Source: Polaribacter sp. (GTDB lineage: Bacteria > Bacteroidota > Bacteroidia > Flavobacteriales > Flavobacteriaceae). Taken from it: a stretch of DNA of 36,499 bases. Below, one piece after another: positions 1 to 36,499 of the stretch. Location of the stretch: the NCBI GenBank assembly GCA_028336245.1, contig JAOKTT010000013.1, positions 1-36,499 on the forward strand, given 5' to 3'. The notes under the pieces were generated by a model, which was not told where the DNA came from, made no database searches, and worked only from the letters and a program-made list of their open reading frames with translations. Position numbers and translations under genes: made by a program. The stretch's first letter is position 1; each line of letters starts with the position of its first letter.

Positions 1-2
1 TT

Positions 3-71
3 CCTAACGATGCCTACCTAAGAAATACAAAACCTAAAATTATTGCAAAGGCCAGCAATTATAAAAATTAA
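3..71 (+). CDS. possible 3' end of an upstream gene (partial)
   Basis: Frame 3 is open from the window edge to a TAA at 69-71 and gives 22 residues with believable codon choice (PNDAYLRNTKPK... ending SNYKN). This could be the C-terminus of a gene that begins outside the window. The stretch is too short to name a family, and an open run of this length can occur by chance. From 72 to 210 I see no other supported gene. Confidence 0.3.
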   Translation, partial: PNDAYLRNTKPKIIAKASNYKN

Positions 72-210
72 ATATGCGAAAAAATAGCAGTATCCCAACT
101 GTCGCTATCCTTCACATGCATAAAAACACTAGAAACCAGCTTTCCTAAACATCCAAATAAGAGCAGCAACCCATAAAAATAGGCAGGGAAATAATAAGTA
201 CACATATATA

Positions 211-241
211 TTGTGTAAAAAATTGTTTTCTAATATCTTTG
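211..241 (+). promoter_or_regulatory. thrS promoter, Bacteroidota type
   Basis: TTG at 211-213, a 20 bp spacer, then TATCTTTG at 234-241. This matches the Bacteroidota primary sigma consensus (TTG / TAnnTTTG). It predicts transcription starting near 248 and a leader of under 20 nt before the thrS ATG at 265. Confidence 0.75.
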
Positions 242-264
242 CGTTCTCAATTTACAAAGCTTAG

Positions 265-2205
265 ATGATTAAAATTACTTTACCTGACGGAACTATTAAA
301 GAATTTTCTAGAAGCAGCACTCCAATGGAGGTTGCAAAAAGTATCAGTGAAGGGTTTGCTAGAAACGTAATTTCAGCAAATTTTAATGGAACTACCATTG
401 AAACTTCCACTCCTCTAACCACAGATGGTTCCTTAACTTTATACACCTTTAATGATCCTGATGGAAAAAAAGCTTTCTGGCATTCTTCTGCTCACGTATT
501 GGCAGAGGCCATCTTAATCTTTTACCCAAAAGCAAAATTAACTATCGGCCCAGCAATAGACACTGGTTTTTACTATGATGTAGATTTAGAGGAAGCTGTA
601 ATCTCTGATAAAGATTTCAAAGAGATAGAGACCAAGTTTCTAGAGATTGCCCGAGGAAAACATGAATTTTCTATCCGATCTGTTTCGAAAGCTGATGCTT
701 TGTCAAAATACACTGCAGAGAATAATCCCTATAAAATAGAATTAATAGAAAACTTAACGGATGGCGACATTACCTTCTGTGACCACAGTGATTTTACAGA
801 CCTCTGTAGAGGAGGACACATTCCGAATACTGGAATTATAAAAGCAATAAAAATAATGAGTGTTGCCGGAGCTTATTGGAGAGGTGACGAAAAAAATAAT
901 CAGTTGACCCGAGTTTATGGAATTAGCTTTCCAAAACAAAAGCTACTGACAGAATATCTTGAACTTTTAGAAGAAGCTAAAAAAAGAGATCACAGAAAAC
1001 TTGGAAAAGAGTTAGAATTATTTACTTTCTCTCAAAAAGTGGGTGCTGGTTTGCCTTTATGGCTTCCTAAAGGAGCTGCTTTGCGCGGACGCCTTGAGGA
1101 TTTCTTAAAGAAGGCTCAGAAAAAAGCTGGCTATGAAATGGTCATGACACCGCATATTGGTCAGAAAGAACTCTATGTTACTTCTGGACATTATGAGAAA
1201 TATGGGGCAGATAGTTTTCAGTCGATAAAAACGCCTAAAATGGATGAAGAGTTTTTATTAAAACCTATGAATTGCCCACATCATTGTGAAGTATACAATT
1301 TCAAACCATACTCTTATAAAGATTTACCAAAACGTTTTGCAGAGTTTGGTACCGTATATAGATATGAACAGAGTGGAGAACTACACGGATTAACACGTGT
1401 TAGAGGTTTTACACAAGATGATGCTCATATTTTCTGTACTCCAGAACAATTAGACCAAGAATTTAAAGATGTTATTGACTTAGTATTGTATGTCTTTAGT
1501 TCTTTAGGTTTTGAAGACTTTACAGCGCAGGTCTCTATCCGAGATAAAAATACACCAGAAAAATACATTGGTGATGTTTCCACATGGGAAATTGCTGAAA
1601 ATGCAATCATAAGTGCTGCAACTGACAAAGGTTTAACTTTTGTAGTCGAAGAAGGTGAAGCCGCTTTTTACGGACCTAAATTAGACTTCATGGTAAAAGA
1701 CGCTTTGGGCAGAAGTTGGCAGCTTGGAACCATTCAAGTGGACTATAATTTACCCAAACGTTTCGATTTAACGTATAAAGGTGCAGATAATCAACTACAC
1801 AGACCTGTAATGATTCACAGAGCTCCTTTTGGTTCTATGGAGCGTTTTATTGCGGTATTACTGGAGCATACGGGAGGTAACTTCCCACTTTGGCTGACTC
1901 CAGATCAAGTTATCTTATTGCCAATCAGTGATAAATATCAAAAATATTCCGAAAAAGTTTTAGAATCGTTAGAAAATTCCGAAATTCGCGCCCTCGTAGA
2001 CAACCGAAATGAAAAAACGGGACGAAAAATACGGGATGCAGAAGTTAGCAAAACACCGTATATGGTGATTGTTGGTGAGAAAGAAGAGCAAGAGGGTACG
2101 GTTTCTGTGCGAAAACATGGAGACGGAGATCTTGGAACCTTTACGATTGAAGAATTTATTTCTTTAATTAAAACAGAAGAAAGCAATACATTGAAGAAAT
2201 TTTAA
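265..2205 (+). CDS. thrS: threonine--tRNA ligase
   Basis: Cytoplasmic enzyme that charges tRNA-Thr with threonine. At 646 residues it has the usual bacterial length and domain order: an N-terminal TGS domain (about 1-62), the editing/SAD domain with the HxxxH pair (H73, H77) and the later CRGGHIPNTG segment, the class II catalytic core with motif 2 (RYEQSGELHGLTRVRGFTQD) and motif 3 (HRAPFGSMERF), and a C-terminal anticodon-binding domain. The ATG lies just downstream of a consensus promoter. It heads the translation cluster followed by infC, rpmI and rplT. No lesion is seen. Confidence 0.98.
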   Translation: MIKITLPDGTIKEFSRSSTPMEVAKSISEGFARNVISANFNGTTIETSTPLTTDGSLTLYTFNDPDGKKAFWHSSAHVLAEAILIFYPKAKLTIGPAIDTGFYYDVDLEEAVISDKDFKEIETKFLEIARGKHEFSIRSVSKADALSKYTAENNPYKIELIENLTDGDITFCDHSDFTDLCRGGHIPNTGIIKAIKIMSVAGAYWRGDEKNNQLTRVYGISFPKQKLLTEYLELLEEAKKRDHRKLGKELELFTFSQKVGAGLPLWLPKGAALRGRLEDFLKKAQKKAGYEMVMTPHIGQKELYVTSGHYEKYGADSFQSIKTPKMDEEFLLKPMNCPHHCEVYNFKPYSYKDLPKRFAEFGTVYRYEQSGELHGLTRVRGFTQDDAHIFCTPEQLDQEFKDVIDLVLYVFSSLGFEDFTAQVSIRDKNTPEKYIGDVSTWEIAENAIISAATDKGLTFVVEEGEAAFYGPKLDFMVKDALGRSWQLGTIQVDYNLPKRFDLTYKGADNQLHRPVMIHRAPFGSMERFIAVLLEHTGGNFPLWLTPDQVILLPISDKYQKYSEKVLESLENSEIRALVDNRNEKTGRKIRDAEVSKTPYMVIVGEKEEQEGTVSVRKHGDGDLGTFTIEEFISLIKTEESNTLKKF

Positions 2206-2275
2206 TTAATTTTGACATTCGATAAAAGCTAAAGGTCCTAAAAAGACCATAAGTTAAATTTAAAATTTACAAGTC

Positions 2276-2836
2276 ATAGCAATACGTAGAAGCAGGTCGA
2301 GAAGACCGTTAAGAGTAATCAAAGAAGATCAACATAGAATTAATGAAAAAATAAGATATGTTGACGAAGTTCGTCTTGTGGGCGAGAATATCGAAGTTGG
2401 TGTATATCCTTTAGAGAAAGCTAAAGAATTAGCCAATGAGCAGGAATTAGATTTGGTAGAAATTTCTCCCAAGGCAAAACCACCTGTTTGTAAAATTATC
2501 GACTATAAGAAATTCTTGTACGAGCAAAAGAAACGCGAAAAATCTTTAAAATCAAAAGCCACAAAGGTAATTGTAAAAGAAATCCGTTTTGGACCTCAGA
2601 CAGATGAGCATGATTATGAATTTAAAAAGAAGCATGCACTCAAGTTCTTGCAGGAAGGCGCGAAGTTAAAAGCATTCGTTTTTTTTAAAGGACGTTCTAT
2701 TATTTTTAAAGAACAAGGGCAAATTTTATTATTAAAATTAGCACAAGAATTAGAGGAAGTTGGTAAAGTAGAGCAATTGCCAAAATTAGAAGGTAAACGT
2801 ATGATTATGTTTATCGCTCCAAAGAAAATGAAGTAA
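2276..2836 (+). CDS. infC: translation initiation factor IF-3, probable ATA start
   Basis: IF-3 binds the 30S subunit, prevents premature joining of 50S and proofreads the start codon. The first standard start in the frame is GTG 2378, but that would remove the conserved N-terminal region. The frame is open upstream to a TAA at 2261-2263 and encodes typical IF-3 sequence: [10 protein letters not shown], then [11 protein letters not shown] and DEVRLVG, continuing into [10 protein letters not shown]. The only sensible initiation codon is ATA at 2276, giving 186 residues; no ATG, GTG or TTG occurs in frame before the conserved segment. Non-canonical starts (AUU) are known for infC in enterobacteria, where they allow IF-3 to repress itself. 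The C-domain ([17 protein letters not shown]... [10 protein letters not shown]) is intact. It lies 70 bp after thrS. Confidence 0.93.
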
Positions 2837-2913
2837 CAATTTCAAAACACCTATAAAGACGTAAAAATCTAGTAGGATAATAATCTTATAAGCAAGATAA
2901 AAACGAAGGAGAG

Positions 2914-3111
2914 ATGCCTAAAATGAAAACCAAGTCTAGTGCCAAAAAACGATTTAAAGTTACTGGTTCTGGAAAAATCAAAAGAAAGCACGCGTTTAAA
3001 AGTCACATCTTAACAAAGAAGTCTAAAAAACGTAAATTAAGGTTAACTCATGACACTTTAGTACATAAAGCGGATAAGTCTAACATTATGCAACAATTAA
3101 ACTTGAAATAA
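2914..3111 (+). CDS. rpmI: 50S ribosomal protein L35
   Basis: A 65-residue, very basic protein of the large ribosomal subunit. It starts [20 protein letters not shown] and continues with the typical [12 protein letters not shown] segment. It lies between infC and rplT in the conserved infC-rpmI-rplT order. Unusually for this window, a purine-rich AAGGAGAG stretch directly precedes the ATG; it resembles a Shine-Dalgarno site but sits very close to the start. Confidence 0.97.
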
Positions 3112-3141
3112 GTTTAATTAGGGAATTTTATTATTAACCAT

Positions 3142-3185
3142 GGAGTTAGGCAAAAATAAAAAGTATTCATAAAAGAATCGCCTAC
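3142..3185 (+). promoter_or_regulatory. possible structured leader of rplT
   Basis: The rpmI-rplT spacer can fold: TAGGC (3147-3151) pairs with GCCTA (3180-3184), enclosing an A-rich asymmetric bulge (3152-3162) and an inner hairpin ATTC/GAAT (3165-3168 with 3175-3178, loop ATAAAA). L20 represses its own operon through mRNA structures in several bacteria. This is a candidate for such a site, judged only from base pairing. Confidence 0.35.
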
Positions 3186-3205
3186 TACAAAAAAACATTG
3201 AAATT

Positions 3206-3550
3206 ATGCCAAGATCAGTAAATTCAGTAGCCTCAAGAAAAAGAAGAAAAAAAATCTTGAAGGCAGCAAAAGGGTACTTTGGACGTAGAAAAAACGTTTA
3301 CACGGTAGCAAAAAATGCGGTTGAAAAAGGAATGCTATATGCATACCGTGACCGTAAAAACAATAAGAGAAACTTTCGTTCATTATGGATTGTACGTATT
3401 AACGCTGCAGCTCGTTTACACGGAATGTCTTACTCTCAGTTTATGGGTAAAGTAAAAGCGAATAGCATCGAACTAAACCGTAAGGTTTTAGCCGATCTTG
3501 CAATGAACAATCCACAAGCTTTTAAGGCAGTTGTAGAAAAAATAAAATAA
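3206..3550 (+). CDS. rplT: 50S ribosomal protein L20
   Basis: Large-subunit assembly protein that binds 23S rRNA directly. It has 114 residues and the typical basic N-terminus ([19 protein letters not shown], then [10 protein letters not shown]) followed by the globular domain ([20 protein letters not shown]). It is the last gene of the thrS-infC-rpmI-rplT cluster and is followed by a strong intrinsic terminator. L20 is the autoregulator of this operon in other bacteria. Confidence 0.98.
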
Positions 3551-3569
3551 ATATAAATTACTTGCTTAT

Positions 3570-3604
3570 AAAAAAACCCAAACGTTTTCGTTTGGGTTTT
3601 TTAT
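3570..3604 (+). terminator. rho-independent terminator after rplT
   Basis: A perfect hairpin AACCCAAACG-TTTT-CGTTTGGGTT followed by a T run. It closes the translation cluster. The A run on the left could support some termination in the other direction, but no minus-strand gene ends here. Confidence 0.93.
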
Positions 3605-3644
3605 TACCTTTATTCTTAAAAAAATGCTATTAAAAATCATACAA

Positions 3645-4226
3645 ATGAACCGACAACTATTCACCTTTGCAGCAATAATAATCACTTCCCTTTCCTTTGC
3701 GCAGGAGCCCCTTATTGAAGACTACTCTTTGAGTGCTCAATTCGATAAACTTTATAGAACATCTTCCAGCTATCAAGCTTACAAGGTTGTTGGAAAAGAA
3801 AAGTATTTACAACTAAAGCAAAATGTTTTAGACTCTTTAAAAATGGCACAGCGTAAAATCTCGGCACAAAATAATTTATTGACAGCAGAGAAAGAAAGCA
3901 ACCAAAGAAACCAGGAAGCTCTTCAAAAGACTTCTTTAGAATTGCAAACCTCTGTGCAAAAAGGAAACTATACCTCTTTCCTTGGTTTACAGGTAAAAAA
4001 AACCAATTATAGCCTTAGCCTGTGGACTTTAATTTTAGCCTTAATATTGACGTTACTTTATTTTATATTTAAATTTTCGAGCAATAATATACTTTCTAAT
4101 AAAGCTCAAAGTGATTTAAAAGATATGGACTTTGAATATGAACAATATCGAAAAAAATCAATCGAAAGAGAACAGAAATTAAGAAGAGCTTTGCAGGATG
4201 AAATCAACAAACAGCGAAATTCATAA
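3645..4226 (+). CDS. membrane-anchored coiled-coil protein of unknown function
   Basis: I chose ATG 3645 (193 residues) over ATG 3624 because it gives a clean signal-like N-terminus (MNRQLFTFAAIIITSLSFAQ) and because a weak -7 element (TACCTTTA, 3605-3612) puts the transcription start near 3619. After the N-terminal hydrophobic segment comes a polar, Lys/Gln/Glu-rich helical region with coiled-coil character (about 45-110), one clear membrane span (about 123-143, LSLWTLILALILTLLYFIF) and a charged C-terminal tail. Similar Bacteroidota proteins are, as I recall, sometimes labelled tRNA (guanine-N1)-methyltransferase, but nothing here resembles a methyltransferase. Function unknown. Confidence 0.8.
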   Translation: MNRQLFTFAAIIITSLSFAQEPLIEDYSLSAQFDKLYRTSSSYQAYKVVGKEKYLQLKQNVLDSLKMAQRKISAQNNLLTAEKESNQRNQEALQKTSLELQTSVQKGNYTSFLGLQVKKTNYSLSLWTLILALILTLLYFIFKFSSNNILSNKAQSDLKDMDFEYEQYRKKSIEREQKLRRALQDEINKQRNS

Positions 4227-4368
4227 ATAATCCTCTTCTACTTTAACGAAAAACAATTTATAGGTAAGGTATTTTCAATTGTAATAAAATTACAGTAATA
4301 ATTAAAATCTACTTTACTACTGCAAAAATATTTTGTAAATTGTTGCACGAACAAACTAATTACAAATA

Positions 4369-5766
4369 TTGAAAATACTACATATCAGTGCAGAATGTTT
4401 TCCAATAGCTAAAGTTGGTGGTCTTGCAGATGTTGTTGGCGCACTTCCGAAATACCAGAAGAATTTAGGCCTTACGAGCAGCGTAGTCATGCCTTATTAC
4501 AACAACACCTTTACACAGAGTAATACCTTTGAAACCGTCTATAACCACTACATTGCTCTTGGTCATGAATACTATCATTTCAAAGTTCTTAAACTGTCCA
4601 ATAATCAACTTGGTTTTGACCTATTTTGTATTGATATTCCCGATTTACTTTACACAGACTTTGTCTATTCTAATGAGGATACCAAACGTTTTTTAGCCTT
4701 TCAAATTGCGACTCTAGATTGGGTTTTAAAGCTGACGGTAAAACCAGATATTATGCATGTACATGATCATCATACAGGATTAATTCCTTTTATGATGTCT
4801 TACAGTTTTAAATATGCAACGCTCAAAAACATTCCTACAGTTTTAACCATTCACAATGCGCAGTATCAGGGATGGTTTCCGCATGCACATGGAGGTTTAA
4901 TTCCGCCTTTCAACTACGAAAACACAGGTTTACTTGATTGGGATGGTAGTATCAACTCCTTGGCAGCAGCTATAAAATGTGCTTGGAGCGTAACTACAGT
5001 TTCTCCTACTTATATGGAAGAATTAAAACTAAAAGCAAACGGACTAGAAGCCTTATTACACCATGAAAGTAAAAAATGTAAAGGTATTTTAAATGGTATT
5101 GATTGGAATGTATGGAACCCTGAAACAGATGAAAGACTTCTAAAAAACTACTCTAAAACTACCGTCATATCTGGAAAAAAAGCAAACAAAAAATGGCTCT
5201 GTAAAGAGTTTAATTTAGATGTTGAAAAGCCTTTGTTTATTTTTATAGGAAGGTTAGTTGGTGAGAAAGGTGCAGATCTTTTCCCTAAAATTTTTAAAAA
5301 AGCACTTACTGAAAATAAAATATCCATCCTTTTGCTTGGTTCTGGACACACAGAAACGGAAACCGAATTAGCAGCAATCCCAAAAGAAAATTTCAATACT
5401 TTTATTGGGTATGACGAAAAACTTGCCCATATTATGTATGCCGGTGCAGATTTTCTATTAATGCCCTCGCGTGTAGAACCTTGCGGTTTAAATCAAATGT
5501 ATTCTTTACGCTACGGCACGGTGCCTATTGTAAACGCTATTGGTGGTTTAAAAGACACCATTATCGATATTGAGAAGACAGCTGGTTTTGGAATTGTTCA
5601 CGACGGGGTTACTCTAGGAAAAGTAACTTCTGCAATTACCAAAGCAACAAATTATTATTATGAAAAAGAATTTAAGAAAAATCTAAAAAAAATAATGTCA
5701 ATAGATTATTCTTGGAATAATTCTGCAGCCGCATACGTGCACTTATATGAATCTCTAAAACATTAA
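4369..5766 (+). CDS. glgA: glycogen synthase (ADP-glucose, GT5)
   Basis: Transfers glucose from ADP-glucose to the non-reducing end of alpha-1,4-glucan. It has 465 residues, normal for bacterial GlgA. The start is TTG 4369 (MKILHISAECFPIAKVGGLA), fixed by the family N-terminus with the KxGGL nucleotide-sugar motif at K15-L19. The N-terminal GT5 domain covers about 1-235 and the C-terminal Rossmann domain includes FIGRLVGEKG and the EPCGLNQMYS loop that binds the donor. glgC begins 3 nt after its stop, so the two are co-transcribed. The 142 bp upstream are AT-rich, with a GTAAT/ATTAC inverted repeat near 4280 but no clear -7 element. Confidence 0.96.
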   Translation: MKILHISAECFPIAKVGGLADVVGALPKYQKNLGLTSSVVMPYYNNTFTQSNTFETVYNHYIALGHEYYHFKVLKLSNNQLGFDLFCIDIPDLLYTDFVYSNEDTKRFLAFQIATLDWVLKLTVKPDIMHVHDHHTGLIPFMMSYSFKYATLKNIPTVLTIHNAQYQGWFPHAHGGLIPPFNYENTGLLDWDGSINSLAAAIKCAWSVTTVSPTYMEELKLKANGLEALLHHESKKCKGILNGIDWNVWNPETDERLLKNYSKTTVISGKKANKKWLCKEFNLDVEKPLFIFIGRLVGEKGADLFPKIFKKALTENKISILLLGSGHTETETELAAIPKENFNTFIGYDEKLAHIMYAGADFLLMPSRVEPCGLNQMYSLRYGTVPIVNAIGGLKDTIIDIEKTAGFGIVHDGVTLGKVTSAITKATNYYYEKEFKKNLKKIMSIDYSWNNSAAAYVHLYESLKH

Positions 5767-5769
5767 ATT

Positions 5770-7032
5770 ATGATAAATGAAAAAGTCCTTGGAATTATTT
5801 TAGGTGGTGGACAGGGGTCAAGATTATATCCCCTCACAAAGGACAGATCCAAACCTGCGGTGCCTATTGCAGGGAAGTATCGCTTAGTAGATATTCCTAT
5901 TTCTAATTGTATTAATGCTGATATCAAAAGGATGTATGTGCTTACGCAGTTTAATTCTGCTTCTCTAAATCAACATATTAAAAATACCTATCATTTTAGT
6001 TTTTTTAGTGATGCTTTTGTTGATGTTTTAGCTGCTGAGCAAACGATGCAAAGTGACAAGTGGTTTCAAGGAACTGCAGATGCAGTAAGGCAAAGTATGC
6101 ATCACTTTTTACAAAATGATTTTGAATATGCCTTAATTTTATCTGGAGATCAGTTATACAATATGGATTTTCGAGATATGATCGAAAAACATAAAGAAAG
6201 TAATGCTGAAATATCTATTGCAACCTATCCAGTAAATGCAAAAGATGCCACTTCATTTGGTTTGCTCAAAACAAATGAAGAAAATGTGATTACTTCTTTT
6301 ATTGAAAAACCAGCTGCTAATTTACTCCCAGATTGGACTTCTGAAGTAAGTGGTGATATGAAGAAGGAAGGCAGGAATTACCTTGCCTCTATGGGTATCT
6401 ATATCTTCAATAGAGACCTGCTCATCAAATTAATGAACAATCCAGATACCATAGATTTTGGAAAAGAAATCATTCCACAATCCATAGAGAAACACAAGAC
6501 ACTAAGTTACCAATATGAAGGCTATTGGACAGATATTGGTAATATAGATTCTTTCTTTGAAGCAAATCTAGGTTTGACAGATGACTTGCCAAAATTTAAT
6601 CTCTATGATAAGAACCGAGTGTATACAAGAGCGCGTATTCTTCCCACTTCAAAAATATCGAACACTCTTTTAAACAAAACTATTATTGCGGATGGTTGTG
6701 TCATCAGTGCAGAAAAAATAGAAAAATCGGTCATTGGTATCCGTTCTCGAATTGGTAAAGAAACAATTGTAACCAATACCTATATGATGGGTAATGACGC
6801 TTATGAATCTTTAGAAGAGATTAAATCGAAAGGTATAGAAAACCAGTTGGGTATTGGAGACCGGTGCTTTATAAATAATTGTATTATTGATAAGAACTGT
6901 AGAATTGGAGATGATACCCGGATTAATGGAGGTTTGCACTTGAAAGACGTTGAAACGAACACCTACTTTGTGAAAGATGGTATTGTCGTTATTAAAAAAG
7001 GGGCAGTTCTTCCGAAAGGAACCGTCATTTAA
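5770..7032 (+). CDS. glgC: glucose-1-phosphate adenylyltransferase
   Basis: Makes ADP-glucose from ATP and glucose 1-phosphate, the committed step of glycogen synthesis. It has 420 residues. The N-terminal nucleotidyltransferase domain begins with LGIILGGGQGSRLYPLT (GGG at 12-14, R18) followed by KPAVPIAGKYRLVDIPISN. Later come YEGYWTDIGNIDSFF and the C-terminal left-handed beta-helix domain (about 295-420, hexapeptide-like). It lies 3 nt after glgA and 31 nt before glgB. Confidence 0.97.
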   Translation: MINEKVLGIILGGGQGSRLYPLTKDRSKPAVPIAGKYRLVDIPISNCINADIKRMYVLTQFNSASLNQHIKNTYHFSFFSDAFVDVLAAEQTMQSDKWFQGTADAVRQSMHHFLQNDFEYALILSGDQLYNMDFRDMIEKHKESNAEISIATYPVNAKDATSFGLLKTNEENVITSFIEKPAANLLPDWTSEVSGDMKKEGRNYLASMGIYIFNRDLLIKLMNNPDTIDFGKEIIPQSIEKHKTLSYQYEGYWTDIGNIDSFFEANLGLTDDLPKFNLYDKNRVYTRARILPTSKISNTLLNKTIIADGCVISAEKIEKSVIGIRSRIGKETIVTNTYMMGNDAYESLEEIKSKGIENQLGIGDRCFINNCIIDKNCRIGDDTRINGGLHLKDVETNTYFVKDGIVVIKKGAVLPKGTVI

Positions 7033-7063
7033 TTGGTTGGAGTTTTCAATTTAAAAACAATAC

Positions 7064-8971
7064 ATGTCTAAAGTTATAGCACATAGTTTATTTACAGATT
7101 TCGATATTAACCTCTTTAAATCTGGCCAACATTACAAATTATACGAAAAATTTGGATCGCATATCATTTCAAAAGCCGGTATGGATGGTACTTATTTTGC
7201 AGTTTGGGCACCCAATGCAAAAGAAGTTTCTGTCATTGGAGACTTCAATCATTGGAATGACCGCGAACACCAATTAAATGTTAGATGGGATGCAAGTGGT
7301 ATTTGGGAAGGTTTTGTTCCATATGCAGGGAAAGGCAACACCTATAAATATAAAATCAAAAGCAGTAGCGATAATGGTGTAACTGAAAAGGCAGATCCAT
7401 ATGCCCGCAGGTGCGAACACCCTCCAAAAACGGCCTCTATCATTTGGGAAGACAGCTATGCTTGGAAGGACAAGAAATGGATGAAGGAACGCAAAAAGAA
7501 CAATGCTTTAGATGCTCCTTATTCCGTTTATGAGGTTCATTTAGGTTCTTGGAGAAGAAAAGTAGCAGAAAATAGATTTCTCAGTTATATAGAATTGGCG
7601 GACGAGCTTGTGTCCTATGTTGCGGAAATGAATTTTACACACGTAGAGTTGATGCCTATTATGGAATTCCCCTATGACCCAAGTTGGGGCTACCAATTAA
7701 CTGGGTACTTTGCTCCTACTTCTCGCTTTGGATACCCAGACGAATTCAAATTCCTAGTAGATAAATTTCATAAAAGAGGCATTGGTGTACTTTTAGATTG
7801 GGTCCCTTCCCATTTTCCTTCAGACCCTCATGGCTTAGGTAATTTTGATGGTTCTTGTTTGTATGAACATCCAGACCCTAGGAAAGGATACCACCAAGAT
7901 TGGAAAAGTCTTATTTTTAATTATGGTAGAAACGAAGTCAAATCATTTTTAATTAGCAATGCCATTTTTTGGCTAGACCAATATCATGCCGACGGTTTGC
8001 GGGTAGATGCCGTTGCTTCGATGCTTTTCCTTGACTATTCGAGAAAAGAAGGTGAATGGGAACCAAATGAATTTGGAGGGAGAGAAAATTTAGAGGCGAT
8101 CTCTTTTATTAAAGAAATGAATGCCGCCGTTTACAAAAATTTCCCTGACGTACAGACCATCGCAGAAGAGTCCACCTCTTTTCCCCAAGTTTCTAGTCCG
8201 GTTTTTTCTGGGGGATTGGGTTTTGGTATGAAATGGATGATGGGATGGATGCACGATTCACTAGACTACTTTGCAAAGGAAACCATCTATAGAGAACATC
8301 ATCAAAATGAACTTACTTTTAGTTTAAATTATGCATTTACAGAAAACTTTATGCTGCCATTGTCCCACGATGAAGTTGTGTATGGTAAAAAAGCTATCGC
8401 AGACAAAATGCCTGGTGATGAATGGCAAAAATTTGCAAACTTACGTTTGTTGTATTGTTTTATGTACATGCATCCTGGTACCAAGTTACTTTTTCAAGGT
8501 TGTGAATTTGGACAAATAAGTGAGTGGAATTTTAATGGCAGTTTAGACTGGCATTTGTTAGAGCACAAAGTTCATAAAGGGGCACAAACTTTGGTAAAGC
8601 ATTTGAACATCTTATATACAACGGAAACGGCATTGTACGAGAAGCAATTTTCTGCTGAAGGATTTGAATGGATTGATCATGGAGATCACCAAAACTCGGT
8701 AATGACATTCCTCCGCAAAGGAAATAATGAAAAAGATACCCTCGTTATTATCTTAAACTTAACAGCCACTCCTCGAGAAAATTATCGAATCGGCCTCCCA
8801 AAATCGGGAACTTTAAAAATGGTTTTTAATAGTGATTCCGCGGTATATAATGGTACAGATAACTTCAAAGATCAGCCGTTAACTTCTGAGCATAAAGCTT
8901 GGAATAATCGCACTCACTCTTTAACATTAAGATTACCTCCATTGGCTATGTTAGCCCTAAAATATCAATAA
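7064..8971 (+). CDS. glgB: 1,4-alpha-glucan branching enzyme (GH13)
   Basis: Cuts alpha-1,4 chains and re-attaches them by alpha-1,6 bonds to branch glycogen. It has 635 residues. An N-terminal CBM48-like domain (about 30-125, YFAVWAPNAKEVSVIGDFN) is followed by the GH13 barrel with its conserved regions: DWVPSHFPSD, GLRVDAVASM (nucleophile Asp), IAEESTSFP (acid/base Glu) and LPLSHDEVV (third carboxylate). A C-terminal all-beta domain ends in LPPLAMLALKY. It is the third gene of the glgACB operon; no frame problem is seen. Confidence 0.97.
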   Translation: MSKVIAHSLFTDFDINLFKSGQHYKLYEKFGSHIISKAGMDGTYFAVWAPNAKEVSVIGDFNHWNDREHQLNVRWDASGIWEGFVPYAGKGNTYKYKIKSSSDNGVTEKADPYARRCEHPPKTASIIWEDSYAWKDKKWMKERKKNNALDAPYSVYEVHLGSWRRKVAENRFLSYIELADELVSYVAEMNFTHVELMPIMEFPYDPSWGYQLTGYFAPTSRFGYPDEFKFLVDKFHKRGIGVLLDWVPSHFPSDPHGLGNFDGSCLYEHPDPRKGYHQDWKSLIFNYGRNEVKSFLISNAIFWLDQYHADGLRVDAVASMLFLDYSRKEGEWEPNEFGGRENLEAISFIKEMNAAVYKNFPDVQTIAEESTSFPQVSSPVFSGGLGFGMKWMMGWMHDSLDYFAKETIYREHHQNELTFSLNYAFTENFMLPLSHDEVVYGKKAIADKMPGDEWQKFANLRLLYCFMYMHPGTKLLFQGCEFGQISEWNFNGSLDWHLLEHKVHKGAQTLVKHLNILYTTETALYEKQFSAEGFEWIDHGDHQNSVMTFLRKGNNEKDTLVIILNLTATPRENYRIGLPKSGTLKMVFNSDSAVYNGTDNFKDQPLTSEHKAWNNRTHSLTLRLPPLAMLALKYQ

Positions 8972-8985
8972 GAAGCGCAAAGAAA

Positions 8986-9022
8986 CTCTTTTTTATTCTG
9001 TTATTAATATGATAAAAAAGAG
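8986..9022 (+). terminator. possible terminator after glgB
   Basis: Inverted repeat CTCTTTTTTAT / ATAAAAAAGAG separated by 15 nt, just after glgB. It is AT-rich and lacks a G+C stem, so this is a weak call. The rest of the 273 bp gap to the next gene is AT-rich, with a short ACGATATCGT palindrome near 9160 and a possible weak -7 (GATTTTTG, 9212-9219). Confidence 0.3.
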
Positions 9023-9244
9023 GAATACTTATTTTAATATTCACAATAAAAGACTGGCTTTTTAAGACTTTAAAAATTCTCATTAAAATCTCGAAAAGAA
9101 ATCACATTTGCCTTATTTTTAAATAAATAAGAAATATTTTAGACCTTAAAAAGGACGAATACGATATCGTTAAAAAGAAATATAAGCTCTAATTATTATC
9201 CAAACTTTCACGATTTTTGTGCGCAGAGATAAACCTCCTATACT

Positions 9245-11650
9245 ATGATTGTTAATACAGAACTAGAACAAAAAGGAAATTTATTTCCTTCCGAAATAAT
9301 AAACTATAAAAAAGAAGTAGATACCTTACATTTTTCTACAAAAAATGGAGTTGCACTGCAGGTGACCGTTGTTAGAGACAGCGTAATCCGCTTTAGATAC
9401 AGCACTACGGGAAAGTTTGAAAATGATTTCTCTTATGGTATTACGATACACGCCAGCCGAGGATATAGTTTTTTAGATGTAACTGAAAATGCTACTCACT
9501 ATATTCTTACTACCTCTAAATTAATTTGTAAAATAGAAAAACTAAGCGCACAGGTAAGCTTATTTGATGCTATCGACTTAAAACTAATCAATGAAGATGA
9601 AATCGGTTTTCATTGGGAAGAAAGTTATGAGTTTGGTGGGGACATTGTAAAAATGAGTAAAGCCTGTCAAAAAGCAGAAAGTTTTTACGGATTAGGAGAC
9701 AAACCAGTAGACGTAAACTTAAAAGGAAAACGTTTTGAGAACTGGGCTACAGATTCCTATGCCTTTGGCAAGGATACAGATCCTATTTACAAAGCAATTC
9801 CTTTTTATACGGCAATTCAAGAGAACAAGGCCTATGGTATCTTTTTTGACAATACCTTTAAATCGCATTTTGACTTTGCACACGAAAGAAGAAATGTTAC
9901 CAGTTTTTGGGCACAAGGGGGTGAAATGAATTATTATTTCATATACGGTCCAGAAATGGAAGACGTTGTTAAAAACTATACAGATTTAACTGGAAAGCCG
10001 CATACACTTCCTCCATTGTGGGCTTTAGGATTTCATCAATGTAAATGGAGTTATTATCCAGAAAGCAATGTAAAAGAAATTACAAAAACATTTAGAGATT
10101 TAAAAATACCTTGTGATGCTATTTACTTAGACATTGACTATATGGACGGGTTCCGTTGTTTTACTTGGGATAAAAAACATTTTCCTGATCCTAAAAGAAT
10201 GGTAAAAGAACTAGAAGACGATGGTTTTAAAACAGTTGTGATTATAGATCCAGGAATTAAAATAGATTTAGAATATAGTGTTTTTAAAGAAGCATTGGAT
10301 AAAGATTATTTTTGTAAACGTGCAGATGGGCCTTATATGAAAGGTAAGGTTTGGCCAGGAGAATGTTATTTCCCTGACTATACGAAACCAGAAGTTCGGG
10401 AATGGTGGTCTGGTTTATTTAAGGAATTGATTGAAGACATTGGAGTAAAAGGTGTTTGGAATGATATGAATGAGCCGGCAGTAATGGATGTTCCTAACAA
10501 ATCATTCCCAGATGACGTACGTCACGATTATGACGGAAACCCTTGTTCGCATCGAAAAGCACATAATATCTATGGAACACAAATGGCACGGGCAACCTAT
10601 CATGGTTTAAAGAAATATGCATATCCTAAAAGACCCTTTGTAATTACAAGGTCTGCCTATTCCGGTGCACAGCGCTATACCTCTACTTGGATGGGAGACA
10701 ACGTAGCTACTTGGGAACATTTAGCTGTTGCGAATAACCAAGCACAACGTATGGCGATGTCTGGTTTTTCTTTTGCAGGAAGTGATATTGGAGGTTTTGC
10801 AGGGCAACCGCAAGGAGAGTTATTTGCAAGGTGGATTCAGTTAGGTGTTTTCCATGCTTTTTGTAGGGTTCATTCCTCAGGAGATCATGGAAATCAAGAA
10901 CCATGGGTTTTTGGTGAAGAGATTACAGACATTGTCAGAAAATTCGTAGAATTAAGATACCAACTGCTACCATATTTATACACTGCATTTTGGGAATATA
11001 TAAATGAAGGAACCCCAATTTTAAAGTCGCTAGTTTTATATGACCAAAAAGATACGGCAACACACTATCGAAGTGATGAGTTTATTTACGGAAAACAAAT
11101 TTTAATTTGTCCGATATTAGAACCAAATGCCAAAGGACGAAGAATGTATATCCCAAGAGGAGCATGGTATAATTTCTGGACAAACGAATTAGTCACCGGT
11201 GGAAAAGAACTTTGGGTGGATGCAAATATAGACAGCATGCCTATATTTATTAAAGAAGGTGCAATAATTCCCAAATATCCGGTGCAACAATATATTGGTG
11301 AAAAGAAATTTGATGAAATCACCCTAGATGTTTACTATAAAGAAGGTAAAGAGGCTTCAAAATTGTATGACGATGCCCATGATGGATATGATTATAAGAA
11401 AGGGAGATTTAGTCTCCGTACTTTTAAACTAACTGGAAAAAAAGAAGAATTAATTATACAGCAACACAAACGCGGCGACTTTAACGCAGACTACAGTAAG
11501 TTTAGAATGGTATTCCATAATTTACCGTTTCAGATTACGACCATTCAAATAGACAATGTAGCTGTTCAATTAGAGGATTTAAATACCGCTGAAACGCAAG
11601 ATATCACTATTGGAAAAGAGTTTACAGAGCTCCATTTATTTGGTAAATAA
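9245..11650 (+). CDS. GH31 family alpha-glucosidase
   Basis: Retaining glycoside hydrolase that releases glucose from alpha-glucans or alpha-glucosides. It has 801 residues: an N-terminal beta-sandwich (about 1-240), the GH31 barrel with the nucleophile motif GVWNDMNEPAV (Asp 407) and the acid/base motif WMGDNVATW (Asp 485), then C-terminal beta domains (IPRGAWYNFW... ELWVDANIDSMPIFIKEGAII). No signal peptide is visible, so it probably works in the cytoplasm on glycogen or maltodextrin, in keeping with the glg operon just upstream. The 273 bp gap suggests its own promoter. Exact substrate (maltose, isomaltose, other) cannot be read from sequence. Confidence 0.93.
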   Translation: MIVNTELEQKGNLFPSEIINYKKEVDTLHFSTKNGVALQVTVVRDSVIRFRYSTTGKFENDFSYGITIHASRGYSFLDVTENATHYILTTSKLICKIEKLSAQVSLFDAIDLKLINEDEIGFHWEESYEFGGDIVKMSKACQKAESFYGLGDKPVDVNLKGKRFENWATDSYAFGKDTDPIYKAIPFYTAIQENKAYGIFFDNTFKSHFDFAHERRNVTSFWAQGGEMNYYFIYGPEMEDVVKNYTDLTGKPHTLPPLWALGFHQCKWSYYPESNVKEITKTFRDLKIPCDAIYLDIDYMDGFRCFTWDKKHFPDPKRMVKELEDDGFKTVVIIDPGIKIDLEYSVFKEALDKDYFCKRADGPYMKGKVWPGECYFPDYTKPEVREWWSGLFKELIEDIGVKGVWNDMNEPAVMDVPNKSFPDDVRHDYDGNPCSHRKAHNIYGTQMARATYHGLKKYAYPKRPFVITRSAYSGAQRYTSTWMGDNVATWEHLAVANNQAQRMAMSGFSFAGSDIGGFAGQPQGELFARWIQLGVFHAFCRVHSSGDHGNQEPWVFGEEITDIVRKFVELRYQLLPYLYTAFWEYINEGTPILKSLVLYDQKDTATHYRSDEFIYGKQILICPILEPNAKGRRMYIPRGAWYNFWTNELVTGGKELWVDANIDSMPIFIKEGAIIPKYPVQQYIGEKKFDEITLDVYYKEGKEASKLYDDAHDGYDYKKGRFSLRTFKLTGKKEELIIQQHKRGDFNADYSKFRMVFHNLPFQITTIQIDNVAVQLEDLNTAETQDITIGKEFTELHLFGK

Positions 11651-11681
11651 AGGAACAATTGAATTTAAAATCAGAGGGTGA

Positions 11682-11722
11682 ACCCTGAATTCAGGGTCTT
11701 TAAAACTATACTGATTTCAGGG
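11682..11722. promoter_or_regulatory. palindromic repeats upstream of the predicted small-RNA promoter
   Basis: A perfect 16 bp palindrome ACCCTGAATTCAGGGT (11682-11697) is followed 26 bp on, centre to centre, by CTGATTTCAGGG (11711-11722), which repeats its right half (TTCAGGG) and keeps the CTGA..TCAG symmetry. The second copy abuts the -33 TTG at 11724. They look like paired operator sites. The first could instead form a weak hairpin terminator for the GH31 gene (loop AATT, tail CTTT). Confidence 0.5.
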
Positions 11723-11723
11723 A

Positions 11724-11754
11724 TTGTGAGATCATTATTAGCATCCTATCTTTG
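11724..11754 (+). promoter_or_regulatory. consensus promoter with no downstream CDS
   Basis: TTG 11724-11726, 20 bp spacer, TATCTTTG 11747-11754: a full match to the Bacteroidota consensus, with the same spacing and -7 element as the thrS promoter. No coding ORF follows on the plus strand; the next gene (prfA) is on the other strand. It therefore points to a non-coding transcript. Confidence 0.7.
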
Positions 11755-11760
11755 TAGTGT

Positions 11761-11880
11761 TGATCAACTTATTTCCCCTTATTATAAAGTCTAATTTTAG
11801 CTTGATAATAAAATATTTGTTTAACAAAAAAAAAAACGATTGAAGGTTTCCCCCAGAACTTAAATCGCTTTTATTTATTT
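11761..11880 (+). ncRNA. candidate small RNA of about 110-120 nt
   Basis: Bounded by the consensus promoter at 11724-11754 and an intrinsic-terminator-like hairpin at about 11837-11867 (CGATT..AATCG with inner AAGGTT/AACTT, loop with CCCCC) followed by the U-rich tail TTTTATTTATTTT. There is no ATG-led ORF between them. A GTTGATCAAC palindrome lies at its 5' end and an A11 run precedes the hairpin. Family unknown; comparison with the Flavo-1 and 6S RNA families would be the first check. Confidence 0.5.
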
Positions 11881-11991
11881 TGAAAAAGTACACCGCTAAT
11901 AAGCCTCAAAAAACTTTATTCTTTTCTATCTTTTATAAACAAAAACAACCCCATTAAAATAGGTGCATTTTCTTAATTTGATATAACAAAA

Positions 11992-12019
11992 AAAGCCTCA
12001 GTAAAATTACTGAGGCTTT
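11992..12019 (-). terminator. terminator of prfA
   Basis: AAAGCCTCAGTAA and TTACTGAGGCTTT form a 13 bp stem; on the minus strand it is followed by a run of T. It lies 24 bp after the prfA stop codon. Confidence 0.92.
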
Positions 12020-12042
12020 CTATTTTCTATAAATACACTAAA

Positions 12043-13119
12043 TTATAGGTCGTCATTCAAGCTTTTTAGTTTCTCTGTATTTTCTGCCAACATCAATTCG
12101 TCTATGATTTTTTGAATATCACCATTCATAATATTCGGCAAGTCATACAATGAAAGCCCTATCCTGTGATCCGTAACACGGCCTTGTGCATAATTATAGG
12201 TCCTAATCTTGGCACTTCTATCTCCAGAAGAAACCATAGAACCACGCTTTAAAGCATCGGCTGCATTTTTCTTAGCCAATTCCATGTCATACAAACGGGA
12301 ACGTAAAACTTTAAATGCTTTCTCCTTATTTTTATGCTGCGATTTTTGATCTTGACACTGTGCTACCAATCCTGTTGGAATATGCGTTAAACGGACGGCA
12401 GAATAGGTAGTATTTACAGACTGACCTCCTGGACCTGAAGAACAGAAAAAATCAATACGCACCTCTTTAGGGTTAATTTCTACATCAAACTCTTCTGCTT
12501 CAGGAAAAACCATACAGGTCGCGGCCGAAGTATGCACACGCCCTTGCGTTTCTGTCTGTGGTACGCGTTGCACCCGGTGCACGCCAGCTTCAAACTTTAA
12601 AATTCCATAAACATCTGCACCATTTACTTCAAACTGAATTTCCTTAAAACCTCCATTGGTACCTTCAGAGTAATCCACTGTAGAGACCTTCCAACCTTTA
12701 CTTTCACAATATTTAGTATACATTCGAAACAAGTCTCCAGCGAAAATACTGGCCTCATCTCCCCCAGTTCCTGCCCGTAGTTCTACGACTGCGTTTTTAG
12801 AGTCTTCAGGGTCAGTGGGTATCAATAAAAAACGTATTTCTTCTTCTAACTTTGGGATTCTTACATTGGCTTCGTCAATCTCCGACTTCGCCATCTCATT
12901 CATTTCCGCATCCGAACCGTCTGCCAAAATTTCTTTTGCTTCCTCAATATTGTCTACTAAAGCTTGATATTCAGCTCCCTTTTCAACAACATTTCCTAAA
13001 TCCTTATATTCTTTCATCAATTGCGCATACCGCTTCTGATCCATGATAATTTCTGGTTGAATAATCAAATCAGAAACCTCATCATAACGCTGCTTTACAA
13101 TTCTTAATTTATCTAACAT
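12043..13119 (-). CDS. prfA: peptide chain release factor 1
   Basis: Recognises UAA and UAG and triggers peptide release. It has 358 residues. The catalytic GGQ is in [12 protein letters not shown] (about residue 230). The stop-codon-reading tripeptide lies in [14 protein letters not shown], where the PxT is PQT rather than the PAT of E. coli. The acidic, helical N-terminal domain and the C-terminal helices are complete. It is flanked by its own terminator and a near-consensus -7 (TAAATTCG on the minus strand, 13142-13149), so it is probably monocistronic. Confidence 0.97.
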
Positions 13120-13246
13120 TTGTGACTCTTTTCTTGGATTGCGAATTTACACTTTTTATCGGAAAGTTAAATATTTCATATTGAGTATATTTAACTGAAT
13201 ACAGATGCACTTATTCCCTTCTTTAAATTTGACTCCGAGTTAACGC

Positions 13247-13284
13247 AAAAAAAGAAGCTCTAAATTACGTGAATAAGAGCATCT
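13247..13284 (-). terminator. terminator of purM
   Basis: On the minus strand GATGCTCT (13283-13276) pairs with AGAGCTTC (13261-13254), one mismatch, followed by seven T. It lies about 50 bp after the purM stop. Confidence 0.75.
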
Positions 13285-13331
13285 CTTAGCTTAGCTTCAC
13301 TGCCGCCGAGATATGAGTTTTCACTTTAATT

Positions 13332-14513
13332 TTATGAATACTCAAAAACACCAAACGCACTCTTAATCGTCAGTTTTTTTGTTGGTGAGGCTGCGACCCT
13401 ACCTACAATTTTAGCAGCTACATTGTACGATTTAGAAATTGCCATAATGTCCTGTGCGATTTCTGGAGCTACGTAAATTTCCATTCGATGCCCACAATTA
13501 AAAACTTGATACATTTCTTTCCAATCTGTATTTGATTGTTCCTGTATTAATTTAAATAAAGGGGGAACCTCAAACATATTGTCTTTCACAATGTGAAGGT
13601 TGTCTATAAAGTGTAATATTTTTGTTTGTGCACCACCAGAACAGTGAATCATTCCGTGCACGGTGTCTGAATTAAATTTTGATAAAATTTCTTTGATGAT
13701 TGGTGCATAGGTTCTTGTTGGAGACAGCACTAATTTTCCTGCATCTATCGGAGAATTCTCAACACTGTCCGTAAGTTTAGTATTTCCAGAATATACCAGG
13801 TCTTCAGGAACAGCAGCATCAAAACTTTCTGGATATTTCTCCGCTAAGTATTTATGAAAAACGTCATGTCTTGCAGACGTTAAACCGTTAGATCCCATTC
13901 CGCCATTATATTCCTTTTCGTAGCTTGCCTGTCCGAAAGATTCTAATCCAACAATTACATCTCCAGCTTTTATATTTGCATTGTCGATAACGGCTGATCT
14001 TTTCATACGTGCAGTTACAGTAGAATCTACAATGATTGTTCGCACTAAATCACCAACATCTGCTGTTTCCCCACCTGTAGAGTGAATGGTAACTCCAAAG
14101 CCTTTTAAATCCTCGATTAACTCTTCTGTTCCGTTTATAATTGCAGATAAAACTTCACCAGGAATCTTACTTTTATTACGACCTATTGTAGAGGACAGCA
14201 TGATATTGTCTGTTGCACCTACACACAATAAATCGTCAATATTCATGATTAATGCATCCTGTGCAATGCCTTTCCAAACTGAAATATCACCAGTTTCTTT
14301 CCAATACATATAAGCTAGAGAGGATTTTGTTCCTGCCCCATCTGCATGCATTATTAAACAATAATCAGCATCATTTGTTAAATAATCTGGTACAATTTTA
14401 CAGAAAGCTTTTGGAAATAAACCTTTGTCTATATTCTTAATCGCATTGTGTACATCTTCTTTAGATGCAGAAACACCTCTTTGTGCGTACCTTTTAGAAA
14501 CTTCTTGACTCAT
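13332..14513 (-). CDS. purM: phosphoribosylformylglycinamidine cyclo-ligase (AIR synthase)
   Basis: Fifth step of purine synthesis: ATP-dependent closure of FGAM to aminoimidazole ribonucleotide. It has 393 residues, longer than the roughly 345 of E. coli but, as far as I recall, usual for Bacteroidota. Recognised from the N-terminal RYAQRGVSASKEDVHNAIKN, the metal/ATP segment HADGAGTKSSLAYMYW, INDIDD-like MNIDDLLCVGA, and GETADVGDLVRT, plus the C-terminal half with GMIHCSGGAQTKILHF. A perfect -7 element lies just upstream (14533-14540). Confidence 0.92.
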   Translation of the reverse strand: MSQEVSKRYAQRGVSASKEDVHNAIKNIDKGLFPKAFCKIVPDYLTNDADYCLIMHADGAGTKSSLAYMYWKETGDISVWKGIAQDALIMNIDDLLCVGATDNIMLSSTIGRNKSKIPGEVLSAIINGTEELIEDLKGFGVTIHSTGGETADVGDLVRTIIVDSTVTARMKRSAVIDNANIKAGDVIVGLESFGQASYEKEYNGGMGSNGLTSARHDVFHKYLAEKYPESFDAAVPEDLVYSGNTKLTDSVENSPIDAGKLVLSPTRTYAPIIKEILSKFNSDTVHGMIHCSGGAQTKILHFIDNLHIVKDNMFEVPPLFKLIQEQSNTDWKEMYQVFNCGHRMEIYVAPEIAQDIMAISKSYNVAAKIVGRVAASPTKKLTIKSAFGVFEYS

Positions 14514-14532
14514 GTTGTTGTATTATAGGATG

Positions 14533-14540
14533 CAAATTTA
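14533..14540 (-). promoter_or_regulatory. purM promoter -7 element
   Basis: TAAATTTG on the minus strand, a perfect TAnnTTTG, 19 bp before the purM ATG. No TTG at the usual -33 distance. Confidence 0.6.
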
Positions 14541-14586
14541 GTCTTTTGAATAAAAAATTCTATCCAAAAATAGGATGTTTTTATGA

Positions 14587-16770
14587 TTACTTTGTAAACA
14601 ATAATTCCCTGTATTTTGTCAAAGGCCATAAATTGTCATCTACCATGGTTTCTAGCTTGTCGCAGTGGTATCGAATTTGTTCGAAAAACGGTTTCACATT
14701 GCTACAATATTGTTCTGCAGATTTTAATCCAATCTGCTTGTTCGCTTTTGAACGTGCTGCTTCCATTTGAATAACTTTCGCATTAATTTCTGTGATGTGC
14801 TTAGAAATCGTCATGATCAATTCTATCTGCTCTTTGGCGATACTTTTATAATCTCCCCCAAATATTTCTTTTAAATTCTTTGTGTTTTCCAACAAAGTAT
14901 TCTGATAAATAATTGCTGTTGGCACCACGTGATTTCTAGAAATATCTCCCAAAACTCTGCTTTCTATTTGCAAACGCTTCGTATATTCTTCTAATTTAAT
15001 TTCATAGCGCGCTTCAACCTCAATCTTACTCATCACATTCATCTCCTCGTACAAATCGATGACTTTTTTAGAAGTCATTACTTTCAAGGCAGTTGGCGTA
15101 GTCTTATTATTACTCAATCCCCGTTTTTTAGCTTCTTTTTCCCAAGCTTCTCCGTATCCATCACCATCAAATCTAATCTTCTTAGACGCCTTAATATACT
15201 CTCTCAATACATTAAAAACAGCCTCATCCTTTTTTAGATTTTTTGATTCTATTAGAAGATCTACATCCTGCTTAAACTCTTTTAACTGTTTCGCTACAAT
15301 GGTATTTAAAACGGTCATTGGTCCCGCACAATTCGCAGAAGACCCTACGGCTCTAAATTCAAATTTATTCCCTGTAAAAGCAAATGGAGAGGTTCTATTG
15401 ATATCCGTATTGTCTAATAGTATCTCCGGAATTTTACCAATAATATTTAGTTTTAAGTCTGTTTTCTCTTTTGGAGATAATTTTCCTTTGGTTACATTTT
15501 CTAACTCGTCTAAAACAGCTGAAAGCTGACTTCCAATAAAGACAGATATAATTGCTGGTGGCGCTTCATTGGCACCCAATCGATAATCATTACTGGCAGA
15601 AACTACCGCCGCTCTTAACAATTCTTCATTTTCGTACACCGCCTTAATGGTATTTACAAAAAACGTTAAGAATTGTAGATTTTTCATAGGAGTTTTCCCT
15701 GGACTCAAAAGATTTGTACCGTTTTCTAGCGCTAAAGACCAGTTGTTATGCTTTGCAGAACCATTGATTCCTGCAAATGGTTTTTCATGAAACAGTACTT
15801 TAAATTGATGCCTGTCTGCTACTTTATGCATTACATCCATGAGCAAAGAATTATGATCTACTGCTAGATTTGCTTCCTCAAAGATGGGTGCAACTTCAAA
15901 TTGATTCGGAGCAACCTCATTGTGTCTTGTTTTTACGGGAATTCCTAAAAGCATACATTCCTCCTCTAAATCTTGCATAAAACTCATAGCTCTTGCAGGG
16001 ATTATTCCGAAATAATGATCATCTAACTGCTGCCCTTTTGCTGACGAATGTCCAAGTAAAGTTCTTCCAGTTAATTGGATGTCAGGTCTAGAAAGAGCCA
16101 AAGCAGTATCTATTAAAAAAAATTCTTGTTCCCAGCCTAACGTGGCATTTACTTTGTTGATGTTTTTATCAAAATAGCGACAAACGGCAGTTGCATGGGT
16201 ATCTATGGCTTGTAAAGATCTTAATAAAGGCGTCTTATTATCTAAAGCCTCCCCCGTATACGCCACAAATATTGTAGGAATGCAAAGTGTTCTTTCATAA
16301 ATAAAAGCAGGCGAAGTAGGATCCCATGCAGTAAAACCCCTCGCTTCAAAGGTGTTTCTAATCCCTCCACTAGGAAAACTAGAAGCATCTGGCTCTTGCT
16401 GCACGAGCTGCTCTCCATCAAATTTCTCCATTGCCAGACTTCCATTGATCGACTCGAAAAAAGCATCGTGCTTTTCTGCTGTTGCTCCCGTTAATGGCTG
16501 AAACCAATGTGTATAGTGCGTTGCACCTTTAGACATTGCCCAATCTTTCATACTAACAGCTACCTGATCCGCAATTTTACGATCGATGCGCGTGCCATGC
16601 TCAATTGCATTCATCACACTTTCATATGCTGCCCGCGTCAAATATTGCTGCATCGCATGTTTATTAAATACATTTTGTCCAAAAAGGGTCGACCTTTTTT
16701 CACTCTGATTCACCTCTACAGGCTTTCTGTTTAGTGTTTCTTGTAAAGCGTTGAATCTAATAATTGACAT
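14587..16770 (-). CDS. glnN: glutamine synthetase type III
   Basis: Makes glutamine from glutamate, ammonium and ATP. It has 727 residues, the size of the GSIII (GlnN) class found in Bacteroidota and some cyanobacteria. The N-terminal GSIII domain is recognised from FGQNVFNKHAMQQYL and FQPLTGATAEKHDAF. The catalytic region contains NEVAPNQFEVAPIFEEANLA and SAKHNNWSLALENG, matching GS-fold substrate motifs, and FAFTGNKFEFRAVGSSANCA. It is divergent from a second, unrelated-class GS (GSII) 170 bp away, with a shared control region. The stop is followed by only 73 bp to the purM start and no clear terminator. Confidence 0.95.
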   Translation of the reverse strand: MSIIRFNALQETLNRKPVEVNQSEKRSTLFGQNVFNKHAMQQYLTRAAYESVMNAIEHGTRIDRKIADQVAVSMKDWAMSKGATHYTHWFQPLTGATAEKHDAFFESINGSLAMEKFDGEQLVQQEPDASSFPSGGIRNTFEARGFTAWDPTSPAFIYERTLCIPTIFVAYTGEALDNKTPLLRSLQAIDTHATAVCRYFDKNINKVNATLGWEQEFFLIDTALALSRPDIQLTGRTLLGHSSAKGQQLDDHYFGIIPARAMSFMQDLEEECMLLGIPVKTRHNEVAPNQFEVAPIFEEANLAVDHNSLLMDVMHKVADRHQFKVLFHEKPFAGINGSAKHNNWSLALENGTNLLSPGKTPMKNLQFLTFFVNTIKAVYENEELLRAAVVSASNDYRLGANEAPPAIISVFIGSQLSAVLDELENVTKGKLSPKEKTDLKLNIIGKIPEILLDNTDINRTSPFAFTGNKFEFRAVGSSANCAGPMTVLNTIVAKQLKEFKQDVDLLIESKNLKKDEAVFNVLREYIKASKKIRFDGDGYGEAWEKEAKKRGLSNNKTTPTALKVMTSKKVIDLYEEMNVMSKIEVEARYEIKLEEYTKRLQIESRVLGDISRNHVVPTAIIYQNTLLENTKNLKEIFGGDYKSIAKEQIELIMTISKHITEINAKVIQMEAARSKANKQIGLKSAEQYCSNVKPFFEQIRYHCDKLETMVDDNLWPLTKYRELLFTK

Positions 16771-16814
16771 ATTGTTAGTTTTTTAGGTGTTTTTTTTACT
16801 TATAAATAAACGAC

Positions 16815-16890
16815 CCCTGTATAAATTAGGGATAAAATTATTTTTATACAAATTTAAACATTTTACCCCTATATTTTTTGATATGTAGGG
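16815..16890. promoter_or_regulatory. paired inverted repeats in the GSIII/GSII divergent control region
   Basis: Two related inverted repeats: CCCTGTATAAATTAGGG (16815-16831) and a 24 bp copy at 16867-16890 with CCCTATAT and ATATGTAGGG arms. Their left halves are direct repeats ACCCCTGTAT (16813) and ACCCCTATAT (16865), 52 bp apart, about five helical turns. The second covers the -33 TTG of the GSII promoter and lies upstream of the GSIII -7. This looks like the binding site of a nitrogen regulator acting on both genes. Confidence 0.55.
16849..16856 (-). promoter_or_regulatory. GSIII promoter -7 element
   Basis: TAAATTTG on the minus strand, a perfect match, giving a start near 16842 and a 70 nt leader that contains the first inverted repeat. 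Confidence 0.6.
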
Positions 16891-16907
16891 AAAATATTTC
16901 ATTTTTG
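16878..16907 (+). promoter_or_regulatory. GSII promoter
   Basis: TTG 16878-16880, 19 bp spacer, CATTTTTG 16900-16907 (7 of 8 to TAnnTTTG). It predicts a start near 16914, downstream of the alternative TTG start at 16910, and so supports ATG 16940 as the real GSII start. Confidence 0.6.
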
Positions 16908-16939
16908 TATTGTTAACATTACTCACTCAATTATTTATT

Positions 16940-17956
16940 ATGGCAAAAATTAAATTAGAATACATTTGGTTAGATGGATACGAACCAACACAGAACTTAA
17001 GAAGTAAAACAAAAGTGGAAGAGCACGAAAACTTTCAGGGAACAGTTGAAGAATTAGGCCTTTGGTCTTTTGATGGTTCTTCTACAAAACAAGCTTCTGG
17101 AGGAGCGTCTGACTGTATTTTAAAACCTGTTGCCATCTATCCAGATCCCAAGAGAATTAATGGTTACTTGGTAATGACTGAGGTTATGAATGCTGACGGT
17201 ACTCCGCACATTTCTAATGCACGTGCTACCATTGAAGATGATGACAACGATTTCTGGTTCGGTTTTGAACAAGAATATTTCATTATGAACACGGATACTG
17301 ATTTACCCTTAGGGTTCCCAAGAGGTGGTTATCCAGCTCCACAAGGAATGTACTACTGTTCTGTTGGTGGTAAAAACACACACGGACGTGCTTTTGTTGA
17401 AGAGCATGCTGACTTGTGTATCGATGCGGGTTTAAATTTTGAAGGAATCAATCAAGAAGTTGCCTCTGGACAATGGGAATACCAATTGTTTGCTAAAGGC
17501 GCTAAAAAAGCAGGAGATGAAATCTGGATCTCTAGATACCTATTAGATCGTTTAACAGAAGGTAAAGGAATGTACATAGAGTACCATCCAAAACCATTAG
17601 GAAATACAGATTGGAATGGCTCTGGAATGCATGCTAACTTTTCAAATACCATCTTGAGAACTTGTGGTTCTAAAGATAAATATATTGAAATATGTGAAGC
17701 TTTCCGTCCGCTAGTGAAGGAACACATTGCCGTTTATGGCGAGCACAATGACCAGCGATTAACTGGGGATCATGAAACTGCATCTATCAATGATTTCTCT
17801 TGGGGAGTTTCAGATAGAGGAGCTTCTATTCGTATTCCAATTATTGCTGTAGAAAAAGGATACAAAGGGTGGTTAGAAGACCGTCGTCCATCTTCAAATG
17901 GAGACCCATATAAAATTGCTTCAAGAATTATTAAAACTGTAAAACCAGTTAAATAA
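16940..17956 (+). CDS. glutamine synthetase type II (eukaryotic-like)
   Basis: Second glutamine synthetase, of the short GSII class usual in eukaryotes and some bacteria. It has 338 residues from ATG 16940 (MAKIKLEYIWLDGYEPTQNL); the longer TTG start at 16910 would add 10 residues and falls at or before the predicted transcription start. Motifs: LWSFDGSSTKQA near the N-terminus, GFEQEYFI metal-binding segment, GMHANFSN, and NDFSWGVSDRGASIRIP near the C-terminus. It is divergent from GSIII and followed by a strong terminator. Confidence 0.95.
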   Translation: MAKIKLEYIWLDGYEPTQNLRSKTKVEEHENFQGTVEELGLWSFDGSSTKQASGGASDCILKPVAIYPDPKRINGYLVMTEVMNADGTPHISNARATIEDDDNDFWFGFEQEYFIMNTDTDLPLGFPRGGYPAPQGMYYCSVGGKNTHGRAFVEEHADLCIDAGLNFEGINQEVASGQWEYQLFAKGAKKAGDEIWISRYLLDRLTEGKGMYIEYHPKPLGNTDWNGSGMHANFSNTILRTCGSKDKYIEICEAFRPLVKEHIAVYGEHNDQRLTGDHETASINDFSWGVSDRGASIRIPIIAVEKGYKGWLEDRRPSSNGDPYKIASRIIKTVKPVK

Positions 17957-17970
17957 TCTCAATACTAATG

Positions 17971-18003
17971 AAAACGCGCACCTTAATAAGTGCGCGTTTT
18001 TTT
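17971..18003. terminator. bidirectional terminator between GSII and the exchanger gene
   Basis: AAAACGCGCAC ... GTGCGCGTTTTTTT: a nine-pair G+C stem (17973-17981 with 17990-17998) with T run. The convergent exchanger gene's stop codon (18002-18004) sits in its tail, so on the minus strand the A-rich side serves as the U tract. Confidence 0.9.
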
Positions 18004-18958
18004 ATGCGCTAGTTCTAAAGACTAAATATATAAAAGTTCCATATACCAAAAACAAAAAACCTCCTTTTAACCTGCTTAAAAGAAACTTCTTTTTTATGAA
18101 AACTAAAGGAATTAATATCGCAGAAAACCCCAACATCCAAAAAATATCTCTAGACAAAATTTGAGGCTCGTTTAAGGGGATTGCAATCTCTTTTATGACT
18201 GCTGTAAAACCCAGCACAGAGCCAATGTTGAAAATATTAGAGCCAATCAAATTCCCTAAAGAGATGGCCTTTTCACCTTTTATTGCAGCAATTACAGAAG
18301 CCGCTAATTCCGGGACACTTGTACCAATAGCAATCATTGTAATGGAGATTACTCCTTCGCTAACTCCCATACTTTTTGCAATATCTTTTGCACCATCCAC
18401 CAAGAAACTAGCACCATAATATAAGGCAAGGCCTCCTAACAATAGCCAAACAATTATTTTACCATATCCAATTTTCGCCAAAGTATCATCGATTTTGTCG
18501 ATAACAACTTTTTCTTTTCTTGCATTCCTTATCAGTATCCATAGAAAAACAAACAACCCAACTAAAAGTAAAATGCCTTCTACTTGCGTTAAAACTGCAT
18601 CATTCATTAAAAAGTAATATAAAACTACCGAGAAGAGCATCATTACCGGCCAATTAAACTTATAAAAATCCTTTTGCACTGCAATAGGACCTATAATTGC
18701 TGTGATTCCTAAAACGAGACCAATGTTAGCAATGTTAGAACCAATCACATTATTTATTGCAATTGCAGGAGAGCCGTCAAGCGCTGCTTGCAAACTTACT
18801 AGTAATTCTGGCAAAGAAGTAGCAAAAGAAACTACCGTCATCCCAATCACCATTTTAGAAATCTTTAATTTAAAAGACAAGCTAATCGCCGCTTTTACTA
18901 AAAAATCACCACCAATAACTAATAATATCAGTCCTCCAATTACATACCAACTACTCAT
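18002..18958 (-). CDS. calcium/sodium antiporter (CaCA family)
   Basis: Inner-membrane cation exchanger, likely Ca2+/Na+ of the YrbG type. It has 318 residues with about ten hydrophobic segments. The duplicated alpha repeats that define the family are visible: TSLPELLVSLQAA followed by NNVIGSNIANIGLVLG in the first half, and TSVPELAASVIAAIKG followed by GNLIGSNIFNIGSVLG in the second. An Asp/Lys-rich loop (about 143-160) separates the halves. A perfect -7 element lies just upstream (18973-18980). Ion specificity cannot be decided from sequence alone. Confidence 0.92.
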   Translation of the reverse strand: MSSWYVIGGLILLVIGGDFLVKAAISLSFKLKISKMVIGMTVVSFATSLPELLVSLQAALDGSPAIAINNVIGSNIANIGLVLGITAIIGPIAVQKDFYKFNWPVMMLFSVVLYYFLMNDAVLTQVEGILLLVGLFVFLWILIRNARKEKVVIDKIDDTLAKIGYGKIIVWLLLGGLALYYGASFLVDGAKDIAKSMGVSEGVISITMIAIGTSVPELAASVIAAIKGEKAISLGNLIGSNIFNIGSVLGFTAVIKEIAIPLNEPQILSRDIFWMLGFSAILIPLVFIKKKFLLSRLKGGFLFLVYGTFIYLVFRTSA

Positions 18959-18972
18959 AGCCCTGTTTTCTG

Positions 18973-18980
18973 CAAAGATA
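18973..18980 (-). promoter_or_regulatory. exchanger gene promoter -7 element
   Basis: TATCTTTG on the minus strand, a perfect match, 14 bp before the gene's ATG, implying a very short leader. Confidence 0.6.
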
Positions 18981-19124
18981 CATTTTTATCACTTTGTGCG
19001 GAAAGGAAAAAATACTTAGATCTGTGACTTTAGATAAGTATTCCAAATAGTTGCTATTTAACAATGCTTTTACCCATTGGAAAAGAACCCCAAAAACGTA
19101 TGCCGCAGAGTAGTTTATTTTCAT

Positions 19125-19132
19125 TAAATTTG
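19125..19132 (+). promoter_or_regulatory. promoter -7 element of the small-protein/DUF2007 unit
   Basis: TAAATTTG, a perfect match, 17 bp before ATG 19150. It supports the small ORF as the first gene of the unit. Confidence 0.6.
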
Positions 19133-19149
19133 AGGTAGAAATAAGACCA

Positions 19150-19302
19150 ATGAAACAAACAATTTTTAAACTGCTTGCAAAAGTAAACAAAGCTGTTCTG
19201 CCCTCTTTTACAAAAAAAAGACTAGACCTTTCAAAAGCCTCTAAAACACAACTTGCGCTTATTGGGTGGAGAACCTTTGTGACCCAAAATTCATTAGACT
19301 AA
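19150..19302 (+). CDS. conserved small basic protein (50 residues)
   Basis: Missed by length cut-offs. The frame reads MKQTIFKLLAKVNKAVLPSF, then TKKRLDLSKASKTQLALIGW and RTFVTQNSLD, then TAA. It has an amphipathic basic N-terminus and a conserved-looking middle. I recall very similar 50-residue proteins in other Flavobacteriaceae, some labelled SsrA-binding protein without visible SmpB domain; I would not trust that name. A perfect -7 element is 17 bp upstream and the DUF2007 gene starts 12 bp after the stop, so the two form an operon. Function unknown. Confidence 0.75.
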   Translation: MKQTIFKLLAKVNKAVLPSFTKKRLDLSKASKTQLALIGWRTFVTQNSLD

Positions 19303-19314
19303 AAAAGAAATATT

Positions 19315-19545
19315 ATGGAAGAAACCTACGCTAAAATTTTTACCGACAATGCCATTTTAGTAAATAGATTACAAACGTTGTTAAGTGACGCCGAAATAGC
19401 ATCTCGAATATCAGATGGAGTTGAGTCTGCTAGATTAGGTGGTTTTGGTGCTCCCGATAACTCCGTTGAATTATATATCTTTAAAAAAGACCAAGAAAAA
19501 GCACAACCTATCGTTGCCGCATATAAAAAAGAAATTAATTCATAA
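19315..19545 (+). CDS. DUF2007 domain protein
   Basis: A 76-residue protein of the DUF2007 family (putative signal-transducing protein related to the PII fold), recognised from the pattern KIFTDNAILVNRLQTLLSDA ... GGFGAPDNSVELYIFKKDQEKA. Proteins of this family are short, cytoplasmic and of unknown role. It is second in a two-gene unit with the 50-residue protein; 60 bp separate it from tRNA-Arg. Confidence 0.85.
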   Translation: MEETYAKIFTDNAILVNRLQTLLSDAEIASRISDGVESARLGGFGAPDNSVELYIFKKDQEKAQPIVAAYKKEINS

Positions 19546-19583
19546 AAAAATACAATAGCCTTTCTATATTGAAAAAACTCTAT

Positions 19584-19591
19584 TATATTTG
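19584..19591 (+). promoter_or_regulatory. tRNA-Arg promoter -7 element
   Basis: TATATTTG, a perfect TAnnTTTG, 14 bp before the mature tRNA 5' end. Confidence 0.65.
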
Positions 19592-19605
19592 CAGCCACAA
19601 AAATT

Positions 19606-19679
19606 GGCCCTGTGGCGCAACTGGATAGCGCATCTGACTACGAATCAGAAGGTTACAGGTTCGAATCTTGTCAGGGTCA
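19606..19679 (+). tRNA. tRNA-Arg (anticodon ACG)
   Basis: A 74 nt cloverleaf: acceptor GGCCCTG with CAGGGTC (one G-U pair), D arm GCGC..GCGC, anticodon stem CTGAC/TCAG with loop TACGAAT giving anticodon ACG, T arm ACAGG-TTCGAAT-CTTGT, discriminator A. CCA is not encoded. ACG is normally modified to inosine at the first position by TadA, so it reads CGU, CGC and CGA. It has its own promoter and terminator. Confidence 0.97.
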
Positions 19680-19688
19680 CAATTTTAC

Positions 19689-19727
19689 AACGCAACAACT
19701 TGTTTATTAGGTGGTTGCGTTTTTTTA
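19689..19727 (+). terminator. terminator after tRNA-Arg
   Basis: AACGCAAC (19689-19696) pairs with GTTGCGTT (19714-19721), extended by AC/GT, followed by a T run. Confidence 0.88.
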
Positions 19728-19844
19728 TGAGGTCAATTTCCCCAGATAGTTCCAGAAATATAAAAAAAATGAATACTTTTTTACATTTAAATGAACAATA
19801 TCCTTTAAAAAAAGTACGTTGGATATCTCAAAAGGATTGTTAAC

Positions 19845-21065
19845 TTGGCACTTAAAATTAGCCCATTGCATTTACATAAAAACAATAAAATATTATTCTC
19901 AATACTCTTCTTTTTTTTGTGTATATTTTTATATATTTCAACTACATCAAACTCGAAAAATACAGCGACTGTTATTGAAATTCCTTTAAAGGAAGTGGCA
20001 GAAATAACTCCTCCTAATCTTTTAGCACGGCACTCCAAAAAGGATACGGAAAAAGTACATTTTAAACTTGATTCCTTATTAAAACGAATTCACAAGAGAC
20101 ATGACTTTAACGGGGCCATACTAGTTGCAAAGAGTGATAAAATAGTGTATCAAAATCAAGTAGGAACTGCAGATTTCAAAAAGAAAACAGCTTTAAAGAA
20201 AGAGTCTACCTTTCAACTAGCCTCGGTAAGTAAGCAGTTTACGGCAGCGGCCATTATGTTATTGAAGGAAAGAGACCAAATTAAGCTGACAGATACCGTA
20301 AATACCTATTTTCCTGATTTCCCTTATGAGGCTGTAACCATTAAAAATCTTTTAAATCACACTGCTGGATTGCCAAAATACTTTTGGATCGCTGAGCACA
20401 AGTGGGAAGCAAATAAAGCCCCTACAAATGCCGAAATGATCGCATTATTAGCAACAAGTAATGTACAGCGATTCTTTAAACCAGGACGTAACTTTGATTA
20501 CTCCAACACCGGATATTTTGTACTGGCTTCTATTGTTGAAAAAATTTCTGGAACTTCTTTCAGCTCTTTTTTAGAAAAAAATATATTTGAACCATTACAA
20601 ATGAAAAACTCATACGTGTACAGTTTTGAAAACGATCCCGTTAAAGAAGGCCAACTAGCAGGCTACCGACTGCACAGAGGTTGGCGACATTTAAAAATTC
20701 ACAGCACTGTAAACGATGCTATTGTCGGTGATAAAAATGTGTACACAACTATAGAGGACTTGTACAAGTGGACCCTCGGATTAAATACGGGTAAGCTTCT
20801 CACACAAGAATCGCTAGACCTTATGTACTCCAAGGGAAAAACAGTGTACGGAAGAGAAATTCCTTATGGCTTTGGATTTAGAATAGATACTAAGGGAGCA
20901 AATAGCATCTATCATTATGGTAAATGGAATGGGTTTAGTACAGGACTTACAAAGTATTTAGACGACGATCTCGTTATTATCGTATTAGAACATACAAGCT
21001 ACAACGCAATAAAATCACTAAACAAAAAAATAAAATATATTGTTACTGAAAATTTTGGTGTGTAA
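19845..21065 (+). CDS. membrane-anchored serine hydrolase (beta-lactamase family)
   Basis: A 406-residue protein with one N-terminal membrane segment (about 16-33, ILFSILFFFLCIFLYIS) and a periplasmic class C beta-lactamase/penicillin-binding-like domain (about 65-400). The catalytic triad motifs are present: SxxK at S127-K130 (ASVSKQF), YxN at Y219-N221 (FDYSNTGY) and the HxG box HYGKWNGF near 358. Such enzymes are usually peptidases or esterases rather than true beta-lactamases. The start must be TTG 19845: the frame is open only back to 19809 and holds no ATG or GTG before the membrane segment. It stands alone; no resistance role is implied. Confidence 0.88.
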   Translation: MALKISPLHLHKNNKILFSILFFFLCIFLYISTTSNSKNTATVIEIPLKEVAEITPPNLLARHSKKDTEKVHFKLDSLLKRIHKRHDFNGAILVAKSDKIVYQNQVGTADFKKKTALKKESTFQLASVSKQFTAAAIMLLKERDQIKLTDTVNTYFPDFPYEAVTIKNLLNHTAGLPKYFWIAEHKWEANKAPTNAEMIALLATSNVQRFFKPGRNFDYSNTGYFVLASIVEKISGTSFSSFLEKNIFEPLQMKNSYVYSFENDPVKEGQLAGYRLHRGWRHLKIHSTVNDAIVGDKNVYTTIEDLYKWTLGLNTGKLLTQESLDLMYSKGKTVYGREIPYGFGFRIDTKGANSIYHYGKWNGFSTGLTKYLDDDLVIIVLEHTSYNAIKSLNKKIKYIVTENFGV

Positions 21066-21142
21066 TTTAGGTTTAAAGGCGTTGTAAAGTAGCTACATGT
21101 TTTATTATTCACTACTATTACTACTCCCAAAACTTCGGGCAC

Positions 21143-21170
21143 AAAAAAAAAGGATGATTTCTCATCCTTC
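21143..21170 (-). terminator. terminator of the minus-strand small unit
   Basis: On the minus strand AAGGATGA-GAAA-TCATCCTT is followed by at least eight T (21143-21149 and the stem end). It is a textbook intrinsic terminator with a GAAA tetraloop. In the plus direction, after the serine hydrolase, the T run is broken by C, so it works less well there. Confidence 0.85.
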
Positions 21171-21264
21171 TTTCTTCCTTCTTCAAATAATCAATCTGTA
21201 AAGAAAATTCCTTTATTTAAAAAGGAACTAGGGTCTTTTTATAAATATCATTTTAGAAATGTTT

Positions 21265-21396
21265 CTAAAAGAAATTGGTTGCAGTCATTATTTTTTTAAT
21301 TCTAAGGTAGGCTCTCTTTTTAGATCCATTTGAAATTTCCAATGGCAATGCTAAAAACAAAATAAAAATTTTAATTAGTTGTGAAATTAATTTCAT
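21265..21396 (-). CDS. candidate 43-residue membrane peptide
   Basis: Frame MKLISQLIKIFILFLALPLE followed by ISNGSKKRAYLRIKKIM and TATNFF, then TAG. It has one hydrophobic segment (about 3-19) and a strongly basic tail (KKR, RIKK). A purine-rich stretch (AAAGAAAAGAGA) precedes the ATG. It sits inside a complete minus-strand transcription unit: perfect -7 at 21436-21443 and a strong terminator at 21143-21170, about 285 nt in all. The composition resembles small membrane peptides, including type I toxins, but I recognise no family. The unit could also be a non-coding RNA that contains an ORF by chance. Confidence 0.45.
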   Translation of the reverse strand: MKLISQLIKIFILFLALPLEISNGSKKRAYLRIKKIMTATNFF

Positions 21397-21435
21397 TCTC
21401 TTTTCTTTATTTATTCTAAAATGAATTTCCTAAGA

Positions 21436-21443
21436 CAAATTTA
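21436..21443 (-). promoter_or_regulatory. promoter -7 element of the minus-strand small unit
   Basis: TAAATTTG on the minus strand, a perfect match, predicting a start near 21428 and a 32 nt leader before the 43-codon ORF. No TTG at the usual distance. Confidence 0.55.
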
Positions 21444-21911
21444 GCAATTTAAAACCATTTTAATGGCCCAAACATAGCCCTTATGTGTCATCTTTCTCAT
21501 TTTAGAAAAATTATTTAAAACCTCTCTTCTTTCCTTTTCAATAATTTCAAAGTCTTTAAACTAATATACTACAAATCTTAAAAAAAATATAATACCATTA
21601 TAATGATGTTATATTTTACTGGGAACAAAAACTTTGAATTAAATGCATGACTTTACTAAGAAGTTTAAAAAATGACCCGCTATCGCTATCCAAATTAAGA
21701 TAAGCTAGCGTCCTAAAACTCCATTGGAATTTCCATACTTCCACGTCCCCAAAAATAAAAGCTACAGTAAATTTTCTATAAAATTAGCTCTACCCTCTTG
21801 CACAACGTCCGCAAATTAAGAAGATACCCTGCGTATATTACCACTGTATTCAAGATTTATTTTTTTCGATAAGTGCCCTGTATATATTCTAAAAACGATC
21901 CATTTCATGTA
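21444..21911. other. gene-free stretch with palindromes
   Basis: I find no supported gene. It holds a 34 bp near-perfect palindrome at 21584-21617 (arms AAAATATAA/TTATATTTT, centre ATTATAAT) and an imperfect hairpin near 21679-21715 (CGCTA..TAGCG and TATC..GATA). The stretch is AT-rich with scattered stop codons on all frames. It may be a decayed intergenic region or may hold unrecognised RNA. Confidence 0.4.
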
Positions 21912-21941
21912 TTGTATACCTGACTATTTTGTATAACTTTA
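21912..21941 (+). promoter_or_regulatory. promoter of the DUF2237 gene
   Basis: TTG 21912-21914, 19 bp spacer, TAACTTTA 21934-21941 (7 of 8), 19 bp before ATG 21961. Confidence 0.6.
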
Positions 21942-21960
21942 CAATTGAAATTTTCAAGCT

Positions 21961-22326
21961 ATGGAATTAAATATATTTGGAAACCCACTAATTTCTTGTT
22001 GTACAGCTCCTGCTACAGGTTATTTTAGAGATGGTCTGTGCAGAACAATTTCTCAAGATTCGGGTACACATACCGTTTGTGCAATTGTTACCCAAGAGTT
22101 TTTAGACTACTCTGCGTCTAAAGGGAATGACTTGATGACCCCCGTGCCCCATTGGCAATTTCCCGGATTGAAACCTGGTGATCATTGGTGCTTGTGTATT
22201 TCTAGATGGCTACAAGCGGAGAAGGCGGGAAAAGCACCCCCCATTGTTTTAGAGGCTACCCATGAAAAGTCTTTAAAGTACACTTCATTGGAACTTTTAA
22301 AACGCTTTGGAATAAAAGCTATCTAA
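21961..22326 (+). CDS. DUF2237 family protein
   Basis: A 121-residue protein of the DUF2237 family, found widely in bacteria; its function is not known. Recognised from N-terminal NIFGNPLISCCTAPATGYFR, then THTVCAIVTQEFLDYSASKG, FPGLKPGDHWCLCISRW and the C-terminal PPIVLEATHEKSL. Conserved Cys residues (CC near 14, C near 39, CLC near 79) suggest metal binding or redox chemistry, but this is inference. It has its own promoter and is convergent with the clpS-distal gene. Confidence 0.9.
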   Translation: MELNIFGNPLISCCTAPATGYFRDGLCRTISQDSGTHTVCAIVTQEFLDYSASKGNDLMTPVPHWQFPGLKPGDHWCLCISRWLQAEKAGKAPPIVLEATHEKSLKYTSLELLKRFGIKAI

Positions 22327-22402
22327 TTTTTAAGCGCATCTTTACCTAGTGAAATTTCTATTTTCCACTTGCTATTATTCGGTCAAAGGTTTTTTAAAAA
22401 AA

Positions 22403-22675
22403 TTAATCTAAGTATTGCTTGATTGCAATGCGGTGTGCTGGATTACTTTTGTCATAATCTGTTACCAATAATTCTAAAATAATCGCAGGATTTACACCAA
22501 TCTCTTTGGGGTGCACATATTTTGAAACATACAGATTGTAAGCAGCCTCTTTTTTTTCAAATATTAAAAAATGTGTATCATTTAAGGCAGTAAAACTTAT
22601 TTCATTTCCAAAAAACACACCTGAAGTATCTACAAAAAAAGGTGAAAACTCATAGTATTTAAATACATTTTCCAT
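22403..22675 (-). CDS. hypothetical protein after clpS
   Basis: A 90-residue soluble protein. I chose ATG 22675 (MENVFKYYEFSPFFVDTSG) over the upstream start at 22723 because the longer form would overlap clpS by 46 bp, whereas this start follows the clpS stop by 2 nt. No recognised domain; the sequence is mixed alpha/beta with no signal or membrane segment. Its tight coupling to clpS suggests co-expression with the ClpS adaptor. Confidence 0.75.
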   Translation of the reverse strand: MENVFKYYEFSPFFVDTSGVFFGNEISFTALNDTHFLIFEKKEAAYNLYVSKYVHPKEIGVNPAIILELLVTDYDKSNPAHRIAIKQYLD

Positions 22676-22677
22676 AA

Positions 22678-22953
22678 TTATATTAATTCTGCAGATAAAC
22701 CTAATTGCAATAACTTGGAACACCTGGGTTCTAAATCTTTAAACTCTCCAGATTTAACGGTGCATTTCCCTTTGTAATGTACTAGCATAGCACACTGTTC
22801 TGCTTGCTCCAGCGTGTGCTCGCAAACATCCATTAAAGCAGCTATTACGTGATCAAATGTATTTACATCGTCATTATGCAACACAATCTCGTGCTGAAAA
22901 ATTTCTTTTTCTAGAATGTCAACTTTCTCTTGAATTTTTTCCTTTGTACTCAT
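22678..22953 (-). CDS. clpS: ATP-dependent Clp protease adaptor ClpS
   Basis: Binds the ClpA/ClpC N-domain and delivers N-degron substrates. It has 91 residues with a charged N-terminal extension (about 1-20) and the core with HEIVLHNDDVNTFDHVIAAL, whose Asn-Asp-Asp lines the N-end-residue pocket, then LEQAEQCAMLVHYKGKC. It lies 23 bp after prmA and 2 bp before the next gene. Confidence 0.95.
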   Translation of the reverse strand: MSTKEKIQEKVDILEKEIFQHEIVLHNDDVNTFDHVIAALMDVCEHTLEQAEQCAMLVHYKGKCTVKSGEFKDLEPRCSKLLQLGLSAELI

Positions 22954-22976
22954 GCTATAAAAATAAAAAATATTTT

Positions 22977-23810
22977 TTAATTATAATATTTTAAGGCAAC
23001 CCAATTGTTCCTTTGAATCGTTGCTTCTAATTTCAACCCATATTTAGCAACAGCTGCATCGATCGTTGGAATATCTTCTTTATAAAAACCACTTAAAAGC
23101 AACACCCCCTTATCATTCAAACAACTGGCATATATTTCCATATCCATCAACAAAATATTCCTATTGATATTGGCAATGATTACATCATACTTTTTACTGA
23201 TTAATAATGATGCATCTCCCTCATATACCGAAATGTTTTTACACGCATTTCGCTCCACATTTTCGATTGAGTTTTCATAACACCAAGTATCAATATCAAT
23301 GGCGTCTAAAGGCTTTGCTCCCTTCATTTCAGCAAAAATTGCTAAAATACCAGTTCCACACCCCATGTCTAATACCTTTTTATCTTTCAGTTCTAATTGT
23401 AATAGATGCTGCACCATCATGTGTGTAGTTTCGTGATGCCCGGTGCCAAAACTCATTTTTGGTTCTATTACAATATCATATTTTAAATTCGGGTTTTCAT
23501 GAAATGGTGCACGTATGCTTACCAAATCATCTACCTGAATTGGCTCGAAATTCTTCTCCCACTCTGCATTCCAATTTGTTTGAGGCACTTCATTCTGATT
23601 GTATTCAATCGAGAATTCATCTGAATTTAACACAAAAACATCGGCCAAGATCTCCGCACTCCAATCTGTTTTCTGAATATAAGCCGTTACGCCATTTTCA
23701 GTTTCTACAAAACTTTCAAAACCCACATTTCCTAATTCTGCTATTAGAATTTCAGAAATTGGCTCTTTTGGTGAAAATGTAAAATTATATTCTATATAAA
23801 TATTGTCCAT
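22977..23810 (-). CDS. prmA: ribosomal protein L11 methyltransferase
   Basis: SAM-dependent enzyme that trimethylates ribosomal protein L11. It has 277 residues: an N-terminal substrate-binding domain (about 1-90) and a Rossmann methyltransferase domain with SAM motif VLDMGCGTGILAIFA (about 145-158), the acidic end of strand 2 (DAIDIDTW) and IIANINRNILL. The segment MSFGTGHHETTHMM is a PrmA signature. A perfect -7 element lies 48 bp upstream, inside the terminator of tpiA, so it can be transcribed apart from tpiA. Confidence 0.96.
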   Translation of the reverse strand: MDNIYIEYNFTFSPKEPISEILIAELGNVGFESFVETENGVTAYIQKTDWSAEILADVFVLNSDEFSIEYNQNEVPQTNWNAEWEKNFEPIQVDDLVSIRAPFHENPNLKYDIVIEPKMSFGTGHHETTHMMVQHLLQLELKDKKVLDMGCGTGILAIFAEMKGAKPLDAIDIDTWCYENSIENVERNACKNISVYEGDASLLISKKYDVIIANINRNILLMDMEIYASCLNDKGVLLLSGFYKEDIPTIDAAVAKYGLKLEATIQRNNWVALKYYN

Positions 23811-23822
23811 AGTTATTAAATC

Positions 23823-23859
23823 AAAAAAAATGCATCAAGATTAAAAAAATCTTAATGCA
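23823..23859 (-). terminator. terminator between tpiA and prmA
   Basis: On the minus strand TGCATTAAGATT pairs with AATCTTGATGCA (23859-23848 with 23842-23831, one mismatch), followed by eight T. It lies 32 bp after tpiA and overlaps the prmA promoter. Confidence 0.7.
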
Positions 23860-23865
23860 AATTTA
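23858..23865 (-). promoter_or_regulatory. prmA promoter -7 element
   Basis: TAAATTTG on the minus strand, a perfect match. The predicted start (about 23851) falls within the tpiA terminator stem. Confidence 0.6.
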
Positions 23866-23890
23866 TTAGTTTTCTTTGAAACTATACTAC

Positions 23891-24649
23891 TTAGATAGCA
23901 TTAATAATTCCTGTAAAATCATTTACACTTAAAGCTGCACCACCAATTAAGCCACCATCTACATCTGGCTTTGAGAAAATTTCTTCTGCATTCGCAGGTT
24001 TTACACTTCCTCCGTATAAGATAGATACGTTGTCTGCTACTTTTTTATCGTATTGCTTTTCTATAATACCTCTTATAAAAGCGTGCATTTCTTGTGCTTG
24101 TTCTGGACTTGCAGTTTCTCCTGTACCAATTGCCCAAACAGGCTCATACGCCAAAATAATACTTTTCCAATCTTTTGCTTCTATATGAAATAATCCATTT
24201 TTTAACTGGCTTTCTACAACAGCAAAATGATTCTCTGATTTTCTATCTTCTAACAACTCTCCAAAACAGAAAATAGCCTCCATATCTTTTTCTAAAACGG
24301 TATTCACCTTTTCTGCCAGCGCTGCATCCGTCTCATTAAAATAAGTTCTTCTTTCTGAATGTCCTAATATTACAGTTTCTACCCCAATCGCTTTTAACAT
24401 CTCCGCAGAAACTTCGCCTGTAAAAGCGCCGTTCGCAGCTTGGTGCATGTTTTGAGCGACCACCTCTATCTTAGATTTTTTTGCAGCTTTAACTGAAGCC
24501 GATAAATTAACAAATGTAGGAGCCACAATCACACGCGTATCTTGCAAAGGATTCTCTTTAATTGCTTTTTTTAATTCTTTAATTAAATTTTTACTTCCTT
24601 CTTTGTCATTATTTAACTTCCAGTTTCCCGCAACAATCTTTGTTCTCAT
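23891..24649 (-). CDS. tpiA: triose-phosphate isomerase
   Basis: Interconverts dihydroxyacetone phosphate and glyceraldehyde 3-phosphate. It has 252 residues with N9 and K11 in VAGNWKLN, the catalytic His in VILGHSERRTYF, the catalytic Glu in AYEPVWAIGTG (with loop 6 as WAIGTGETAS) and the phosphate-binding ILYGGSVKP and GGLIGGAAL. All catalytic residues are present. A near-consensus -7 (TAATTTTA on the minus strand, 24703-24710) lies upstream; a terminator-like hairpin follows. Confidence 0.98.
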   Translation of the reverse strand: MRTKIVAGNWKLNNDKEGSKNLIKELKKAIKENPLQDTRVIVAPTFVNLSASVKAAKKSKIEVVAQNMHQAANGAFTGEVSAEMLKAIGVETVILGHSERRTYFNETDAALAEKVNTVLEKDMEAIFCFGELLEDRKSENHFAVVESQLKNGLFHIEAKDWKSIILAYEPVWAIGTGETASPEQAQEMHAFIRGIIEKQYDKKVADNVSILYGGSVKPANAEEIFSKPDVDGGLIGGAALSVNDFTGIINAI

Positions 24650-24762
24650 ATTTATAATTTTAAAAGCCTTTTGGGCTAGTTTTTCGATATTAATTTCTGC
24701 CGTAAAATTAAGAAATGTGTTGGTATTTTATCCTTAGAAATAAAAATAGTTACTAAAACGAT

Positions 24763-25257
24763 TTATATAGCTTTTTTTAAGGCTTTCTGTAACCGAGAAT
24801 CTGAAGCCTTCGTAGCATTAAATAGTGTAATCATCCCGAGCTCATTAATCACCATATATCTCGGAATCCAACTTAAATCAATAAAATCCACAAAAGCACC
24901 CACTTTCATTCCTTTGGGAAGGTTAAAGTGCTTCCCTTTTATCTGAAACCTTTGAATTCCATTTTTCCAGGCCTCTTTGCCAGTATCTACTGATAAAAAC
25001 AAAAAGACCACCTCTGGAAACTCCTTTTGAAGAGCGCTAACGGCAGGCAATCCTTTGATACAATCTCCGCACCAAGAGGCCCAAATATCTATTAGAATTT
25101 TCTTCCCTGCGAAGTGCTGCAGCACTTCTTTCAGTTCAAATTGGTTCTTATTAAGATCAAAAACCACCTCTTCTAGCGCCAGTTCAGAAAACTGTATTGG
25201 TTCATTGTTGGTGCAACTCACGAATAAAATTATAAAAACTAAAGCTATTTTTTTCAT
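24763..25257 (-). CDS. TlpA-like thioredoxin-fold lipoprotein
   Basis: 164 residues from ATG 25257 (MKKIALVFIILFVSC); ATG 25263 would only add MI. The N-terminus is a lipoprotein signal with lipobox FVSC (Cys 15), so the protein is likely anchored in the outer or inner membrane facing the periplasm. The thioredoxin fold has the active-site WASWCGDC, a CxxC with Gly-Asp between, and a cis-Pro-like WIPRY later. This is a TlpA/ResA-type disulfide reductase in character. It lies 113 bp upstream of tpiA, probably transcribed separately or with read-through. Confidence 0.85.
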   Translation of the reverse strand: MKKIALVFIILFVSCTNNEPIQFSELALEEVVFDLNKNQFELKEVLQHFAGKKILIDIWASWCGDCIKGLPAVSALQKEFPEVVFLFLSVDTGKEAWKNGIQRFQIKGKHFNLPKGMKVGAFVDFIDLSWIPRYMVINELGMITLFNATKASDSRLQKALKKAI

Positions 25258-25330
25258 TATCAAATTAGAATATTTTCATGTATTTGTCTTCTTTACCTTC
25301 AAAAACTTATAAAATAAAGTCTAAATTAAG

Positions 25331-25338
25331 TATTTTTG
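25331..25338 (+). promoter_or_regulatory. pyrF promoter -7 element
   Basis: TATTTTTG, a perfect match, 19 bp before ATG 25358; no TTG at the usual distance. Confidence 0.6.
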
Positions 25339-25357
25339 GTGGAACTTTATAAAAATC

Positions 25358-26176
25358 ATGACCACACAAGAATTAGTAGCACAAATAAAAAAGAAAAAAT
25401 CCTTTTTATGTATTGGACTGGATGTCGACTTAGAAAAGATCCCTTCCCATTTATTAACGACTGAAGACCCTATTTTTGAGTTTAACAAGAGCATTATAGA
25501 TGCCACGCATCATTTATGTGTTGCCTACAAGCCAAACACAGCATTTTATGAAGCCTATGGGATTATAGGATGGAAATCTTTAAAAAAAACAATTGCATAT
25601 CTAAATAACAAATACCCTGAAATTTTCACCATTGCAGATGCAAAAAGAGGAGATATCGGAAATACTTCCACCATGTATGCTAAAGCCTTTTTTGAAGATT
25701 TGGAATTTGACGCTGTCACGGTTGCCCCTTATATGGGTAAAGACTCTGTAGAGCCTTTTTTAGCTTTTAAAAGCAAACACACAATTATGTTAGCGTTGAC
25801 TTCTAACGAAGGTGCTTTTAACTTTCAGACGCTAAGCGTTCACGGGCATGCGTTATACAAAGAGGTTTTACACGTATCAAAATCTTGGGAAAACTCAGAA
25901 AACTTAATGTATGTGGTTGGTGCTACCAAAGCGGCATACTTTAAAGAAATTAGAAAAATAGTTCCGAATGCCTTTTTACTAGTTCCTGGTATTGGTGCGC
26001 AAGGAGGAAACCTACAAGATGTTTGTAAATATGGACTTTCAGAAAATATTGGTCTTTTAGTGAACTCTTCTAGAGGGATTATATATGCTTCCAATAATAG
26101 AGACTTTGCAAATAAAGCAACTCTAAAAGCAACAGAATTACAACAGCAAATGGCCACTATTTTAAATTCAATCTAA
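25358..26176 (+). CDS. pyrF: orotidine 5'-phosphate decarboxylase (type 2)
   Basis: Last step of UMP synthesis. It has 272 residues, the longer group 2 form. Motifs: [14 protein letters not shown] near the N-terminus, [14 protein letters not shown], the catalytic [13 protein letters not shown], and C-terminal [11 protein letters not shown] and [10 protein letters not shown] that bind phosphate. Its stop lies 6 bp from the 3' end of the convergent GH16 pseudogene. Confidence 0.97.
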
Positions 26177-26182
26177 TAAAAG

Positions 26183-27798
26183 TTACATTTTAAATATTTT
26201 AAAAGTTGCTACTTTATGAGCACTTACTACTTTTAAGAAATAGATTCCCTTCGTTAAATTAGCGCAGTCTAACGTCTGCGTTGTTTCATTGATAATCACT
26301 GTTTTCACTGCACTTCCATTGATATTATAAAAAATTGCTTTCCCGCCTAATAAAGCGTTCGAACCCTTTATAGTTAAGACCTCTTTCAAAGGATTGGGGT
26401 ACACTTGTACTTCATCTAAACCAATTTCTGGGACGGATGCAGTCCCCTCTTAGTAGACTCTTACATAGTCTATTTCCATAGCGCTTTCTGTAAAATTAGT
26501 TGCTATATTAGGTAAAATAGCAACATTAAATAATAAATATTGAGGCGCATCATAAGGCCAGTTTTCAATATTTTTATCTATTGGATGATAAACATAATGA
26601 ACGGTTCCGTCTACACTAAAAGTCATTTTATTTGCATTCCAATCTAACGTATAAATATGAAATTCCGTAGAAGCATTATTGATAGCTCTTCCACCTTTAT
26701 TTACTGTATTTGCAAAACTTGATCTGTTGTGCAAAGCACTTGCCACATAGTTTTGATTAGCTCCCCAGTGCTCAATAATATCTATTTCGCCGCAATCTGG
26801 CCAGCCTGTTGTTCCATGCGAAGCTGCCCAAAACCCACCTGTTTCGGTAATTTTTTGACCGAGCATCCAAAGTGCAGGAAACGTACCCACTCCAAAAGGC
26901 ATTTTTGCTTTAATCTCAATTTTTCCATAGGTAAATGCAAATTTAGAATTTAGTCTTGCAGACGTATATTGTTTGGTAACTCCTAGATTTGTGTACGTCT
27001 CTTTCTTTGCCAAAATTTTTAAAACACCGTTTGCCATAAAGGAATTATCGTCTCTACCTATATAGTGCTGAATTTCGCCATTTGCCCAATCTTACCATTT
27101 ATAATAGGTCTTGTTTGACGAAACCATTTGCTGGCATCAATAGCACCTGCTGTGCCATTAAACTCATCAGACCACACTAAGGTATTAAATACGGGATCCC
27201 CACCTGAATTATTATCTTCACTCAATACCCCATCATATAAAAAGTCATCGATATAGCCAACCACTTTACTCGCGTTGTCTTCTCCATTAATCTGAAGCAC
27301 GACTCTATTAAAATCAGTTCTATCAGTTGGGTTTATTGAATTTGGATCTAAATTCGTAAAGGTATCGTTCTTGAAATCAAAACTTACCGTTTGCCATTCG
27401 TCCAGAATTACCGATTTTATAATTTCACTTTGTGTAGACCAAGGAGCTACAATCGTTCCATCTTGTAGCTTTAGGGAAATCTGATTGGGTTCTGCTCCGG
27501 AAATACTGTTTGAAGGAATGTATAGCTTTAAAGTGAATGTATATTGTTCTGATAAATTAAAATTAATAGGAACTTCAAATCTTACATTTGAATAATCACC
27601 TCCCGTATCCGAATATTTTAAGACTGTTTCAGACGTATTTATACCGGTACTAAATATATTTGAGAAAGAAGTATCTAACTCACAGTCATCACCAAACCAA
27701 TCGGATATGGTTCCATTTCCCTCAAAACTGTCTTCCACGGTTTGTGCTGCACAAAATAAGTTAATTGATAAAAAAAAAGAATACAAAAAAAATCTCAT
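26183..27798 (-). pseudogene. broken secreted GH16 beta-glucanase with T9SS sorting domain
   Basis: Three pieces of one gene, reconstructing to about 538 residues. Piece 1 (27798 to about 27090): signal peptide MRFFLYSFFLSINLFCAAQ, a beta-sandwich that looks carbohydrate-binding (about 20-190), then the start of GH16 (LVWSDEFNG, DASKWF). A one-base deletion near 27088-27096 shifts the frame (true frame reads WANGEIQHYIGRDDNSF; the shifted frame stops at 27058). Piece 2 (to 26453) carries the rest of GH16 with the intact catalytic motif GEIDIIEHWG, ending DYVRVY. A TAA at 26450-26452 then interrupts the frame, probably CAA to TAA. Piece 3, same frame, reads EGTASVPEIGLDEVQ, then VYPNPLKEVLTIKG and ends KIFKM: the T9SS type A sorting domain. 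GH16 enzymes of this shape cleave beta-1,3-glucan (laminarin). Confidence 0.88.
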
Positions 27799-27940
27799 AG
27801 CGTTTTATAAATTTGAAATTCAAAGAAAGTATCTTCTGGGCTGGGAAACAAAATTTAGACCTATACATAAACAATACACTTCAGAAAAACAGTCTAATCC
27901 TAAGGCTACAATGCATTTTAAGAATAACAGGTGTTTTTTA

Positions 27941-28102
27941 TTTAAAAGTATCTGTCATTTTATCGTATCCATAAGGACAATGCTTACAACCACTTTTACA
28001 GCAAGAACCTCTTCTTAAATGGAATTGTGCTGTAAAAACGCGATACCCCTGTTCATTTTCATAATAGTCACCCTCTTCTAACGGTATTCTTTTATTGTAC
28101 AT
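27941..28102 (-). CDS. small Cys-rich protein, DUF5522-like
   Basis: 53 residues, below usual cut-offs: MYNKRIPLEEGDYYENEQGY, then RVFTAQFHLRRGSCCKSGCK and HCPYGYDKNDRYF. The CCxxxCxxCP cluster suggests binding of one metal ion. I recall this pattern (GxCCxSGCRHCPYG) from the DUF5522 family, whose function is unknown. A -7 element (TATTTTTG, minus, 28107-28114) lies only 5 bp before the ATG, so the mRNA may be leaderless or the promoter match may be chance. It lies between the GH16 pseudogene and the DUF4136 gene, each on the same strand. Confidence 0.8.
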
Positions 28103-28106
28103 ACAG

Positions 28107-28114
28107 CAAAAATA
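28107..28114 (-). promoter_or_regulatory. possible -7 element of the small Cys-rich gene
   Basis: TATTTTTG on the minus strand; perfect consensus but unusually close to the ATG. Confidence 0.4.
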
Positions 28115-28128
28115 AGATATTCCAATAT

Positions 28129-28158
28129 AAAAAAAGCGTTCAATTGAACGCTTTTTTT
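28129..28158. terminator. terminator of the DUF4136 gene
   Basis: Perfect palindrome GCGTTCAATTGAACGC (28136-28151) flanked by A7 and T7, so it can work on both strands. It lies just after the DUF4136 stop on the minus strand. Confidence 0.9.
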
Positions 28159-28162
28159 ATAT

Positions 28163-28714
28163 TTATTTATTCTTTCCTGGCGGGAATCTAGACACAATTT
28201 CTTTTACAAATTCTTTAATCCGAACCTCTTTCTTTTCTCTACTTTGAATTTTCAAAGCCCCGGTTCCAACCCCTTGCCAAACCAATTCCTTTTTCTCTTT
28301 GTCTATAAAGTCTATAAAAAGTGTGCCCTCTGTATATTGAGAGATGTTTACAGAACTGTTCATGCCATTAAACATCCAAGGATTCCATCCCCAACCATAT
28401 CCATAGCCATAGCCAAAATTATTATTTTGATTGACAGCTACCTTTTCTCTAGACTTTGTAAAAATACTAACTAACATGTCAGGGGTATCCGATTTCACGA
28501 AACCCTGAAGAGTAAGCTCTGACTCGATAGCTCTTAAAATTCTTTTCTTATCTATGTCCGAAATTACTGCTTTATCGATTCCTGTTTTATAAAAAGCGAA
28601 GGTTTTGTATGCACTGAAGTCAACTTTAGTATCATAATCTGTGGTCACTTTAATAGCGCTGCAAGAAGAAAAAATGATGGCTACAAGCACTAAAAATAAT
28701 TTTAAATTTTTCAT
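28163..28714 (-). CDS. DUF4136 lipoprotein
   Basis: 183 residues with a lipoprotein signal (MKNLKLFLVLVAIIFSSC, Cys 18). The mature part begins VTTDYDTKVDFSAYKTFAFY, typical of DUF4136, continues with LRAIESELTLQGF, has a Gly/Tyr/Trp-rich low-complexity stretch (NNFGYGYGYGWGWNPW, about 98-115), and ends with VWQGVGTGAL and a basic tail. Family function is unknown; likely periplasmic or outer-membrane. A near-consensus -7 (TATCTTTA, minus, 28739-28746) precedes it. Confidence 0.88.
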   Translation of the reverse strand: MKNLKLFLVLVAIIFSSCSAIKVTTDYDTKVDFSAYKTFAFYKTGIDKAVISDIDKKRILRAIESELTLQGFVKSDTPDMLVSIFTKSREKVAVNQNNNFGYGYGYGWGWNPWMFNGMNSSVNISQYTEGTLFIDFIDKEKKELVWQGVGTGALKIQSREKKEVRIKEFVKEIVSRFPPGKNK

Positions 28715-28881
28715 AATAAAGCATTTAATTCTTAATTATAAAGATACCAAGAATTATGCCACCCTTAAAAAATAATAAACACAAAACAAAATTGTTATTA
28801 TTTATTTTAAAATGATAAATAATAATGTATATTTTTATGATTTTCGTAAATTGCAGCTACAAAATCAAACATTTATTACGA

Positions 28882-31800
28882 ATGAAACAAATACAATCTT
28901 ACAAACCCACCTATAAAGTACGTATTGTAACGGCGGCGGCGCTGTTTGACGGTCACGACGCTGCAATAAATATTATGCGCAGAATCATTCAGTCTACAGG
29001 TGTCGAAGTTATTCATCTAGGACATGATAGAAGTGTGGAGGCGGTCGTAAACTGCGCCATCCAAGAAGACGTGAATGCTATTGCCATTACCTCATACCAG
29101 GGAGGCCACAACGAATATTTTAAATATATGTATGATTTACTGCAAGAAAAAGGTGCAGGACATATTAAGATTTTTGGTGGTGGTGGTGGTGTTATTCTTC
29201 CAGCAGAAATAAAAGAATTAATGGCCTATGGAATTACTAGAATCTATGCTCCTGACGATGGAAGAGAATTGGGCTTGCAGGGAATGATTAACGATTTGGT
29301 TCAAACATCAGACTTTCCACTTGGAGATATTTTAAATGTTTCTATGAAACAGCTAGTAAACAAAGAAAATGGGTGCATTGCGAGAGTTATTTCTTCCGCA
29401 GAAAACTTTCCAGAAGTTGCAAAAGCCACTTTAGCAGCAATTCATAAAAAAAATAAAAATTCTAAAACCCCCGTTTTAGGAATAACTGGAACAGGTGGCT
29501 CTGGAAAATCTTCTTTAGTTGACGAACTAGTTCGCAGGTTTCTGAGTGATTTTCCCGACAAAACAGTGGGTTTAATTTCTGTGGACCCTTCGAAAAGAAA
29601 AACTGGTGGCGCTTTGTTAGGCGATAGAATTCGCATGAATGCGATCAACAACTCACGCGTTTACATGCGCTCTTTGGCTACACGCCAGTCCAACTTAGCC
29701 TTGTCTAAATACGTAAATGAAGCGGTGCAAGTATTAAAAGCTGCCGAATTTGATTTGATTATTTTAGAAACTTCAGGAATTGGTCAGTCTGATACGGAAA
29801 TCATCGAACACTCAGACACTTCTTTATATGTAATGACGCCTGAATTTGGAGCTGCCACGCAGTTAGAGAAAATAGACATGCTTGATTTTGCTGATTTAGT
29901 TGCCATTAATAAATTTGATAAAAGAGGTGCTTTAGATGCCGTTCGCGATGTGAAGAAGCAATACATGCGCAATAACAATTTGTGGCATATACATCAAGAC
30001 GACTTGCCTGTTTTCGGAACCATTGCCTCACAATTTAATGATCCTGGAATGAATACTTTGTATAAAAGTATTATGGATAAACTAGCAGAAAAAACAGGGT
30101 TTGCTTCAAACGCTACCTTAGAAATAACCCAAGAAATGTCTGAAAAGATATTTGTAATTCCACCAGCAAGAGTTCGGTATCTGTCTGAAATTGCAGAAAG
30201 TAACAGAGCATACGACAAAACTGTTACCGCCCAAGTAGCGGTTGCACAAAAGTTGTACGGCATTCAGCAAACAATTGCCTCTGTAACAGGTGCACCCCTC
30301 AAAATTATTAAAACTGGATTACATGAAGAAGCACTGCTCTCTGCAGAAAACTCTGATGAAGACAAGGTATTCTTGCAATTACTCTTTACACAATTTGAAA
30401 AAGTGAAATTAGATCTCGATCCGTATAATTGGACCACTATTTTAAATTGGAAAGAAAAGGCACAGCGCTACAAAGACCCTATCTATACTTTTAAAGTTCG
30501 AGATAAAGAAATTCATATCGAGACACACAGTACTTCCCTATCACAGTCTCAAATACCTAAAATTAGCTTACCAAAGTATACCGCCTGGGGTGATTTATTG
30601 CGATGGAATTTGCAGGAAAATGTTCCTGGAGAATTTCCATATACGGCAGGTTTGTATCCGTTTAAAAGGACTGGAGAAGATCCCATAAGAATGTTTGCTG
30701 GAGAAGGTGGCCCTGAAAGAACAAATCGAAGATTTCATTATGTAAGTTTAGGAATGGATGCCAAAAGACTTTCAACAGCATTTGACTCCGTAACCTTGTA
30801 TGGAAATGACCCAGGGCGCAGACCCGACGTCTATGGTAAAATTGGAAATGCTGGAGTTTCAATTTGCTGTTTAGACGATGCCAAGAAATTGTATTCTGGG
30901 TTTGATTTAAGTCACCACATGACTTCTGTTTCTATGACTATCAATGGTCCAGCACCAATGCTGTTAGGTTTTTTCATGAATGCTGCTATTGACCAAAATT
31001 GTGAGAAATATATTATAGAAAATACATTAGAAAAACAAGTTGAAGCCAAGTTTCAAGAAATCTATGATTCAAAAGGGCTAGAAAGACCTTTGTATCAGGG
31101 AGACTTACCTGAAGGAAACAATGGATTAGGATTGCTGTTGCTTGGTCTAACAGGAGATTTAATTTTACCTTCGGAAGTCTATAAACAAATTAAAAAAGAC
31201 ACTTTAGCACAAGTGAGAGGAACCGTGCAAGCAGACATCTTAAAAGAAGATCAGGCACAAAATACCTGTATTTTTTCTACTGAATTTGCCTTGCGAATCA
31301 TGGGTGATGTGCAAGAATATTTTATCGAAAAGCAGGTACGGAACTTTTATTCTGTTTCTATTTCCGGATATCATATTGCGGAGGCAGGTGCAAACCCAAT
31401 TACACAATTGGCCTTAACGCTCTCAAATGGATTTACCTATGTAGAGTATTATTTAAGTCGCGGAATGGATATTAATAAATTTGGCCCCAATTTGTCTTTT
31501 TTCTTTTCAAACGGAATTGATCCTGAATATGCGGTCATTGGACGCGTTGCTCGTAAAATTTGGGCAAAGGCCATGAAGCACAAATACGGCGCAAATGCAA
31601 GAGCTCAAATGCTAAAATATCACATCCAAACTTCGGGCCGTTCCTTACACGCGCAAGAAATAGATTTTAATGATATCCGAACAACACTGCAAGCTTTGTA
31701 TGCCATTAACGACAATTGTAATTCCCTGCATACAAATGCCTATGATGAAGCCATTACAACTCCCACAGAAGAATCTGTACGAAGAGCGATGGCGATTCAG

Positions 31801-32316
31801 TTAATTATCAACAAAGAATTGGGATTGACAAAAAACGAAAACCCAATTCAAGGTGCTTTTATTATTGAAGAATTAACAGATCTCGTAGAAGAAGCTGTAT
31901 TGTTAGAATTCGATAGAATTACAGAACGCGGCGGTGTTTTAGGAGCTATGGAAACCATGTATCAACGTTCTAAAATTCAGGAAGAAAGCCTGTATTACGA
32001 GACCCTGAAACACAATGGTGAATTCCCAATTATTGGGGTGAATACTTTTTTAAGCCCTAAAGGATCTCCTACGGTGCAGCCTGCAGAAGTTATTCGTGCA
32101 ACAGAAAAAGAAAAGCAATTCCAAATTGAAACCAAAGAAAACTTACACAAAGCAAATCCTGAAAAAGTTGCACGTCAAATTGCAATTTTACAAGAAGCTG
32201 CAGTGCAAAATAAAAACTTATTTGACAAACTAATGGAAGCAACCAAAGTATGTTCTTTAGGACAAATTACTGAAGGATTGTTTAAAGTTGGTGGGCAGTA
32301 TCGCAGAAATATGTAA
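28882..32316 (+). CDS. icmF: fused isobutyryl-CoA mutase IcmF (B12-dependent)
   Basis: 1144 residues from ATG 28882 ([20 protein letters not shown]); the start at 28825 would add 19 residues unlike the family. Order: B12-binding domain (about 10-150) with [12 protein letters not shown], whose His 25 is the lower cobalt ligand; a MeaI-type G-protein chaperone (about 195-420) with P-loop [12 protein letters not shown] at about 200-211, ETSGIGQSD and base motif NKFD near 343; then the mutase barrel (about 560-1140) with [12 protein letters not shown] at about 585-596, [20 protein letters not shown] and [10 protein letters not shown]. The GLYPF form points to isobutyryl-/n-butyryl-type rather than methylmalonyl-CoA mutases. 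In IcmF the G-domain protects and reloads the cofactor. It stands alone, closed by a terminator. Confidence 0.93.
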
Positions 32317-32351
32317 ATAAAACAGGGGCTGTCTCTTTTGGTATGGTACTT

Positions 32352-32384
32352 AAAAAATCCGCACAAATGGTGTGGGTTTTTTAA
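32352..32384 (+). terminator. terminator after icmF
   Basis: AAAAAATCCGCAC / GTGTGGGTTTTTT stem with one G-U pair, loop AAATG, then T run. On the minus strand it could also end the convergent PLP-enzyme gene. Confidence 0.85.
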
Positions 32385-32418
32385 TTTGAATGCAGCGCTT
32401 CCAATTGCAACTGTCATT

Positions 32419-33570
32419 TTATTTTATCTTTAATGCCTGTTCCAAATCTGTTAATAGATCATCTATATCTTCGACTCCAACACTCAAACGAATTACAGAA
32501 GCTGTAATTCCTATTCTTAAGCGTACTGCTTCTGGAATAGAAGCGTGCGACATGGTTACTGGATGATTTACCAAGCTCTCAACTCCTCCCAAAGATTCTG
32601 CCAATGTAAAGAGCTGGGTGGCTTTTAAAAATTTAAAAGTAGCTGCTTGACTTTCATCTTTTAAACAGAAAGAAACCATTCCGCCAAAATCTTTCATTTG
32701 TTTTTTGGCAATATTATGGCTTGGATGGTCTGGTAATCCCGGATAAAAAACGGAACCTACTTTGGGATGTTTGCGCAAGAAGCTTGCAACTGCTCGTCCA
32801 TTCTCACAATGCCGTTGCATTCTAAGGTGTAAGGTTTTGATACCTCTCAATGCTAAAAAAGAATCCATAGGCCCTGCAATAGCGCCTGCAGCAAATTGGA
32901 TGAAATGCAATTCCTTGGCCAACTGTGCGTCCTTTACCATTAAGGCACCCATGACAATGTCTGAATGGCCCCCCAAATATTTTGTAGCAGAATGCATTAC
33001 AATGTCTGCTCCTAAAGTTAACGGTTGTTGCAAGTATGGCGTTGCAAAAGTATTGTCTACGGCAATTAAAATGGATGGGTTTACTTCTTTTACGGCCGTA
33101 CAAATAACTTCAATATCTGCAATTTTCATTAAAGGGTTTGTTGGTGTTTCTAACCAAACTAATTTTGTTTTGTCGGTAATTGCTTCTATAATATGCGCTA
33201 TTTCACTGCTATCTACAAAAATAAACTCCAAACCATATTTCTGAAATAGCTTTGTAAACATTCTATAGCTCCCTCCATACAAATCATCTCCTGTAATAAT
33301 TTCATCCCCCGGGCTCAATGTTCTTAAAACACAATCGATTGCAGCCATTCCTGAAGAAAAAGCAAAACCATGGGTTCCGTTTTCGATAGCAGCAAAACTA
33401 TTTTCCAATGCCGTTCTTGTTGGATTTCCGCCCCGAGAATATTCAAATTCTTGTGCTTCCCCAGGAGTGGCATGCGCATACGTAGATGTCATAAAAACAG
33501 GAGGCATTACTGCACCTGTTGAAGGCTCTAGCTTTTGACCTCCGTGAATTGTTTTTGTATTGAATTTCAT
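32419..33570 (-). CDS. Cys/Met metabolism PLP-dependent enzyme (cystathionine gamma-synthase/lyase type)
   Basis: 383 residues, a complete member of the trans-sulfuration family. Motifs: YSRGGNPTR near 44-52, FAFSSGMAAIDCVL, DDLYGGSYR, the strand with ETPTNPLMKIADIE and the Schiff-base lysine K197 in HSATKYLGGHSDIVMG. The C-terminal domain has ESLGGVESLVNHPVTMSH and RLSVGVEDIDDL. Members act as cystathionine gamma-synthase, gamma-lyase or beta-lyase; sequence alone does not settle which. It lies alone between icmF (convergent) and the DinB gene. Confidence 0.9.
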   Translation of the reverse strand: MKFNTKTIHGGQKLEPSTGAVMPPVFMTSTYAHATPGEAQEFEYSRGGNPTRTALENSFAAIENGTHGFAFSSGMAAIDCVLRTLSPGDEIITGDDLYGGSYRMFTKLFQKYGLEFIFVDSSEIAHIIEAITDKTKLVWLETPTNPLMKIADIEVICTAVKEVNPSILIAVDNTFATPYLQQPLTLGADIVMHSATKYLGGHSDIVMGALMVKDAQLAKELHFIQFAAGAIAGPMDSFLALRGIKTLHLRMQRHCENGRAVASFLRKHPKVGSVFYPGLPDHPSHNIAKKQMKDFGGMVSFCLKDESQAATFKFLKATQLFTLAESLGGVESLVNHPVTMSHASIPEAVRLRIGITASVIRLSVGVEDIDDLLTDLEQALKIK

Positions 33571-33655
33571 TTTTTACATCTTTTAAATAAAACCATCTTA
33601 AAGCATCGACTGCACTAAAATTGAAAAAACTTTCCTATAGTACTAGAAATAAACC

Positions 33656-34111
33656 TTATAAAAATTTCTTAATAGACCGTATGATTCCATAGTGCATGCC
33701 TTCATGAAGATTGTTAAATACAATCGCAGTTTCGATACTGTCTAAAACCAAGCCCGTACTTGTTTGATATGTGCTGTAGCTTTCAAAAATCCCTGCTTCA
33801 AAATCTTCTTGCAGAGTATCTGGTAAACCACTCAGCAATTCTTTTACCTCCTCAAATTCTTCAGATGTAAGGGTTTTTGATGGGGCTGTTCCTTTTTTAT
33901 ATGCAGCGATTAACTCATCGGGACACAAGCAGTCTAAACCTGCAGCTTTGTAATGCAACAATTGTTGTGTCACCACTAAATGCGCAACATTCCAAGCAAT
34001 ATTATTTTTAAAACCTTGTGGTATTACATGAATCTGATCTAAAGTTAGCCCTTCCAATTCTTTTAAAATTAAATTCCGTGCGATTCTTAAAACTTCGAAC
34101 TGTGTCTTCAT
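33656..34111 (-). CDS. DinB family protein
   Basis: 151 residues, a four-helix DinB/YfiT-like fold. The expected metal-binding histidines are present: H44 in WNVAHLVVTQQ and H136/H140 in NNLHEGMHYGII. Such proteins bind a divalent metal; some act as thiol-dependent transferases, and most have no known role. It is divergent from the ArsC-like gene, and their -7 elements overlap. Confidence 0.85.
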   Translation of the reverse strand: MKTQFEVLRIARNLILKELEGLTLDQIHVIPQGFKNNIAWNVAHLVVTQQLLHYKAAGLDCLCPDELIAAYKKGTAPSKTLTSEEFEEVKELLSGLPDTLQEDFEAGIFESYSTYQTSTGLVLDSIETAIVFNNLHEGMHYGIIRSIKKFL

Positions 34112-34120
34112 ATTTATGTT

Positions 34121-34128
34121 TATTTTTG
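34121..34128 (+). promoter_or_regulatory. -7 element of the ArsC-like gene
   Basis: TATTTTTG, a perfect match, 24 bp before ATG 34153, start predicted near 34135. Confidence 0.6.
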
Positions 34129-34134
34129 TGGAAA

Positions 34135-34142
34135 CAAAGATA
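34135..34142 (-). promoter_or_regulatory. -7 element of the DinB gene
   Basis: TATCTTTG on the minus strand, a perfect match, start predicted near 34128, i.e. inside the opposing promoter. Confidence 0.6.
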
Positions 34143-34152
34143 ATTGATTAAT

Positions 34153-34500
34153 ATGAAGAAAGTCTATTTTTTAAAAACTTGTGATACCTGTCAACGAATT
34201 TTAAAGGAAGTACCCAGCGATGGTTTTGAACGACAAGAAATTAAATCTACTCCCGTAAATAGCGCACAGCTAGAAGAAATGCACCAACTTTCCGGAAGTT
34301 ATGAGGCACTTTTTAATACACGTGCAAGACTTTGTAAAACATTAGATTTGAAAAACAAAAAAGTTACTGAAGCTGACTATAGGGAATACATACTTAAAGA
34401 ATACACCTTCTTAAAAAGGCCTGTTTTTATAGTTGATACCGCTATTTTTATAGGAAATAGCGCGAAGGTTATTGAAGCATTGAAAATTGAGCTTACTTAA
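34153..34500 (+). CDS. ArsC/Spx-like thioredoxin-fold protein
   Basis: 115 residues from ATG 34153 (MKKVYFLKTCDTCQRILKEV); the TTG at 34144 would add three residues. The N-terminal CDTC (C10, C13) and the pattern ...TRARLCKTL... and FLKRPVFIVD fit the ArsC/YffB/Spx family. YffB-like members are thought to be glutathione- or thiol-linked reductases; Spx-type members bind RNA polymerase. Here the presence of two Cys favours a redox role. Its last 4 bp overlap the stop codon of the convergent DUF3089 gene. Confidence 0.85.
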   Translation: MKKVYFLKTCDTCQRILKEVPSDGFERQEIKSTPVNSAQLEEMHQLSGSYEALFNTRARLCKTLDLKNKKVTEADYREYILKEYTFLKRPVFIVDTAIFIGNSAKVIEALKIELT

Positions 34501-35498
34501 TTATTTTGCAACCATGTGTTTGTTCTTAACTCCGCATTTTCTCTAATGTCTTGCCAAAAAAGGTTGATGTCACCCGCGTGGTAATTCTTCATAAAAGACA
34601 TAAAAAAACGCAAAGGAAACCGAGGGTTGGTACTCCATACCAAACCATCCGTAATTTCTATTTGCAAAGACGCTTTATACAGCATGCTGTTGGTATATAA
34701 AAATCCTTTATGCTGAGATAAAGTAGTTGTTTTCGCAGCATCCCAAGTAATCGGGTTTGTGGTCACACTCCCTTTAAAGACGTCTTTTTTCTCTGGGTAA
34801 TGTCCTTTTTTAAACGTATTCCAACCCACAAGTCCGTTTGTTTCTGCTGGACTTGTCATCGGTTGTATCGTTTTAAATAAATCGGGCTTCATCACCGTGC
34901 CTACTATATAGGCGGCAATTAATTTCTCCTGTAAAGGTTGGTCATCAAAAAAATCTCTTAATAAAAACTTTGTATGTGTAGAACCCTGGCTATGACTTGC
35001 AATGATAATCGGCCTTCCTTTATTGTATTTTTTTAAATAGACTTCAAACGCTTTTTTAACATCTGAATACGCAAGTAACAGGGCTCTTCTGCCACCTTTA
35101 TCAAGTTCACTATAAGACCTTAAATGTGCTTGTCTATAATAAGGAACATATAATTTACCAGCAGTTGTGAATGCAGAGGCTTGAAATAAAACCACTTTAT
35201 TTAAAACCTTGTTTTGCTGCGTAATATCCATTATAGGTACATTCCAACGGACATCCTCTTCTTCTGTATTTAGAGTAGGATACACATAAAAAACATCTGC
35301 TTTTAGCGTATCCGTTTCTTTAGAAGCAAGCTCCTTTAACCCTTCAGAATAGGTCTTGGGTAAAACAGCCCAATTTATTTCATTTTCATAATTTGGAGCC
35401 GGAGGAATTCCTTTCTGTTGAAACTCTGTGACCGTATACACCGATTTACAGCCAGCTAAAAAAGTTAAAAGAACACAATAGCCTATTTTTTTTATCAT
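34497..35498 (-). CDS. DUF3089 lipoprotein (alpha/beta-hydrolase-like)
   Basis: 333 residues with a lipoprotein signal (MIKKIGYCVLLTFLAGC, Cys 17). DUF3089 proteins have an alpha/beta-hydrolase fold; here IIIASHSQGSTHTKFLLRDF contains the nucleophile-elbow pattern SHSQGS. FYVYPTL near the N-terminus and DVKKAFEVYLKKY are also typical. A secreted or surface esterase is likely, but substrate is unknown. The ATG overlaps the glycosyltransferase stop by 4 nt (ATGA), so the two are translationally coupled. Confidence 0.88.
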   Translation of the reverse strand: MIKKIGYCVLLTFLAGCKSVYTVTEFQQKGIPPAPNYENEINWAVLPKTYSEGLKELASKETDTLKADVFYVYPTLNTEEEDVRWNVPIMDITQQNKVLNKVVLFQASAFTTAGKLYVPYYRQAHLRSYSELDKGGRRALLLAYSDVKKAFEVYLKKYNKGRPIIIASHSQGSTHTKFLLRDFFDDQPLQEKLIAAYIVGTVMKPDLFKTIQPMTSPAETNGLVGWNTFKKGHYPEKKDVFKGSVTTNPITWDAAKTTTLSQHKGFLYTNSMLYKASLQIEITDGLVWSTNPRFPLRFFMSFMKNYHAGDINLFWQDIRENAELRTNTWLQNN

Positions 35499-36475
35499 GA
35501 TTGATATACTTTTATTAAATCTTGAGCTTCTTTCTCTGCGCTCCAGTTTTTAATAACTTCGGCCCTTGCCTCTTTCCCTACATATGGGATTTCGTTTTTC
35601 ATAGTGGCTAAAAGTAGTCTTTTCAATTCAAAAACATTTCCTGCATCTACTAAATAACCGTTTTCGGCATGGGTAATTAAAGAAGAGTGGACTCCTACGT
35701 TTTTAGTCGCAATTACATTGCATGCACTAGACATGGCCTCTGCGGTAACCAAAGAAAAGCCTTCAGAAAAACTAGGTACCACTACTACACTTGAAGCTTG
35801 GTAATAGCGATTAATATCGGGAGTTTCATTAACAAAATACACTTGATCTTCTATCCCATTTTTTTTTGAAATCGCTTTTAACTCTACTAAAAATGCAGGT
35901 TTATCTATTTTTCCGACAAGTACTATTGCCCAATCTTTGTAATTTTTAAGGACTTTTGCAGCCTCTAGCAACACCGCTTGTCCTTTTGCTTTGCGCACTC
36001 TTCCCGCACATAAAATAATCTGCTCTTGCCTAATATTTTTTAAGCGTATGTTTTCTTTTGGAGTAAAAAATTCTATGTCCACTCCATGCCCCACTATCGT
36101 ATTTTCAATACCTAATTTTTCACTCATACTTTGGATCAAGGACACTACCTTATCTGCACTTTTCAGAAGTTTCATTGTCAACGCAGAAGGAATTATTTCT
36201 GCATGTCTTGTTGCAATCAATTTAAATTTCGCTCCTAAAAAACGGAAAAACAACAAGCGAATCATTTCATTATTCCTGTGACAATGGACCACCACCTCTT
36301 TACTAGAAAATAAAATTTTCAACAGTTTTACAGTAGAAATATATCTTCCTTTTGCTCCGTAACCATAAAGGTACGTGTCATATTTTCCATCAAAAAAAGG
36401 CAAGACATTTTCCACACTCCTAGTAATACCAGTACTTCGTTTGTGAAAATGTGTATGGATTAAAACAGGTTTCAA
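35495..36475 (-). CDS. group 4 glycosyltransferase (GT4, GT-B fold)
   Basis: 326 residues from TTG 36475 (MKPVLIHTHFHKRSTGITRS). The frame stays open to the window edge (V G S L K N K L), so the true start may lie outside. The N-terminal acceptor domain and the C-terminal donor domain are present: ILCAGRVRKAKGQAVLLEAA and the E-x7-E motif in PSFSEGFSLVTAEAMSS, plus HGVDIEFFTPKEN. Such enzymes build cell-surface polysaccharide or lipopolysaccharide. It is coupled to the DUF3089 lipoprotein gene downstream. Confidence 0.88.
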   Translation of the reverse strand: MKPVLIHTHFHKRSTGITRSVENVLPFFDGKYDTYLYGYGAKGRYISTVKLLKILFSSKEVVVHCHRNNEMIRLLFFRFLGAKFKLIATRHAEIIPSALTMKLLKSADKVVSLIQSMSEKLGIENTIVGHGVDIEFFTPKENIRLKNIRQEQIILCAGRVRKAKGQAVLLEAAKVLKNYKDWAIVLVGKIDKPAFLVELKAISKKNGIEDQVYFVNETPDINRYYQASSVVVVPSFSEGFSLVTAEAMSSACNVIATKNVGVHSSLITHAENGYLVDAGNVFELKRLLLATMKNEIPYVGKEARAEVIKNWSAEKEAQDLIKVYQS

Positions 36476-36499
36476 GAGCTTATTTTTAAGAGAACCTAC

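Follow-up and report, generated by a model that had tools for sequence, protein, structure and literature searches.

A putative small RNA family of the genus Polaribacter under operators shared with its likely response regulator

Introduction

In the Gac/Rsm and Csr systems (RsmX/Y/Z, CsrB/C), more than one small RNA (sRNA) is expressed under a LuxR-type response regulator that acts at a palindrome upstream, and these sRNAs share a short loop motif. The loops of Csr/Rsm sRNAs present GGA motifs, and the CsrA/RsmA protein is encoded in the genome. The regulator LisR of Listeria monocytogenes is not of the LuxR type. All five copies of the multicopy sRNA LhrC1-5 of this bacterium are described as depending on the two-component system LisRK (PMC4132741). 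The same source describes redundant UCCC motifs in the loops or single-stranded parts of LhrC, which are said to block Shine-Dalgarno sequences, and the binding of LhrC to Hfq (PMC4132741). In Bacteroides, the FopS sRNAs are reported to have 14 members in B. thetaiotaomicron that are bound by the RRM-1 protein RbpB, with a structure deposited in Rfam (PMC11697453). Rfp18 of Flavobacterium psychrophilum is described as a conserved, structured sRNA, the deletion of which lowers the mRNA of two metalloproteases (PMC9723704). Post-transcriptional control in flavobacteria is little known.

Here, we describe a comparative analysis of a predicted sRNA, sRNA-A, in a 36,499-nucleotide stretch of Polaribacter DNA, the whole of which we call the window. 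An earlier note made from the sequence had suggested a regulated, stand-alone RNA at 11682-11880, which it could not assign to a known family. We confirm that observation, and we present evidence that supports its interpretation. Furthermore, we delimit the family and its range within the genus, and describe a likely regulator, a second sRNA under like operators, and a conserved C-rich motif.

Results

The sRNA-A locus lies between a GH31-family gene (9245..11650, + strand) and a convergent prfA gene (12043..13119, - strand), both named in the earlier sequence reading and given here as context only. According to the open reading frame list, the + strand holds no frame of at least 40 aa from 11650 to prfA; a 51-aa frame is predicted on the - strand (11738-11893). 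The promoter that the earlier note called full-consensus reads as TTG (11724-11726), 20 nt, and TATCTTTG (11747-11754) on the + strand; a generic promoter scan, which has another consensus, missed it. Judged from its -7 element, the RNA would start at 11760 and run for about 118 nt on the + strand to 11879, in agreement with the 110-120 nt ORF-free stretch, ending in a hairpin and a U-rich tail, that had been described. The perfect 16-bp palindrome reported earlier, ACCCTGAATTCAGGGT (11682..11697; no strand assigned), constitutes the distal operator, and its centre lies about 57 bp 5' of the -7 element. The partial copy reported at the -33 element was also read: the proximal operator (11706..11726, + strand, with ACTGATTTCAGGGATTG at 11710-11726) overlaps the -33 TTG, and the partial palindrome ACTGATTTCAGGG runs into this element, the end of ACTGATTTCAGGGATTG being the TTG itself (11724-11726). 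Comparison with relatives, which carry a second distal palindrome 22 bp farther upstream, suggests that 11660..11679 is a degenerate remnant of that palindrome, of which only a half-site like ATCAGAGGG is left.

Within the RNA, all on the + strand, C-rich motif 1 (UUUCCCCUUA, 11775..11778; context UUUCCCC) is unpaired in the predicted fold and is followed by a predicted hairpin of the window copy (UUAUUAUAAAG ... CUUGAUAAUAA, 11779..11811) and by a linker, AAUAUUUGUUUAACA (11812..11826), that is conserved among copies. Sequence and fold both indicate a terminator hairpin, CGAUU..AAUCG (11837..11879), with a stem at about 11837-11867, a C-rich loop, CCCCC, at 11850-11854, and a U-rich tail reaching 11879. 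The generic scan returned only part of this hairpin and placed it on the - strand, in which the A-run appears as a run of T. The window RNA folds with z = -2.46, 1 of 200 shuffles being as good; a different, overlapping stretch of the minus strand gave z = -0.28. A second terminator-like hairpin, distinct from that of the sRNA, lies just past the end of prfA (11990..12021, - strand).

At the gathering score, Rfam (release 15; 6S, Flavo-1 and all other families) matches only a tRNA in the window and no family in 10 related loci, in line with the earlier note, which could assign the RNA to no known family. Thirty-four Rfam matches at loose E-values over 11640-12045 were rejected as chance; all were below the gathering score, and most lay on the prfA terminator. 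A tRNA-Arg (ACG) is located at window positions 19606-19680.

A DNA search of 59 related genomes recovered the same stretch at the same place in genomes of the same genus, over most of its length in three loci (L002, L004, L005) and in part at the others. We built a covariance model, R1, from 10 copies in 8 genomes; the window copy, one of the ten, scores 91 bits. In the genus Polaribacter, R1 matched 69 of 146 genomes at E<=0.1 and 33 of 146 at E<=1e-5, the 146 being a sample of a larger genus and 8 of the 33 having supplied sequences to the model. Among 299 family genomes (236 genera), R1 at E<=0.001 found the window's genome, one more of the genus and one weak match, and nothing convincing outside the genus. 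The weak match, in another genus (G346, E 4.1e-5, L087), was discarded as chance, no family-like operators or C-runs being seen there. Comparison brings these units together as one family. The earlier note had let its proposal stand or fall with conservation of the promoter and hairpin in relatives; this was checked, and the unit is conserved in the genus.

Within 1.5 kb of the unit, GH31 is found at 25 of the 30 best loci, prfA at 25 of 30 and both at 21 of 30; one locus, in G080, has neither, and five genomes (G020, G080, G113, G123, G135) have the unit with no GH31 in that distance. No neighbour is kept in all 30 loci, and the most constant one, prfA, is convergent and has its own terminator-like hairpin.

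R1 gave 71 matches in 30 genomes; 16 on the opposite strand, scoring at most 41 bits, were dropped and 55 sense copies were kept. Eighteen of the 30 genomes, the window's among them, have one copy and 12 have two to five in tandem, and each array copy that we read comes with operators, a promoter and a terminator of its own. The spacing from TTG to TAnnTTTG is exactly 20 nt in 54 of the 55 copies. The exception is in G035 (L010/L056), where the promoter, the operators and most of the 5' part of sRNA-A are lost and the C-loop terminator is left; the regulator described below and its other operators persist there. Dyads of the form 7+4+7, with one mismatch allowed, occur in 45 of the 55 upstream stretches, against a shuffle mean of 6.1 and maximum of 14 (200 shuffles). 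Their centres cluster at -77/-79, -66/-68 and -55/-57 relative to the -7 element, the three clusters being those of a pair of palindromes spaced by 22 bp and of an intervening dyad. The promoter of its own in 54 of 55 copies, the operators, the duplication of the unit in tandem and its conservation support the reading of sRNA-A as a putative regulated, stand-alone RNA.

The exact distal palindrome occurs once elsewhere in the window's genome, upstream of the gene for a 221-aa protein (L021), the two sites having a 14-bp core in common. In this genome (1.38 Mb, 53.6% complete) CCCTGANNTCAGGG is found at two places, the sRNA-A locus and the promoter of this gene. The reversed control pattern of CCCTGANNTCAGGG was found 0 times there and 0 times in 7 of 8 other genomes, with 3 among the matches listed for G026. 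The 221-aa protein has Response_reg and GerE (LuxR-type) domains, and we take such a REC-LuxR response regulator to be of the NarL/FixJ type. A search at E<=1e-40 that covered 30 of the 33 sRNA-A genomes (G030, G031 and G168 were left out) gave one match in each, and in each of the 30 the regulator promoter carries palindromes of the same layout.

The operator sequence differs by species and is either of a CCCTGA type or of a TCAC type; two predicted regulator sites are CCCTGAATTCAGGG and TCACTGTTTTCAGTGA. Regulator promoter and sRNA carry the same half-site type in 29 of 29 genomes; counted by copy, they agree in 53 of 54, with one tie. G035, having lost its sRNA promoter, stands outside this comparison. 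The recognition helix varies with the operator, reading SxHT with CCCTGA and SxNT with the TCAC type in 30 of 30 genomes, so that the residue before T is H or N. On the tree this switch requires one change by the whole protein and two by the REC domain alone, and independent operator-helix events are therefore few. Within the 21 genomes of the TCAC type, the variants TCACGG, TCACTG and TCACCA are matched between the two promoters at 0.87, against 0.445 ± 0.077 when genomes are swapped (0 of 5000), and this finer variant differs between the promoters in G005 and G099. Common descent of both promoters contributes to the match. Judged from this agreement of operator and protein across species, the owner of the operators is very likely the REC-LuxR response regulator.

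At E<=1e-45 the regulator is present in 117 of the 146 genus genomes. Strong sRNA-A matches occur in 32 of these 117, leaving 85 without, and in 1 of the 29 others (G168); the regulator is thus present in 32 of the 33 sRNA-A genomes (E<=1e-5), G030 and G031 included. G168 matches both R1 (7.6e-6) and R2, the model of the second sRNA described below (2.2e-6), weakly in each case and with no regulator match at E<=1e-45, and may have lost the regulator or lack it in the assembly. In G135 (L115) an in-frame TAA interrupts the DNA-binding part of the regulator gene, possibly the sign of a pseudogene or an assembly error, and the operators and sRNA-A are kept. The regulator was also found in 11 of 119 other genera sampled, in some with similar palindromes before it. 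Among these orthologs (L172-L182), some have palindromes of their own, such as CTCACGGAAAACCGTGAG in L177 and ATCACCATTTGTGGTGAT in L179, and palindromes associated with them may precede further sRNAs in other genera.

A run of at least four C residues occurs in 51 of the 55 sRNA-A copies, against 16.9 in dinucleotide shuffles (maximum 25); 4 copies have no C4 run and 2 have no C3 run. Runs of three or more C (C3+) are present in the 5' part of 49 of the 55 copies, in the terminator part of 35 and in both parts of 31. No G4 run was found in the 55 copies of sRNA-A or the 11 of sRNA-B. The commonest context of the C-runs is U-CCCC-UAA, with UAA following 47 of 104 C3+ runs.

The 5' stem was examined by an arm-swap test, which took in copies of class I only, one per genome (22 of 37); the 55 copies also include 9 of class II, 5 of class III and 4 odd ones. 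Own arms pair at -7.17 kcal/mol, against -5.31 ± 0.44 kcal/mol for permuted arms (0 of 2000), and this better pairing within genomes favours an RNA structure under selection. In 6 of the 22 genomes at least 10 of the 21 swapped 3' arms pair as well as the genome's own, the figure for the window's copy being 10 of 21; across the genus the homologous 5' stem has support, and in the window copy it is weak. With RNAalifold, 36 MAFFT-aligned 5' domains yielded no common structure, since their arms do not align.

A second short unit under like operators, sRNA-B, lies upstream of a gene that we named by eye as an ABC-F-type ATPase gene, and was read in 11 genomes (L152, L156, L157, L160, L162, L164, L167, L169, L170, L171, L025). 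In its predicted structure the stem CATTTAATTT/AAATTAAATG closes a loop with two C-rich stretches and is followed by a terminator; the stem hardly varies, and covariation is therefore little informative. A C4+ run occurs in 11 of 11 copies, against 6.6 in shuffles (maximum 10), the terminator stem having been removed beforehand. By eye there is no sequence likeness between sRNA-A and sRNA-B; both have C-runs, and their one common feature is the loop motif UCCCC(U)AA. The sRNA-B model, R2, matched 28 of the 146 genus genomes at E<=1e-6, its 11 source genomes being counted among the matches, and all 28 have the regulator. At E<=0.01 it matched 89 genomes, many of them weakly, and we count the 28. 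In the window's genome, which is 53.6% complete, sRNA-B was not found.

Operator searches in 9 and 8 genomes led us to read 20 places, after 11 earlier ones. The controls of the 8-genome search gave 0 in 6 of 8 genomes and 1 each in G005 and G128, and some single, diverged palindromes from this search may be chance. Like operators precede genes for large secreted proteins. Pfam identified a T9SS sorting domain in the proteins of L025, L162 and L154, with a subtilase domain as well in L162, and 2 of the 8 proteins tested had no family. At L163:1609-6745, three operator units stand in a row, two of them before genes that are lipoprotein-like by eye and have near-identical starts; the first of these encodes a Tox-MPTase3 (metallopeptidase toxin 3) domain, and the arrangement suggests that regulated secreted proteins have expanded in tandem there. 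On contig C2 of the window's own genome (L022:1780-2320), a degenerate operator copy precedes the gene for a T9SS-sorted DUF285 protein. We read the leaders of 16 of 19 regulon genes, three having no recognisable proximal site. A G3 run is present in 1 of the 16, and a C3+ run in 8 of the 16, a count taken without a shuffle control in which two of the eight leaders are near-identical and two have guessed gene starts.

Discussion

With slightly better than even confidence, we favour the view that sRNA-A is a regulator-activated, stand-alone, trans-acting sRNA that uses its C-rich loops to pair with G-rich parts of its target mRNAs. The REC-LuxR response regulator, which would also control its own gene, would bind the upstream palindromes and activate transcription from the -33/-7 promoter. 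Activation is suggested by the position of the operators upstream of -33 and by the same layout at the other targets of the regulator. In the resulting RNA of about 118 nt, the 5' part would display UCCCC(U)AA; the terminator part has a C3+ run, as well or instead, in 35 of 55 copies. Tandem duplication, with 2-5 copies in 12 of 30 genomes, might increase the dose of the RNA, as might the unrelated sRNA-B, which has the same motif under like operators. Action in trans is suggested because no neighbour is kept in all loci and because prfA is convergent, with its own terminator-like hairpin. We infer that the C-rich motif is the working part of sRNA-A, and by analogy with the UCCC motifs of LhrC its loops would most likely act by pairing with G-rich stretches of target mRNAs.

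We place base pairing somewhat ahead of protein binding. Pairing is the common case among sRNAs, and motif plus flanks span 8 nt; against it, only 1 of the 16 regulon leaders has a G3 run. In addition, Bacteroidia ribosomes are said in PMC9976891 not to recognise Shine-Dalgarno sequences, and the usual target of C-rich sRNAs would therefore be missing.

It is possible, though we hold it only tentatively, that sRNA-A is a decoy as in Gac/Rsm, whose UCCCC(U)AA loops sequester an RNA-binding protein, so that the regulator frees the mRNA targets of this protein with no base pairing. In favour of this model, sRNA-A and sRNA-B are unrelated in sequence, stand under one kind of operator and have nothing but a short loop motif in common, which is the logic of RsmX/Y/Z; the C3+ runs in 8 of 16 regulon leaders, counted without a shuffle control, point the same way. 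However, none of the 15 Polaribacter-genus genomes examined yielded CsrA, Hfq or RRM_1, in searches that were positive in 3 of 14 control genomes for CsrA and in 2 of 14, a Bacteroides among them, for RRM_1, and the sequestered protein would therefore have to be another one. Moreover, each RNA has only one or two motifs, fewer than typical Csr/Rsm RNAs. The fullest form of this idea is more speculative still: an independent Gac/Rsm-like circuit in Flavobacteriaceae, with an autoregulated regulator and two unrelated, partly multicopy sRNAs whose UCCCC(U)AA loops would capture an undescribed C-rich-RNA-binding protein and so tune secreted proteases and surface proteins.

That the operators bind a repressor, or that the regulator itself represses, the RNA being made when the repressor is inactive, appears unlikely. 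The proximal partial palindrome touches the -33 element, where repressors also sit, but the distal dyads are centred 55-79 bp upstream of the -7 element, and the same operator layout precedes the regulator's own gene and the genes for secreted proteins. Such an upstream layout is as for activators of the NarL/FixJ kind. It is highly improbable that there is no separate RNA and that the hairpin simply ends the GH31 transcript, with the palindrome belonging to the 3' end of GH31: the hairpin does lie downstream of GH31 on the same strand, with no + strand terminator-like site listed between 11650 and the promoter, but a conserved promoter and operators intervene, whole units stand in tandem, each with its own promoter, and five genomes have the unit with no GH31 within 1.5 kb.

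Regulator-driven multicopy sRNAs with redundant C-rich motifs, such as LhrC, are known as a kind. Literature searches returned no paper describing the sRNA-A family or its circuit, and a search for five operator sequences gave no match. As judged from sequence comparison, what appears new is the sRNA family, a LuxR-type regulator with drifting operators and a second sRNA with the same motif; as far as these searches show, the phylum is also new for such a circuit. The regulator-activated, trans-acting sRNA that we favour would be part of an undescribed regulator-RNA circuit, to which sRNA-A points. With its likely regulator, its defined operators and a motif that is an obvious candidate, this conserved sRNA family can be tested in cultivated marine bacteria. 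One may ask there what protein or mRNA recognises the C-rich loops, and what part these RNAs play beside the regulated secreted proteins.

Among described systems, LhrC resembles sRNA-A in having several related copies per genome, sRNA-A having 2-5 copies in 12 of 30 genomes and one in the window's, and in its UCCC-type motifs, with C4+ runs in 51 of 55 sRNA-A copies and C3+ runs in both parts of 31 of 55. LhrC is under a two-component system; for sRNA-A, the match of operator and regulator sequences suggests that a response regulator may control it. In sequence, sRNA-A has no match in Rfam at the gathering score, insofar as that library includes LhrC. LhrC binds Hfq, which was not found in the 15 Polaribacter-genus genomes, and its UCCC motifs are said to block Shine-Dalgarno sequences; according to PMC9976891, such sequences are not recognised by ribosomes of Bacteroidia. 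Like sRNA-A, FopS, as described in PMC11697453, is a Bacteroidota sRNA family with several copies and a terminator hairpin, but its partner is the RRM-1 protein RbpB, whereas RRM_1 was found in 0 of 15 genomes here and sRNA-A has no Rfam match; a common response regulator does not figure in the description of FopS used here. With Rfp18, compared by its published description only, sRNA-A shares the character of a structured flavobacterial sRNA, and secreted peptidases belong to the predicted regulon of the likely sRNA-A regulator; beyond the genus, the R1 search of 299 family genomes gave no convincing match. Unlike the Csr/Rsm sRNAs, sRNA-A and sRNA-B repeat a loop motif that is C-rich rather than GGA, and CsrA/RsmA was not found in 15 of 15 Polaribacter-genus genomes. 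What they have in common with Gac/Rsm is a likely LuxR-type regulator with an upstream palindrome, more than one sRNA, and a short motif presented in loops.
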